The notes under the pieces were generated by a model, which searched no databases, had not been told where the DNA came from, and saw only the letters and a program-made list of their open reading frames with translations. A stretch of 64,000 nucleotides of DNA from Thiomicrorhabdus aquaedulcis (lineage in GTDB: Bacteria > Pseudomonadota > Gammaproteobacteria > Thiomicrospirales > Thiomicrospiraceae). A program made the translations under genes and the position numbers. Shown in pieces: positions 1-64,000 of the stretch (position 1 is the stretch's first letter; each line of letters opens with the position of its first letter). The stretch covers positions 620,001 through 684,000 of the forward strand of contig NZ_AP018722.1 in assembly GCF_004001325.1 (NCBI RefSeq). Reading direction: 5' to 3'.

Positions 1-673
1 TTTTAAAGCGACGGTATGTCACCAACATGGCTCCGGCGACCGGAACTGCCATGCTGATAAAGAACGCAAAGCGCCATAGGTTGTAGGCATGCAAGGTTGA
101 GCCAGAATAATCTAGGCTGTTGTTTTGCATGTACCAGGTTTTCCATAGCTCTGGGTGCAACATTTGCGAGGTTAAGCTGTGCATAATAAAACCCACTACC
201 AGCATTAACGCCAAGCTTAAAATCATCGACCAACGTGATTTTGGCGTAAGGGTTTTGTCTTTGTTTTTACTGTTTTGAAAGTAGTAAAAGTACATAGCCC
301 AGTAAGCCAAAATTAAGATGACAATAAATCCAATTACCCATTTTGCAGACAGTACGTTTGATGTGTACCAGTGTGGGTCGTACACCACTTGTACAAACAG
401 TAATGGGGCAACGCCGACCACAATGGCTACGGAGACAGACACTTTAGCAATTTCAAGCATCGCCGCGGCCAGTCTGCGCCAATAGGGGTTGTTGCTAAAT
501 GAGCCAAAAATAGTAATGGCCGATGTGCCTAACATGAGTTGTACAAATAGAATGTGTAAGGCAAAGGTAAGCACCCCTAAGCCTACAAATATAATGGGGT
601 AGGTGGGCACGCCTGCGGGGTTACGCAGGGCGTACATCATCTGGGTGACTTCTGCAATTTGTGCGGCATCCAT
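1..673 (-). CDS. bd-like oxidase companion membrane subunit (partial)
   Basis: This reading frame starts at ATG 673 on the minus strand and runs off the left edge, so the C-terminus is missing. About 224 residues are visible. They form a polytopic membrane protein with a helix containing TFALHILFVQ early on, then several further hydrophobic segments. The start overlaps the stop of the upstream oxidase gene by one base (TAATG), so the two are probably translationally coupled and form one complex. The conserved-looking His in the early helix, and the pairing with a CydA-like protein, suggest a CydA-like or CydB-position second subunit of an unusual cytochrome bd-type oxidase. The subunit assignment is inferred from context; the membrane nature is seen directly. 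Confidence 0.6.
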   Translation of the reverse strand, partial: MDAAQIAEVTQMMYALRNPAGVPTYPIIFVGLGVLTFALHILFVQLMLGTSAITIFGSFSNNPYWRRLAAAMLEIAKVSVSVAIVVGVAPLLFVQVVYDPHWYTSNVLSAKWVIGFIVILILAYWAMYFYYFQNSKNKDKTLTPKSRWSMILSLALMLVVGFIMHSLTSQMLHPELWKTWYMQNNSLDYSGSTLHAYNLWRFAFFISMAVPVAGAMLVTYRRFK

Positions 674-2130
674 TATTTGTTCTCCTGTAAAGAGGGTAGC
701 AGAGCAACGTTATCGTCGGCAACGGTTTTAACCAGCGCACGTTCACGATCGGCAATTTCACTTTGAATCGCTGCGGTAACTGCCGGTTGTCCACCTTGTT
801 TGTTTAGCACCAAGTAAGCTGATATGGATTGCACTTCGCTTTCAATCATCGGCATTTTAGGCATGTAGGCAATGTTGCCAGTGGTAAGGACACCGCGAAC
901 ATAGCTTTCCATGCGCTCTTGCGTAATGTCTTGCGGAAAGTAGCGATGCAGCGGACGAATCCCGGTTTCGCTGGGCGAATGGCAGTTTGAGCAATAGGTC
1001 ATGGCGATAAACTCTCCGGCTTGAATCTGATTGCCGGCGTTCACTTCTTTTAAGTGGTCAGGGGTAAACGGATGCGCTTTTAAAATGCCCACTTTTTCAA
1101 TAATAGGCAACTGCGATTTAATGTCCATACCCGGCACATCACGACCAATAACTTGGTTTGAATAGACGTATTGACCTGCTACCCAAGGTTTACGCATGGA
1201 TTCACGTGCGGTTTCTTCTGGCCATAAACCGGCCACCAAAAAAGTGACGGTCATAAAGCCGGCAAAACCCGCTACCAGCAGTTTGGGTTGCAGCATGGTA
1301 ATAATAAAATAAGACAGTGTACCGGCCAATACAATCAGAATGCTGGGGCCAAAATAGTCGGGCAGACGGTTTTCCATTACCAACAACGCTTGGCTAGGCA
1401 CCGAGGTTAAATACCATTGAAACAGTGCAGCACCCACAAGGGTTGAAATAATTCCCAACCAACCCAATTTACGGGTCATCTCTTTTTTAAAGGCGGGGTC
1501 TTTAATGCTGGCCACCACAATGCCGCCGACAATCGCGGTCATGGTAAACATAAAGGCCATGCGCATACCGGTTTGAATAAAGGTGTTGGTACCATAAAAA
1601 CCGTTTAAGTAGCCGCCATCTTCAAACCAAGCCTCTTTGCCGGGCATCATCATAAACGACAAAATACCCACAATAATGATCATGGTGGCCAACGAAGCTG
1701 CACCAAAAATAACGGAGATTTTCATGTGGGTTTTTTTGTCTACTTTGCCTACCAAGTAGACAATCATGTAAACCCCAACCACCTCAATGACAAAGAACAC
1801 CCATTCGGTCGCCCATTTCCACACAAACGAGTGAATGAGTGCGCCAATGCCATTAGGGCTGGCCACGGTGGTCGAATACCAAATACCCGGGCCAGTTATA
1901 GAGCCGGCGACATAAGTAAAGACCATTAAAAATAGTCCGTATTTTTTAACAAAGTCTAATAAATCGTCGCGGTCTTCTTTGTAGGCGCGATGCGATAAAT
2001 AGGCAAATAACAATGCCGCACCCACAGAGGTGTGCGAGGCCAGTACGTGAAACGTGGCAATAATTCCGACCACCCAGCCAGAACCCACGCCGGGTTCGTA
2101 CCAAGTAGGATAGAGGCTTATTAAGTCCAT
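673..2130 (-). CDS. cytochrome bd-like oxidase subunit I with C-terminal cytochrome c domain
   Basis: The 485-residue protein has a CydA-like membrane part (about residues 15-300, roughly eight helices). It carries His28 and His33 in the first helix and the paired glutamates Glu109 and Glu116 in TEWVFFVIE, which match the acidic pair of CydA helix III. A periplasmic C-terminal domain follows with one haem-c site, CSNCH at 380-384, and a candidate Met ligand in YMPKMP near 423-426. Ordinary quinol-oxidising CydA proteins have no haem-c domain, so cytochrome c may be donor or internal relay here. It is probably a terminal oxidase in the inner membrane. Alternatives are a non-oxygen reductase of the same superfamily. 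The downstream gene overlaps it. Confidence 0.75.
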   Translation of the reverse strand: MDLISLYPTWYEPGVGSGWVVGIIATFHVLASHTSVGAALLFAYLSHRAYKEDRDDLLDFVKKYGLFLMVFTYVAGSITGPGIWYSTTVASPNGIGALIHSFVWKWATEWVFFVIEVVGVYMIVYLVGKVDKKTHMKISVIFGAASLATMIIIVGILSFMMMPGKEAWFEDGGYLNGFYGTNTFIQTGMRMAFMFTMTAIVGGIVVASIKDPAFKKEMTRKLGWLGIISTLVGAALFQWYLTSVPSQALLVMENRLPDYFGPSILIVLAGTLSYFIITMLQPKLLVAGFAGFMTVTFLVAGLWPEETARESMRKPWVAGQYVYSNQVIGRDVPGMDIKSQLPIIEKVGILKAHPFTPDHLKEVNAGNQIQAGEFIAMTYCSNCHSPSETGIRPLHRYFPQDITQERMESYVRGVLTTGNIAYMPKMPMIESEVQSISAYLVLNKQGGQPAVTAAIQSEIADRERALVKTVADDNVALLPSLQENK

Positions 2131-2164
2131 GAGAATTTCCTTACTATAAGTATTGTTTATGTAG

Positions 2165-2181
2165 CATAAGTTAAACTTATG
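2165..2181. promoter_or_regulatory. Candidate operator upstream of the oxidase operon
   Basis: CATAAGTTAAACTTATG has perfect 8-base arms around one central base and lies 35 bases upstream of the oxidase start codon. A second AACTTATG half site sits at 2251-2258. The size suits a dimeric regulator site, for example a redox or oxygen regulator, but I do not recognise the regulator. Confidence 0.4.
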
Positions 2182-2463
2182 TTTGACGATATTTTAGGGA
2201 ATTGCATTAGAAATGGTATTTAAAAAATTTTATTGATGGGGCTATAGTAAAACTTATGAGTGCAAAAATTTTACGATAATCTATTTAAATGCGTAATATA
2301 ACGCACACAATAGACGTTGATTATGAAGAAATGATGAATTAACCAGGCCTGGCTGATTTAAAACAAGGGTTTTTAGGCTTTTTTGTGGAGTTTGCAGAGT
2401 ATTGAAATAACCTTGAGCGGTTTGTCTGCGGTGGTTTTAGTGATAAATCGTGGGTTAATACAG

Positions 2464-2497
2464 CGGTTTAACGTTTATAAATAGAGACGTTAAACCG
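2464..2497. repeat. Inverted repeat downstream of the methyltransferase gene
   Basis: Arms CGGTTTAACGT and ACGTTAAACCG are perfect over 11 bases with a 12-base loop. It may cap the minus-strand transcript of the methyltransferase gene, but no T-run follows. Confidence 0.4.
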
Positions 2498-2552
2498 TAA
2501 TGTTGCGACAGTGACTGCCGTGATTACCCTAATTACAACATGGCGGGCGTTG

Positions 2553-3200
2553 TTAAAACGTAAACTTGGGTTTGGCGTGCGCATTCACCAAAGGGGTTAA
2601 ATCGGTTTCAAATAAAAACTCAGTTTCCCATTCGCTTTCGCTAATACGGGTAATTAATTGCGCGCTCATGGCAGGCGCTTGACCTACTACAACCGCTAAA
2701 CGACCACCCAAATTTAGTTTTTCTTTGTAGGTTTGCGGTACCGCGTCAACCGAGCCGGTGAGCACAATCACGTCGTACATTTGCTCATCTGGCCAATCAA
2801 GACTGCCATCGCCTTCTTTAAATTCAATATTTTTAAAGCTGGTTAAGCGATTTTTAACAATGGCTTGTAAATCGGGGTACAGCTCAACCGTGGTAACGTG
2901 CTGGCCTAAACTGGCCATTAACGCGGTTAAGTAGCCGCTGCCGGTGCCAATTTCGAGCACGTTGTCTTGGCTGTCTATGTCCAGCGCTTGCAGTAACCGC
3001 GCTTCTACTTTGGGCGACATCATGCTTTGGCCATGCGCTAAAGGCAGTTCAATGTCGGCGTAAGCCAACGCCTCGTTACATTCTTCTACAAACAAATGGC
3101 GGGGCAAGTCCATTAGTAAATCCAAAATCTTAGGGTCAAGTACATCCCATGGACGAATTTGTTGTTCTACCATGAAAAAACGCGCTTGCTCTAAATTCAT
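2553..3200 (-). CDS. Protein-L-isoaspartate O-methyltransferase family protein
   Basis: The 215-residue protein belongs to the PCMT family, which uses S-adenosylmethionine to methylate and so repair isoaspartyl residues. The SAM-binding motif I, VLEIGTGSGYLTA, is clear, followed by the motif II region EGDGSLDWP. ATG 3200 is chosen because AAGGAAC precedes it at suitable spacing; a longer in-frame start at 3257 has no such site. Members of this branch in proteobacteria are often only Pcm-like, and the substrate may differ from that of E. coli Pcm. It is monocistronic, with the oxidase operon further downstream after a 422-base gap. Confidence 0.8.
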   Translation of the reverse strand: MNLEQARFFMVEQQIRPWDVLDPKILDLLMDLPRHLFVEECNEALAYADIELPLAHGQSMMSPKVEARLLQALDIDSQDNVLEIGTGSGYLTALMASLGQHVTTVELYPDLQAIVKNRLTSFKNIEFKEGDGSLDWPDEQMYDVIVLTGSVDAVPQTYKEKLNLGGRLAVVVGQAPAMSAQLITRISESEWETEFLFETDLTPLVNAHAKPKFTF

Positions 3201-3389
3201 AAAAAGTTCCTTAAAATGAGGTTTGGATAAAAGTTGGATAAAAGCGGATTGTGACAAGTGTGGCTTTCAAACACGTTATTATATCCAAAATTAATAGCAA
3301 GGCTAACCCGAATTTGTTAAGCCTGGGCGATAACCCCCAAAATGACGCATAAACTCTGCATAAACAACCTATAAAAAAGGGGCATTAAA

Positions 3390-4358
3390 TTGAACGCATT
3401 AACCCAATGGCTTAACACGCACATTGCCCCCGATAAGCAAGGTGAGTTTGCTCATGTAACGCAATGCCAAGCGATTCCTCAGGCCTTTGAAGACAGTACG
3501 CACAGCCTTTGGGCGCTTTACAGCCAGTCGTTAAATAAAGCTTATGTGTTAAAACTGTGCCGAGCGCAAGATTTAAAAAATTCGGTTTTTTGGAACGGCA
3601 TGCATGGCTTATTTGGGCTAAATTTACCCCAACAGTTGGCAACTTTTAAGCACACTTATAAAGACATGGCGCGCTGGGGTTTGCTGAAAGTTCCGGTGTT
3701 GCACGCTTGCGGTAATGAACAAGCGCCTTTTGCCGGGTTTTTGCTAACCGAACGCATGCAAGGCAACGCGCTGCAAGCGCATCACGTCACAGCGCTTATG
3801 GTTGAGCAGTTGGCGCAGCATTTAGCGCAGTTGCATTTGCACACTCAGCGGAATTTTGGGGCGTTACATTTAGCCAATAACCAGGATGACAACGATAGCA
3901 AGGATAATAATGCGCTGGCCTGGCCTGGTCAGTTGTTTAATACCGTGCAAAACTTGCTAAGTGACGATGCGCAAGAACGTGCTGTGTGGTTGGCATTGCA
4001 AGCCAATTTGGCGCAGTTAAATGAATCGGTTTTTGTGCCGCTAATGGTGGATTTACGTTGGGATCAGTTTTTACAGCAAAACGGCCAGTTAACAGGCCTG
4101 GTTGATTTGGATGCGATGGTGTGGGCACCCAAAACCCTAGAGCTGGTGATGCTGGAATACCTGCTTACCCCTGCGCACGCTAAGGTGTTTATGCAGCACT
4201 ACGGCCAAGTACACGATGTGCCCAATTTACAAAAGGTAAGGGGGTTGTATCGGTTTTTGCTGTACAAAATGCAGGTGTTAGGCTCGTGCAATTTACACGA
4301 TTGGATGGCGCACCCGCACGTATTTGAGGTGTTTGATGCGTTTGACGTGCATGAGTGA
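3390..4358 (+). CDS. APH/choline-kinase-fold phosphotransferase, possible thiamine kinase
   Basis: The protein has 322 residues. Start is TTG 3390, preceded by AAGGGG about eight bases upstream. The fold signs are a C-terminal MVDLRWDQF segment at the place of the catalytic loop and LVDLDAMVW at the place of the metal-binding DFD-type motif. The catalytic loop lacks the usual His. Long Gln/His-rich stretches lie in the middle. The gene converges on a riboswitch-controlled thiamine-uptake set, ending 31 bases from the PnuC-family carrier gene. E. coli thiamine kinase ThiK is in this same fold family, so thiamine phosphorylation is a reasonable guess. The substrate is not shown by the sequence. 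A one-mismatch copy of the ACCAGGCCTGGT motif lies at 4091-4102. Confidence 0.55.
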   Translation: MNALTQWLNTHIAPDKQGEFAHVTQCQAIPQAFEDSTHSLWALYSQSLNKAYVLKLCRAQDLKNSVFWNGMHGLFGLNLPQQLATFKHTYKDMARWGLLKVPVLHACGNEQAPFAGFLLTERMQGNALQAHHVTALMVEQLAQHLAQLHLHTQRNFGALHLANNQDDNDSKDNNALAWPGQLFNTVQNLLSDDAQERAVWLALQANLAQLNESVFVPLMVDLRWDQFLQQNGQLTGLVDLDAMVWAPKTLELVMLEYLLTPAHAKVFMQHYGQVHDVPNLQKVRGLYRFLLYKMQVLGSCNLHDWMAHPHVFEVFDAFDVHE

Positions 4359-4388
4359 GGTGGGTTGCGTGCTTGCAACGACGGCGGG

Positions 4389-5072
4389 TTAATTGGTTTT
4401 GGAGTGTTTTTTGTAGAGGTTTTTCCAATGCAAATAACCGTACACGGCCAACGCTAAATAAACGCTAAACATCACAATAGTAACGTAGTAACCGGTTTGC
4501 CAATACAGTGCAATGGCGGCCGAATCAATTATTATCCAATATAACCAGTTTTCGAGTACTTTACGCGCCATTAACACGGTGTTCATTACAGAGAATACCG
4601 TAACGGTGGCGTCTAAATAAGGCAAACGCACGTTTTCAAATGTGGCTAAATACCCACCAATCCCCACGCTTAACAGCACGCCCACACATACAAACGCAAC
4701 ATGAAACGGCCACGAGCGGGTTGAAATAACCAAGTTTGTTTGCGCAGGGGGTGATTGAAGCGATGTGACCGACGCTTGCGGTAATGGTGAATTTGCCGTG
4801 CGGGGTTTATGACCGCGCCAAATAATAAAACCGTACACCGCCATAATAAGGTAATACGCGTTAAGCAACGCTTGCATTGGCAGCAGGCCTGACCAAAACA
4901 GCCAGGTGTAAATCGCCGTGCTAATAAACGCCGCCGGCCAACACCAAATGGATTCTTTGGCGGCTAGAATAACGTACAGAATCCCCAAGCCTGCGGCCAA
5001 CCATTCCCAGCCAGATTGCGCGGCAAGAGTGGCTAGTAAGTTGTTAAATACGCCATCAGTTGCAAGCATCAA
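4389..5072 (-). CDS. pnuT: PnuC-family vitamin transporter, probably thiamine (PnuT)
   Basis: The 227-residue inner-membrane protein has about seven helices and the PnuC signature ENWLYWIIIDSAAIALYW near the C-terminus. An unusually long Pro/Ser-rich loop (about residues 94-116) separates the halves. PnuC carriers allow facilitated diffusion of a vitamin, trapped inside by phosphorylation. Because it is the last gene of a TPP-riboswitch operon behind an outer-membrane receptor, the substrate is inferred to be thiamine rather than nicotinamide riboside. Its start overlaps the end of the preceding gene by 17 bases. No thiamine kinase lies in the same operon; the convergent APH-like gene is a candidate. 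Confidence 0.8.
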   Translation of the reverse strand: MMLATDGVFNNLLATLAAQSGWEWLAAGLGILYVILAAKESIWCWPAAFISTAIYTWLFWSGLLPMQALLNAYYLIMAVYGFIIWRGHKPRTANSPLPQASVTSLQSPPAQTNLVISTRSWPFHVAFVCVGVLLSVGIGGYLATFENVRLPYLDATVTVFSVMNTVLMARKVLENWLYWIIIDSAAIALYWQTGYYVTIVMFSVYLALAVYGYLHWKNLYKKHSKTN

Positions 5073-5325
5073 TTACGGCTTTTTCGCGGTCTGTGCCAAT
5101 CAGTTTTATCACAAACACCGTTTGAGGTATCTGTTCTAAAACACTCAAAATCTCTGCATTAAGCGTGGTCATTACATCCACATAGTTACCATAAATATGG
5201 GTAGACATACTGTTGCGCTGCACGCTCACCAAAGGGTGACTTTCTAAACGGTCAATAAACGCAATAATGGGTTGGCAATATTGCTCTGTAAGCGGGTACA
5301 TACTGATGTCGACAGAAATTTTCAT
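5056..5325 (-). CDS. Thiamine-binding protein, YkoF/MTH1187-like
   Basis: This 89-residue protein starts MKISVDISMYPL and contains STHIYGNYVDVM. That pattern fits the small ferredoxin-like thiamine-binding family related to YkoF and MTH1187. There is no signal peptide, so it is probably cytoplasmic. It sits between the TonB receptor and the PnuT-like carrier in the TPP-controlled operon and may buffer or deliver thiamine or its HMP moiety. The position in the operon supports the binding role more than any single residue does. Confidence 0.7.
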   Translation of the reverse strand: MKISVDISMYPLTEQYCQPIIAFIDRLESHPLVSVQRNSMSTHIYGNYVDVMTTLNAEILSVLEQIPQTVFVIKLIGTDREKAVIDACN

Positions 5326-5373
5326 AGATTTTCTCGTTTATATATTGAGTGGTTTGTTTGCGGTAAGCACATG

Positions 5374-7449
5374 TTAAAAGTACACGCGAGCCGTAACACC
5401 GACTTGCCTTGGGTCGCCTAGGCGATTGTATTCAGAAGGGTTAGTATAGGGCGCATTAAAGTCAAAATAAAAACCGCGGGTTGCGTAGGTTTCGTCAGTA
5501 AGGTTTTTGCCCCATACGTATACTTCGTAGTCTTTGGTTTCATAGCCTAAGCGTGCATTAATTAAGCGATAGGCATCCGATTGAATATTGTGGGTATTGT
5601 CAAAATAAAAACTATCAACACCTGTTACATCGGCTTGGGCAAAGTAACCTAATGCGTGGCGGTATTTTGCACCTACGTTAAGTTGATAGCTTGGCGCATG
5701 CGCCGCCTCACGGCCGCTAATGGTAAACCCTGAGTTTAGAGGAGTTCCGTTAACTTGAGTTTGCATTAAGCCTAAGCTACCAAACACCGTAAGCGAACGG
5801 TGCGCTCGCCATGAAAAATCACCTTCTAAGCCATAGCTGTTTGCGGAGTCAAAGTTTTCGGTGTAAAAAACATAATTGGTAAACGAAGATGGGTCATAGG
5901 TATAACCGTCCAGCTGTGGATTGCTTCTGTCCATGTAAAATGCGGTAATATTGGTTTTTAAGCCTAATGAGGCAAAGTCTGATTTTAAGCCCAGTTCATA
6001 GTTGAGTAACGTTTCTGCATCAAAGCGTAGATATTCATTTGATGTGCCAGACGGTTGGCCGGGATTGAAGCCGCCGGCTTTATAGCCGCGAGTGATGCCG
6101 GTAAACGCAGTATGGGTGGCGTTGTATTTATAACTGTAACTTACGTTTGCGCCCCATAAGGTTTCTTCAGGGGTGTAATTTTCGTTGTTGCTGTTGCTAA
6201 ATTGACTGGTGTTTTGTTCAATCCGCAACCCGCCTGTTAAAGTGGCTTTGGGGGTCATTGCATAGTCTAACTGCCCAAAACCAGCGACTTTTTGCAAGCT
6301 AAACTCACTGCTTGATGTGGCGTAATACTCAGTATCGTTGGTTTCTTCAAGGTTTGAGCCATAAACGCCCATCAGCCAGTCGGTCGATTGTTTAAATAGT
6401 CGTGACGATTCGGTAGAGGTAAGCCTGATTTCTTGGCTTACGGTGCGTCGCATTTTGTCGTTGCGGTATGCACCGATTGAATCGGCTGTCCAGTCATCAT
6501 CGTAACTGTACACCATGTCCGAGTTTGCCAAGCTGGTTTTGCTGGTAAGAACGTAATCGGGGTTGGCAGTGGACACGACTTTTACCGAGCCAGCGTTAGA
6601 CAATTGAGTGTCTTTTCCGGGTTCGTTTGATAGAGTGGTAAAGCTGTTATCGCGTGCAAAGGCGTCGTAGCCATTGTTTAAATCGGCGTGAATCAGCGAC
6701 ACATCCACTAACGTATTTGGGTTTGGCGTTAAACGAAATTTGGCGCGCACATTAAGTTCGTCACGGCCGTTGGTGTCGGTTTTGTCTAACGTGTCGTTGG
6801 TTCTAAAACCGTCACTGCCGTGTTTAAATACCGAAATTCGGTATTGCGGAGCACCCTCTTTAGCGCTAAATGGTCCGCTGGTGACTAGGCCAAATTCTTT
6901 TAAATTGTCTTGTCCCAGGGTAAGTTCGGCCATGCCTTCTTCATGGGCGGTAGGGTCGTTGGTTTGAATGTTAACCAGCCCGCCAATGGCACTTTGGCCG
7001 TAACGGGTGTTTTGCGGGCCGCGTAAAACTTCGACTTGTTTAACGTCAAAAAGATTGCCGGTCATGCCAATGCCGCTAAAATCGATGTCGTCTATGGCAA
7101 AACCCACGCTGCTGTTGGGCGCGCCGGTGTATTCATCGCGTTCGCCCATGCCTCTAATTTGAATGTGACGCGCTCGTGAGCTTTGACCTGAATAGTTGAC
7201 GTTGGGGGTTTTTAATAACACGTCATCAAAATGCGTTGCACCTTGGTCTTGCAGGTCGGTTTGGGTGTAAACACTCACCGAAGCAGGCATGTCTTGTTGT
7301 GCAGTTTCGCGCAGGTCGGCACTTACGGTTACTTGGGGCAGTTGTTCTGCGGCGTAAAGTGGCGTGGCAAGTGCGCTTATAAAAACGCTGGTAGAGACGC
7401 TGGCAAGCGCTAGGCTAAGAGAGCTGAGTTTGGGGCGATGTGTTGGCAT
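5374..7449 (-). CDS. TonB-dependent outer-membrane receptor, probably for thiamine
   Basis: The 691-residue protein starts at ATG 7449, with AAAAGGA just upstream. An earlier in-frame start at 7551 adds a Cys-rich leader and is unlikely. A signal peptide covers about residues 1-33 (MPTHRPKLSSLSLALAS..., cleaved after LYAA). A plug domain follows with VEVLRGPQNTRYGQSAIGG near residue 130-150, then a long beta-barrel ending in the aromatic VTARVYF, typical of outer-membrane porin-like proteins. The gene is first in the TPP-riboswitch operon, so thiamine or a precursor is the likely ligand. Energy would come from TonB-ExbB-ExbD encoded elsewhere. Confidence 0.85.
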   Translation of the reverse strand: MPTHRPKLSSLSLALASVSTSVFISALATPLYAAEQLPQVTVSADLRETAQQDMPASVSVYTQTDLQDQGATHFDDVLLKTPNVNYSGQSSRARHIQIRGMGERDEYTGAPNSSVGFAIDDIDFSGIGMTGNLFDVKQVEVLRGPQNTRYGQSAIGGLVNIQTNDPTAHEEGMAELTLGQDNLKEFGLVTSGPFSAKEGAPQYRISVFKHGSDGFRTNDTLDKTDTNGRDELNVRAKFRLTPNPNTLVDVSLIHADLNNGYDAFARDNSFTTLSNEPGKDTQLSNAGSVKVVSTANPDYVLTSKTSLANSDMVYSYDDDWTADSIGAYRNDKMRRTVSQEIRLTSTESSRLFKQSTDWLMGVYGSNLEETNDTEYYATSSSEFSLQKVAGFGQLDYAMTPKATLTGGLRIEQNTSQFSNSNNENYTPEETLWGANVSYSYKYNATHTAFTGITRGYKAGGFNPGQPSGTSNEYLRFDAETLLNYELGLKSDFASLGLKTNITAFYMDRSNPQLDGYTYDPSSFTNYVFYTENFDSANSYGLEGDFSWRAHRSLTVFGSLGLMQTQVNGTPLNSGFTISGREAAHAPSYQLNVGAKYRHALGYFAQADVTGVDSFYFDNTHNIQSDAYRLINARLGYETKDYEVYVWGKNLTDETYATRGFYFDFNAPYTNPSEYNRLGDPRQVGVTARVYF

Positions 7450-7455
7450 GGTGGT

Positions 7456-7476
7456 TCCTTTTAATAAATAAAAGGA
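7456..7476 (-). promoter_or_regulatory. Shine-Dalgarno-sequestering hairpin of the riboswitch
   Basis: On the minus strand TCCTTTT (7476-7470) pairs with AAAAGGA (7462-7456), which is the ribosome-binding site of the TonB receptor. Next to the hairpin, CCTGTCC (7480-7474) is perfectly complementary to GGACAGG at the 3' edge of the aptamer (7601-7595), giving a mutually exclusive alternative. Confidence 0.5.
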
Positions 7477-7593
7477 CAGGTGCGCGCAACACAGGCAAAA
7501 TGAGCAAAAGGGACGGTTTATAATCGTTAATATTATTAGAGCAATATTCAACGGTTACGCATGACGTTAATGCACGTTTGATGATGAGCGTTA

Positions 7594-7692
7594 GCCTGTC
7601 CCTACGCCAGTATGATCTGGATCAGGTTCATAGGGTTTTTCAGTGTACTGAAATCTCAGGCCATCGTATCTTGATACTAAGCCGCCCCTAGG
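7594..7692 (-). ncRNA. TPP riboswitch (THI element)
   Basis: Read on the minus strand, the sequence shows the conserved TPP aptamer elements in order: GGGGCGGC, CTGAGA, ACCCTATGAACCTGATC and GGCGTAGGGACAGGC. A variable hairpin (P3 extension, TATCAAGATA) lies between the first two. GCCT and AGGC at the edges can form P1. The aptamer lies about 145 bases upstream of the TonB receptor start, and the operon encodes uptake only, not synthesis. The expected logic is that TPP turns the operon off. Confidence 0.95.
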
Positions 7693-7826
7693 CGTTGTAA
7701 ATTTTGCATTATTCTATCGTATTGCCCGGCCAGTTTTCATTTAAAATTAACTGCTTGGTCAAAAAGTCTTGTTGTTACGCAGCAATTTAATGAGTTAAAT
7801 TAAGTGAGTAATTAGAGTAAATACTT

Positions 7827-8723
7827 ATGATAGACATCGCCCTTAAAACAGATATTGCGCAGCCTTTGGTGGGTAAGGCCATTTTAGAGCGGTTAAAGGA
7901 TTTGGACGATTTACCGCATTTTCCAGACGCATTGGTTAAGCTCGAATACGCGTTAACCCACGATACTGAATTAAAAATACAAGACGTCGTTCATCTGATT
8001 GCGTTAGACCCGCGATTGGCGGCCGGTTTAATTGGCATGGTAAACACCGCTAAATATTCTATGGGCACGCAAATCAGTGATTTGTCCGAAGCCATTGTGC
8101 GCATTGGCATAAAAGACGTGCGAGTGATGGCGCACGCCGTAAACTACAAAACCAGTTTTAAAAGTAAGCCGCCGTTTAGCGAGGCGCATTTCTTAAAGCA
8201 CGCTATGTTGTCGGCGTTTATGGCGCAAGCTTTGGCTAATGCATTGCATCTTAACGCCGGTGAGGCCTTTTTGGCCGGGCTTATGCACGATATTGGCATC
8301 TATCTAATGGCGGTTGAGAATCGGCCAGCGTATTTAGATGTTATTAAGCAGGCCGATTTTGATGTGGCTAAATTGCTGGCCGCCGAAACCGAGTTTTTTG
8401 GTGTGCAACACCCCATTTTAAGTGCGCGGTTGTTGCAACAGTGGAAGTTTCCCAAAGCTATTATTGTTGGGGTGGCGTTTCATCATGCGCCGCACAAAGC
8501 CCCAGACGAATTTAAAGCGTACGCGTATTTAACCTTTTTAGCCGAGCAAGCGGTTTTTAGGCTGGGTTTTGATAACGGAGTGGTCGATTTATCGCCCGAA
8601 GACCGTGCCAATCCAACTCAAACGTTATTAGCAGCGCTGGCGTACGTGGGGTTAAGTCTTGAACAATATGACCAACTGATTGAACGCGCACAATCCGAAG
8701 CGCAAGCCCTTGAAATGGCTTAA
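7827..8723 (+). CDS. HDOD-domain signalling protein
   Basis: This 298-residue soluble protein is made almost entirely of an HDOD domain (about residues 20-225), with GLMHDIG as the HD-like motif and FHHAPHKAP downstream. HDOD proteins are related to HD phosphohydrolases but usually lack full catalytic residues, and act in signalling, motility or biofilm control. There is no receiver, GGDEF or EAL domain. It lies alone between the thiamine set and thrS, with its own upstream region. The precise role cannot be read from the sequence. Confidence 0.8.
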   Translation: MIDIALKTDIAQPLVGKAILERLKDLDDLPHFPDALVKLEYALTHDTELKIQDVVHLIALDPRLAAGLIGMVNTAKYSMGTQISDLSEAIVRIGIKDVRVMAHAVNYKTSFKSKPPFSEAHFLKHAMLSAFMAQALANALHLNAGEAFLAGLMHDIGIYLMAVENRPAYLDVIKQADFDVAKLLAAETEFFGVQHPILSARLLQQWKFPKAIIVGVAFHHAPHKAPDEFKAYAYLTFLAEQAVFRLGFDNGVVDLSPEDRANPTQTLLAALAYVGLSLEQYDQLIERAQSEAQALEMA

Positions 8724-8730
8724 ATAACCT

Positions 8731-8748
8731 TTGACCAGGCCTGGTCAA
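8731..8748. repeat. ACCAGGCCTGGT motif, extended palindrome
   Basis: Perfect core at 8734-8745, extended to an 18-base perfect palindrome TTGACCAGGCCTGGTCAA. It lies just after the HDOD gene stop. No T-run follows. Confidence 0.95.
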
Positions 8749-8786
8749 GTATCGAACCTTAATAAGTAATGTTTATATAGCGTCAA

Positions 8787-8810
8787 GAACGGTTAAATCA
8801 TTAACCGTTC
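8787..8810. promoter_or_regulatory. Perfect hairpin in the thrS upstream region
   Basis: GAACGGTTAA and TTAACCGTTC form a perfect 10-base stem with the loop ATCA, 89 bases before the thrS start. Only a weak T content follows, so it may be a leader structure or an operator rather than a terminator. Confidence 0.45.
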
Positions 8811-8898
8811 TAAATTAGAAAATGCTAAAATACCTAGCTAAATTTTAAGTGCGTTCGCGTCCCCTAGAACAATACAGAACATCAAAGAGAAGACATTC

Positions 8899-10829
8899 AT
8901 GCCTATTATTACCCTGCCAGACGGTTCGACAAAATCTTTTGAACACCCTGTTTCAGTCATGCAAGTAGCACAAAGCATCGGCACGGGATTGGCAAAAGCC
9001 ACGGTGGCAGGGCGTGTTAACGGCCAGCTTAAAGACGCCAGTGATGTGATTGAAAGCGATGCGTCCGTAGAGCTTATTACCATGAAAGACGCCGATGGCG
9101 TGCATATTATGCGCCACTCATGCGCGCACCTTTTAGGTCACGCGCTTAAGCAGCTGTATCCAAACATTAAAATGGCCATTGGGCCGGTGATTGAAAACGG
9201 TTTTTACTACGATATCGACATGGAAGAAAAATCGCCCCTGACGATTTAGCCAGTATTCAGGCACGCATGGAGGCTTTGGCCAAAACCAAGTACGACGTGG
9301 TTAAACAAATGACCCCGCGCGCAGAAGCCATTCAAATTTTTAAAGACCGTGGTGAAGACTATAAATTAGAACTTATAGACGGTTTAAGCGAAGAAACCCA
9401 ATTTGGTTTTTACCATCATCAAGAATACATTGACATGTGTGTAGGCCCGCATCTGCCTAATATGGGTTTTATTAAAGCCTTTAAGCTCACACACGTAGCC
9501 GGTGCTTACTGGCGCGGTAGCTCAGACAATAAAATGTTACAGCGCATTTACGGAGTGGCGTTTGTCGACAAGCCCGCACTGCAAGACTATTTGGTGATGA
9601 TGGAAGAAGCCGAAAAACGCGATCACCGCAAACTGGGTAAAACTTTAGATTTATTTCACCTTGAAGACTTAGCGCCGGGAATGGCCTTTTGGCACCCTAA
9701 AGGCACTACGTTGTATCGTGTGGTGGAAGAGTACATGCGTGGTCAATTGGTGGCCAACGATTACGAAGAGATTCGCACCCCGTATATTTTAGACCGCTCT
9801 TTATGGGAAAAATCGGGGCATTGGGACAAGTTTAAAAACAACATGTTTACCACCGAAACCGACAATCGTGATTACGCGGTAAAGCCCATGAATTGCCCAG
9901 GTCACATTCAAGTGTACAACCGCCATTTGCACAGTTACCGCGACTTGCCAGTGCGCATTGCTGAGTTTGGTACGGTTCACCGTAACGAGCCTTCTGGCAC
10001 GTTGCACGGCTTAATGCGTGTGCGTTCGTTTACCCAAGACGACGCGCATATTTTTTGTACTGAACAGCAAATTAAACAAGAAGTGCAGGCGTGTATCGAC
10101 CTAGTCTTTGAAACCTACGCCGACTTTGGGTTTGACAATATTGCGGTTAAGTTTTCAACCCGTCCAGAGCAACGCGTAGGGTCTGACGACGTTTGGGATT
10201 TAGCCGAAAGCGCGCTCGAAGCCACGCTAAAAGACGCTGGTTTAGACTACGATTTACAACCCGGTGAAGGGGCGTTTTACGGACCTAAAATTGAGTTTCA
10301 ACTTAAAGACTGTATTGGACGAGTGTGGCAGTGCGGCACCATTCAATTAGACTTCTCTATGACGCAAGCCGAACGCTTAAACGCGGTGTACATTGGCAAA
10401 GATAATGAAAAGCATCATCCCGTAATGATTCACCGTGCTATTTTGGGTTCGTTGGAGCGTTTTGTAGGGATTTTAGTTGAGCATTACGAAGGCAAGTTTC
10501 CGACTTGGTTAGCCCCAATCCAGTTGGTAATTGCGCCAATTTCTGAATCACACAAAGAATATGTGATCGAAATCAGCAAAAAACTGAAAAAACAGGGGTT
10601 TAGAGTCGAATCGGACTTGAGAAATGAGAAGGTTGGGTTTAAAATCCGCGAACACACAATGCAGCGCGTTCCGTACATTTTGGTTGTAGGCGATCAAGAA
10701 GTGGCGGATGGAACACTCAACGTTCGTGCGCGTGGCGGTGAAAACCTAGGCAGCCTTAATGTTCAGCAGGTGATTGACATGCTCAACGCCGACATTGCTA
10801 ACCTAGGTCGTGCAACTCAAACTAACTAA
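8899..10829 (+). CDS. thrS: Threonyl-tRNA synthetase, frame broken in this sequence
   Basis: Charges tRNA-Thr with threonine. The first part (8899-9249) holds the TGS domain (residues 1-60, [11 protein letters not shown]...) and the start of the editing domain. The second part continues in another frame through [14 protein letters not shown] (catalytic core), RNEPSG and the C-terminal anticodon-binding domain. The break is at the A5 run 9227-9231: adding one A gives [16 protein letters not shown] in one continuous frame of normal family length. thrS is essential, so a base-calling error is more likely than a true mutation. It heads the thrS-infC-rpmI-rplT block. Confidence 0.93.
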
Positions 10830-10918
10830 TTTTTTAATCATTATTTAAGAAAATGTTTTATAAAACGGTTGAGTTACACAGATCACCAAAGAATTTTTTA
10901 TAACTGGAGGATATTGCT

Positions 10919-11476
10919 ATCGCAATTAAAAGAGGCCGTGGAAGACCACAGCAACCTGAAGCACCCAAAGATAACATCAATGAAGCCATTAGCGCATCAG
11001 AAGTTCGTTTAACGGACGCTCAGGGTCAGCAAGCCGGTATAGTTCCACTTAAAGAGGCGTTAGAAGCCGCGAGAGAAGCCGGGTTAGATTTAGTTGAGAT
11101 TTCTTCTAAATCCACGCCTCCAGTCTGTAAGATTATGGATTATGGTAAATACCTTTACCAGCAACAGAAAAAACAGCACGAAGCTAAGAAAAATCAAAAG
11201 CAAGTGCAAGTAAAAGAAGTTAAATTTCGCCCAGGAACTGAGGAGGGAGATTATCAGGTCAAACTACGCAACCTGCTGAAATTCCTAAATAACGGTGATC
11301 GCGTCAAGGTAACCATTTGGTTCCGTGGTCGTGAAATCACCCATAAGGAACTGGGAATGAAGATGTTGGAACGTATTCGTGAGGACATTCAAGACGTTGC
11401 CGTCGTTGAACAGATGCCGAAAATGGAAGGCCGCTCATTACAAATGATGGTCGCCCCAACAAAAAAAGGTAAATAA
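10919..11476 (+). CDS. infC: Translation initiation factor IF-3 (non-AUG start)
   Basis: The 185-residue protein binds the 30S subunit and checks start codons. No ATG lies in frame before residue 73. The family N-terminus [10 protein letters not shown] begins at ATC 10919, which has GGAGG (10906-10910) eight bases upstream. ATT at 10913 and 10925 are less well spaced alternatives. The use of AUU/AUC-type starts by infC is known in enterobacteria, where IF-3 represses its own translation by rejecting them, so the same autoregulation is likely here. Conserved [12 protein letters not shown] and the C-terminal KEVKFRPGT segments are present. Confidence 0.93.
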
Positions 11477-11680
11477 TTTAATTTTTTAATTTTATAAAAA
11501 TTAAGTTTTTACCAACACAACAGTCGGGGCTTGGTTTAAAGCTAACGCTTTAGCCAAGTTTCTGGTGCAGCTACCTCAGTGCTGTTCGTTGTACCCGAAA
11601 GGCAATGATGTTTTATTTGTTGCCATTTTAAAAAAGAAGTGACCTTTTAATAGGATTCACTAAATGCGGAGTTTCATTCA
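11477..11680 (+). promoter_or_regulatory. Leader between infC and rpmI
   Basis: This 204-base non-coding stretch contains an AT-only hairpin (TTAATTTT/AAAATTAA, 11486-11504) followed by a T-run, and a stem-loop with CTTGG..AAAGC pairing GCTTT..CCAAG near 11531-11561. In enterobacteria L20 binds a folded leader here to repress rpmI-rplT. A similar role is inferred from position only. Confidence 0.4.
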
Positions 11681-11878
11681 ATGCCAAAGATGAAAACAAA
11701 CAGCAGTGCTGCAAAGCGCTTCAAAAAAACTGGCTCAGGTCGTTTCAAGTGTAAACAATCTCACCTACGTCATATTTTGACCAAAAAATCTTCTAAGCGT
11801 AAACGTCAGTTGCGTTCAGGAAGTATGATTCATGATCATGATGTGGCGATGGTTCGCCGTATGTTACCGTACGCGTAA
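11681..11878 (+). CDS. rpmI: Ribosomal protein bL35
   Basis: This 65-residue basic protein starts [20 protein letters not shown], the standard bL35 N-terminus, and ends MVRRMLPYA. It is a large-subunit protein. It lies 14 bases upstream of rplT and is probably cotranslated with it. A seven-A run inside the gene (TTCAAAAAAACTGG) is intact, showing that not every homopolymer in the window is miscalled. Confidence 0.97.
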
Positions 11879-11892
11879 GGAGAGATTAGAAA

Positions 11893-12249
11893 ATGGCAAG
11901 AGTTAAAAGAGGTGTCGTTGCTCGACGCAGACACAATAAAGTATTAAAAGCCGCCAAAGGTTACTACGGCGCACGCAGCAAGGTTTTCCGTGTTGCTAAA
12001 CAAGCCGTTATTAAAGCAGGTCAGTATGCCTACCGTGACCGTCGCACTAAAAAGCGTCAGTTCCGTCGTCTATGGATTGCGCGTATTAACGCTGCAGCTC
12101 GTATGAATCAAATGACATACAGCCGTTTTATTGATGGCTTAAACAAAGCCGGTATCGCGATTGACCGTAAGGTTCTATCGGATATTGCAATTCACGATGC
12201 CGTAGCGTTTAGCGCCATTGCAGAAAAAGCGAAAGCCGCTTTAGTGTAA
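11893..12249 (+). CDS. rplT: Ribosomal protein bL20
   Basis: This 118-residue protein starts [19 protein letters not shown] and has the family's Arg-rich long N-terminal helix and compact C-terminal domain. It is an early-assembly large-subunit protein and, in enterobacteria, the repressor of its own operon. A strong terminator follows 42 bases after the stop. Confidence 0.97.
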
Positions 12250-12291
12250 TTGCTGTGTTGTTTTGGTAAGCGGCTTTGGCCGTTTACAACC

Positions 12292-12321
12292 ATTAGGGGG
12301 CTTAGGTCCCCTATTTTTTTT
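12292..12321 (+). terminator. Rho-independent terminator after rplT
   Basis: TAGGGG (12294-12299) pairs with CCCCTA (12308-12313) and is followed by T8. A second stem, GTAAGCGGC with GCCGTTTAC, lies just upstream at 12267-12285. The pair may terminate rplT or act as an attenuator before pheS. Confidence 0.85.
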
Positions 12322-12330
12322 GTTAAGAAT

Positions 12331-13403
<1,073 letters not shown>

Positions 13404-13404
<1 letters not shown>

Positions 13405-13415
13405 CCAGGCCTGGT
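13404..13415. repeat. ACCAGGCCTGGT motif between pheS and pheT
   Basis: Perfect copy. Its last bases with GAG form GGTGAG, a ribosome-binding site for pheT at 13427. Confidence 0.95.
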
Positions 13416-13426
13416 GAGAATACATT

Positions 13427-15817
13427 ATGAAATTAAGTGAACATTGGTTAAGAGAGTGGGTTAATCCGGATTGGGACAGCCACACGTTATCAGAAGAATT
13501 AAGTTTGGCTGGCCTAGAAGTAGATGGTTTAGAACCTGTGGCCGGTGCGTTTACCCACGTGGTGGTCGGGCAGGTTTTGGCGGTAGAAAAACACCCCGAT
13601 GCGGATAAGTTAAACGTCACTCAGGTGGACGTGGGCGCCGATGAGCCCGTGCAAATTGTCTGTGGCGCTAAAAACGTTGTGGTCGGCATGAAAGCGTGTT
13701 GCGCCATGGTTGGGGCGGTGTTGCCTGGAGATTTTCAAATTAAAAAGGCTAAGTTACGCGGCGTTCCGTCTAATGGAATGCTGTGTGGTGCAAGCGAGTT
13801 AGGTTTGCCCGACGACGGCGTAGACGGTTTGCACGTTTTGCCGGCAGACGCGCCCATTGGTTTGGATGTTCGCGAGTATTTAGGGCTAAACGACACAATC
13901 ATTGAAGTGGATTTAACCCCAAATCGTGCCGACTGCTTGAGTGTAGAAGGATTGGCACGTGAAGTTGCGGCCATAAGCCAAGCGCCTTTTAGCGAACCGT
14001 TTGCCATGGTTGAGATGCCTTCTGACCAGGCCTGCTCACAAGCTATTAACGTGCTTGAACCCCAAGCCTGTCCAAAGTATTTGGGTTGCGTGGTCACACA
14101 ATACAACCCGCAAGCCGTTTCGCCGCGTTGGTTGGTGCAAAAGTTACAACGTTCTGGGTTGCGCTCGGTGAGTTTGGTGGTAGACATTACCAACTACGTG
14201 TTGCTTGAACTAGGGCAACCTATGCACGCGTTTGATTTGGACACCTTACAGGGTGCTATCGTTGTGCGCCTTGCCAAAATGGGGGAAACCCTAGTAACCC
14301 TAGACGAAAAAACGCTAACACTAAAGGATACAACCTTGGTGATTGCCGACGACTCTGGGCCGATTGCGTTGGCGGGTATTATGGGTGGTTTGGCCACATC
14401 GGTTACTGAAAAAACCCAGGCTATTTTCTTTGAATGCGCGCATTTTTCACCGCTTTCGGTCACAGGTAAGGCGCGTCAATATGGTTTGCACACTGATTCT
14501 TCACACCGTTTTGAACGTGGCGTTGACCCGCAACTGCCCGAGCGCGCGCTGAACCGTGCGTTAAGTTTGTTTACCCAAATTGCCGGTGGCAATGCCAGTC
14601 AGGTAGTAGCAATGGTGAGTGAAGCGCACTTGACCAAACCCGCAGTGATTGAGCTACGTCGTGAAAAAATTGCCCAGCGTTTAGGCGTTGCGGTCAGTGA
14701 TGAGCAGGTTGAAAGCATCTTTGCCCGTTTGGGCTTTGCCATGCGCACCACCCATCAAGGTTGGAGTTTAACCGCGCCCAGCTACCGTTTTGACATGGCG
14801 ATTGAGATGGACTTGATTGAAGAGATTGGTCGTTTGTATGGCTACAACAATTTGCCCGAAACCCCGGTAAATGCACCGATGACGCTGAATGAATTGCCCG
14901 AGTCGGAACAGGCGTTGTACGCCCTTAAAACCGCATTGGTGCAGCGCGGCTTTAACGAAGTGGTGACCTACAGTTTTGTTGAAGAAGACAAGCAAAAACT
15001 TTTAGCACCCGATTTGCCCTACGTGGTATTGCAAAACCCAATCTCTGATGACATGAAAGCCATGCGCACTACGTTGTTACCAGGCCTGGTCAAAACCATT
15101 GCTTACAATCAAAATCGCCAACAGCCGCGTGTGCGTATTTTTGAGTCGGGCTTGGTGTTTTACAAGAACGAATCCGATCCAACCGGAGCCAGCCAAGTCC
15201 CGATGATAGGGGCGGCGATTGTCGGTTCTATAGCCAATTCGGGCTGGGATGAAGTGACGCGCAACGTCGATTTTTACGATCTAAAAGGCGACGTGGAAAC
15301 CCTGTTAAGAATGAGTCACCAGTTGGGTAAAATTCGTTTTGCCCCAACGCAAAACCCCGCACTGCACCCAGGTCAATCGGCCAGTTTGATAAAAGATGGC
15401 ATGGAAGTTGGGTTTATTGGCCAATTGCATCCCCAGTTGGTTAAGCCCGTGGATGTGAGTGGCGCGGTGTATGTGTTTCAAATTAGGCAAGATGCCTTAA
15501 TGACCATGGACGTACCGAGTGCTCAAGCGATATCTAAGTTTCCCGAAGTGCAGCGCGATTTGGCGTTTGTGGTAGACGAAACGGTTGCGGTGCAAACTTT
15601 ATTGGATGCGGTGTGGTCAGTGCAATCAGATATTTTAAAAGCCGTGGATATTTTTGACGTGTACCGTGGCGCGGGCGTGCAACCGCATCAAAAGAGTGTG
15701 GCATTAACGCTTAAAATTCAACACCACGAACGCACGTTGCAAGACGAAGAAGTCGAAAGCTTGATTGCTCAAGTCTTAAACGCCGCGCAACAGCAAGCCT
15801 GTGCAATATTAAGGTAG
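13427..15817 (+). CDS. pheT: Phenylalanyl-tRNA synthetase beta subunit
   Basis: This 796-residue protein is the normal bacterial PheT length. It has an N-terminal tRNA-binding (EMAP/OB) domain at about residues 40-145 ([12 protein letters not shown]), then B3/B4 editing domains, B5, the degenerate synthetase core, and a C-terminal FDX-ACB anticodon-binding domain (about 705-796, [15 protein letters not shown]). A perfect ACCAGGCCTGGT at 15079-15090 encodes the conserved LPGLVK stretch, and a one-mismatch copy lies at 14025-14036. Confidence 0.97.
15079..15090. repeat. ACCAGGCCTGGT motif inside pheT
   Basis: Perfect copy, read in frame as part of LPGLVK. Confidence 0.95.
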
Positions 15818-15900
15818 TGAGGTCTTTGCATGAGTGAATGCAAAAATCTCTAATACGTTAACCGCTTGTGCAAGGGTCTTTTACAGAATAAGGAACAAAA

Positions 15901-16197
15901 ATGACATTAACAAAGGCCGAAATTGCCCAACAACTTACCGATACTTTTGGATTTAATAAACGTGAATCAAAAGAAATTGTAGAGCAGTTTTACGACGAGA
16001 TTGGCGAAGTGCTGGTGTCTGGCGAGCAAATTAAACTTTCGGGGTTTGGTAATTTTGAATTGCGTGACAAGTCGTCACGCCCAGGACGCAATCCGCGTAC
16101 TGGTGAAGATGTGCCTATCTCGGCACGTCGTGTGGTGACGTTTAAACCCGGTCAAAAGTTACGCGCACAAATTGACAATTTTGCCAACGCGCAGTAA
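15901..16197 (+). CDS. ihfA: Integration host factor alpha subunit
   Basis: The 98-residue HU/IHF-family protein binds and bends DNA as a heterodimer with IhfB. The DNA-binding arm PGRNPRTGE at residues 61-69 carries the intercalating Pro. The N-terminal [12 protein letters not shown] is typical of the alpha chain. Its place after pheT and before a MerR gene is the standard gammaproteobacterial arrangement. Confidence 0.95.
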
Positions 16198-16280
16198 CGT
16201 AATAAACGTTTTAGCCATGTTGAGTGGCTTTTGTGTATTTTGGTGTTGTTGTGCCACTAGGTAGAATTAGGCAGGTTGAT

Positions 16281-16646
16281 ATGGTGCAAACTGAGTTTGA
16301 GTTACCCGATAAAAAATACTTTACGATTGGCGAAGTGGCAGAATTGTGCCAGCTTAAATCGCATGTATTACGCTATTGGGAGCAGGTTTTTCCGCAACTT
16401 GAACCCAGTAAACGCCGTGGAAGACGGTACTATCAAAAATGTGATGTGCAATTGGTGTTAGAAATTAGAAGTTTATTGCAAGATCAAGGCTTTACCATTC
16501 CAGGCGCCAAAGCGCGTTTGGCTAAGGGAGAAGTAAATCTAATTGATCAGTCAATGAGCAGTGAGCAGATTAGTACGGTGGAGTTATTGCAAGCATTAAC
16601 TCAAGATATTCAAACGTTTAGAGAGTATATTCACAGCCGTTATTAA
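16281..16646 (+). CDS. MerR-family regulator downstream of ihfA
   Basis: The 121-residue protein has an N-terminal winged helix-turn-helix (YFTIGEVAELCQLKSHVLRY, about residues 13-32, then RRGRRYY) and a short C-terminal helix with no metal-binding cysteines suitable for a metal sensor. ATG 16281 is chosen because AGG lies just before it; a longer start at 16224 would add an unlikely hydrophobic leader. Regulators of this type are regularly found next to ihfA, but the ligand and targets are unknown. Confidence 0.85.
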   Translation: MVQTEFELPDKKYFTIGEVAELCQLKSHVLRYWEQVFPQLEPSKRRGRRYYQKCDVQLVLEIRSLLQDQGFTIPGAKARLAKGEVNLIDQSMSSEQISTVELLQALTQDIQTFREYIHSRY

Positions 16647-16677
16647 GGCTTGTGAACTGTCTTCTTGTCAATTGTGT

Positions 16678-17322
16678 TTAGGTGTTATTAACCTGAGCGC
16701 CGTGCAAAAAAAGTTGTATTCCTTGGCTGAGCGCCAAATCCAATTCGGTTTCCTGAATGGTTTCGCCAAATAGCGCGCGATACAAAAATGGGCCTTTAAT
16801 CATGTCTAAAAACTGCGCGGCCGCCAACTCGGTATTGAGTGTGCCGTGCAACTTGCCTAATGCAATCTGTTTTTGTAAGTAGTTGGCCAAAACACGAATG
16901 GCGGTTTGTGGGCCAAGAGTGTAAAAAATACGCTGAATTTCACTTTGATCGACGTTGTTTTCAGTCACCACCAAACGATAATACGCAATGCCATTGGGCG
17001 ATAGAGCGATTCTTTGTAGGGTTTTTCCAAAGTGATGCAAAGTGGCGTTTAAATCTTCTGTGCCAAAACTCTCTTGGGTAAAAGGGCTAAACAATAGCTC
17101 AGTCTTGTTTTTAAACACCTGTTCAAACAAACCCAATTTATTACCAAACACTCGATAGAGTGTGCCTAACGAACCGCCGGCAAGCTTAACAATTTCATTG
17201 ACGCTGGTACCGGCATAACCCTGCGTTAAAAAGCACTGTTCGGCCACTTCAAGTATTTTTTGCTGACGCGCCAAGCCGCGCTTTGTGGGTGGTTTTGCGG
17301 GTGTTTGGACAGGCCTGGTCAT
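16678..17322 (-). CDS. TetR/AcrR-family repressor of the efflux operon
   Basis: The 214-residue protein has an N-terminal HTH (about residues 20-65, SVNEIVKLAGGSLGTLYRVF) and a variable ligand-binding C-terminal domain. It is divergent from an RND efflux operon, with a 24-base inverted repeat between them, so local repression relieved by an efflux substrate is likely. A two-mismatch copy of the genome-wide palindrome overlaps its start codon (17308-17319), giving MTRPV. Confidence 0.85.
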   Translation of the reverse strand: MTRPVQTPAKPPTKRGLARQQKILEVAEQCFLTQGYAGTSVNEIVKLAGGSLGTLYRVFGNKLGLFEQVFKNKTELLFSPFTQESFGTEDLNATLHHFGKTLQRIALSPNGIAYYRLVVTENNVDQSEIQRIFYTLGPQTAIRVLANYLQKQIALGKLHGTLNTELAAAQFLDMIKGPFLYRALFGETIQETELDLALSQGIQLFLHGAQVNNT

Positions 17323-17455
17323 GCAGCTCTCTTTTTAATGCGTGTTAAGTTATTGTGTATAAGTTTTGACGGATGCCGGCGGGTATCGCGCAGGCAATTG
17401 TTAGCAAAATTGCAATACATTATACCTTAAACAATGGTTAATTAAGTTTGAACTA

Positions 17456-17479
17456 AAAGTGTAGCCTGTGCTACACTTT
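17456..17479. promoter_or_regulatory. Candidate TetR operator
   Basis: AAAGTGTAGC and GCTACACTTT form perfect 10-base arms around CTGT. It lies in the divergent region, 33 bases before the adaptor ATG. The size and position suit a TetR dimer site that would block the efflux promoter. Confidence 0.65.
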
Positions 17480-17512
17480 AGAGCTGATTTTTTCAAGAAT
17501 AGGGTTTTAACC

Positions 17513-18700
17513 ATGTTTTTTCGTATGATGCTTTTGCGTATTGTGAGCCATTCTCAATGGTCTTTGGTTTTTTTGGTGCTGTTAATGGTCTTATTTGTAG
17601 GCTCGTCTCTTACACTCAGTGCTGCGCATGCAGACGGTAAAACGTCGGCACCGCCGGCCATGCCCGTGAAAGTATTGGCGGTTACGTTGAGCAATCAAGC
17701 CATTTTTAACACCTATCCTGCGCGCGTTCAGGCGCTTAAACAGGTGGATGTGGTGGCACGAGTGGGTGGAATTCTACAAACCAAATATTATCAAGACGGC
17801 GATGAGGTTAAGGCCGGTCAGCCACTTTATAAAATTGACGACCGCAAATATCAAGCTTTGGTTAATAAAGCCAAAGCGCAACTGCAAGTTGAGCAAGCGT
17901 CGGTAAACCAAGCCCAACGCGAACACACTCGAGTGGTGGGTTTGTTTAAAAATAAAGCCGTCAGTGCCCAAGAACTGGATAAAACCTTGGCCAATTTAGA
18001 GCTCGCCAAAGCAATGTTGGCAGGGGCTAAAGCCAATTTAAACGATGCGCAAATTGATTTAGATTACACCTTGGTAAAAGCAGAAATAAGCGGTGTTATT
18101 GGCGCTAAACAGCGAGATATTGGTGCGTTAGTAGGCACCACCGCCATCAATAGTGTGTTAAACCAGATTACGCAATTAGATAAAGTGCATGTCGTTTACG
18201 CTCTACCCGACAGCGATTTAATGCAACAGCGACGTTTATTGGCGCAAGGCAAATTGAGCTTAAGCACACCGCCCGCACAGGCGCAGATTATAAATGCAAA
18301 CCAGCAGGTTATCGCCCAAGGTACGGTTGACTTTACCGCCAGCGTGGTTGACGCGGCGACCGGCAGTGTGCAAGGTCGTGCTTTGTTTGACAATGCCAAT
18401 AAGGCTTTAATGCCGGGCGAGTTTGTAAAGTTAAGAGTGTACGGCACTGTGCGCAATGGGGTGTTTGTGGTTCCGCAAAAAGCGTTGGTGCAAATGGGGC
18501 AACAAAGTTTTGTTTATGTGGTTAAAGAGCAAAAAGCTCAATTAGTGCCTGTTCAATTGGCCGGACAATTAGAGCAAGATTGGTTAATAGAGGCAGGCCT
18601 GGTAGAAGGGGATTTGGTGATTGTGGAAAACTTAATCAAGCTGCGTCCCAACATGGCGGTCACGCCATTAGCCGACGTTACAACACCAGCCGCACCCTAA
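17513..18700 (+). CDS. RND efflux periplasmic adaptor (membrane fusion protein)
   Basis: The 395-residue protein links the inner-membrane pump to the outer-membrane channel. ATG 17513 with AGGG eight bases upstream is chosen; the upstream GTG at 17468 lies inside the operator. An N-terminal signal/anchor segment ends near AAHADG. A lipoyl/barrel-sandwich domain, an alpha-helical hairpin (about residues 110-190, Gln/Ala-rich) and a beta-barrel follow, in the AcrA pattern. The lipobox Cys of AcrA is absent. A degenerate ACCAGGCCTGGT copy lies at 18592-18603. Confidence 0.92.
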   Translation: MFFRMMLLRIVSHSQWSLVFLVLLMVLFVGSSLTLSAAHADGKTSAPPAMPVKVLAVTLSNQAIFNTYPARVQALKQVDVVARVGGILQTKYYQDGDEVKAGQPLYKIDDRKYQALVNKAKAQLQVEQASVNQAQREHTRVVGLFKNKAVSAQELDKTLANLELAKAMLAGAKANLNDAQIDLDYTLVKAEISGVIGAKQRDIGALVGTTAINSVLNQITQLDKVHVVYALPDSDLMQQRRLLAQGKLSLSTPPAQAQIINANQQVIAQGTVDFTASVVDAATGSVQGRALFDNANKALMPGEFVKLRVYGTVRNGVFVVPQKALVQMGQQSFVYVVKEQKAQLVPVQLAGQLEQDWLIEAGLVEGDLVIVENLIKLRPNMAVTPLADVTTPAAP

Positions 18701-18718
18701 TCCTAAAAAGGAAACATC

Positions 18719-21700
18719 ATGTTCTCTCGATTTTTTATAGATCGCCCTGTTTTAGCCACCGTGTTTTCAATATTAATTGTGATTGCGGGCTTTTTGAGTA
18801 TGAAAGCCTTGCCGGTGTCGGAATACCCTGAAATTGTGCCGCCGCAAGTCAACGTAACCGCCACTTATTTGGGCGCCAGTGCCGAAACTTTGGCCGACAC
18901 CGTGGCCGCACCCTTAGAACAAGCCATTAACGGTGTGGACAATATGCTGTACATCAACAGCACCACATCGTCTTCGGGCACGTTATCGCTGACCGTTACG
19001 TTTGATATTGGTACTGACATTGACCAGGCCACCATTAACGTCAACAACAAGGTGCAAGGGGCGCTGAGCCAACTGCCGGCTGAGGTGCAGCAACTTGGGG
19101 TTAAGGTTAATAAGAAGTCGCCCAGCATTTTAAAAGTCATTGCTTTGTATTCGGCCGACTCGAGTTTGGACACGGTGTTTATTGCTAACTACGGTTTAAT
19201 TAACGTCGTGGACGAGCTGTCAAGGCTGCCGGGTATTGGCGAGGTTAGGCAGTTTGGCGCCAAAGATTATTCGATGCGCATTTGGCTTGATCCCAATAAA
19301 ATGGCGCAATTTGGTCTATCCGCGCAAGAAGTGTCTACCGCGATTAAAGCGCAAAACTCGCAGTTTGCAGCCGGTCGTTTTGGCCAAGAACCCATGGCCA
19401 ATGAGCAAGCCTTTACGTACACCGTGACCACTCAAGGGCGTTTATCGGACGTTAAAGAGTTTGAAAATATTATTTTAAGAGCCAAAGAAGACGGTGCAAT
19501 GTTGCGTTTAAAAGACATTGCACGGGTTGAGCTGGGCGCTCAAGCGTACGACTTTAACGCTACGTTTGACGGCAAGCCGACTGTGCCGATGGGGGTGTTT
19601 TTACAACCGGGTGCCAATGCGTTAGAAACTGCCAAGTTAATTGACCAAAAAATGCTTGAGTTAGCCAAAAAATTTCCTAAAGGCTTAGATTATGGTGTGC
19701 CGTATGACACCAGTGAGTTTGTGGCTATTTCGATTGATAAAGTTATTTTTACCCTGTTAGAAGCCTTGGTGTTAGTGGTGTTGGTGGTGTTTTTGTTTTT
19801 ACAGAACTTTCGCGCCACGTTGATTCCTGTGCTGGCCATTCCAGTGTCTATTATTGGGACGTTTATTGGGATGTATTTGCTGGATTTCTCGATTAACCAA
19901 TTGACGTTATTTGGGATGATTTTAGCCATCGGGATAGTGGTGGACGATGCCATTATTGTGGTCGAAAACGTCGAGCGTATTATGCGCAGCACTCACAAGT
20001 CGGCGCGTGAAGCCACATTGCAAGCCATGAGTGAAATCACCGGCCCCATTATTGCCATTGTGTTGGTGTTGGCGGCGGTGTTTTTACCCGTCGCGTTTAT
20101 TGGCGGGTTAACCGGCGAAATGTACAAACAGTTTGCCATTACCATCGTGGTGTCGGTCACCATTTCGGGCTTAGTCGCTTTGACCTTAACACCGGCTTTG
20201 TGCGCCAATTTACTGCAAACCGAACACCCCAAAAGCGGCTGGTTTTTTACTCGATTTAATCGCTTCTTTGATTGGGTTACCTCGGGCTTTAGTTCGGGCG
20301 TTAAGTTGGTCATGCGCTACAGTGTATTAAGTGTGTTGTTGTTTGGCGGGCTTATTTTAATCACTTATCAAACGCTGGGGCAATTGCCCAAAAGTTTGCT
20401 GCCCGCCGAAGACAAAGGCACGTTATTTGTGCTGAGCTATTTGCCCCCGGCTTCAGCCCTTAGCCGAACCGAAGTGGTGCGAGATGAGGTCAGTAATACG
20501 CTGTTAAATCATCCTGGGGTTGAACATGCGATTAGTTTTGCCGGTTTTGATTTGCAAACGTTTAGCAATAAAACCGATTCGGGCTTGTCGTTTGTAAAAC
20601 TGAAACATTGGGATGAACGTCAAAGCCCAGATTTAAGTTCAGACGCGATTGTTAAACAGCTGTTTGGCCAATTAAACGCGATTCCAGAAGCGTTTAGCAT
20701 GCCCATTGGTTTGCCTACCATTATGGGCATGAGTATGACCGGTGGCTTTGAAGCCTATTTACAAAATCGCACAGGCAGTGGTTCGTTAATGTTAAGCCAG
20801 GTAACCGACGAGCTGATGGCCAAAGCCAGTGAGCGTCCAGAGCTTAATCAGATGCGCAGTACGTTTAGCACAGGCGTACCGCAATACGAGGCGGTGTTGG
20901 ATCGTGAAAAGGCGCAAACCATGCAAGTATCGGCCAAAGAGGTGTTTGCCGCCATGCAAGCCACCTTTGGAAGCTTGTATGTAAACGACTTTAATTTATA
21001 CGGCCGTACCTACAAAGTAAATTTACAGTCTGAGGCCGATTACCGTGAAAAACCCGAAGATTTAGCGCAAGTCTTTGTGCGCTCGCAAACCGGTCAGATG
21101 ATTCCATTAAGCAGTTTGGTGAGTTTTAAGCGCGTCACCGGCGCTGATGTGGTCGATCGTTTTAATCTTTTTCCTGCGGCCAAACTCATGGGTGAACCCG
21201 CACCGGGTTACAGCTCGGGGCAAGCGTTAGCGGCATTTGAAGAGGTCGCCAACGAAGTCTTACCCGAAGGGTATTCGATTGGCTGGGTGGGCGAGGCGTA
21301 TCAACAAAAAGCCTCGGCCAATGCCGGTAATCAAGCGTTTTTATTTGGGTTGTTGTTTGTATTCTTAATTTTAGCCGCGCAATACGAACGCTGGTCTATT
21401 CCGTTAGCGGTCATTACCGCCGTGCCCTTTGCGGTGCTTGGAGCCGCCCTGGCCGTTTGGTTAAGCGGTTTAGACAATGACATTTACTTTGAATTAGGAT
21501 TGCTCACGCTGATTGGTTTGTCGGCCAAAAACGCCATCTTAATTGTGGAAGTGGCCATGCAACAACGCAAGCTGGGCATGCCCCTGGCTCAAGCGGCCGA
21601 ATACGCGGCACGCTTGCGTTTTAGACCGATTGTTATGACCTCGTTGGCCTTTACCATTGCCGCGGTTCCGTTGATGTTAAGCACCGGTGCAGGTGCGGCA

Positions 21701-21883
21701 GCACGCGTTTCGGTCGGAACAGGCCTGGTAGGCGGCATGATTTTTGCCACCTTGTTGGCACCGCTGTTTATTCCAATGTTTTTTCGCTGGATTGCTCAGT
21801 TTTCAGAAAGTACCTCCGAGTGGTTTGCCAATAAACGGGCTACGAATGCCAATAATGCCAACAATACAGGAGAGCTAAAATGA
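18719..21883 (+). CDS. RND multidrug efflux pump, HAE1 family
   Basis: The 1054-residue inner-membrane proton antiporter has 12 expected helices and two large periplasmic loops. The N-terminus MFSRFFIDRPVLATVFS is the HAE1 signature. The proton-relay pair Asp409-Asp410 in GIVVDDAIIVVENVER is present. It is the AcrB/MexB type, most likely exporting drugs or toxic organics. It starts 18 bases after the adaptor gene and overlaps the outer-membrane factor by four bases (ATGA), so the three genes form one operon. A one-mismatch motif copy lies at 21718-21729. Confidence 0.95.
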   Translation: MFSRFFIDRPVLATVFSILIVIAGFLSMKALPVSEYPEIVPPQVNVTATYLGASAETLADTVAAPLEQAINGVDNMLYINSTTSSSGTLSLTVTFDIGTDIDQATINVNNKVQGALSQLPAEVQQLGVKVNKKSPSILKVIALYSADSSLDTVFIANYGLINVVDELSRLPGIGEVRQFGAKDYSMRIWLDPNKMAQFGLSAQEVSTAIKAQNSQFAAGRFGQEPMANEQAFTYTVTTQGRLSDVKEFENIILRAKEDGAMLRLKDIARVELGAQAYDFNATFDGKPTVPMGVFLQPGANALETAKLIDQKMLELAKKFPKGLDYGVPYDTSEFVAISIDKVIFTLLEALVLVVLVVFLFLQNFRATLIPVLAIPVSIIGTFIGMYLLDFSINQLTLFGMILAIGIVVDDAIIVVENVERIMRSTHKSAREATLQAMSEITGPIIAIVLVLAAVFLPVAFIGGLTGEMYKQFAITIVVSVTISGLVALTLTPALCANLLQTEHPKSGWFFTRFNRFFDWVTSGFSSGVKLVMRYSVLSVLLFGGLILITYQTLGQLPKSLLPAEDKGTLFVLSYLPPASALSRTEVVRDEVSNTLLNHPGVEHAISFAGFDLQTFSNKTDSGLSFVKLKHWDERQSPDLSSDAIVKQLFGQLNAIPEAFSMPIGLPTIMGMSMTGGFEAYLQNRTGSGSLMLSQVTDELMAKASERPELNQMRSTFSTGVPQYEAVLDREKAQTMQVSAKEVFAAMQATFGSLYVNDFNLYGRTYKVNLQSEADYREKPEDLAQVFVRSQTGQMIPLSSLVSFKRVTGADVVDRFNLFPAAKLMGEPAPGYSSGQALAAFEEVANEVLPEGYSIGWVGEAYQQKASANAGNQAFLFGLLFVFLILAAQYERWSIPLAVITAVPFAVLGAALAVWLSGLDNDIYFELGLLTLIGLSAKNAILIVEVAMQQRKLGMPLAQAAEYAARLRFRPIVMTSLAFTIAAVPLMLSTGAGAAARVSVGTGLVGGMIFATLLAPLFIPMFFRWIAQFSESTSEWFANKRATNANNANNTGELK

Positions 21884-23355
21884 GAGTGACAGTATTGCAT
21901 CGAGCCATGTGGTTGGCGACCGTCTCAATAGGTGTGGGGTTAAGTGTTGTGATAAGCGGTTGCAGCCAAATCCCTGCTTATCAAGCGCCGAGCACCCCAT
22001 TGCCCGCTGATTGGAATGGGCTGAATAAGACTGAATTAACCCATATTGCGTTAACGCCAACGCCGTTAAGCCAAGCCTCTTTAAACGAAGCGCAATGGTG
22101 GCACGCGTTAAGCGGTGATGCGCAGTTGTATGCGTTAATTGAAGAGGCGCGGGCGCACAATGCCGACGCGCAATTGGCTAAGATTCGGCTGCGTCAAGCC
22201 AATGCGTTGTTGCAACAAAGTCAAGCGGCTCGTTTACCGCAGCTTAATGGCACCTTGGGTTTAGGGCGAACACAAAGCAGTGATCAAGCGTATCCCCAAG
22301 ATCAGGGCGCGACGTTTGGCAATTTTTCACTGGGCGCTTTGCTCAGCTATGAACTGGATGTGTGGGGCAAGGTCGAAGCCGCCGAGCAAAGCGCGCAAGC
22401 CAATGTTAACGCCAGTCAGGCCGATGAAAAAGCGGTTAACTTAAGTGTGAGCGCGGCGGTTGCCAAAGCGTATTTTAATTTACAGGCGTTAAATCAAAAT
22501 TTGTTGCTGGCACAGCAAACTATTCAGTCGCGCACCGAAACCTTGGACTTGCGCCAAACCCAATTAGACTATGGCAGTGTAACGCCCTTAACGGTTTACC
22601 AAGCTCAATCTGAGCTTGCGGCGGTGCAAATTGCCTTGCATCAGTTAACCGAGCAACGTAATTTGCAGTGGAATGCATTGGGCGTTTTAGTAGGGCGCAC
22701 GCCTCAGGCGTTGGTGAATACGCCGCTTGATAAAACGTTGCAAACGCAAAACGCTCAAACCTTCGCAATGCCGTCTATTCCAGTGGGCTTGCCCTCGGAA
22801 CTATTGCAACGTCGTCCAGATATTATCGCAGCCGAGCAGCGTCTAATGGCGGCCAATGCTAATATTGGTGTGGCGCGGGCATCGCTCTATCCCAGCATTA
22901 GCTTAACCGGATTTTTAGGGTTAAAAAGTGAATCGTTAAGTCATGTATTCGATTCAAACGCCGGTGCGTGGAATGCCTCGGCAGATGTGAGCGCGCCTAT
23001 TTTTGACGGTGGACAGCGGCAGGCGCAGGTTGCGTTAACCCAAGCACAACAACAAGCCCAGCTGGTTCAATATCAACAAACGGTGCGTAATGCCTTTAAA
23101 GAGGTGTTGGATGCCTTGGTGCAAATTGAGGGCGCTCAACAACAGTTGGCCGCACAACAGCGACAGGTAGAGGCGTTAAAACAAACGTTGGTATTGGCGC
23201 AAACACGGTTTGACGGCGGGTATTCAAGTTATTTAGAAGTGCTAGATGCTCAGCGTTCTATGTTTAGCGCCGAGCTTACCTGGGTGACTATGCGGTTAAA
23301 TGACACGGCGGCACGCGTTAATTTGTACAAGGCGCTGGGCGGAAGTTGGTTGTAA
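21880..23355 (+). CDS. Outer-membrane efflux lipoprotein, NodT/OprM family
   Basis: The 491-residue channel protein has a lipoprotein signal ending VISGC with the lipid-acceptor Cys28. Two outer-membrane-efflux repeats follow, with long Gln/Ala-rich helices that form the periplasmic tunnel, and the family segment LLQRRPDIIAAEQRL near residue 305. It completes the tripartite pump. A 34-base palindromic terminator lies 52 bases after the stop. Confidence 0.93.
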   Translation: MRVTVLHRAMWLATVSIGVGLSVVISGCSQIPAYQAPSTPLPADWNGLNKTELTHIALTPTPLSQASLNEAQWWHALSGDAQLYALIEEARAHNADAQLAKIRLRQANALLQQSQAARLPQLNGTLGLGRTQSSDQAYPQDQGATFGNFSLGALLSYELDVWGKVEAAEQSAQANVNASQADEKAVNLSVSAAVAKAYFNLQALNQNLLLAQQTIQSRTETLDLRQTQLDYGSVTPLTVYQAQSELAAVQIALHQLTEQRNLQWNALGVLVGRTPQALVNTPLDKTLQTQNAQTFAMPSIPVGLPSELLQRRPDIIAAEQRLMAANANIGVARASLYPSISLTGFLGLKSESLSHVFDSNAGAWNASADVSAPIFDGGQRQAQVALTQAQQQAQLVQYQQTVRNAFKEVLDALVQIEGAQQQLAAQQRQVEALKQTLVLAQTRFDGGYSSYLEVLDAQRSMFSAELTWVTMRLNDTAARVNLYKALGGSWL

Positions 23356-23407
23356 ACCAACCGCACCCAATACATTAAAATGCATTAAACCAAGCACAAA
23401 GCAATAC

Positions 23408-23450
23408 GGGTTAAATTGACCAGGCCTGGTCAATTTAACCCATGTTTTTT
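23408..23450. terminator. Palindromic terminator built on the ACCAGGCCTGGT motif
   Basis: A perfect 34-base palindrome (23408-23441, arms of 17 bases, no loop) is centred on a perfect motif copy at 23419-23430 and followed by T6 at 23445-23450. It probably ends the efflux operon. Confidence 0.75.
23419..23430. repeat. ACCAGGCCTGGT motif in the efflux terminator
   Basis: Perfect copy at the centre of the 34-base palindrome. Confidence 0.95.
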
Positions 23451-23472
23451 GTCGTTGAACTGCGATAAGCCC

Positions 23473-23500
23473 TTGCATAACCAAAGGGTTCGATTATAAT
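23473..23500 (+). promoter_or_regulatory. sigma70-type promoter of tRNA-Pro
   Basis: TTGCAT and TATAAT are separated by 16 bases. Predicted transcription starts near 23507, about 100 bases before the tRNA. Confidence 0.65.
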
Positions 23501-23607
23501 ACGCGCACTTTACAACAAAGCCAGACGCACTTGGTTTAGTTTAGACGTTGTAAACGTAACACAGTAAGACTCTATTCGATTTAAATTAAAACAAATCGAA
23601 CACAATT

Positions 23608-23684
23608 CGGGGTGTAGCGCAGCTTGGTAGCGTACTTGACTGGGGGTCAAGTGGTCGCAGGTTCAAATCCTGTCACTCCGACCA
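23608..23684 (+). tRNA. tRNA-Pro (GGG)
   Basis: The 77-base gene folds into a cloverleaf. The acceptor strand CGGGGTG pairs with CACTCCG, the anticodon stem CTTGA/TCAAG encloses loop CTGGGGG, and the T-arm is GTTCAAATC. CCA is encoded. Anticodon GGG reads CCC and CCU. Confidence 0.97.
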
Positions 23685-23836
23685 TTCAAATCACGTAAAA
23701 TCAACAACTTACCACTTAATTAACCGTTTAAATCGTGGCGATTTATGTATGCATAGGCATGTTAGTGTGGCGATTTTGTGGTGATTTATTTTTTTAGCGG
23801 CTCCATAAATAAACCGCTATACACTCTTGTCTACGC

Positions 23837-24096
23837 CTACATATTGCCAATATGGCTGTTCCACAGCGTGCCAAACAGCAGACTAAAAATAAGTCCGGTT
23901 GCAACCACTATGTACCAATATTGTCTTATTTTTTATCATGCGCCGACTCTTCATCGGGACGATCTTTAAAAAACACCACCAGCAACACAATGGCTGAAAT
24001 AAATCCGGCCAGGTTGGCTAAATAATGGTTGTCTAATAACATGGCGGCCACGCCGAGCATTAAAATAACGGCGTAAACAACTAAAATAGCGCGCAT
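23837..24096 (-). CDS. Small membrane protein, frame probably broken
   Basis: From ATG 24096 the visible frame gives 56 residues (MRAILVVYAVILMLGVAA..., two hydrophobic segments, then a charged tail DEESAHDKK) and stops at 23926. The stop lies directly on a T6 run (23929-23934). One extra base there would extend the protein through IRQYWYIVVATGLIFSLLFG to a stop at 23837, adding another membrane helix for about 87 residues in all. I do not recognise the family. The extension is inferred, but the same kind of break recurs elsewhere in the window. Confidence 0.5.
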
Positions 24097-24237
24097 GGTT
24101 TTTCCTTGTGATTGATGAACAATTTTAAATTAAGTGTAAAAATGGCTTTGTGAGATCTTTTTAGCCAGTTTTTGCAAAAAGCTATTGTAGTCAAATTACG
24201 TCGACTTTTTGCGCTAAGTTACTTGTTTGGAGTTTTT

Positions 24238-24579
24238 ATGAATGAATTAAATGAAATATATAAAATTTGCGTTTATGTGCCTAACAGTCATCTTGACCAA
24301 GTTAAAGATGCGTTATTTAAAGCCGGTGCCGGCAAGATAGGCCATTACGACTGTTGTGCATGGCAAGTTTTAGGGCAGGGGCAATTTAGAGCCTTAAAGG
24401 GTGCGACACCATTTTTGGGGCGCGTAGATGCGTTACAAACGGTAGACGAATACCGTGTGGAATTAGTGTGCAATGGCGTGCATATTCATGCGGCGGTTAA
24501 AGCATTATTGGCGGCACACCCTTATGAAGAGCCGGCGTACGACGTGATTCCGATGGTGAATGTAAGTGATTTGCGCTAA
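24238..24579 (+). CDS. NIF3-like (YqfO C-terminal) small protein
   Basis: The 113-residue protein matches the stand-alone CutA-like domain found inside NIF3/YqfO proteins, with YVPNSHLDQVKDALFKAG near the start and HPYEEPAYDV near the end. ATG 24238 has GGAG upstream; an earlier start at 24172 has none. The function of the stand-alone form is unknown; regulator-like or metal-binding roles have been suggested for the fold. It appears monocistronic. Confidence 0.75.
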   Translation: MNELNEIYKICVYVPNSHLDQVKDALFKAGAGKIGHYDCCAWQVLGQGQFRALKGATPFLGRVDALQTVDEYRVELVCNGVHIHAAVKALLAAHPYEEPAYDVIPMVNVSDLR

Positions 24580-24725
24580 AAAGACGATGTGTTGGCTGGC
24601 TTAAGTATATTGTCATACTTACATATAAGAATTTGTTGATATGACCATACTCTTATATTAAGATGGCAGCGTTGTTTCATTACAACACTCCTCTAAAAGA
24701 GCTAAGATTTTTCCGTTTTTGGGAT

Positions 24726-24761
24726 AACCCAGTCAACTTTATGTTGATTGGGTTTTTTTTT
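24726..24761 (+). terminator. Rho-independent terminator, possible sRNA 3' end
   Basis: AACCCAGTCAAC pairs with GTTGATTGGGTT (one mismatch) around TTTAT and runs into a T9 tract. It lies about 150 bases after the NIF3-like stop. It either ends that transcript or a short independent RNA. Confidence 0.8.
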
Positions 24762-24858
24762 GCCCGTTTGCGCGGGATGCGCAAACTCTGTTTTGCCTGC
24801 AAACAAACCGTTCTTAATTTAGCAACACGGTTTGTTTACTTGGGTTATGAGTTTAGTG

Positions 24859-25590
24859 TTATGGGTGAGCAGGTGCGCTGGGCAGTGCTTTTGGTTCGTC
24901 TTTAGGGGCTTCAAAGCTCATAAGTTCAATGGTAAACAGCAGGGTTGCGTTGGCACCAATGACGTCGCCAGCTCCTTTTTCAGCGTAAGCTAAGGCGGCA
25001 GGAATGGCAACTTCCCATTTTGCGCCCGGGCTCATCAGTTTAAGGGCTTCGCCCCAGCCTGGAATGACGTTGTTCATTTGAAACTTTAATGGAGTTCCAC
25101 GGGTATACGAGCTGTCAAATTCAGACCCATCAATTAATGTACCGCGGTAGTGCGCCACAATAATGTCGGTTTCTTTGGGAGATTCGCCTTTGCCTTCGGT
25201 TATAACTTTGTATTGCACGCCACTGGGCAGCACTTTTACACCGTCGGCTTTGGCGTTTTTAGCCAGGTAAGCAGTGCCTTCTTTGAGATTTTTTTCGCCA
25301 GCCAGTTTTTGTGCGGCTTGCTGTTTTTCCATAATGCTCTTTTTGACTTCGCTAATTGCGGTCATCATCTCTTCTTCGGTCAGTTTTAAGGCGCGATTGT
25401 TTAGCACGTCTTCCATACCAGCGGTTAGGGCTTTTACGTCAATGTTTAAGCCTTGCTTGGTGAAGTTTTTAGCTAAGTCGGTACCTAGTGTATAGCTGGC
25501 ACGCTGTTCGTTAGTTTTAAGTGCGCTGTCGGCAGCCATTGCGGTTTGGGCAAAGGCCATGCTTAACGAAATTAACAGTAGTTTTTTCAT
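24859..25590 (-). CDS. FKBP-type peptidyl-prolyl isomerase, FkpA/Mip-like
   Basis: The 243-residue periplasmic protein has a signal peptide (cut after AMA, about residue 19), an N-terminal helical dimerisation domain (FKBP_N, about 25-120) and a C-terminal FKBP domain (about 125-228; VAHYRGTLIDGSEFDSSY and VIPGWGEAL are the active-site segments). It catalyses prolyl cis-trans isomerisation and probably acts as a chaperone for envelope proteins. A Pro-rich tail follows. It lies downstream of trxB on the same strand but a strong terminator separates them. Confidence 0.92.
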   Translation of the reverse strand: MKKLLLISLSMAFAQTAMAADSALKTNEQRASYTLGTDLAKNFTKQGLNIDVKALTAGMEDVLNNRALKLTEEEMMTAISEVKKSIMEKQQAAQKLAGEKNLKEGTAYLAKNAKADGVKVLPSGVQYKVITEGKGESPKETDIIVAHYRGTLIDGSEFDSSYTRGTPLKFQMNNVIPGWGEALKLMSPGAKWEVAIPAALAYAEKGAGDVIGANATLLFTIELMSFEAPKDEPKALPSAPAHP

Positions 25591-25621
25591 TGTGTTCTCT
25601 TGGTTTTCTATTGGTAAGGTT

Positions 25622-25648
25622 AAAAAATCTCACCAGGCCTGGTGAGAT
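25622..25648 (-). terminator. trxB terminator built on the ACCAGGCCTGGT motif
   Basis: On the minus strand a 22-base perfect palindrome (25648-25627, centred on a perfect motif copy) is followed directly by T6. This is a textbook Rho-independent terminator whose stem is the repeated motif. Confidence 0.85.
25632..25643. repeat. ACCAGGCCTGGT motif in the trxB terminator
   Basis: Perfect copy, flanked symmetrically by ATCTC and GAGAT. Confidence 0.95.
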
Positions 25649-25667
25649 GTGTGCTTTGGTAAAGGTC

Positions 25668-26639
<972 letters not shown>

Positions 26640-26875
26640 TTATGTTGCTTTGAGTGAAACAGCGTGAGGCTTAAATCTAATCGATTTGAAGGTTTTGAGT
26701 GTGCTAAAATTTTAGCAGTTTTTAGGCGCAAAACGATACTTTCGATACTTTAAGTGGTTTAAAACCCATTTGGATGTGCTTATTTATTTTGGAACCTATA
26801 AAGCTTTTTCTTTGAGAGCCCTATCTTTGGTGACGTAAAGTCCACTCAAACCCATAAGTGAAAACGAATTAACCC

Positions 26876-29584
26876 ATGTCTTTTAAAACGCAAAAGCTTG
26901 TTACGCCTGCTCAAAACCAACACAAATTAAACAGTAAACCTGCTGTGCCTGAGTCTGCATCGGGGATGATTGTGCCCTGGCATCGCTTCGCCTGGATTTT
27001 AAAAGACGGCGTGGTGCTTAGCTGCATTGGTTTGGGGTTCTTTTTGTTTTTGGTGTTGTTTAGCTATCACCCAAGTGATCCAGGATTTGATTCGGCCGGT
27101 GGCGCTTTGGCCGTGCAAAATTATGGCGGAGCGACGGGTGCTTGGTTAGCGTCCATGATTTTGTATTTGTTTGGATTTTTTGGATTTTTAGTTCCATTTG
27201 GTATTTTGTTGGCCGGCTGGGTTACTCTTAAAATCCGCAGCGGAAACGAGTTGGATTACCTTCGTTTTATTGTAAGTTTGTTGGGCTTGTTGCTCATGAT
27301 TACTGCGGGGGCAGGCCTGGCTAATTTATACGCCAACCCTGATTTAGACGGCATAACACTGCCGTATTCGGCGGGAGGGGTTTGGGGTTACGAACTTAGC
27401 AATTGGCTGGTGTCCGAAATGGATTTATTGGGCACTACTTTGTTTTTACTGGTGGCGTTTGCGTTGGCCATGAGCATGTTTAGCAGTTGTTCGTGGATGA
27501 CTATCATTGAAGGCACTGGCCGAGTGACCTATTGGTTGGTTGACAAAGTCTTGCAACATTTTAAATTGCGCGAAGTGTATTTAGAGCAAATGCAGGCGCT
27601 CATGGCGCGCACTAAGCGTCGTTATGAAGGGTTTCATCAGCGGGCTATTGAAAGGCGCAATCAGCAGTATCGCCTTGATAATCCGTTGGCGACAGGCGAA
27701 CAGGCTGAACGGTTGTTGAGCGAGCGCATGACGTTTATAGAAGTGGTGGTGTCAACTTTAAAAGCCTTGTTATCCGAGCCTTGGCGCCGCACATTAAAGT
27801 CCAATATTAAAAAAGCTGCATTAAAGCCCGCAGCGGTAGAGCTTAAGGAACAGCCCATTGAGCAAGCACATTTGGCGCAATTAAACCCAAATGATGAAAG
27901 TGTGGCCGAGCTGCCACGCAACGATTCGGCCAGTATGTTAGTCGATCAATCAGCGTTAGAGGCGGTTGCGGCCAAAGCTGAAACTCAAACAGCGTTAGAT
28001 GAATCGAGTTTGTCGGTGGTCGTTAATAAAAAAGCTGTGGTTCATCATGTGTCGCCTAATGTGCAAAACGCACCGTTAATAAACGGTGGTGGAGCGTTGC
28101 CCAGTTTAGAGTTGTTAAGCCCTGTGCCGGTGTACGACGAAGGCTTTAGTCAGGCCGATTTAACCGCATTGTCCGAGCTGCTAGAGCAGCGATTGTTGGA
28201 GTTTGGTGTGTCGGTTAAAGTGGAATCGGTGCAACCAGGTCCGGTGGTAACACGTTTTGAAATTTTGCCAGCACCCGGCGTTAAAGTGAGTCAAATTAAC
28301 AACTTAGCCAAAGACTTGGCTCGCGTATTATCAGTGCCATCGGTGCGCGTGGTGGACGTTATTCCCGGCAAAGCCGTGGTGGGAATTGAAATCCCTAATG
28401 AACAGCGCGAGATTGTTAGTTTTAGAGATGTGTTGTCGTCCAGCGAGTTTCAAAATGCCACGTCGCCTTTAACCATCGCCTTGGGCAAAGACATTGCCGG
28501 CAAACCCGTGGTGGCCGACATTGGCAAAATGCCTCATTTATTGGTGGCGGGTACCACAGGGGCGGGTAAATCGGTGGGCGTAAATAGCATGATTTTAAGC
28601 TTGCTGTACAAAAGCACGCCCGAAGAAGTGCGTCTCATTATGGTAGACCCTAAAATGTTGGAGTTGTCGATTTACGAAGGCATTCCGCATTTGCTGACAC
28701 CCGTGGTAACCGACATGAGTGACGCGGCCAATGCCTTGCGCTGGTGCGTGTTTGAAATGGATCGCCGCTACATGCTTATGGCCAAATTGGGGGTGCGTAA
28801 CATAGCGGGCTACAACTTAAAAGTGAAAGATGCCATTGATAAAGGCGAGCCTATTATTGACCCCATGTATCAACAAGCCGCCAATTTTGGTCATAATGTG
28901 GGCGAGATTCCGCCTACTTTAGAGACATTGCCCTACATTGTGGTGGTGGTGGACGAGTTTGCCGATATGATTATGGTGGTGGGTAAAGAGGTTGAACAGC
29001 TGATTGCGCGCATTGCCCAAAAAGCCCGTGCAGCCGGAATTCACCTGGTATTGGCCACGCAACGCCCGTCGGTAAACGTGATTACTGGGTTAATTAAAGC
29101 CAATATTCCCACACGTATTTCGTTTATGGTGAACACTAAAATTGATTCGCGCACCATCTTAGACCAAGGCGGTGCTGAACAACTGCTGGGCATGGGCGAC
29201 ATGTTGTTTATGCCGCCGGGTTCGGGCAATCCGCGTCGGGTACACGGCGCGTTTATGAGCGACGAAGAGGTGCATAAAGTCGCCAACTTTGTTAAGTCGC
29301 AAGGTGCACCGCAATATTTAGAAAGTATTACCAAAGGCATTGGCGGGGCAGACAGCCCAGGCACCGATTACGATGACGCCGAAAGCGATGCGCTGTACGA
29401 TGAAGCGGTAGAGTTTGTCACCCACGGCCGCAGAGTGTCTATCTCGTCGGTGCAGCGGCGTTTTAAAATAGGCTATAACCGCGCAGCACGGATTGTCGAG
29501 GCGATGGAAGCCGCCGGCGTGGTGTCTACTGCTGGCGCCAACGGCAATCGCGAAGTGTTGGCGCCTAAGTCACACGAACATTAA
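26876..29584 (+). CDS. ftsK: DNA translocase FtsK
   Basis: This 902-residue septal DNA pump moves chromosome dimers for XerCD resolution at division. The N-terminal membrane part has four helices (about residues 40-200), followed by a short variable linker (about 250-420, shorter than in E. coli). The motor domain carries Walker A GTTGAGKSVG near residue 558 and VVVVDEFADM as Walker B. The C-terminal gamma winged-helix (about 835-900, RRVSISSVQRRFKIGYNRAA) reads KOPS polarity sites. The C-terminal frame is complete. Confidence 0.97.
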   Translation: MSFKTQKLVTPAQNQHKLNSKPAVPESASGMIVPWHRFAWILKDGVVLSCIGLGFFLFLVLFSYHPSDPGFDSAGGALAVQNYGGATGAWLASMILYLFGFFGFLVPFGILLAGWVTLKIRSGNELDYLRFIVSLLGLLLMITAGAGLANLYANPDLDGITLPYSAGGVWGYELSNWLVSEMDLLGTTLFLLVAFALAMSMFSSCSWMTIIEGTGRVTYWLVDKVLQHFKLREVYLEQMQALMARTKRRYEGFHQRAIERRNQQYRLDNPLATGEQAERLLSERMTFIEVVVSTLKALLSEPWRRTLKSNIKKAALKPAAVELKEQPIEQAHLAQLNPNDESVAELPRNDSASMLVDQSALEAVAAKAETQTALDESSLSVVVNKKAVVHHVSPNVQNAPLINGGGALPSLELLSPVPVYDEGFSQADLTALSELLEQRLLEFGVSVKVESVQPGPVVTRFEILPAPGVKVSQINNLAKDLARVLSVPSVRVVDVIPGKAVVGIEIPNEQREIVSFRDVLSSSEFQNATSPLTIALGKDIAGKPVVADIGKMPHLLVAGTTGAGKSVGVNSMILSLLYKSTPEEVRLIMVDPKMLELSIYEGIPHLLTPVVTDMSDAANALRWCVFEMDRRYMLMAKLGVRNIAGYNLKVKDAIDKGEPIIDPMYQQAANFGHNVGEIPPTLETLPYIVVVVDEFADMIMVVGKEVEQLIARIAQKARAAGIHLVLATQRPSVNVITGLIKANIPTRISFMVNTKIDSRTILDQGGAEQLLGMGDMLFMPPGSGNPRRVHGAFMSDEEVHKVANFVKSQGAPQYLESITKGIGGADSPGTDYDDAESDALYDEAVEFVTHGRRVSISSVQRRFKIGYNRAARIVEAMEAAGVVSTAGANGNREVLAPKSHEH

Positions 29585-29639
29585 ATTAGATTCACTTTAT
29601 TTTACGGTCATGTTTACCAAAAAGGACGCTTTAAATATT

Positions 29640-30305
29640 ATGCAAACCAAAAAACCTCTGTTTTCTTCGCTTAAAACCAGTCTATTTAACGGGCTGTTTG
29701 CCGTGTTGGGCGGCGTCATGTTAAGCGTGAGTTTGTCCGCTTGGGCGGGTACTGAGCACGAATTGCAAAATTACGTCAATCAGCTTAAAACCTTTGAAGC
29801 CGATTTTGAACAAGTCCAACCCGACGAAGCGCGCTTTGAACTTAACCAATCGTTTGGGCATTTTCAGCTCAATCGCCCTGGTCAGTTGGTGTGGCAATAC
29901 AGCAAACCCAATGCCCAAAAAATTGTCGTCGATGAGCAAAATTTATGGGTCTACGACCTCGATTTAGACCAAGTGTCGGTGCGTCCCATCGAGGATGTAA
30001 AAGCCGAAATTCCCTTGAGTTGGCTGTTATACGACGAAGCCATTGAAAAGCGTTTTACCATTATTGACGCCGGTTCGCGCAATGGCATGAGCTGGTACAA
30101 CCTAGCGCCCAAACAAGCCACTTATTTTCAGAGTATTGAAATTGGTTTAAAAAACGGCGAGATGACCGAGGTGTGGATGTACCAAAATGCCGATAACGTC
30201 ACTAAAGTTAAGTTTAAAAACATTCAATCCAATCAGGTGATTCCGCTGACTAATTTTCAATTTAAATTGCCCGCAGGCACCGATTTGGTGGGTGAGCCGC
30301 AGTAA
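29640..30305 (+). CDS. lolA: Outer-membrane lipoprotein chaperone LolA
   Basis: The 221-residue periplasmic protein carries lipoproteins from LolCDE to LolB. ATG 29640 is chosen; the frame stays open upstream into ftsK but the signal peptide begins here (hydrophobic core FNGLFAVLGGVMLSVSLSAW, cut after AWA). LolA-type segments include ADFEQ and GQLVWQYSKPNAQKIVVDE. ftsK-lolA-rarA-serS is a common gammaproteobacterial order. Its stop overlaps the rarA start by one base. Confidence 0.93.
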   Translation: MQTKKPLFSSLKTSLFNGLFAVLGGVMLSVSLSAWAGTEHELQNYVNQLKTFEADFEQVQPDEARFELNQSFGHFQLNRPGQLVWQYSKPNAQKIVVDEQNLWVYDLDLDQVSVRPIEDVKAEIPLSWLLYDEAIEKRFTIIDAGSRNGMSWYNLAPKQATYFQSIEIGLKNGEMTEVWMYQNADNVTKVKFKNIQSNQVIPLTNFQFKLPAGTDLVGEPQ

Positions 30306-31720
30306 TGACGGCCACCCTGTCTGCCGACATGCCGTCTGACGAGCGTATGCCAAGTTCATCCAGTTCACCCAGCGCATCGGGGTATCAACCCTTGTCGGAT
30401 CGACTGCGCCCGCAAACCTTGGCCGACTTTGCCGGGCAAACGCATTTATTGGGCGCCAATCGCGCCTTAAGCCGGGTGTTTGCCTCGGGATTATTGCATT
30501 CCATGATTTTTTGGGGGCCGCCGGGCACCGGTAAAACTACTTTGGCGCGGCTCATCGCCCAGCAGTCGGGTTTGCAATTTATTAGTTTGTCGGCGGTGTT
30601 AGACGGGGTAAAAGCGGTGCGTGCCGCCTTAGAGCAAGCCCGCGCGCATCGCCAGCAGACTAACGTAGGCACCGTACTGTTTGTGGACGAAGTGCATCGC
30701 TTTAACAAAGCCCAACAAGACGCATTTTTACCCTTTGTAGAAGACGGCACGTTTGTGTTTATCGGGGCGACCACCGAAAATCCGTCGTTTGAGCTAAACA
30801 ACGCCCTGCTTTCTCGTGCGCGCGTGTATGTGTTACGCAGTTTAGACCAGGACGAACTGGCCAACGTACTGGAGCGCGGTCGCTTGCGGTTAGAGCACGA
30901 CCGCCAAAATTTGGACGCGCAGTGTGCTTGTCAATTTCACATTGAACCCAAAGCGCAAACTCTGTTAATTGAGGCCGCCGATGGAGATGCGCGGCGTTTG
31001 TTAAATACGCTGGAACAAGCGGCCGACTTTGCGCACGCCTTAGACAGCAATCAACCAGGCCTGGTCACTTTGCAATGGCAAGATTGTTTAGAGGTGATTC
31101 AAGGCGGCGTGCGTCGGTTTGATAAGGGCGGCGAAGCGTTTTACGACCAAATTTCAGCCTTGCACAAGTCGGTTCGTGGCTCTGACCCCGATGCCGCCTT
31201 GTATTGGCTGGTACGCATGTTAGACGGCGGAGTAGACGCGCGTTATTTGGCGCGTCGTTTGGTTAGAATGGCCAGCGAAGAGATTGGCAACGCCGATACC
31301 AAAGCGTTGCAATTGGCGCTCAATGCCGCCGAGGCGTACGAGCGCTTAGGCTCGCCCGAAGGTGATTTGGCACTGGCGCAGGCCGCTGTGTATTTGGCGG
31401 TTGCGCCCAAGTCTAATGCGGCGTACATGGCGTATAAAGCAGTCTTGGCCGACATTAAATCGCAGCCCTCTCTTGAGGTGCCGTTGCATTTACGCAATGC
31501 GCCCACCGCCTTAATGTCGCAACTGGATTACGGCAAGGGCTATCGGTACGCGCACGATGAGCCCGAGGCCTTCGCGGCAGGCGAGTGTTATTTTCCAGAT
31601 GATATGCCGCAAAAAACCTATTATCAGCCGGTAGAAAGAGGGTTGGAAATTAAAATTTCCGCTAAAATGCGCTATCTTCAACAATTAAATCAACAGGCTA
31701 CGTTTAAACGACGACGTTAA
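30305..31720 (+). CDS. rarA: Replication-associated recombination protein A
   Basis: The 471-residue clamp-loader-like AAA+ ATPase (MgsA/RarA) acts at stalled replication forks. Walker A GPPGTGKTT lies near residues 71-79, Walker B LFVDEVHRF near 128, and sensor GATTENPSF after it. A C-terminal tetramerisation domain follows. A perfect ACCAGGCCTGGT at 31054-31065 lies in the coding sequence, and another follows the stop at 31728-31739. Confidence 0.95.
   Translation: MTATLSADMPSDERMPSSSSSPSASGYQPLSDRLRPQTLADFAGQTHLLGANRALSRVFASGLLHSMIFWGPPGTGKTTLARLIAQQSGLQFISLSAVLDGVKAVRAALEQARAHRQQTNVGTVLFVDEVHRFNKAQQDAFLPFVEDGTFVFIGATTENPSFELNNALLSRARVYVLRSLDQDELANVLERGRLRLEHDRQNLDAQCACQFHIEPKAQTLLIEAADGDARRLLNTLEQAADFAHALDSNQPGLVTLQWQDCLEVIQGGVRRFDKGGEAFYDQISALHKSVRGSDPDAALYWLVRMLDGGVDARYLARRLVRMASEEIGNADTKALQLALNAAEAYERLGSPEGDLALAQAAVYLAVAPKSNAAYMAYKAVLADIKSQPSLEVPLHLRNAPTALMSQLDYGKGYRYAHDEPEAFAAGECYFPDDMPQKTYYQPVERGLEIKISAKMRYLQQLNQQATFKRRR
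31054..31065. repeat. ACCAGGCCTGGT motif inside rarA
   Basis: Perfect copy, read in frame as QPGLV. Confidence 0.95.
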
Positions 31721-31727
31721 CGCGTTG

Positions 31728-31739
31728 ACCAGGCCTGGT
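31728..31739. repeat. ACCAGGCCTGGT motif after rarA
   Basis: Perfect copy, eight bases after the rarA stop. Confidence 0.95.
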
Positions 31740-31789
31740 TAAATAAAAAAGTGACACACTTGTAAACAACACATAACAAGAGCAAGCAT

Positions 31790-32182
31790 ATGACAGGGTT
31801 AGGGTGGTTGGCCATTGCATTAGGGGGCGCGCTGGGAGCGATGGCGCGTTTTGCCATGTCGCACCAAGTTTATCAATGGCTGGGGCGCGACTTTGCCTGG
31901 GGCACGCTGTCTGTAAACGCTTTGGGCTCATTTATTATGGGGCTGGTGGCGGTGCTCATGATTGACAAGTTTGCGCTGTCTATTGAATGGCGCGCCTTTG
32001 TGATGGTGGGGTTTTTGGGGGCGTTCACCACGTTTTCGAGTTTTTCATTTGAAACCATGCAATACATACAAACCGGTGAAATGCATAAGGCCGCTTTTAA
32101 CATCGCGCTAAGCGTGCTGGCCACTTTGTTGGCGGTGTGGTTGGGGCTATTGGTCGGACGGCAATTTTTAACGCAAACGTAA
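31790..32182 (+). CDS. crcB: Fluoride channel CrcB/Fluc
   Basis: The 130-residue inner-membrane protein has four helices and the Fluc signatures GGALGAMARF, VNALGSFIMG and GFLGAFTTFSSFSFE (the Na+-site and Phe-track region). It forms a dual-topology dimer that expels fluoride. No fluoride riboswitch is visible in the 70-base upstream gap. It sits between rarA and serS, a known location for crcB. Confidence 0.95.
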   Translation: MTGLGWLAIALGGALGAMARFAMSHQVYQWLGRDFAWGTLSVNALGSFIMGLVAVLMIDKFALSIEWRAFVMVGFLGAFTTFSSFSFETMQYIQTGEMHKAAFNIALSVLATLLAVWLGLLVGRQFLTQT

Positions 32183-32273
32183 GTTGGGTTAAGTTACGAA
32201 CTGTATAAACTCGATAAGTTATGCAAACTATTTAAATTATTCATTTTATTTCAACAAGTTAAAAACAGGTTAA

Positions 32274-33569
<1,296 letters not shown>

Positions 33570-33580
33570 AGGTTGCAGAA

Positions 33581-33604
33581 CTGACCAGGCCTGGTTAGAT
33601 TTTT
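33581..33604 (+). terminator. Possible serS terminator on the ACCAGGCCTGGT motif
   Basis: A perfect motif copy (33584-33595) extends to an imperfect stem (CTGACCAGG with CCTGGTTAG, one G-T pair), followed by ATTTTT. The stem overlaps the stop of the convergent methyltransferase gene. Confidence 0.5.
33584..33595. repeat. ACCAGGCCTGGT motif after serS
   Basis: Perfect copy between the convergent serS and methyltransferase genes. Confidence 0.95.
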
Positions 33605-33924
33605 AAAGGCTCGGTTTTAAAGTCGGTAAACAGCGTGTTCGCAAAGTCTATAATGCGGCCGTTTTTAATTTGTACGCCCTCGGACATCAATAACGCTTCT
33701 TTGGCGGGTGCACCAAACGCATAACCCCCTAACTGTCCATCGGCTTTAACCACCCGATGACACGGCACCACAACGGGGTTAGGGTTGCGGTTCATGGCAT
33801 TGCCCACCGCTTGATACGCCTTAACGTTAAGCGCATGCGCCAAGGCTTGATACGTCGTGACGCGACCAACGGGAATTTGCAGTAATAATGCATAACATTG
33901 GGCATTAAAAGAGAGGTTTTGCAT
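33595..33924 (-). CDS. Short O6-alkylguanine-DNA methyltransferase (Ogt/MGMT-type)
   Basis: The 109-residue protein is only the C-terminal DNA-binding domain of the family, with the acceptor-cysteine motif PCHRVV intact in NPVVVPCHRVVKADGQ and an HTH arginine-finger region RVTTYQALA. The presence of Cys argues for real alkyl-transfer rather than the Trp/Ala alkyltransferase-like (ATL) form, but the missing N-terminal domain is typical of ATL-sized proteins. A perfect palindrome copy ends four bases upstream of its start codon. Confidence 0.85.
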   Translation of the reverse strand: MQNLSFNAQCYALLLQIPVGRVTTYQALAHALNVKAYQAVGNAMNRNPNPVVVPCHRVVKADGQLGGYAFGAPAKEALLMSEGVQIKNGRIIDFANTLFTDFKTEPLKI

Positions 33925-33927
33925 TTG

Positions 33928-33939
33928 ACCAGGCCTGGT
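33928..33939. repeat. ACCAGGCCTGGT motif at the methyltransferase start
   Basis: Perfect copy, within the ribosome-binding region of the minus-strand gene starting at 33924. Confidence 0.95.
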
Positions 33940-34049
33940 AAGTTTAAATTAGGTTTACATAAGGCTTAACATAAGGCTTAACATAATACCAATTAACGTG
34001 TGCTCACAACGCTAACAACAAAACTTTTATTAAAAAGCCCTAAAAGAAC

Positions 34050-34077
34050 TTGCAATCTTCTTTTATAACCTTATAAT
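34050..34077 (+). promoter_or_regulatory. sigma70-type promoter of tRNA-Ser
   Basis: TTGCAA and TATAAT are separated by 16 bases. Predicted start near 34084, about 12 bases before the tRNA. Confidence 0.7.
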
Positions 34078-34095
34078 ACGCAACATCAAAACATT

Positions 34096-34186
34096 GGTGG
34101 ACTGGCTGAGCGGTTTAAGGCGGCGGTCTTGAAAACCGTTGTGGGTTTGTAGCCCACCTGGGGTTCGAATCCCTAGTCCATCACCA
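34096..34186 (+). tRNA. tRNA-Ser (UGA)
   Basis: The 91-base class II tRNA has the acceptor pair GGTGGAC/GTCCATC, loop CTTGAAA with anticodon TGA, a long variable arm (GTGGGTTTGTAGCCCAC) and an encoded CCA. It reads UCA and related Ser codons. Confidence 0.97.
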
Positions 34187-34198
34187 TATTCGACAATT

Positions 34199-34222
34199 AA
34201 GCCCGCTTACGCGGGCTTTTTT
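34199..34222 (+). terminator. Rho-independent terminator of tRNA-Ser
   Basis: AAGCCCGC pairs with GCGGGCTT around TTAC and runs into a T6 tract. Confidence 0.92.
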
Positions 34223-34316
34223 GTGCCTAAAATTCAGTAAAAGCTCGATATTTACGGGGTTTTGGCTGTATTTTGTTTTTTATGACGTTTAAAGGAAAAT
34301 CATACAAGCACATAAT

Positions 34317-34370
34317 AAACGGGGGTAAAATTGGATTAACCCTATAGATGCTTAAGATTTACACCCGTTT
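34317..34370. repeat. Imperfect inverted repeat
   Basis: AAACGGGGGTAAA (34317-34329) and TTTACACCCGTTT (34358-34370) match in inverted orientation at 12 of 13 positions. It may be a small palindromic element or part of the next one. Confidence 0.45.
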
Positions 34371-34384
34371 AAATAAAATAATTA

Positions 34385-34547
34385 GGGTCAGAGTCAATGC
34401 CATTAAGTTAAGGATTTTGGCATTGAAAATCTTGTGTTTCCCTAGTCAGCATCCGCGCGATAGCCGGGATTTCAAGCCGTTTAAAAAATTCACGCTTTCG
34501 CGGGAATAACAGTTTTTGGCTTAACTTAATGGCATTGGGGTCAGAGT
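34385..34547. mobile_element. MITE/REP-like element
   Basis: GGGTCAGAGT occurs as a direct repeat at both ends (34385-34394, 34538-34547). Just inside them is an 18-base perfect inverted repeat (CAATGCCATTAAGTTAAG at 34395-34412 and its complement at 34520-34537). The interior is non-coding. GGGTCAGAGT-type ends are known from small elements mobilised by REP-associated (Y1) transposases; no transposase is present here. Confidence 0.6.
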
Positions 34548-34729
34548 AAAATTAAATAACTTTAATAATAAATGGATTGTAGTGTTTGCGGGGAAGTCTT
34601 GATTACAGTTTAACGTCCCTTGGCTGAGGTTGGGTAGGATGCTTGTTCGCAATTATGTTAACGCCGCCCTGCAACTGCGGGCGCGTAATTGAGGTGTGAA
34701 GCGGTCAAAACGGGGTTAAAAATGCAGTC

Positions 34730-35883
34730 TTATTTAGCTTTGTAGCTGTAAGGAGCAGGCTCAGTTGGTTGGCTGCTGAAAGTCTTAAAATCTTGAGCCA
34801 GCGCCTTTATTTGTAACTCTAACGTGGCATGCTGTTCATACAGGGCTTTTAAATGCACGTTCAATTCACTCAGTACATAATCGGTTTTTTCGGTTTTGCG
34901 CGTGTCGTTTATCACAACGGGAGTGACCGCTTTTTGTGGCATGCTTAATTGTGCTACACGCTGTTCAATGGTGTGCAGTGTTTTGGCTTGTGTGAGCATT
35001 TGGGCGTTAATTTGATTGAGTTTTTTAACGTGTTCAGCATCTAAACTTACCGTTGTTTGAGAGGGTAAAGTGGCTTGTTTAGCAAGCTTTTCGGTATTCT
35101 TTTTTGTTCGGCTTGGTTGGTTTGCAAGGTTTCAATTAACAGTTTTAGGGATTTAAATTGGGCTTTTTGCTCGTTTTGTAACGTGCTTAACGCCAGTGTA
35201 ATGGTTTCTGTTGGGTCGTCTTTAGGCTGATTTTTGCTGTCTGTTGTGCTGTCAGTCTGTTTTTTTGCATCGGTTTTGATGTCTTCTTTTAGCGGTTCGG
35301 TTATTGGGTGCGGTGTGCTTGCGTTGGGTGTTTTTAGGCTTTGAATTTCATAGGTTAACACTTCTAGCATGGCTGACATTTCATCGATTTTTAGCGTGAC
35401 TTGCTTTTGGTGCAACGTGCCTTCTGTTTTTATAATGTCCAGCACTTCTCCTTTGTAAAGCTCTTCTTTTTGGGTAAGGGCATAAAGTAAGTAACCAATA
35501 ATAAACAGGCTCAGCACGCTAAACAATATGGCACTTGTTAGCATGATGGCAACACTGCCTTTAATTGATTTTATGTCGGCGTTGGCATTACGCAGTGCTT
35601 GACGCCAAGAAAAATTAGCCTCGCTTAGTTCAAGTACCTGTGCTTTTTGTTCGGCCGCCACTTTAAGCGTCGCTTCAGTGGCTTGATGGCTGTGTTGAGC
35701 GGCTTGTTGTGCTGTTTTGGCAGTTTCAAGTGCGGCTAGGTGAGCGTCCATTTTGATGGTCGATTGAGCCTGCCCAAGTGTGCTCTGATGCTGTGCAGAC
35801 TGGTGCTGCTGTGCATCCAATTGCTGGGTAATTTCATCGAGCTGTTCAACCTCTTGAAGAAGGTCATCTACCATCTGACTCAT
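34730..35883 (-). CDS. Membrane-anchored coiled-coil protein of unknown function (frame broken)
   Basis: From ATG 35883, 278 residues are read before a stop at 35047. An A6 run (T6 at 35100-35105 on plus) precedes it. One extra A continues the frame (EQKKNTEKLAKQATLPSQ...) into the second open segment ending at 34730, giving about 384 residues. Visible features are Gln/Ala-rich coiled coils (about residues 1-90), one membrane helix (SVAIMLTSAILFSVLSLFIIGYLLYAL, about 110-135; shown here only in part: AILFSVLSLFIIGYLLYAL), then further coiled coil. It lies 14 bases downstream of an acidic coiled-coil gene, so the two probably act together. I recognise no family. Confidence 0.6.
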
Positions 35884-35897
35884 ACTGTGTCTGCCTG

Positions 35898-36968
35898 TTA
35901 TTTTAAGTCTGCTAGTCGTGCTTCAATGCTTAGATTTATCTCTTTTAAGCGTTGGTTTTTTTCGCGAATTACATCAAGTTGCTGGGTTAATTCGTCTAAT
36001 GAAAATTCATTTTCAAGCCCGGTTTCGTTTAACGAATAACCGGCTTTTTGAGCGGTGTTAAACGCTCGTTCGGCGGCTGCAAAGGTTGCTTCAATGGCTT
36101 TTTGCGTTCGTTCGGCCGATGCCTGAGCTTTAGCGGTGGTCGCCAAAGCGAGTTGCGTGGCTTCTTGTGCCGATTGCACGACTTGTTGTGCTAGTTGCTG
36201 AGCGTGCTGATCAATACCAATAGCGGTTTCCATGATGGATACGGCGTGAGCGGTTTGCTCTATTAAGGTACGGTCTTCGGCGTTTGTATTATCTTGGCTA
36301 AGCTCGGCAACTGCAGGGATAGCTTCATGAGTTAGTTCATTGGTTGATTGATTGGACGATTGATTAGTTGATGTTTCTGCCAACGTCATTTCAAGTAGCT
36401 CATAGTCTTCATTAGTTTTGTCGTCTAACGCTAAATCTGAAGTTACCAGGCCTGGTGAATCTGTTGTAAGGCTGTTTTCAACGTCTGTTTTGGCTAAGCT
36501 ATCGTCATGAGCCTCATCTAAAGCCACGTCCATATCATCTAAATCATCAATATCATCAGTTACATTTATATTTTCTTGTGCTGTTGGTGTAGAGGTAGAC
36601 TCGATTTCGATTTCGTCATTAAGCGAATCGGCAAATTCATCTTCTAAGCTGTCGGGTAGGGTTTCTAGCAACGCCGTATTGGTCAAAGAAGAAGTGGATG
36701 GATTGTTTTGTGTAACTGAATTTAATAGAGCATCAATGTCAAAATCATCATCGCTGTTGTCTTCATTGTCATCTAGCTGTGCGATTTCATTGGTGATTGG
36801 GACAGATATGTCGGCGGTGGTTTCTTTTTCGGCGCTGACTTGCGCCATTAGCGCGTCAATGTCGTCTAAATCTAAAATATCGTCTTGAGCGTTGTCTGGC
36901 AATTCGCCCATCATGCTCAGCATTTCTTGTGTGGCTAAATCGTCTTTTTCTAAGTTGATTGTGGACAT
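35898..36968 (-). CDS. Acidic coiled-coil protein of unknown function
   Basis: The 356-residue protein is very rich in Asp, Glu and Thr over residues 1-220 and ends in a helical coiled coil (about 230-356, Ala/Gln-rich, AQQLAQQVVQSAQEATQLAL). Two short repeats near the N-terminus, LDDIDALMAQV and FDIDALLNSV, resemble the EIDALL segment at the FliM N-terminus and in other signalling proteins, suggesting a docking peptide. There is no signal peptide or membrane helix. A perfect ACCAGGCCTGGT at 36445-36456 encodes SPGLV. It precedes the membrane coiled-coil gene and probably shares its transcript. Function unknown. Confidence 0.65.
   Translation of the reverse strand: MSTINLEKDDLATQEMLSMMGELPDNAQDDILDLDDIDALMAQVSAEKETTADISVPITNEIAQLDDNEDNSDDDFDIDALLNSVTQNNPSTSSLTNTALLETLPDSLEDEFADSLNDEIEIESTSTPTAQENINVTDDIDDLDDMDVALDEAHDDSLAKTDVENSLTTDSPGLVTSDLALDDKTNEDYELLEMTLAETSTNQSSNQSTNELTHEAIPAVAELSQDNTNAEDRTLIEQTAHAVSIMETAIGIDQHAQQLAQQVVQSAQEATQLALATTAKAQASAERTQKAIEATFAAAERAFNTAQKAGYSLNETGLENEFSLDELTQQLDVIREKNQRLKEINLSIEARLADLK
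36445..36456. repeat. ACCAGGCCTGGT motif in the acidic coiled-coil gene
   Basis: Perfect copy, read on the minus strand as SPGLV. Confidence 0.95.
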
Positions 36969-37168
36969 TATGGGCTACCTCGCAGCGTGAAATGACAGAT
37001 TGGTCATCCTAAATAAGGACAGGTGCATGAGTGGGTTGTTGGTTAAAAATGGTTAAATTTAAGCCCGAACTCTTTCATGCAAAGGTCGCAAACAGTGTGT
37101 TTAAAAATTATTATAAATTATTACCTAGATAAGCATATTGTGTGCCATTTTTAAACTGATGAGCTTTC

Positions 37169-37180
37169 ACCAGGCCTGGT
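37169..37180. repeat. ACCAGGCCTGGT motif at the end of the RluA-family gene
   Basis: Perfect copy whose last base belongs to the stop codon of the minus-strand gene. Confidence 0.95.
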
Positions 37181-37913
37181 TAAGGGTTTAACTTAAATAC
37201 ACCAAAGTTGGCCGGTTGATCAAAATGAAGGGTTTGTTGGGATATGGGGTGCGTCAATGTCAAACTTTTGGCGTGCAATAAAAGGCGATTTGCTTGGCCT
37301 AGTGCAATGGGATCGGCGTATAAGTTATCGCCTAAAATGGGGTGGCCAAGTGCTTTCATGTGCACTCTAAGTTGATGCGAACGTCCTGTAATGGGGGTGA
37401 GTTCTACCCAAAATGCAGTGCAAGTAGCATTGGTCAAATCAAACTGTTTTAAGGTGTTCCAGTAGGTTTGTGCGTCTTTACCCCAGGTAAAGTCTACTAT
37501 TTGGCGAGGACGACGCTCCCAGTCGCAGCGCATGGGTAAGCGTATTTGTCCGTGCGATTGACTGGGCAGACCAGCGCAAACGGCGTGATAGGTTTTTTGG
37601 TTTGGCGGGTTTCAAATTGCCAGCTTAAATGGCGATGTGTTTCAGGATTTAATGCCAATACCATAATCCCCGATGTGTCCATGTCTAAGCGATGAACAAT
37701 TTTAGCGCTCGGATAATGCGGGTGCAAATGTGTGAGCAAGCACTCTTGATTTTCAGGGCTGCGACCCGCAACCGACAGCAATCCGCTGGGTTTATTAATC
37801 ACCAGTATGTTGCTATCGCTCCATAAAACCCAATCGTCCGAAAAAGAAAATTTAAGCGGGTGGATAGAGGGCGCTTTTAGCGAGGAGGGCGTGGCATTGA
37901 GAGGTGCGTGCAT
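37180..37913 (-). CDS. RluA-family pseudouridine synthase (frame broken)
   Basis: It converts uridine to pseudouridine in rRNA or tRNA. The N-terminal part (to about residue 100) contains the catalytic HRLDMDTSG near residue 74. The frame is lost at T6 37593-37598; one extra base gives TKKTYHAVCAGLPSQSHGQI, joining the second part, which has the family segment GRSHQLRVHMKALGHPILGD. The joined protein is about 244 residues without an S4 domain, as in RluA (which modifies 23S U746 and tRNA U32). The exact target is unproved. A separate RluC-like gene lies at 42432. Confidence 0.85.
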
Positions 37914-37967
37914 TTTAAAGAGTAGCCTTATAGAATGGCTTTACATTTTAATCTAAGGAGTGGGTCT

Positions 37968-38450
37968 ATGGCTAAGAAAGTGGCGGTATTATTTGTGTGC
38001 TTGGGCAATATTTGCCGTTCGCCGACAGCGCACGGTGTGTTTAGACAGTTGGTGCTTAATCAAGGGTTGAATGAGCGCATTCAAATTGACTCAGCCGGAA
38101 CAGCAGCCTATCACGTAGGAAAAGCCCCAGACAGTCGTTCAACATTGGTGGCAAAAGAGCGTGGCATAGACATGAGCGATTTACGTGCTCGTAAAGTCGA
38201 TTTTGGGGATTTTATTGAATATGATTATATTTTGGCGATGGATGAGGCGAATTTTAATCATTTAAAGGCCATGGCACTGCCTGAGCATTATTCTAAAATT
38301 AAGCTGTTTTTAGACTACAGTCAAGAGTTTGAAGAGCGCGAAGTGCCAGACCCATATTATGGCGGAGCAACTGGGTTTGACCACGTTTTTGATTTGGTAG
38401 AATCGGCGTCTAAGGGTTTACTGGCGCATATTAAGCAGCAGAATTTGTAA
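37968..38450 (+). CDS. Low-molecular-weight protein tyrosine phosphatase
   Basis: The 160-residue cytosolic phosphatase has the P-loop CLGNICRSP (Cys and Arg catalytic) at residues 11-19 and the general-acid Asp in DPYYGG near residue 128. ATG 37968 has AAGGAG upstream. It lies alone between convergent genes. Substrates in such bacteria are often tyrosine kinases or arginine-phosphorylated proteins, neither of which is seen here. Confidence 0.93.
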   Translation: MAKKVAVLFVCLGNICRSPTAHGVFRQLVLNQGLNERIQIDSAGTAAYHVGKAPDSRSTLVAKERGIDMSDLRARKVDFGDFIEYDYILAMDEANFNHLKAMALPEHYSKIKLFLDYSQEFEEREVPDPYYGGATGFDHVFDLVESASKGLLAHIKQQNL

Positions 38451-38483
38451 GGATATAGTAATAAGAGCGTGGGATTTTTAATG

Positions 38484-38527
38484 CCATAAACACAAAAAGC
38501 ACCCTGGGGTGCTTTTTGTGTTTATGG
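38484..38527. terminator. Bidirectional terminator, 44-base palindrome
   Basis: Two perfect 21-base arms around the centre TG, with A5 and T5 tracts inside the arms. It lies between the convergent phosphatase and RNase E genes and would terminate both. Confidence 0.9.
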
Positions 38528-38541
38528 CTGGTTAAAAAACC

Positions 38542-41482
38542 TTACTGGTTATTTGATGGCTCATTGTTAACAATGTGCACACCAGAGGTTTCATCTTCGC
38601 TTTCGCCTTCTTTACGACGGCGATTACGCGGTCTTCTAGAGGGACGAGTTTTTCTAGGGCGACGACTTGGTTCTGCAGTGGCATCGGCAGTCGTATCGGC
38701 AGTAGTTTCATCTTGTTGCACAGCCGCCGTTAAAGGCACTTCTTGACGGTTGTCGTCATGGTGCTGCACATCTGCGATGGGCTCTTGCGGCGCATCGCTT
38801 ATTTGCTGCAATTCCATTTGAAAAAGCACAGGCGCTGATTCAATGCTGGAATGAGCCGGTTCGTTAATAACAGGAGCCATTTCTATTTGAACGTCGGCTT
38901 GTGTGTCAGTGTTAACATCGGCACGAACATCGGTTGATACTAATACGGTTTGAACAGAAGGCGTTTCAGCCATGTCTGTAACCGGTTCGGTGGTGGTGCT
39001 CATTTCAGCGTGAGTGTCTTTTACCACTTCTTGAGCCACTTCTTGAACGGTTTCTTGAGCAGGTTCTTGAATAATAGGTTGCTCTATGGGTTGCTCAACG
39101 ATGTCTAAAATACGTTCTACCACACGCTCAACAGGTGTTTCGATGATGGTTTTGGTTTCAGCAATTGATCCAGGCATCGCTTCAGTCGCAGTGTTTACAT
39201 CAGATTCTAGCGGTAACTGAGCACTAAACGTCGCTAAGGTGTTGGCTGCAATCAGTTGTTGCGCTTCGTCTGAGGCAGGGTGCGGCGAATCAATCGACAT
39301 GTTTTCAGCACCATCAGGCGCACGACGACGACTGTTGTACGAACGAGTGTTGTAACGACTACGACGTTTTTGCGCTGGACGACGGCCTTGATTGCCTTCG
39401 GTGTCTTCACTGTCATCGCTCATTACTGGTGCGTCTTCAACGCTCAGGTCAGAGGCCAGTCCGTCTACAGCCAGCTCTAGGTCGCCTGGACGGTTTTCGC
39501 GTGGCTCACGACGATTACGGTTACTGGAACGCGAACGGTTAGGCTTTCTTTGACCTTCTGCTCCAGACTCATCGGTTCTGTCGTTTCTGCTTGTGTCTTG
39601 AACCGCCTCGTTCAAGTTTAGTTCAGACGTTTCGGCTGTCTCAGGGGGACGGCGACGGCTGTTACTATTATTACTGTTGCGGCGACTATTTTGTGAGCGG
39701 TTACCACGTCGTTCGTCGTTTTGGCTACGGCTTGAACGGCCGTTTGAGCGACGAATGGCTGGTTCAACCACGGCTTCTTCTTGTGTTTCAGGTTTGCTAA
39801 ATAACGCTTTCCAAACACGTTTGAACAGGCCTGGTTTAGCCGGTTCAGTTATCTGTGGCACAACACTGACTACTGGCGCAGGTGGTGCAGATTGCTGTAC
39901 GTTTTGTACGGCAGGCTCTTCTTTAATGATTTTTTGACGGGCTCGTGCTGATGTTCCAGTTCGGGCATTACCATCTCTTTGACTTCGTAACTGGCGCTCA
40001 CCGGCATCTCTTCGCCATGACGGGTACGATCCATGATGTACTGTGGAGTTTCGAGATGCTCATTGGGTACAATTAAGACGTGTAGATTGTGACGGTCTTC
40101 TACCTTAATAATTTGATTACGTTTTTCATTTAATAAAAACGTTGCTACGTCGACGGGCAGCTGAATGGTCACGCGGCGGGTGTTTTCTTTCATGCTTTCT
40201 TCTTCAAGCAAGCGCAAGATAGACAGGCCAAGCGATTCTACGCCACGAATGACCCCAACGCCTTTGCAACGTGGGCAAACAATTTGTGTGGATTCGTCAA
40301 TAGAAGGGCGCAGTCTTTGACGTGACATTTCAAGTAAACCAAAGCGAGATATTTTACCTATTTGCACGCGTGCGCGATCCGACTTAACGGCATCGCGCAT
40401 TTTGTTTTCAACGTCGCGCTGGTGCTTATTAGATTGCATGTCAATAAAGTCAATGACCACTAAACCGCCTAGGTCGCGTAAACGCAATTGGCGAGCAATT
40501 TCACACGCCGCTTCCATGTTGGTGTGAAACGCAGTTTCTTCAATGTCGCCACCTTTGGTAGAGCGACTTGAGTTAATGTCAATGGCCGTCAGGGCTTCGG
40601 TTATGTCAATAACAATGACACCCCCCGATGGCAAAACTACTTCACGTTGATAAGCGGATTCAATTTGAGATTCGATTTGAAAGCGTGTAAATAGCGGGAT
40701 TTTGTCTTGATAAGGCTTAACCTTATATACCTGTTGCGGCATTACGTGCTGAATAAATTCACGGGCTTTATGAAACGTGTCCATATCATCGATGATGATT
40801 TCGCCAATGTCTTGACGTAAATAATCTCGTATGGCCAAGATGACAATGTCCGATTCTTGATGAATTAAAAACGGTGCAGCTTTGCTATTAGTGGCTTGTT
40901 GAATGGAGCTCCATAATTGAACTAGGTAATCCACGCCCCATTGCAGTTCTTCGGTGCTTTTTCCTACACCGGCGGTGCGAATGATTAATCCCATGCCATC
41001 TGGAGTTTGTAAATCGCGCAGAGTATCACGAATGTCGGTGCGCTCGTCGCCTTCGATACGACGTGAAATGCCGCCCGCTTTGGGGTTGTTTGGCATCATC
41101 ACCACATAAGGACCTGCTAGGGTAATTTGTGTGGTTAAGGCCGCACCTTTGTTGCCGCGTTCTTCTTTTTGCACTTGGACAATGATTTCTTGTCCTTCGG
41201 TTAAAACGTCTTTGATACTAAAGCGGCCGTTGTTGGCTTTGCCGTCCGGAAAATACTCTTCAGCGACTTCTTTGAACGGTAAAAATCCGTGACGTTCGGC
41301 GCCGTAATCAATAAATGCGGCTTCTAAACTGGGTTCTATGCGTGTGATTCGGCCTTTGTAAATATTGGCTTTTTCTTTTGGTGGTGGGGGGTTTCTACAT
41401 CTAGGTCGTAGAGGGTTTGACCGTCTACTAGAGCAATGCGAATTTCTTCGGCTTGCGTGGCGTTTATCAGCATTCTTTTCAT
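38542..41482 (-). CDS. rne: Ribonuclease E, frame broken twice in this sequence
   Basis: The essential endonuclease starts at ATG 41482 ([20 protein letters not shown]). Its S1 domain, RNase H-like and DNase I-like catalytic parts follow, with [16 protein letters not shown] and VVIDFIDM holding the metal-binding aspartates, and the Zn-link CPRCKG. The C-terminal half is low-complexity, Arg/Asn-rich then acidic, the degradosome scaffold, ending at 38542. One base is missing near T5 41370-41374 (or in the adjacent G6), and another in T6 39930-39935; adding one at each joins the three segments into about 980 residues. A one-mismatch motif copy lies at 39824-39835. Confidence 0.93.
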
Positions 41483-42431
41483 GCTATTCTCTTTTTAGTT
41501 TGCTGAGAATACGGCAATACATAAGGGCAGCACACGGCTGAGCAAGATTGCGTTACGTTTGTTAAGGCGGGTTGTTACAGCAAAATAGGCTTGGTGAATA
41601 AAAGGTCGTTTGGGCAAGAGGTGCACGCACTCTATCTTGCAAGGCAAGCTGTTAGAAGTCGTAAGTTTACCGTTAAGCGGGGTAAAGGTACGCGTCATTT
41701 AGTCTTGCAATGTCGCTTTTAATCGGGTTGCTCGTCAGTGAGCAATTGAATCGACGTGTTCGGTTCAATCAAATTTAGGTTTCTACTTTACGTAACATTG
41801 GTATCGAGCAAGCATTCTTGATTATTATGGTTTTTGATGCTTGCTCTAGCCTTCAGAGTCGTCGTTGTACGCGAGTCTGTTTTAAACAAAACGTGGGCTT
41901 TATCGCTTTACCGTAGCGTTAACCAAGCGTCTTACAACCACGAGCAACTCAACTAATTATGAGTTGGGGTTTGCAGTTTGATTAACTTACTAGGCACGGT
42001 TTAATAGAGTGTTTTTGGTCTATATTAAATGGCGTGATTAGGCTGGTCTTGTATTGATGTATTCTGCAGAGTTTTATTTAACCCTTTAAACACACCTTAA
42101 CTATTCACAAACAAAATAAAAATAATGGGGAATATCGGTGGGGTTTAAAGGGCGGGGTTTTGTCAAAAATTCTGGGACGTTTTAGGAAAATCAGCTATTT
42201 TGGCTGTTTAATCGTAACGTTAACACCGCTTAAAATTTAAGCATCGCAAATATAACACTCAATTTGCCCTCTTGCAATGACATATTACGCCTAGCCATGT
42301 AAACTTAGCCAAATTTAAGAGCTGAGCCAATTCAAACCAAGTAATGCATTGTAAAAAGTGTAGCCAGTTCATGCCGTACATTCAATAATACATGCGTTTG
42401 CTAATACGTTATAACCAAGAGAAGCACACTG
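41483..42431. other. Long divergent region between rne and rluC
   Basis: This 949-base region holds no gene I can support; a short minus-strand reading frame at 41495-41698 has no recognisable product. The part next to rne should be its 5' leader, which in E. coli is long and controls rne by RNase E cleavage. No copy of the 12-base palindrome occurs here. Confidence 0.6.
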
Positions 42432-43376
42432 ATGATTCCCCCTAAAGCCCAATTAATTGAGGTGACCGAAGAAGATGCCGGTCAACGCGTCGATAATTTT
42501 TTAATGCGCCATCTGCGTAAAGCACCTAGAACCCTGATTTATCGGATTGTGCGCAAGGGCGAGGTGCGGGTTAATAAAGGTCGAGTGCAGGCCAGTACCC
42601 GTTTAAAAAATGGCGATGTGGTGCGCATACCGCCAGTGTTTATGCCCGAAAAAGACGTGGTGCTCGAAAGCGATATTCCACACAGTGAAATGCAGCGCAT
42701 TGAAGAGCATATTTTGTATGAAGATAAAGACTTAATGGTGGTTAATAAACCGTCGGGTGTGGCGGTGCATGGCGGCAGTGGTTTAAGTTGGGGTTTGATT
42801 GAGATGCTTCGTCTTCTGCGCCCTTTGGCTAAGCGTTTAGAGTTGGTGCATCGCATTGATCGTGATACATCAGGCTGTTTGTTAATTGCTAAAAAGGCGT
42901 CGGTGTTAAAAAATTTACACGAGCAAATTAGAGAAGATAAGCTGGATAAACGCTATTTGGCCATCGTCACCGGTCATTGGCCAAAAGGTATGGCTAAGGT
43001 TGATTTGCCCCTGCGCAAGGATACTTTGCCAGACGGCGGTTGGAATGTGTGTGTGGCGCAAAACGGCAAGCCCGCAGTGAGTTACTTTACGGTAGAGCGC
43101 AGATTAAAAGGTTCTGATTTGGTGTCGGTTAAATTAAAGACTGGTCGAACCCATCAAATTAGGGTGCACGCGCTGTCGCAAGGTTGTGCGTTGCTGGGGG
43201 ACGATAAGTATGGCGATCGAGCCGTTAACAAACAGTATCGTCCTATGGGGATGAAGCGTTTGGCGTTGCACGCGCAATTTTTAGGGTTTACTCATCCCGT
43301 TACTGAGCAGTGGATGTTAATGGAAGCGCCGTTGTGGCCAGATTTTAAACACATTATTGACGTATTGGCGGAATAA
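42432..43376 (+). CDS. rluC: Ribosomal large-subunit pseudouridine synthase C
   Basis: The 314-residue protein has an N-terminal S4 RNA-binding domain (about residues 15-75, GQRVDNFLMRHL) and the catalytic domain with HRIDRDTSG near residue 144 (Asp nucleophile) and GRTHQIRVHALSQGCALLGD. RluC modifies three 23S uridines. Position divergent from rne and followed by a HAD phosphatase is the same as in many gammaproteobacteria. Confidence 0.93.
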   Translation: MIPPKAQLIEVTEEDAGQRVDNFLMRHLRKAPRTLIYRIVRKGEVRVNKGRVQASTRLKNGDVVRIPPVFMPEKDVVLESDIPHSEMQRIEEHILYEDKDLMVVNKPSGVAVHGGSGLSWGLIEMLRLLRPLAKRLELVHRIDRDTSGCLLIAKKASVLKNLHEQIREDKLDKRYLAIVTGHWPKGMAKVDLPLRKDTLPDGGWNVCVAQNGKPAVSYFTVERRLKGSDLVSVKLKTGRTHQIRVHALSQGCALLGDDKYGDRAVNKQYRPMGMKRLALHAQFLGFTHPVTEQWMLMEAPLWPDFKHIIDVLAE

Positions 43377-43378
43377 TT

Positions 43379-44056
43379 ATGCATGACATGAGTAAGGTGC
43401 AAAAAAAATACAAGCTGGTTATTTTTGACTGGGACGGTACTTTAATGGATTCGGAGATGCGAATAGTGGCTTCGATTCAAGCGGCCGCTGCACACTGCGG
43501 GCTGCCTGTATTGTCGCACCATGAGTCTAAGCAAATTATTGGTTTGAGTTTGGATAAAGCCATACTGGGGCTGTACCCCAGTGCATCAGGTGAGCAGGTT
43601 GAGCAGATGAGTGCTGCGTACAGTCAGCATTTTTTGGAAGAGTCATTGGTGGAAATGGTTCCCTTTTCGGGGGCAGAGTCACTGTTGTTTAGCTTAAGGC
43701 AGCAAGGTGTTAAGTTGGCTGTGGCCACGGGTAAAAGTCGTCGTGGTTTAGATCAGGTGTTGAGTCAGTGTGGTTTTGGTGGGTATTTTGACATTACGCG
43801 CACTCCGCACGAATCGGCATCAAAACCCGATCCGCTTATGTTGCAACAGATTTTAATGCACTTAAATATCGCGGTGAGTGATGCGGTGATGGTGGGTGAT
43901 ACATCGTTTGATTTGCAGATGGCTCAATCCATTAATATGGATGCGATTGCCTTGGGGCATGGTGTACATGAACTCGATGTTTTGGCGGCGTTTAATCCTG
44001 TGGTGCAATGCGACGATTTGCATCAATTGCACGCTTGGCTAATGGCTCGGCTTTAA
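43379..44056 (+). CDS. HAD-family phosphatase, phosphoglycolate phosphatase-like
   Basis: The 225-residue soluble hydrolase has motif I FDWDGTLMDS (nucleophile and acid Asp), a small cap domain, motif II VATGKS and motif III/IV SKPDPLML with VGDTSFDLQMA. It starts three bases after rluC, probably in the same operon. It is Gph/YqaB-like; the true substrate cannot be told from the sequence. Confidence 0.88.
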   Translation: MHDMSKVQKKYKLVIFDWDGTLMDSEMRIVASIQAAAAHCGLPVLSHHESKQIIGLSLDKAILGLYPSASGEQVEQMSAAYSQHFLEESLVEMVPFSGAESLLFSLRQQGVKLAVATGKSRRGLDQVLSQCGFGGYFDITRTPHESASKPDPLMLQQILMHLNIAVSDAVMVGDTSFDLQMAQSINMDAIALGHGVHELDVLAAFNPVVQCDDLHQLHAWLMARL

Positions 44057-44127
44057 CATTTTAGGTTTTTAAAGTTTTAAGGTTTAGAAAGCGTATTGCC
44101 TTCCTTGCTAAGCGACTCGCCTAATCA

Positions 44128-44139
44128 ACCAGGCCTGGT
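44128..44139. repeat. ACCAGGCCTGGT motif between convergent genes
   Basis: Perfect copy between the HAD phosphatase and Maf genes. No T-run follows. Confidence 0.95.
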
Positions 44140-44162
44140 AGGGTGGGTGGTGTAGTTTATTT

Positions 44163-44822
44163 TTATGGCGCGGCATTATAAAGGTATGGCAGTTCATAAC
44201 CCATTTTTAAGAAAATGCTGGTGAGTTCAATGAGCGGCAAGCCAATTAATGCGTTGGGATCGGTGCTGTTAATCGCGCTAAATAATGTAATGCCTAAACC
44301 TTCTGATTTAAAACTGCCCGCACAATTTAACGGTTGTTCGAGTGCTATATAGTTATGAATAACCGAGTCGCTTAAGTGTCTAAAGTGCACATCGGTTTGG
44401 TCTAGCGCTTGGAAGGTTTGCTGAGTATGAGTGTTGATGACCACCAGGCCTGTGTAAAAGGTAATGACCTGGCCGCTAAATTGTTTTAATTGAGCAAATG
44501 CATTTTCAGGTGTGTGGGGCTTGCCAATGGCTTGATCATTAAATACAGCGCATTGGTCAGACGCAATAATAATATGGTGCGAAAAGTCTTGAGTAAGCGC
44601 CTGTGCTTTTTGCAGTGATAGTCGCATAACCATGGCGTTAGGCGTTTCGTTGGGCAAAGGGGTTTCATTAATATTGGGGCTGGCTTGCACAAAATTAAGA
44701 TGCAGCTTTGACAATAATTGTTTACGAAAAATGGAGCTCGAACCCAAAACAATGTTAGGCATGTTGCCGCTAAGCGTCTTATGTAATGGGTTGTTTGGTG
44801 GCTGTGGGTTGGTGATTGACAT
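44163..44822 (-). CDS. Maf-like nucleotide pyrophosphatase (YceF type)
   Basis: The 219-residue protein hydrolyses modified nucleotides such as 7-methyl-GTP. The family N-terminus LGSSSIFRKQLL lies at about residues 26-37, then IIASDQCAVFN and CAGSFKSEGLG. The first 20 residues exceed the usual start; ATG at MPNIVLGSS (about 44762) may be the real one. It lies divergent from yceD-rpmF, as in E. coli. Confidence 0.88.
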   Translation of the reverse strand: MSITNPQPPNNPLHKTLSGNMPNIVLGSSSIFRKQLLSKLHLNFVQASPNINETPLPNETPNAMVMRLSLQKAQALTQDFSHHIIIASDQCAVFNDQAIGKPHTPENAFAQLKQFSGQVITFYTGLVVINTHTQQTFQALDQTDVHFRHLSDSVIHNYIALEQPLNCAGSFKSEGLGITLFSAINSTDPNALIGLPLIELTSIFLKMGYELPYLYNAAP

Positions 44823-45068
44823 GTGTGTTGGGTCATCCTATGGTGGCGAGTCTAACGCTTGTTTGGCTTAACTTATTTGGTTTGGATTAGGTGGTCGGGG
44901 ATAAATTAGGCGCTAAGTTCTATAAAAAGAAACCTTAAGAAAGTGCTAAAACAGTCGCCTTATCAAAAGGTTGCGGTGTCAATGAGATTTAAGGTCGCCA
45001 GTGTATTTGCTGCGTAAACCAGATTAGCAAAAAAGTAGACATATTTTCATGAAAAATAAGCGGTTTTT

Positions 45069-45097
45069 TTGACTTCACTGCATGATACGAGTATTAT
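45069..45097 (+). promoter_or_regulatory. sigma70-type promoter overlapping the yceD start
   Basis: TTGACT and TATTAT are separated by 17 bases. The predicted start of transcription is near 45104, two bases before ATG 45106, which suggests a leaderless yceD message. Confidence 0.6.
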
Positions 45098-45105
45098 TCG
45101 CCGCT

Positions 45106-45639
45106 ATGTTTGACAAGCTCCCTGAACTGATCGACCCAATCTACTCGGTAAACCATAATAAACACTTTGTGGGACGAGTCAACCAAGCACGTTTAAAACG
45201 CTTGGCAGATATGGTTTTGTCTGCAGATCGTGAGGTTGAGGTTCAGTTAGATTTTTATTATGACAGGGCGTTGCGATTTCCAGCCTTTGTTATGAAGTTA
45301 AAAACCAATTTGAATTTGCAATGCCAACGTTCCCTAAAGCCGTTTGACTATGCTGTTGAAACAGAAGTTAAAGGTATCTTTACTGAATCGATGGCGTTGA
45401 TAGATGATTTACCCGCCGATATTGAGGTATACGATCTTGAGGGTGGAAAAGTTTCCCCCCTTGGGTGGATAGAAGATGAACTCTTATTGTGTGTGCCAAT
45501 CGCACCGATTGATGAGCAAAACTCTATGGATTATGAAAATGATTCGATTCCCGATGTTGTTGCGAAAGAAACAGTGCTTCAAGAAGAAGCGTTTAAAAAA
45601 CCCAATCCGTTTGCAGTTTTGCAAGGGTTAAAGAAATAA
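45106..45639 (+). CDS. yceD: YceD/DUF177 protein
   Basis: The 177-residue protein is the conserved partner of rpmF and has been linked to 23S rRNA synthesis or processing. It has the family C-terminus KPNPFAVLQGLKK and a single Cys in NLQCQRSLKPFDY. The family starts near MFDKLPELIDP, so ATG 45106 is preferred to 45082, which lies inside the promoter. No ribosome-binding site precedes it. It is first in the rpmF-plsX-fab cluster. Confidence 0.88.
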   Translation: MFDKLPELIDPIYSVNHNKHFVGRVNQARLKRLADMVLSADREVEVQLDFYYDRALRFPAFVMKLKTNLNLQCQRSLKPFDYAVETEVKGIFTESMALIDDLPADIEVYDLEGGKVSPLGWIEDELLLCVPIAPIDEQNSMDYENDSIPDVVAKETVLQEEAFKKPNPFAVLQGLKK

Positions 45640-45664
45640 AAGATTTTATATTTAGGAGAAGCTC

Positions 45665-45841
45665 ATGGCCGTTCAAAAGAGTCGTAAAACCCCTTCAAGA
45701 CGTGGTATGCGTCGTTCACACGATGCGTTAAGCGCACCAACATTAACCGTTGATGAAACTACGGGTGAAGTTCACCGTCGTCACCATGTAACGGCTGATG
45801 GTTATTACAAAGGCAAAAAAGTCGTTCAAGATAAGGCGTAA
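45665..45841 (+). CDS. rpmF: Ribosomal protein bL32
   Basis: The 58-residue protein starts [20 protein letters not shown], the standard bL32 sequence, with AGGAG upstream. It lacks the Cys pairs of zinc-binding forms, as usual in gammaproteobacteria. It lies seven bases upstream of plsX. Confidence 0.96.
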
Positions 45842-45847
45842 CAGCTC

Positions 45848-46930
45848 TTGTCTATTAACATTGCCATTGATGCAATGGGCGGTGATCACGGAATCCGTGT
45901 TACCGTCCCCGCATCGCTTGATGCGTTAACCGCATTTTCAGACATTCACATTATTTTGGTTGGCAAAGAAGACCTTATTAATGCTGAACTCTCTAAACAT
46001 TCCTATGATTCCTCCCGTCTTACGGTTCAACACGCTGATGAAGTGGTTGAAATGGACGACCTACCCTCTAAAGCTTTGCGTATTAAACGTAACTCATCCA
46101 TGCGAATTGCCTTAAATCTAGTAAAAGATGATCTTGCCCAGGCTTGCGTTAGTGCGGGTAATACTGGCGCTTTAATGGCGGTGGCCAAGTTTGTTTTAAA
46201 AACTTTGCCGGGAATTGATCGTCCTGCCATCTGTACGGCTATGCCCACCATAAAAGGCCATGTGCACATGCTTGATTTGGGCGCAAACGTTGGATGCAGT
46301 GGTCAAAATTTGGCGCAGTTTGCAATAATGGGTTCTGTGTTAGCGGGCGCCATGGATGATAATTTGAGTCCACGAGTTGGCTTGTTAAACATTGGTGAAG
46401 AGGAAATTAAAGGACACCAACGTATTAAGGATGCGCACGTTATTTTACGTGCATCTGACATTAACTACATTGGCTATGTTGAGGGCGATGATATTTTTAA
46501 GGGTAATACCGATGTGGTTGCCTGTGATGGTTTTGATGGCAATATTGCATTAAAAGCCAGTGAAGGTGTTGCCAAAATGATCTCTTTTTATTTAAAAGAG
46601 GCCTTTACTCGTAACATCTTTACTAAATTTATTGCGTTATTGGCATACCCAGTCCTTAAGTCTTTTAAAAACAAGGTAGACCCTCGTCGATACAATGGAG
46701 CATCTTTATTAGGGTTGCGTAAAATTGTCATTAAAAGTCATGGCGGTGCAGATCAATTTGGTTATTTTTACGCCATCGCTGAAGCTCGTTTAGAAGTCTC
46801 TAAAAATGTACCTGAACGCATCGCTGCAGAAGTTGCAAAATTATTGATAATAAAAGACAAAGTTCAATTGGCAGATGATTTAAGCACACCATTACCTGCT
46901 TCCAATCCTCTAACGGCTGTTGCTAGTTAA
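45848..46930 (+). CDS. plsX: Phosphate acyltransferase PlsX
   Basis: The 360-residue enzyme turns acyl-ACP and phosphate into acyl-phosphate for phospholipid synthesis. It starts at TTG 45848 ([14 protein letters not shown]), seven bases after rpmF, with no clear own ribosome-binding site, so translational coupling is likely. Further family segments are [12 protein letters not shown] and [20 protein letters not shown]. Length is normal. Confidence 0.94.
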
Positions 46931-46980
46931 GGTTGTCGTCTGCTTTAACCTTTTCCTCCCTCCCAGATAAAAGAGTGGTC

Positions 46981-47958
46981 ATGAATCAAAAAATATACAG
47001 TCGAATTATTGGAACAGGTGGGTATTTACCCGAAAAAATTCTGACCAATCTTGAACTTGAAAAATTGGTTGATACCAGCGATGAATGGATACGTGAACGT
47101 ACGGGTATTGAGCAACGTCACATAGCCGCCGAAGGTCAAACCACTTGTGATTTGGCCGAAATAGCCTCAAGACGCGCACTTGACATGGCGGGTGTTGAAG
47201 CCAGTCAAATCGATTTAATTATTGTCGCTACTACAACGCCCGATAAGATTTTTCCAAGTACGGCCTGCTTATTACAGCAACGTTTAGCGATTCATGGTTG
47301 CCCAGCTTTTGATGTACAAGCCGTGTGTTCTGGTTTTATTTATGCTTTAAGCGTGGCTGACCAGTTTATTAAAACCGGCATGTCTAAATGTGTCTTGGTG
47401 GTGGGTGCAGAAACCCTATCGCGCATTACCAATTGGCAAGATCGCAACACATGTGTGTTGTTTGGTGATGGCGCCGGTGCTGTATTGTTACAGGCATCTG
47501 AACAGCCGGGTATTTTGTCTACCCATATTCATGCTGATGGCGAGTTTGAAGAGTTATTGCACGTGCCATCAGGCCCGTCTAAACTTCCCAAAAGTGATGA
47601 TATTTCTGAGCGCACAATGGCAATGAAAGGTAATGAGGTTTTTAAAATAGCGGTCAATACACTGAGTAAAATCGCTATCGAGACACTCGAAGCCAATCAG
47701 ATGCAAAAAGAAGACGTTGATTGGCTGGTTCCGCATCAGGCCAATTTAAGAATAATTTTGGCTACGGCAAAGAAATTAAAGCTAACCGATGAGCAAACGG
47801 TGATTACCGTGCACAAGCACGCTAATACTTCAAGCGCATCTGTGCCGTTGGCGTTGGACGAGGCCATTAGAGATGGTCGGATTCAACGTGGCCATACCTT
47901 GTTGCTTGAAGCGTTTGGTGGTGGATTTACGTGGGGCTCAGCTCTCATTAAATATTGA
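46981..47958 (+). CDS. fabH: 3-oxoacyl-ACP synthase III
   Basis: The 325-residue enzyme starts fatty-acid synthesis by condensing acetyl-CoA with malonyl-ACP. The catalytic triad is visible: Cys in VQAVCSGF (about residue 114), His in VPHQANLRI, and Asn in [11 protein letters not shown] 46981 is chosen over 46933 because it matches the family N-terminus. Confidence 0.96.
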
Positions 47959-48025
47959 GACTACGATTCTTATGTCGGTACTGAGTTTTTATACCGCGTA
48001 GCAAATTTTGTAAAGGGTGTTATTC

Positions 48026-48949
48026 ATGTCGTATGCATTTGTTTTTCCTGGCCAGGGGTCACAATCAGTTGGAATGTTAAATGAGTTGGCGCAACTAAAC
48101 CCAGTGGTTAAAGAAGTGTTTGCCGAATCATCAGATGTTTTGGGCTTTGATCTTTGGGATGTGGTGCAAAACGATACGGCGGGTGTGTTAAACCAAACGG
48201 ACGTGACGCAACCGGCTATGTTGGCCGCAGGCATTGCTGTGTATCGCAGTTTAGCCGCGTTAAAACCATTAAATCCTAAGTTTATGGCAGGCCATTCGTT
48301 GGGTGAATACACCGCAATGGTGGCCGCAGGTGTAATGACCTTGGCGCAAGGCATTGAATTAGTGGCTGAGCGAGGTCGTTTAATGCAGCACGCCGTACCT
48401 GCTGGGCAGGGTGCTATGGCCGCTGTATTAGGATTAGACGATGCTCAAGTAGTTGAGGTTTGTAAAAGCGCATCTGGCCTGGTTGAGGCCGTTAATTTTA
48501 ATTCACCCGGTCAAGTGGTGATAGCGGGCGAAAAATCTGCAGTAGAATCGGCCATGTTGCTGATGACGCAGGCAGGCGCGTCGCGAGTTGTGCCGTTACC
48601 CGTAAGTGTGCCATCGCATTGTTCTTTAATGAAACCTGCGGCTGAAAAATTAGCCGAAAAGCTGGCCGGTATGACATTTGAATTGCCTAGCGTACCGGTT
48701 TTGCATAACGTTAATGCTTCTACTGCCAGTTCGGTGGATGACATTAAAGCGTTATTAGTTCAGCAATTGTATTGTCCAGTCCAGTGGGTACAAACGGTGC
48801 ATGCTATGAAGCTGCAAGGGGTTGATTCTTTGTTGGAGTTAGGGCCAGGTAAAGTGTTATCTGGCTTAAATCGTCGCATTGATCGCGCTATGGGTATGCA
48901 TGCGGTGTTTGATCAGAAGAGTTTAGAAAAAGCGCTTGAATTGATATAA
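48026..48949 (+). CDS. fabD: Malonyl-CoA:ACP transacylase
   Basis: The 307-residue enzyme loads malonyl groups on ACP. FVFPGQGSQ at the N-terminus and the nucleophile Ser in GHSLGEY (about residue 92) are present, with the later His in VSVPSHC. ATG 48026 has AAAGGG eight bases upstream. Confidence 0.96.
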   Translation: MSYAFVFPGQGSQSVGMLNELAQLNPVVKEVFAESSDVLGFDLWDVVQNDTAGVLNQTDVTQPAMLAAGIAVYRSLAALKPLNPKFMAGHSLGEYTAMVAAGVMTLAQGIELVAERGRLMQHAVPAGQGAMAAVLGLDDAQVVEVCKSASGLVEAVNFNSPGQVVIAGEKSAVESAMLLMTQAGASRVVPLPVSVPSHCSLMKPAAEKLAEKLAGMTFELPSVPVLHNVNASTASSVDDIKALLVQQLYCPVQWVQTVHAMKLQGVDSLLELGPGKVLSGLNRRIDRAMGMHAVFDQKSLEKALELI

Positions 48950-49026
48950 GTGTTTGAGTGAATTGACCCGTTTTAAAAAATATCCCTGTAAAACGATTTT
49001 GACTGAATTGAAATAAGGTAAAAACC

Positions 49027-49770
49027 ATGATGTTATCTGGAAAAGTTGCATTTGTCACCGGCGCAAGTCGTGGAATTGGTAAGGCAATTGCCTTGGATTT
49101 GGCGGCGCACGGAGCAGTGGTAATCGGTACAGCTACCACCGAAGCCGGTGCACAAAGTATTAGTGACTATTTAATGCAAGCCGGTGCCCAAGGCGCTGGA
49201 AAGTGCCTTAATGTAACCAACGCACAGATGATTAACGATGTGCTCGATGAGGTAACACAGACTTTTGGTGTGCCTACCATTTTAGTGAATAATGCCGGAA
49301 TTACCCGAGATAATTTATTAATGCGCATGAAAGACGATGAGTGGGATGACATCATTCAAACCAATTTAAGCTCGGTGTTTAGAATGAGCAAAGCTTGTTT
49401 GCGTGGGATGATGAAAGCCAAGGGTGGTCGCATTATAAACATCGCCTCGGTAGTGGGTGTTATGGGCAACGCTGGGCAAACCAATTACGCGGCCGCTAAA
49501 GCGGGCATTATGGGCTTTAGTAAGTCATTGGCGCGCGAGGTGGGTTCACGTAACATTACGGTAAACACCATTGCTCCTGGCTTTATTGACACCGACATGA
49601 CGCGCGCACTCCCAGAAGAGCAGCGCGCAGCATTAACCCAACAAATTCCGCTCAACCGGTTAGGCAGTGCAGAGGATATTGCACAGTGCGTGACGTTTTT
49701 AGCCGGTGATGGTGGTGCATATATTACTGGGCAAACGTTAAACGTTAACGGTGGTATGTACATGATTTAA
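49027..49770 (+). CDS. fabG: 3-oxoacyl-ACP reductase
   Basis: The 247-residue NADPH-dependent short-chain dehydrogenase has TGASRGIG (cofactor), NNAGIT, and the catalytic Ser-Tyr-Lys in IASVVG and YAAAKAG. It reduces 3-ketoacyl-ACP. Length is normal. Confidence 0.96.
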   Translation: MMLSGKVAFVTGASRGIGKAIALDLAAHGAVVIGTATTEAGAQSISDYLMQAGAQGAGKCLNVTNAQMINDVLDEVTQTFGVPTILVNNAGITRDNLLMRMKDDEWDDIIQTNLSSVFRMSKACLRGMMKAKGGRIINIASVVGVMGNAGQTNYAAAKAGIMGFSKSLAREVGSRNITVNTIAPGFIDTDMTRALPEEQRAALTQQIPLNRLGSAEDIAQCVTFLAGDGGAYITGQTLNVNGGMYMI

Positions 49771-49924
49771 GGCAGAATTAGGCATTTTAGACATAGGCTT
49801 TTTAACCCTTGTTAATAAAGCCTTTAAACAAGATGCTTGATTAAGCTTGAAAAACCCCTTAGAAAGAGCGAAAATACGCTCATTCTGAAAAACGAATTTT
49901 TATCATAAAAAACTGGAGAATTCC

Positions 49925-50161
49925 ATGAGCGGTATCGAAGAACGCGTAAAGAAAATTGTTGTTGAGCAACTGGGTGTAGAAGAAGATCAGGTAACGCCCG
50001 ATGCTTCTTTTGTAGATGATTTAGGAGCGGATTCTCTTGACACAGTTGAGCTAGTAATGGCTTTGGAAGAAGAGTTTGATTGTGAAATTCCAGATGAAGA
50101 AGCTGAAAAGATTTCTACATTAGCGCAAGCAACTGCTTACGTTGAAGCGAACATTGGTTAA
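49925..50161 (+). CDS. acpP: Acyl carrier protein
   Basis: The 78-residue acidic protein carries acyl chains on phosphopantetheine at Ser37 in [27 protein letters not shown] precedes the start. A 154-base gap upstream and a terminator downstream suggest separate, high expression. Confidence 0.98.
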
Positions 50162-50210
50162 TTAGTAGCTTAGGCTAAAGGTCAACCAATTACAGTAGAG
50201 AATACTGAAT

Positions 50211-50240
50211 AAAAAGCCGTACTCATTACGGCTTTTTTTT
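50211..50240 (+). terminator. Rho-independent terminator after acpP
   Basis: AAAAAGCCGT pairs with ACGGCTTTTT around ACTCATT and ends in T8. It lies between acpP and fabF, so read-through to fabF is probably partial. Confidence 0.92.
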
Positions 50241-50320
50241 TATAAAAATCTAGAAAGACATTAAGTTACGTGTCATCGTGTTAACGCGTCAAAGTCTTTA
50301 AATATCGTGAGGGTGCTATT

Positions 50321-51559
50321 TTGTCTAAACGTCGTGTGGTAATAACTGGGTTAGGGGTTTTGTCGCCTGTAGGGTTAACGGTTGCCGAAACCTGGCAAAA
50401 TTTATTGGCCGGTAAAAGTGGCATTGACACCCTTACCAAGTTTAATACCGACACTTTTTCGGTAAAGTTTGGCGGTGTGCTTAAAGGCTTTGATGCCTTG
50501 CAATACATCAGTGCAAAAGAAGCTAAAAAGATGGATCCGTTTATTCATTACGGTATTGCCGCAGGCACACAAGCCATTTTAGACTCTGGTTTAGAGGTTA
50601 CCGAGCAAAATGCCACCCGCATTGGTGTATCAATTGGTTCGGGTATTGGCGGTATTGGCTCAATAGAAGCCCAGCATCAAGCCCTTATTAATGGTGGGCC
50701 GCGTAAAGTGTCGCCATTTTTTGTGCCCAGTGCGATTATTAATATGATTTCGGGCAATCTTTCGATTATGTTTGGTCTTAAAGGTCCTAATATGGCGATT
50801 GGCACGGCTTGTGCAACCGGAACGCACAGTATTGGTGACGCAGCGCGCATGATTGAGTACGGCGATGTTGATGTAATGATTGCCGGTGGTGCCGAATACG
50901 CCACCACTGAGTTGGGCTTGGCGGGGTTTGCCGCAGCACGAGCTTTGTCTACGCGTAACGACAATCCTCAAGCCGCCAGCCGTCCTTGGGACAAAGACCG
51001 CGATGGTTTTGTCCTGAGCGATGGTGCGGGCGCGGTGGTGCTTGAAGAGTACGAGCACGCTAAAGCGCGCGGCGCAAAAATGTACGCTGAGGTGTTGGGG
51101 TTTGGTATGAGTGGCGACGCCTATCACATGACCTTGCCTGCCGCTGGGGGCGAGGGCGCGGCGCGTTGTATGGCATTGGCCTTGCATAATGCTAAGTTAG
51201 ACCGCAGTCAAATTAATTACATTAACGCGCACGGTACCTCAACCCCTGCGGGCGACTTATGCGAAACCAGCGCAGTTAAAAGCACGTTTGGTGCCCATGC
51301 TTACCATTTAACCATGAGCTCAACCAAGTCTATGACCGGTCACTCCTTGGGTGCGGCGGGTGCGATGGAAGCGGTGTTTACCGCTTTGGCATTAAAAGAG
51401 CAAAAACTACCACCCACTATTAACTTAGAAAACCCGCAAGAAGGCTGTGATTTAGATTACGTGGCTTTAGAGGCGCGTGATGCCAAAATTGATTATGCCT
51501 TATCCAATTCATTTGGATTTGGTGGCACAAACGCAACTTTAGTTCTTGGGCGTATTTAA
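50321..51559 (+). CDS. fabF: 3-oxoacyl-ACP synthase II
   Basis: The 412-residue elongation condensing enzyme starts at TTG 50321 ([15 protein letters not shown]) with GAGGGTG upstream. The catalytic Cys in GTACATGTH and two His in [11 protein letters not shown] and TGHSLGAAG are present. It lies after the acpP terminator. Confidence 0.96.
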
Positions 51560-51583
51560 CGCGTTTTTTATGAATGCCCATGT

Positions 51584-53074
51584 ATGGAAACTGCTAAAAC
51601 CATGAAAGACACGAGTACTTCTGCTTGGTTTGTGACCAGGCCTGTTGACATTATAGGCCGTGATAAGTCAGGAGCAGATGCGCTTGCAACCCTTGATTTA
51701 GTCAAGCTGCATCAGCTTAATCCTGTGCGTTATCCATTTTTACTAGAAAGTGTTGCAAAAGGTAGTTTAGGGCAGTTTGATGTCCTGATGGCGTATCCAC
51801 AGCAGTCTTTACAGCTTAACGCAATCGAGGATGCCGCCAGCTTTATAAGCGCGTTTGAAACACAATGGCGCACTCATAAAATCGATGCGAATTCTTTAGC
51901 CGATTACCAACATATGCGCCAGACCCAGTTGGGCGATTTGCCTTTTTTTGGCGGTTGGTTTGCCTATTTTAGTTACGACTACGCACAAGTGGTTGAACCG
52001 GTGTTGACTCTGCCGCGGGCGGTATTTCCATTGGCCAATTTAACACGTGTTCCTGCGGCCATTATTATTGACCATAGAACCGCTCAAATCACCTTGGTGG
52101 CAGAGGTCGAATTTGCTCATACGTTAGAGCAGATGCACTCCGATATTTTACAGGTTATGGCCACCGCAGGGGACGACAGCCCAGCCCCTCAAGTTCAAAG
52201 ACAGACTGAAGAGCCTGAAGATAAATATTTGCAGGGTGTAAGCGCTATAAAAGAGTATATTTTAGCCGGTGATGTATTTCAGGCTAATTTATCACGTCAG
52301 TGGACGGTCGATTTAACCTCTCAATCTAATTATATGGCCGTGTATAAGGCATTACGAACGCATAACCCGGCACCTTTTGCCTCGTTAGTGTGTTTGTGCG
52401 ATGCTCAAAATACACCTTGGCAAATCATTAGTTCATCGCCCGAGCGTTTGGTTAAGTACCAAGCACCGTGGGTTGAGACTCGTCCCATTGCGGGTACGCG
52501 GCGACGCAGTGCTAATGTAGAAGACGATAAGGCGCTCATGGCTGAATTAATTTCACACCCTAAAGAACGCGCCGAACACATTATGCTTATTGATTTAGAG
52601 CGCAATGACTTAGGACGTATTTGTCGACCTGGTACGGTTGAGGTCAATGAATTGATGGTGGTTGAAACTTACGAGCATGTCCACCATATTGTGTCTAACG
52701 TGCGCGGCCAATTGCAAGACGGCTTAACACCGTTGGACATTGTGCATGCTCTGTTTCCTGGGGGCACTATTACGGGGTGCCCTAAAATTAGGTGTATGCA
52801 AATTATTGCAGAGCTTGAGCAAATGCCGCGCGAAGCGTATACCGGTTCGTTGGGCTATATCAATCGGGACGGTTCAATGGATTTAAATATTTTGATTAGA
52901 ACCATGATGATGCAAGAGCGCGATGGTGTTCCCTCGGTGCAATTTAGAGCCGGAGCCGGAATTGTGGCCGACTCAGAAGCTCAAAGCGAACTCACTGAAA
53001 CCCGTCATAAAGCCAAAGGCTTGGTAAATGCCTTGGTGCCGACTTTACTATTCACCGATGCTAACCCTTCGTAA
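51584..53074 (+). CDS. pabB: Aminodeoxychorismate synthase component I
   Basis: The 496-residue protein makes 4-amino-4-deoxychorismate from chorismate for folate synthesis. The chorismate-binding core carries PIAGTRRRSANVEDD, LIDLERNDLGRI and FPGGTITGCPKIR. It lies between fabF and pabC, giving both late folate-branch enzymes together; in E. coli only pabC is here. It begins 24 bases after fabF; the start codon (51584 or 51602) is uncertain. A one-mismatch motif copy at 51635-51646 encodes TRPVD. Confidence 0.93.
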   Translation: METAKTMKDTSTSAWFVTRPVDIIGRDKSGADALATLDLVKLHQLNPVRYPFLLESVAKGSLGQFDVLMAYPQQSLQLNAIEDAASFISAFETQWRTHKIDANSLADYQHMRQTQLGDLPFFGGWFAYFSYDYAQVVEPVLTLPRAVFPLANLTRVPAAIIIDHRTAQITLVAEVEFAHTLEQMHSDILQVMATAGDDSPAPQVQRQTEEPEDKYLQGVSAIKEYILAGDVFQANLSRQWTVDLTSQSNYMAVYKALRTHNPAPFASLVCLCDAQNTPWQIISSSPERLVKYQAPWVETRPIAGTRRRSANVEDDKALMAELISHPKERAEHIMLIDLERNDLGRICRPGTVEVNELMVVETYEHVHHIVSNVRGQLQDGLTPLDIVHALFPGGTITGCPKIRCMQIIAELEQMPREAYTGSLGYINRDGSMDLNILIRTMMMQERDGVPSVQFRAGAGIVADSEAQSELTETRHKAKGLVNALVPTLLFTDANPS

Positions 53075-53077
53075 ACG

Positions 53078-54106
53078 ATGCCTCAATTACAAGCACATCA
53101 CGCTACTCAACATCAATCGTTTCACCAGGCCTGGTTAAATGGTCAAGTTTGTCATACTGTGTCTGTTCACGATCGTGGGTTATTGTATGGTGATGGTTTT
53201 TTTACCACTATGTTGGCGCATCATTTAAGCGTGTTTAATTGGGCTGGGCATTGGGCTCGGTTGCAGTTTTCTGCTCAGCGTTTGGGGTTTGCTCCGTTAG
53301 ATCAAGAGGCACTTTGGCAATATATTAGTACGGCTTTACGCGCCGCGTCCGAGCATACGCCACAGCGCACTTGGATTATTAAACTGCTTATTACCCGTGG
53401 AGAGTGTGCTCAAGGAGGGCGCGGTTACCAAGTGCCCAAACACGCACAACCGCGCTGTTTAGTTTTTGTAAGTGCCGCACCACTGCAATGTGATTTAAAC
53501 TTGGCGTTACCCCGTCAAACGGCTATAACGTTAGGTGTGTCTCCAATTGAGTCCTCTGTGCAAAGCCAGTTGGCCGGGGTAAAACATTTAAATCGGTTGG
53601 ATAACGTGCTGGCGCGAACGCAACTAGCGCAATCGTTAGCCGATTCTTCTGGTACCCGTGATGCGTTAACAGAGTTTAAAGTGGACGACGTTCTCATGCT
53701 CAACGCCTTAGGGTATGTGGTGTGCAGTACGCAAGCCAATGTGTTTATGCTCAAAGACAACGTGCTTTACACCCCAAAACTCAATAAAAGTGGGGTGTTG
53801 GGCACCACGCGTGAGGTATTGTTAACGTTGGCAAACGGATTACCAAGTCGGCTTTATATGGCTAAGCACGCGATGGAGATTGATTTAACCTTACATGACT
53901 TAGGCCAAGCCGATGAGTTGTTTTTGGCAAACGCCGTTCGCGGCATTGTGCCTGTAAGCTGTTTAATGGATGACATCACGAATCTAAACGCCATTGATAA
54001 TGCCCATACACCTAACATTAAAACCTTTACCACCAAGTCGCGTGAGCAGATTCACCAGGCCTGGTCAGATTGGCAAGTATCGAACGCCAAGTCTGTACAC
54101 GAATAG
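53078..54106 (+). CDS. pabC: 4-amino-4-deoxychorismate lyase
   Basis: The 342-residue PLP enzyme releases pyruvate to give p-aminobenzoate. It is fold-type IV, with GDGFFTTML near residue 38 and the PLP-binding Lys in GVKHLNRLDNVLA. It is longer at both ends than E. coli PabC. Two perfect copies of the palindrome, at 53124-53135 and 54054-54065, encode HQAWL and HQAWS near the N- and C-termini, outside conserved parts. Confidence 0.92.
   Translation: MPQLQAHHATQHQSFHQAWLNGQVCHTVSVHDRGLLYGDGFFTTMLAHHLSVFNWAGHWARLQFSAQRLGFAPLDQEALWQYISTALRAASEHTPQRTWIIKLLITRGECAQGGRGYQVPKHAQPRCLVFVSAAPLQCDLNLALPRQTAITLGVSPIESSVQSQLAGVKHLNRLDNVLARTQLAQSLADSSGTRDALTEFKVDDVLMLNALGYVVCSTQANVFMLKDNVLYTPKLNKSGVLGTTREVLLTLANGLPSRLYMAKHAMEIDLTLHDLGQADELFLANAVRGIVPVSCLMDDITNLNAIDNAHTPNIKTFTTKSREQIHQAWSDWQVSNAKSVHE
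53124..53135. repeat. ACCAGGCCTGGT motif near the pabC 5' end
   Basis: Perfect copy, read as HQAWL. Confidence 0.95.
54054..54065. repeat. ACCAGGCCTGGT motif near the pabC 3' end
   Basis: Perfect copy, read as HQAWS. Confidence 0.95.
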
Positions 54107-54148
54107 TTCACCATAACGAAACAATACCATTAAAAAATTGGACTCCTT

Positions 54149-55330
54149 ATGACCAAGACGGTTAAACCTGCCAAGCCTAGTGCTCGCGTTAGTGGCGCTA
54201 AGCACGCCCCTCGAGCGGCCGTTTCTCACGCTGTTCGCAGCAATACGCGCGGGCGAACGGCGCAGGCCGAACAGGCTCAGCATGAGCCCCAACGCAGTTT
54301 TGTGCGTAAGCTTAAACTTTTTATGGTGGCGTTGGTGGCGTTGGCTGTTGTTGCTTCCGCTTTGGTTTTTTGGCAGTTTAAGCAGTTTGTAAGCGCGCCT
54401 ATTTCGCAACACAGCACGGTTTTAGACTTTGAGATTGTGGCCGGCAGTTCGGCCACTAAAGTGGCTTATCAACTGCACGAAAAAGGTTACTTAAGTGCCC
54501 CAAAATGGTTTTTGTGGTATTTAAACTATCAAGACAAGCCAGGACAAATTAAGGCCGGCGAAGTTAAGATTTACCCCTACTGGACGGTTGACCAACTGAT
54601 TGAACAATTGCTTAATGGCAAGGTCATTCAATATCCCGCCACGCTCATTGCCGGGCAAACCATCGAACAGACTTTGCGTACCATACAAGCATTGCCAAAA
54701 ATACAAAAACAGCTCGATTTAAGCCAACCTAAAGAGGTATTACGTCGTTTAAGCATCGATTTGAACCATTACGAACGTTACCCTTATGCGGCAATTGAAG
54801 GGTGGTTTTTACCCGAAACGTATTATTACAAAGCGGGTGACAGTGATCTAGATATTGCTATGCGCGCGCACCACGCTATGCGCGATGTATTAGACCAAGC
54901 ATGGCAAAATCGTCAAAAAGATTTACCCATCAAAACCCCCTATGAGGCGTTAATTTTAGCCTCGATTGTCGAAAAAGAGACCGGCGTGGCTAGGGAACGT
55001 GGCGAAATTGCTGGGGTATTTGTAAACCGCATTCAAAAAAATATGCGCTTACAAACTGACCCAACGGTTATTTACGGCATAGGTCAAGGGTATGACGGCA
55101 ATATTCGCAAAGTCGATTTGCAAGCCAATACCCCTTACAACACATACAGAATAGACGGTTTACCGCCCACACCCATTGCATTGCCTAGCAAAGAGGCCAT
55201 AGAAGCGGTGATGCAACCGACCAAAACTCAAAATCTGTTTTTTGTAGCCAAAGGCGGCGGCGAACACCATTTTTCGACCACGTTAGACGAGCATAATAAC
55301 GCCGTTAATCGCTACATTTTAGGCAAATAA
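54149..55330 (+). CDS. mltG: Endolytic peptidoglycan transglycosylase MltG
   Basis: The 393-residue membrane protein cuts nascent glycan strands. A basic, Ala-rich cytoplasmic N-terminus (about 1-50) precedes one membrane helix (about 55-75, FMVALVALAVVASALVFW), then a LysM-like part and the YceG domain with the catalytic Glu in SIVEKETG near residue 275 and NTPYNTYRIDGLPPTPI. The long N-terminal extension exceeds E. coli MltG. Confidence 0.93.
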   Translation: MTKTVKPAKPSARVSGAKHAPRAAVSHAVRSNTRGRTAQAEQAQHEPQRSFVRKLKLFMVALVALAVVASALVFWQFKQFVSAPISQHSTVLDFEIVAGSSATKVAYQLHEKGYLSAPKWFLWYLNYQDKPGQIKAGEVKIYPYWTVDQLIEQLLNGKVIQYPATLIAGQTIEQTLRTIQALPKIQKQLDLSQPKEVLRRLSIDLNHYERYPYAAIEGWFLPETYYYKAGDSDLDIAMRAHHAMRDVLDQAWQNRQKDLPIKTPYEALILASIVEKETGVARERGEIAGVFVNRIQKNMRLQTDPTVIYGIGQGYDGNIRKVDLQANTPYNTYRIDGLPPTPIALPSKEAIEAVMQPTKTQNLFFVAKGGGEHHFSTTLDEHNNAVNRYILGK

Positions 55331-55370
55331 AATGCCCAAACGAAGCAAAACGAATCAAAATGATTCATAA

Positions 55371-57035
<1,665 letters not shown>

Positions 57036-57039
<4 letters not shown>

Positions 57040-57821
57040 TTGTTGACTCGCATTGCCATTTAAATATTTTGCCGGTCGAACAGGTCGGAACAGTCGACGA
57101 GGTGCTGGCCAAAGCGCACGAGTTAGGCGTTGAGCGGTTATTATGCGTGGCCATTAACCCGCAACAATGGTCCGAGGTGATTGCGTTAGCCGAACGCCAT
57201 CCGCAAGTGTACGCGGCCATTGGCGTGCATCCGTGCGAAGCGCCTGACGTGGTGGTCAGCGACGCCGAATTAATCGCTGTGGCTTCGCACCCCAAGGTGA
57301 TTGCGATTGGTGAGGTAGGGTTAGATTACTTTCACTTTAATGCCAATGGTGATGAAGACATGGAGTGGCAACACGCCCGTTTTAAACAGCATATTGCGGT
57401 GGCCAAGCAGTTAAATAAGCCGTTGATTATTCACACCCGCAACTCAACCCCCGACTGTTTGGCTATTTTGGCCGAGCAAAATGCCCAAGAAGTCGGTGGC
57501 ATTATGCACTGTTTTGTAGAGGACTTGGTCACCGCAGAGCAGGCTATGGCGCTTAATTTTTACATTTCGTTTTCGGGTATTGTGACCTTTAAAAATGCCA
57601 CCGACCTTAAAGCGGTCGCTAAAGCCGTTCCGCTTGAACGCCTATTGGTCGAAACCGACGCACCTTATTTAGCCCCCATGCCGTATCGTGGTAAAACCAA
57701 TCAACCCGGTTACACCCGTTACGTGGTCGAAGAAATTGCGCGTTTAAAAGGGCTGTCGTTTGATGAGGTGGCGCAGGCCACCACTGCAAATTTTAATCGT
57801 TTATTTAAGTTGGAGTTGTAA
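57036..57821 (+). CDS. tatD: TatD-family metal-dependent DNase
   Basis: The 261-residue TIM-barrel hydrolase has the metal ligands in DSHCHLN, GEVGLDYFHF, PLIIHTRNS, MHCFVED and VETDAPYLAP. It starts at ATG 57036 overlapping the holB stop (ATGA). The order tmk-holB-(pilZ)-tatD is conserved in gammaproteobacteria, except that no PilZ gene lies here. It is YcfH-like; role probably 3'-5' DNA processing. Confidence 0.92.
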
Positions 57822-57822
57822 T

Positions 57823-59664
57823 ATGCGTCCTGTCGCGTCTTCAGCGGGTTCACCAGGCCTGGTTAAAAAGGTGGTGGCTTTGTCCGAACGCTCTTACACG
57901 TGGGAGCGCATTTTTGAATTGGTGGTGCGCCATAAAGCGGCGTTAATTAAAGCGCATATTATCGCCTTTTTAGCCGTGCTAATGACCGTGCCGCTGCCCA
58001 TGTTGTTGCCGTTTTTGGTCGACGAAGTGCTGCTGGATAAACCTGGATTTATTGTCGGGTTTTTAAACACCCTGGTTACACCCGAGTGGCATGGTGCGAT
58101 TTACTACATTGTCGCCATCACCCTGATTACCATTGTTTTGCGGTTGTTTGGACTGGTGTTTGGCGTGTGGCAAATGCAGCAATTTACCGTGATTTCAAAA
58201 GAGGTGACGTTTCAAATTAGGCGCGATTTACTGGCGCGCGTGCAAGGCGTGGCCATGGCGCAATACGAAACCATGGGCAGTGGCAGTGTGTCGGCCACCA
58301 TGGTAAACGACGTCAACACCATTGATAACTTTTTAGGCACCACCGTAGGCAAGCTGATTATTGCCGTGTTTAGTTTGGTGGGCATGACCGCCATTTTGCT
58401 TTGGTTGCACTGGCAACTGGCACTGTTTATTGTGTTGATGAACCCCATTGTGATCTACTTTACAATGCGCATGGGGCGTAAGGTTAAAACCCTTAAAAAA
58501 GACGAAAACTCAGCGATGGATGCGTTTCAACAATCGCTGACCGAAACCTTAGACGCATTACAACAAGTGCGTGCGGCCAATCAAGACAGCTCATTTTTTG
58601 ACCGAATTAGAGGCAAAGCCAAAGCCATTCGCCACCATTCCGAAGCCTTTACCTGGAAGAGCGATGCGGCGAGCCGTTTTTCGTTTATGATTTTTTTAGT
58701 CGGCTTTGATATTTTTAGAGGTGCCGGCATGCTCATGGTGGTGTTTGCCGACCTGTCCATTGGTGAGATGATTGCCGTGTTTGGGTACCTGTGGTTTATG
58801 ATGGGACCGGTGCAAGAAATCTTGGCCATTCAATACAGTTACAGTGCCGCCAGTGGCGCGTTGCAACGGGTTAACGAAGTGTTGGACTTGCAACAAGAAC
58901 CCGCCTATCCACAAACCGTTAATCCGTTTGTGGGTAACCAGGCCGTTGGCGGGGTGAGCGTGGCGGTGAAAGACCTGGCGTTTCACTACCCCGGTAAAAC
59001 CGATTTGGTGCTTAATCACCTTAACTTTGAAATAAAACCGGGCGAAAAACTCGCCCTGGTGGGGGCGAGCGGCGGTGGCAAAACCACCTTGGTGCAACTG
59101 CTATTGGGCTTTTACGAGGCCAGCTCGGGCAAAGTGTTGTACAACGATTGCCCCATTGAACTCATTGGTCAATCGGTGGTGCGTACCCATGTGGCTACGG
59201 TGCTGCAAGCACCGGTGTTGTTTCACCAAACCATTCGCTTTAACTTAACCTTGGGGCAACCCATGAGCGACGAGGCCTTGTGGCACGCCCTGAGTTTGGC
59301 GCAGTTAACCGATACCGTTAAAAAACTCGACCTGCAATTGGAGTCGATTGTGGGACGCAACGGCATTAAACTATCGGGTGGGCAACGCCAGCGCTTGGCC
59401 ATTGCGCGCATGATTTTGCAAGACCCCAAAGTGGTGATTATGGACGAGGCCACGTCGGCGCTGGACATGGAAACCGAGCGCCAGTTGTATTTGGCACTCG
59501 CGCCGTTTTTAGAAAATCGTACCACGCTGATTGTGGCGCACCGTTTAAGTTCTATTCGCCAAGCAGATCGTATTTTGGTGTTTGAAGACGGTCATATTAT
59601 TGAAAGCGGCAGCCACGAAGACTTATTAGCGCAACAAGGCACGTACCATAAGTTGTATCGTTGA
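57823..59664 (+). CDS. ABC exporter, half transporter with fused ATPase
   Basis: The 613-residue protein has a six-helix ABC membrane domain (about residues 40-330) and a C-terminal ATPase with Walker A GASGGGKTT near residue 411, signature LSGGQRQR, and Walker B VVIMDEATSALD. It would work as a homodimer, like MsbA. There is no substrate clue in the neighbours: tatD ends two bases before it, and gatC follows in a separate unit. A perfect motif copy at 57852-57863 encodes SPGLV in the N-terminal tail. Confidence 0.9.
   Translation: MRPVASSAGSPGLVKKVVALSERSYTWERIFELVVRHKAALIKAHIIAFLAVLMTVPLPMLLPFLVDEVLLDKPGFIVGFLNTLVTPEWHGAIYYIVAITLITIVLRLFGLVFGVWQMQQFTVISKEVTFQIRRDLLARVQGVAMAQYETMGSGSVSATMVNDVNTIDNFLGTTVGKLIIAVFSLVGMTAILLWLHWQLALFIVLMNPIVIYFTMRMGRKVKTLKKDENSAMDAFQQSLTETLDALQQVRAANQDSSFFDRIRGKAKAIRHHSEAFTWKSDAASRFSFMIFLVGFDIFRGAGMLMVVFADLSIGEMIAVFGYLWFMMGPVQEILAIQYSYSAASGALQRVNEVLDLQQEPAYPQTVNPFVGNQAVGGVSVAVKDLAFHYPGKTDLVLNHLNFEIKPGEKLALVGASGGGKTTLVQLLLGFYEASSGKVLYNDCPIELIGQSVVRTHVATVLQAPVLFHQTIRFNLTLGQPMSDEALWHALSLAQLTDTVKKLDLQLESIVGRNGIKLSGGQRQRLAIARMILQDPKVVIMDEATSALDMETERQLYLALAPFLENRTTLIVAHRLSSIRQADRILVFEDGHIIESGSHEDLLAQQGTYHKLYR
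57852..57863. repeat. ACCAGGCCTGGT motif in the ABC exporter gene
   Basis: Perfect copy, read as SPGLV. Confidence 0.95.
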
Positions 59665-59708
59665 CCGCAGGTTGTTAAGTCTTAAAACCTTTTAAACCTT
59701 TAAGCCAC

Positions 59709-59728
59709 TTTGACCAGGCCTGGTCAAA
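59709..59728. repeat. ACCAGGCCTGGT motif, extended palindrome
   Basis: Perfect core at 59713-59724, extended to a 20-base perfect palindrome with TTTG and CAAA. It lies between the ABC exporter and gatC. A weak T content follows. Confidence 0.95.
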
Positions 59729-59788
59729 TGTGGTATTTTACGCGATTAAATTTTTTACCTTTACCCAAAGTTTTCCCAAGGAGGGCAT

Positions 59789-60076
59789 GTGTCAATAGGT
59801 CAAGCAGAGGTGGCATATATTTCTCGTTTAAGCGCCATTCAGGTCAATCCCAGTGAGGTTGATGAGGTGGCGCATAAACTTTCGAACATTTTAGAGTTGT
59901 TTTCGCAATTGCAGGCCGCCAACACGCAAGGCGTTGAACCCATGGCGCACCCGTTAGACCAAATGCAGCGCTTACGTGCCGATGTGGTCACTGAAACCAA
60001 TCAACGTCAAAAATTTCAAGCCATTGCCCCCAGCGCGCAAGACGGCTTGTATTTAGTTCCCCAAGTGATTGAATGA
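59789..60076 (+). CDS. gatC: Asp/Glu-tRNA amidotransferase subunit C
   Basis: The 95-residue GatC binds between GatA and GatB. It starts at GTG 59789 with AAGGAGG five bases upstream; an ATG two bases earlier is out of frame. The family segment [21 protein letters not shown] is present in the middle. It is first of gatCAB, which amidates misacylated Glu- or Asp-tRNA. Confidence 0.94.
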
Positions 60077-60083
60077 GAGCCCT

Positions 60084-61538
60084 ATGCATACCCTAACGTT
60101 AAAACAGATGAGCCAAAAACTGCACAGCGGTGAGATTACCAGCGTGCAACTGACCCAGCATTATCTTGACCGCATTAGCGCATTTGACCCAACCCTTAAC
60201 GCCTTTATTAGCGTAACGCCTGAGTTGGCTTTGTCCATGGCAGCGGACGCCGACAAAAAATTAGCCGCCGGCCAGGGCGAGTTTTTAACTGGGATTCCGG
60301 TCGCGCACAAAGACATTTTTTGCACCGACGGCGTTAAAACCTCGTGCGCCTCTAAAATGTTAGACAACTTTATTGCCCCCTACAACGCCCACGTCGTGGA
60401 GCTGTTAAACCAGATTGGCATGCCCATTTTAGGCAAAACCAATATGGACGAATTTGCCATGGGCTCATCAAGCGAAAGCAGTTATTACGGCCCTACGTTA
60501 AATCCGTGGGATCATCAAGCCGTACCCGGTGGTTCGTCGGGTGGCGCGGCCGCGGTGATTGCCGCCGGTTTAGCGCCCTTAGCCACGGGCACCGACACGG
60601 GCGGCTCTATTAGACAGCCGGCGGCGTTTTGTGGCATTACCGGTATTAAACCGACTTACGGTGCAGTGTCACGTTTTGGCATTATTGCCTATGCCTCTAG
60701 TTTTGATCAAGCCGGCCCTATGACGCGCTCGGCCGAAGACGCCGCCTGGTTGCTAAGCGCCATGGCGGGGTTTGATGCGCGCGACTCCACCAGTTTAGAA
60801 CGCCCTAAAGACGATTACACCACCCAGCTTAATCAGTCGTTAAACGGCCTTAAAGTCGGTGTGCCGGCCGAATACTTTGGCGAAGGTCTTGACCCTGCGG
60901 TTGAAACCCAGGTTAAAAACGCCATTGCTGAAATCGAAAAATTGGGCGCGCAGATTGTTACGGTGCATTTGCCCAACAAAGATTTGGCCGTGCCTGCGTA
61001 CTACGTGTTGGCGCCGGCAGAAGCCTCGTCTAACCTGTCGCGTTTTGATGGCGTGCGCTATGGCTACCGCGCAAAAGACCCAGTTGATTTACAAGATTTA
61101 TACCGCCGTTCGCGCGCCGAAGGCTTTGGTGCCGAAGTAAAACGCCGCATTATGGTGGGCGCGTACGCGTTGTCGGCCGGATATTACGATGCGTATTACG
61201 TTAAAGCCCAGCAATTACGCCGCATGGTCAGCGACGATTTTAAGCGTGCTTTTGAACAATGCGACGTGATTATGGGGCCTGTTGCCCCCACGCCCGCGTT
61301 TAATTTGGGCGAAAAAACCGACGACCCAACCAGCATGTATTTAGCCGATTTGTACACTATTCCGGTGAATTTAGCCGGTTTGCCGGCCATGTCGATACCT
61401 GCGGGGTTTGTACAAGGTCGTCCAGTGGGATTGCATTTGGTGGGGCCGTATTTTAGCGAGTCTAAATTGCTTAATATTGCGCACCAATATCAGCAGGTCA
61501 CCGATTGGCACACTAAAATGCCAGCGCAATATAAATAA
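60084..61538 (+). CDS. gatA: Asp/Glu-tRNA amidotransferase subunit A
   Basis: The 484-residue amidase hydrolyses glutamine and channels ammonia. The Lys-Ser-Ser triad is visible in [16 protein letters not shown] and [16 protein letters not shown] 60084 follows gatC by seven bases; the earlier TTG at 60069 is less likely. Confidence 0.96.
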
Positions 61539-61596
61539 TTATTGCCATCGTTATCGCCATAAAAGCAGTCATCAAAATTTTGAGTAGGAAAACACC

Positions 61597-63027
61597 ATGA
61601 GTTGGGAAGTCGTCATCGGTTTAGAAATACACGCGCAATTAACCACGCAATCTAAAATTTTTTCGGGGGCGTCCATAGCCTATGGCGCAGAGCCCAATAC
61701 CCAGGCCTGCGCCATTGATTTGGCTATGCCGGGTATGTTGCCGGTGTTAAATCAAGCGGTCATTGGCAAGTCCATTTTATTGGGTTTGGCGCTGGAGGCC
61801 GAAATTGGCCGTAAATCGGTGTTTGACCGCAAAAACTATTTTTACCCCGATTTGCCTAAAGGCTACCAAACCTCACAATTTAATTTTCCGATTGTCGGTA
61901 AAGGGCGGTTAGAAATTGAAGTCGATGGCGTTAAAAAAGTCATTGGCGTAACCCGCGCGCATCTTGAAGAAGACGCCGGTAAGTCGATTCACGGCGCTGT
62001 GACTGGGCAAACCGGGGTCGATTTAAACCGAGCCGGCACACCGTTGCTTGAAATTGTCTCGGACCCCGACATGTCTTCGGCGCAAGAGGCGGTGGCGTAC
62101 GCCAAAAAAATGCACGAACTGGTGCAGTATTTGGGCATTTGCGATGGCAATATGCAAGAAGGCTCGTTTAGGGTCGATTCAAACGTGTCGGTGCGTCGCC
62201 CTGGCGAGCCTTTGGGCACACGTGCCGAGCTTAAAAACATCAACTCGTTTAAGTTTATTGAAAAAGCCATCGAAATTGAAATTGAACGCCAAATAGACAT
62301 TTTAGAAAGCGGCGGCAAAGTGGTGCAAGAAACCCGTTTGTACGACGCCGAAAAGAACATCACCCGTTCTATGCGCACCAAAGAAGAAGCCAACGACTAC
62401 CGTTATTTTCCGTGCCCCGATTTACTGCCGGTGATGATTACCCAAGCCGATATTGACGCGATACGCGCCACCATGCCCGAACTGCCTGCCGCCAAACGCG
62501 ACCGTTTTGTGAGCCAGTTTGGCTTAAGCGAATACGACGCCACTCAGCTTACCAGCAGCCGCGCCATGGCCGAATACTTTGAAAACTTGTTGGCTAAAAC
62601 CGATGCCAAAGACCCTAAGTTATGCGCTAATTGGATGTTGGCTGGGTTTTCAGCCGCGTTAAATCGCGATGGGTTAGACGTGGCGCAAGCGCCGGTGAGC
62701 ACCGAACAGTTTGCCGGTTTAATCGGCCGAATTTTAGACAATACGCTGTCGGGCAAAATTGCCAAACAGGTGTTTGATGCCATGTGGGCGGGCGAGGGTT
62801 CGGCCGACGACATTATTGAGGCCAAAGGCCTAAAACAGATTACCGACAGCAGCGCCATTGAGGCCTTGGTGGACGAGGTGTTGGCCAATAATCCTAATCA
62901 GGTGGCGGCCTTTAAAGCTGGGCAAGAAAAAATGTTGGGTTATTTTGTCGGGCAAATTATGAAGGTGTCGGGTGGGCAAGCCAACCCAGCGCAAGTGAAT
63001 CAAATTTTGTTGAGCAAGTTAAGCTAA
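61597..63027 (+). CDS. gatB: Asp/Glu-tRNA amidotransferase subunit B
   Basis: The 476-residue kinase-like subunit activates Glu- or Asp-t[20 protein letters not shown] at the N-terminus, [13 protein letters not shown] and the C-terminal YqeY-like tail are present. Which tRNA it serves depends on whether AsnRS and GlnRS are encoded, which this window does not show. Confidence 0.96.
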
Positions 63028-63058
63028 GCAAGCTAAGCTAACGTAAGTTAATTAGGGC

Positions 63059-63892
63059 ATGAACCAGGTGCAAATTGGCGCGCATACGGTGGCGTTGGTG
63101 CGCACCACGCGCAAGCAATCGTTGGCGCTTAAATTTAAACCCAGCGGCGTGGCGTTATTGGTGCCTCGGCATTTGTCGCAGGCACACATAATGCGTTTGC
63201 TCAGCGTTCACCAGGCCTGGTTAGTTGAGCAATTAGAACGCTATGCGCAACGCGTGCCACCATCACCGCAATCACCGCAATCACCATACGCGCTAGCGTC
63301 GAGCGCAAACCCCGCATTTAAGGTGCAAGACGGGGCGCAGTTTGAGTGGTTGGGCAACCACGTCACCGTGCGCGTGTTACCAGGCCTGGTTAATTCTTCG
63401 TTGTCTGCTTCTTTTCAGTCTTCTAATACGCTTAATAAGGCGCTTAATAATGCGCTCAATTATGTTGAATGGCGGTGGGACGACAACGTCTTGGGCGTGC
63501 ACGCGCCTGCGCTAGAAGCGGTGCAAGCGCATTTGCCCAGCGCGTTTAAACAGCAGCTTATGGAGCGCGCTCACGCCTACATTGCCCCAAAATTGGCACA
63601 TTACGCGCAACACATTGGAGTAAATGTGCGTCAATTGCACATTAAAACCTACAAATCGCGTTGGGGCAGTTGTTACACCGACGGACGCATTCAATTTAAC
63701 TGGCGCTTAATGCAAGCCCCAGCATTTGTGGTCGATTATGTGATTGTGCACGAACTGTGTCATCTTATTCACGCCAATCATTCGGCGCATTTTTGGCGCC
63801 TGGTAAGCCAATACTACCCGCAAACGCCCGCCGCAAAAGCCTATTTAAAAACCCACGGCCGCCGTTTAATTACCTTTTTAGACGGGGTTTAG
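63059..63892 (+). CDS. YgjP-like (DUF45) metallopeptidase
   Basis: The 277-residue protein has the DUF45 pattern, with KSRWGSC and the zinc motif HELCHLIHANHSAHFW (His, His, then a further His ligand). It resembles SprT-like or WLM peptidases. An inserted Pro/Ser/Asn-rich stretch near residues 70-140 is unusual. Two perfect palindrome copies, 169 bases apart, encode HQAWL and LPGLV. It begins 32 bases after gatB. Confidence 0.85.
   Translation: MNQVQIGAHTVALVRTTRKQSLALKFKPSGVALLVPRHLSQAHIMRLLSVHQAWLVEQLERYAQRVPPSPQSPQSPYALASSANPAFKVQDGAQFEWLGNHVTVRVLPGLVNSSLSASFQSSNTLNKALNNALNYVEWRWDDNVLGVHAPALEAVQAHLPSAFKQQLMERAHAYIAPKLAHYAQHIGVNVRQLHIKTYKSRWGSCYTDGRIQFNWRLMQAPAFVVDYVIVHELCHLIHANHSAHFWRLVSQYYPQTPAAKAYLKTHGRRLITFLDGV
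63210..63221. repeat. ACCAGGCCTGGT motif in the YgjP-like gene (1)
   Basis: Perfect copy, read as HQAWL. Confidence 0.95.
63379..63390. repeat. ACCAGGCCTGGT motif in the YgjP-like gene (2)
   Basis: Perfect copy, read as LPGLV. Confidence 0.95.
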
Positions 63893-64000
63893 GATTTGTC
63901 GCAACCATTAGTTGCAACTTTTCGTTGCAATTTTTAATCGCACCCGTAGTCACACCTATTAACCGCACCTTTTAAAACAGCAGAGCGCCATGAGTTTAAT

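Follow-up and report, generated by a model that had tools for sequence, protein, structure and literature searches.

Positions 23408-23441 (plus strand) of the window, by which we mean the whole 64-kb stretch of DNA that was analysed, form a perfect, terminator-like palindrome of 34 bases. Its centre (23419-23430) is a 12-mer, ACCAGGCCTGGT, of which the window holds 18 perfect copies, as originally counted. The locus raises the question of whether this word is part of a transcription terminator or a signal of another kind that has been put to use at gene ends. The RNA of the palindrome is predicted to form a stem of 15 bp capped by a GGCC tetraloop (-23.3 kcal/mol, z -5.4), and the gene upstream encodes an efflux outer-membrane subunit (21880-23355; NCBIfam). 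The original prediction had described this palindrome together with a T6 tract, a second palindrome with T6 behind trxB and an imperfect stem with T5 behind serS. All three were found as described, with small refinements. The T6 tract of the first (23445-23450, plus strand) starts three bases (ATG) past the palindrome end. The second, a 22-base perfect palindrome read on the minus strand (25627-25648, centred on the copy at 25632-25643), lies just past the low end (25668) of the thioredoxin reductase gene trxB (NCBIfam). It folds with a GGCC tetraloop (-12.7 kcal/mol, z -4.6) and leads on the minus strand into a T6 whose first T is still inside the palindrome. The third is a stem with one G-U pair (33581-33598, plus strand) around the copy at 33584-33595, 11 bases downstream of the stop (33569) of the serine-tRNA ligase gene serS (NCBIfam) and followed by an A and then T5; it too folds with a GGCC tetraloop (-8.0 kcal/mol, z -2.3), and 6 of 200 shuffles fold equally well.

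Strong folding was also predicted for an intergenic copy at 59713-59724 (z -3.9), which lies within a 20-base palindrome (59709-59728). Further intergenic copies were located at 8734-8745, where the palindrome reaches 18 bases, and at 33928-33939 and 53124-53135, while the copy at 13404-13415 touches the stop codon of the gene at 12406-13404 and that at 44128-44139 lies in the gap of a convergent gene pair. Not every gene-end copy of the word is a good hairpin: the one located 7 bases past the rarA stop (31728-31739) is weak (z -0.9), and that of the intergenic copy at 37169-37180, folded on the minus strand, is unremarkable (z +0.6). The copies at 15079-15090, 31054-31065 (rarA, at about codon 250), 36445-36456, 54054-54065, 57852-57863, 63210-63221 and 63379-63390 lie within genes. 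Ten of the 18 copies had been reported as intergenic or touching a stop codon; our own gene calls, counted by eye, give 11.

Abundance, placement and spellings of the word

Allowing for up to two mismatches, the window contains 32 matches to ACCAGGCCTGGT, compared to 1.78 expected from shuffles. The genome to which the window belongs (2.54 Mb, in contigs of 2.44 Mb and 96.8 kb) contains 718 perfect copies, and none of the backward control. Among FtsK relatives, those ranked best mostly bear the name Thiomicrorhabdus. For placement analyses, we used a 464-kb sample of this genome (18%), made up of the window and 20 stretches of 20 kb, in which genes were called by a simple script. The sample contains 132 copies, compared to 0.05 expected under a third-order Markov model. 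Genomes from other families of the class (15 genomes) carry 0 or 1 copy each, and the 16-mer TGACCAGGCCTGGTCA is present in 3 stretches of a viral collection. Even spacing of the word is not claimed, as two spacing tests disagree: copy numbers in the 20 stretches of 20 kb varied less than a Poisson process predicts (mean 5.7, variance 1.69), whereas the gaps between 100 consecutive sites showed no such evenness (CV 0.90, KS P 0.28; bin variance/mean 0.88).

The intergenic excess seen in the window, for which a wider count had been proposed, extends to the sample, where 71 of the 132 copies are extragenic or in contact with a gene end (about 25 expected) and 61 lie wholly inside genes (107 expected; P 4e-19). 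Convergent gaps were enriched 8-fold (18 copies versus 2.3 expected) and same-strand gaps held 43 copies (15.8 expected), while divergent gaps held 9 (4.8 expected; P 0.05) and a single copy of the 132 was located at a stretch end. By these counts, the bias is toward gene ends and not toward promoters. Copies may gather at the positions under the weakest sequence constraint, chiefly just downstream of stop codons and in the gaps of convergent gene pairs.

In-gene copies occupy all three reading frames (33, 22 and 6), and they share their flank preference with the copies outside genes: position +2 is A in 75% and 87%, respectively, and +5 is rarely A. Around the palindromic core these preferences are symmetric, and a search of the window's own genome for a one-sided A/T tract revealed no asymmetry beyond chance. 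The 12-mer resembles inserted repeats such as REPs and MITEs only in being palindromic and enriched between genes. We find such an origin barely credible, as the copies share no longer unit and strong base preferences end roughly 10 bases from the core on either side, nearly half of them (61/132) are located in genes in all three frames, and the spelling at one and the same site changes by substitution (see below). The 12-mer is probably the central part of a recognition word at the level of DNA, roughly TNACCAGGCCTGGTNA in this genome, that would be kept at hundreds of places.

Related words were sought by comparing k-mer counts with a third-order Markov model in sampled stretches of genomes in the genus. 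We refer to genomes with many or few copies of the word as rich or poor. ACCAGGCCTGGT was the enriched word in the window's own genome (G000), in G006, G009, G015, G016 and G021, and thinly in G007. The enriched word was AGCAGGCCTGCT in G008 and AACAGGCCGGGT in G020, while the half-site AACA was found in G005, G018 and G002; in G005 its partner is often AGCA or ACCA. G023 contains 1025 copies of ACCGGCCGGT (backward control, 1), which other genomes carry at most 15 times. By the same comparison, no such word was detected in the samples of G003, G011, G013, G014, G019 and G024. A candidate second dispersed word in G024, GAATCCGAGTCA, was rejected, as its copies belong to a single tandem array of 18-base units (L146, 8000-8263; 14 units found). 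All of the enriched spellings found centre on GGCC, and most of the sampled rich genomes have a palindromic word. The G020 word (roughly AAAACTCAACAGGCCGGGTA; L123, L152, L153, L154) is not symmetric and has an A-rich tract on just one of its sides.

Richness in words of the CAGGCCTG type, defined as at least 100 copies of ANCAGGCCTGNT, was observed in 32 of 62 family genomes, and one more genome (G023) is rich in ACCGGCCGGT. Two genomes have 21 to 24 copies of ANCAGGCCTGNT and the rest have 0 to 6, with at most 4 of the backward control. By genus, the rich genomes make up 15 of 32 in g1, 7 of 11 in g18, all nine in g21 (522 to 798 copies each), the one genome of g22 and none of the nine in g17, g19 and g20. 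Poor genomes are interspersed among rich ones in SerS and TrxB trees, in which many forks are weak. G005, G018 and G020 form one clade in the SerS tree (99/96), which would group the asymmetric spelling with the AACA half-site; they are not grouped in the TrxB tree.

The in-gene copy at 31054 lies in a stretch of rarA that varies in length and sequence between genomes. Of the 36 loci tried, a match to rarA was present in 24, and 22 extended over the site, 19 of them distinct (G010 was not counted, as its locus starts past the site). A version of the word was present in 9 of the 19 distinct loci. It is spelled ACCAGGCCTGGT in G000, G076, G054 and strain NP51, GCCAGGCCTGGT in G044, ATCAGGCCTGGT in L008, AACAGGCCTGCT in G005 and GACAGGCCTGTT in G018, and in G020 it is exactly the G020 word. 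The protein varies in the residues encoded there (QPGLVTL, STGLLSL, ETGLLVL and QPGLLSL). The ten loci without the word are mostly from poor genomes, and also include G049 and G023. At this site, then, the spelling switches in place, by substitution. As the site is far from the gene end, the word would be kept there as DNA.

Gene-end hairpins and termination

A 12-mer on its own can form only a 4-bp stem (-2.0 kcal/mol), and complementary flanks are therefore needed for a stable hairpin. The original prediction, in which a single copy is itself a palindrome and needs no inverted partner, is in this respect not supported as it stood, since one copy makes the hairpin only together with such flanks. 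Its proposal to look for complementarity beyond the 12 bases proved fruitful, as gene-end copies exceeded chance and in-gene copies did not. The flanks of the 61 gene-end copies (those in same-strand and convergent gaps of the 464-kb sample) add a mean of 1.80 pairs, compared to 0.83 after re-pairing (0 of 5000 permutations as high), while those of the 61 in-gene copies add 0.51 (0.60 after re-pairing). Five or more extra pairs were found for only 7 of the 61 gene-end copies in this own-genome sample (1.4 expected). Gene-end flank complementarity was likewise detected around the other spellings in G023 (P 0.008), G005 (P 0.006), G008 (P 0.005; 9 copies) and G018 (P 0.05; 5 copies only), and in five pooled genomes that share the spelling of the window's genome (P 0.0003).

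The 3' ends of trxB and serS were compared in the 30 best-matching of 62 genomes for each gene and in strain NP51 (31 per gene). The core NNCAGGCCTGNN follows trxB at 11 of 31 gene ends and serS at 13 of 31. Stems extend beyond it by a mean of 7.55 pairs after trxB and 5.85 pairs after serS, compared to 1.75 and 1.83 pairs when flanks are swapped between species. The shortest extensions were those of G010 after trxB (3 pairs) and of G000 (3), G015 (1) and G018 (1) after serS. On centred alignments, 96.4% of the trxB cells and 91.1% of the serS cells are paired, and six and five pairs, respectively, have changed on both sides. The covariation score was 0.560 for trxB (0.168 shuffled) and 0.414 for serS (0.147 shuffled; 9 distinct of 13 rows), with 0 of 500 shuffles as high in either case, and all five measures fall for both genes when the pairing partners are slid. 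In these alignments, the word is kept in the trxB and serS hairpins while the stems differ between species, mostly staying complementary. Such covarying stems show directly how a DNA word gets captured as a gene-end hairpin. Some gene-end copies would have acquired complementary flanks, which put the word at the tip of an RNA hairpin capped by a GGCC tetraloop. Together with a T tract, such a hairpin could end transcription, the polymerase presumably stopping there.

The gene ends of individual genomes differ in several ways. The serS stem of G005 contains AACAGGCCTGTT, G023 has two ACCGGCCGGT words after serS, and at the same place G020 carries an inverted pair of its asymmetric spelling, one copy with one base changed. 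The poor genomes G003, G013, G014, G024 and G066 have ordinary stems, or none that is clear, at the gene ends seen. Ordinary stems lacking the word are also present in several rich genomes, for example, after trxB in G005, G008, G018, G061 and G076 and after serS in G002, G008 and G010. The trxB hairpins of G010, G015, G021 and NP51 have no sense-strand T tract of at least four bases right after the stem and so may be 3' stabilisers rather than terminators.

Of the gene ends in the own-genome sample, 19 of the 53 that carry the word have a hairpin with a T tract, compared to 28 of the 196 that lack it (P 7e-4); 9 of 249 letter-shuffled regions have one. Just 9 of the 19 hairpins (9/53 gene ends) include the word in their stem. 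On the antisense strand, a hairpin and T tract can be read at 13 of the 53 and at 17 of the 196, respectively, which suggests that part of the excess may stem from palindromes as such and from convergent gaps. Downstream T-richness in same-strand gaps was nearly the same on the sense and antisense strands (3.56 versus 3.49 T per 10 bases; P 0.98), and runs of four or more T occurred in 17 of 43 versus 10 of 43 (P 0.08).

Intrinsic (Rho-independent) terminators consist of a stable stem and a T tract at a gene end, and this arrangement is found at 23408, after trxB and after serS; most copies of the word lack it. Unlike in ordinary intrinsic terminators, the loop-proximal 12 bases are fixed here and come from a word that is also found inside genes. 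The view that the word forms terminator stems stands in part. It is backed by the gene-end enrichment, by the hairpin apices formed by some copies and by the recurrence after trxB and serS, while the scarcity of long stems, the lack of a T bias and the almost equally frequent antisense hairpins weigh against it. A terminator role is likely, on present sequence comparisons, for a minority of copies, and termination would be a second use of the word.

It could be argued instead that termination is the primary function, with the word being the favoured GGCC-tetraloop apex of terminators in this family; the 8-fold enrichment in convergent gaps, the excess of hairpins with T tracts (19/53 versus 28/196) and the covarying stems would all be accounted for. 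We nevertheless consider this quite improbable. The 61 copies in genes have the same flank preference as the others, the word is part of the stem in only 9 of the 19 hairpins, the antisense reading gives 13 of 53, and the rarA site is far from a gene end. Moreover, the nonpalindromic G020 spelling cannot make the 4-bp stem alone, and poor genomes have ordinary terminators at the same genes.

Plasmid depletion and candidate readers

The word is depleted on the second contig of the window's genome, with 4 copies in 60 kb compared to about 17.6 expected (P 1e-4). This 96.8-kb contig (G000 C2; L186, L224, L225) is a plasmid, and probably a conjugative one, judging by the Rep3, TraN and ParA/ParB proteins among 10 proteins of one 20-kb stretch. 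Depletion would be expected of an uptake word, or of another word of the chromosomal lineage, and it could also reflect foreign origin in general. Genes on the plasmid encode Rep3, an F-type TraN, a protein with ParA-like and ParB_N domains, the recombination proteins RecT and YqaJ, and an EcoRI-type methylase beside a GmrSD/HNH-domain protein.

A trans-acting factor would have to read the word, and the DNA-uptake machinery of natural transformation is the most likely candidate; the word would then mark self DNA for uptake. ComEC was detected in 56 of 62 genomes, including the window's own, and does not discriminate, since some of these genomes are poor in the word. Pilin-type N termini were found in all 12 genomes examined (7 rich, 5 poor), as were pilin clusters, which in nine are located beside a miaB-like gene that we take, from its protein, to be miaB. 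When the pilins of these 7 rich genomes were compared with those of the 5 poor ones, they all clustered in a single group of 63, and therefore no receptor was identified. The only group of three or more members that was confined to rich genomes is a short protein present in 3 of the 7 rich and in none of the 5 poor genomes. A GspH/FimT pilin was rejected as the receptor, as the model matched in only 3 of 62 genomes (G011, G064 and G019; L207, L208, L209), all of them poor in the word. The pilin cluster next to the MiaB-like gene (L210, L212, L213, L214, L219, L220, L221, L222, L223) encodes a conserved small pilin of about 180 to 210 amino acids in several genomes, and in the window's genus it also encodes unusually large (460 to 550 amino acids) N-methylated pilin-like proteins, which are frequently present more than once. 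A cluster of pilin-like genes in the window's genome lies at G000:C1 1834594-1841378.

The main rival to a reader of this kind is an abundant homodimeric protein that organises or regulates the chromosome and whose specificity drifts, with the gene-end bias reflecting avoidance of promoters and codons. A palindromic core with symmetric flank preferences would suit such a protein, as would sites that are spread over the chromosome, depleted on the plasmid and respelled in place. Indeed, the palindromic main spelling fits a homodimeric binder of any kind. Known sites of the nucleoid or segregation type, however, number in the tens and not about 700, and the scatter of poor genomes between rich ones in the trees of SerS and TrxB would be odd for a core chromosome protein. 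The G020 word is a further obstacle to this rival, as it is asymmetric and its A-rich tract flanks a single side. The uptake sequences known from other bacteria have an orientation, and a one-sided A-rich tract resembles them, so the G020 spelling favours a word of the uptake kind. Overall, we regard a chromosome protein as rather unlikely.

Taken together, dialects, scattered absence, permissive placement, plasmid depletion and hairpin capture make up the profile of an uptake sequence. The abundance of the word, its lineage spellings, its gene-end enrichment and its complementary and covarying flanks are established at the level of sequence. On this footing, the word probably belongs to a palindromic uptake-sequence-like system with dialects by lineage, partly co-opted for termination. 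The lineages of the family carry different spellings around the GGCC core. In a more specific form, the family of sulfur-oxidising bacteria around Thiomicrorhabdus would mark its own DNA with uptake sequences that consist of two half-sites flanking GGCC and form palindromes in most of the sampled rich lineages. These would drift half-site by half-site (as in the mixed pair of AACA and ACCC in G020, whose relatives in the SerS tree have the AACA half-site), be shorter by one base per side in G023, and be reused as the fixed tip of freely evolving gene-end hairpins; we give this version about an even chance.

Comparison with known repeated words

In the terminators of Neisseria and Haemophilus, uptake sequences are described as inverted pairs in the excerpted text of PMC1852404. 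The original prediction had taken the terminator stems as support for an uptake signal. The parallel is apt, with the inverted pair after serS in G020 as an example, but terminator stems alone are no proof, and what strengthens the uptake reading is the existence of dialects, the in-gene site in rarA and the scarcity of the word on the plasmid.

The DUS of Neisseriaceae are similar in having hundreds or more copies, lineage spellings and terminator hairpins, as far as covered in excerpts of PMC3630211 and PMC1852404. They differ in sequence and family, and a DUS hairpin is an inverted pair, whereas here the main spelling is itself palindromic, so that one copy with complementary flanks makes the hairpin. 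The USS of Pasteurellaceae likewise have a short core and form inverted pairs in terminators (PMC1852404, in part), but their core, AAGTGCGGT, is unrelated, and in most of the sampled rich genomes the word described here is a palindrome. Neither this core nor that of DUS, GCCGTCTGAA, corresponds to the enriched words, all of which are centred on GGCC, and because of these different cores the word is neither a DUS nor a USS proper. The flank of USS resembles the one-sided A/T tract of the G020 spelling.

The cyanobacterial HIP1 is also a short palindrome iterated genome-wide, with other versions in exceptional lineages (PMC4390886, in part). A word of this kind, upheld by methylation-linked repair at its GGCC core, would agree with the short palindrome, the hundreds of copies, the GGCC core common to all spellings and the C5-methyltransferase gene in the window's own genome. 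Yet the C5-methyltransferase family PF00145 was not found in the nine g21 genomes nor in G005, G015, G018, G021 and G045, and the N4/N6 methyltransferase family PF01555 was not found in G000, G009, G015, G016, G021, G045 and G076. These two families do not track the word across genomes, and, unlike HIP1, the word has a strong gene-end bias and a use in terminators. A HIP1-like origin is therefore very improbable. The C5-cytosine methyltransferase gene of the window's genome is a lone one (G000:C1:743279-744253; L206).

The 12-mer ACCAGGCCTGGT was found in no paper in a search of the open literature, with subscription papers and preprints outside its scope. Among the matches listed in the open literature, none was about such a word in Thiomicrospiraceae, judged by title and start of the abstract, and none reported an experiment on DNA uptake or transformation in this family. 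Uptake words are described for the terminators of Neisseriaceae and Pasteurellaceae in a 2026 terminator survey that covered thousands of genomes (PMC13020248, in part), and the names Thiomicro-, Hydrogenovibrio and Piscirickettsia- are absent from its main text. On our best reading, an uptake-sequence-like system is new for this family, within the literature that could be searched. If this is true, a third, environmental family, with a palindromic word, several dialects and patchy absence, would provide a fresh test of the way in which uptake specificity evolves and of whether it sets up species barriers, and adding the word to donor DNA could be a simple way to transform these chemolithoautotrophs.

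A repeat of a different type was observed in the same genome. The sequence CAGTGGCCATCA recurs 24 times at an exact spacing of 267 bases (L088, 82-6235; G000:C1, about 120082-126235). An open frame spans the first 6300 bases of L088 and contains a near-identical 89-residue repeat; it probably encodes a giant repetitive surface protein of the cadherin/VCBS-like type.
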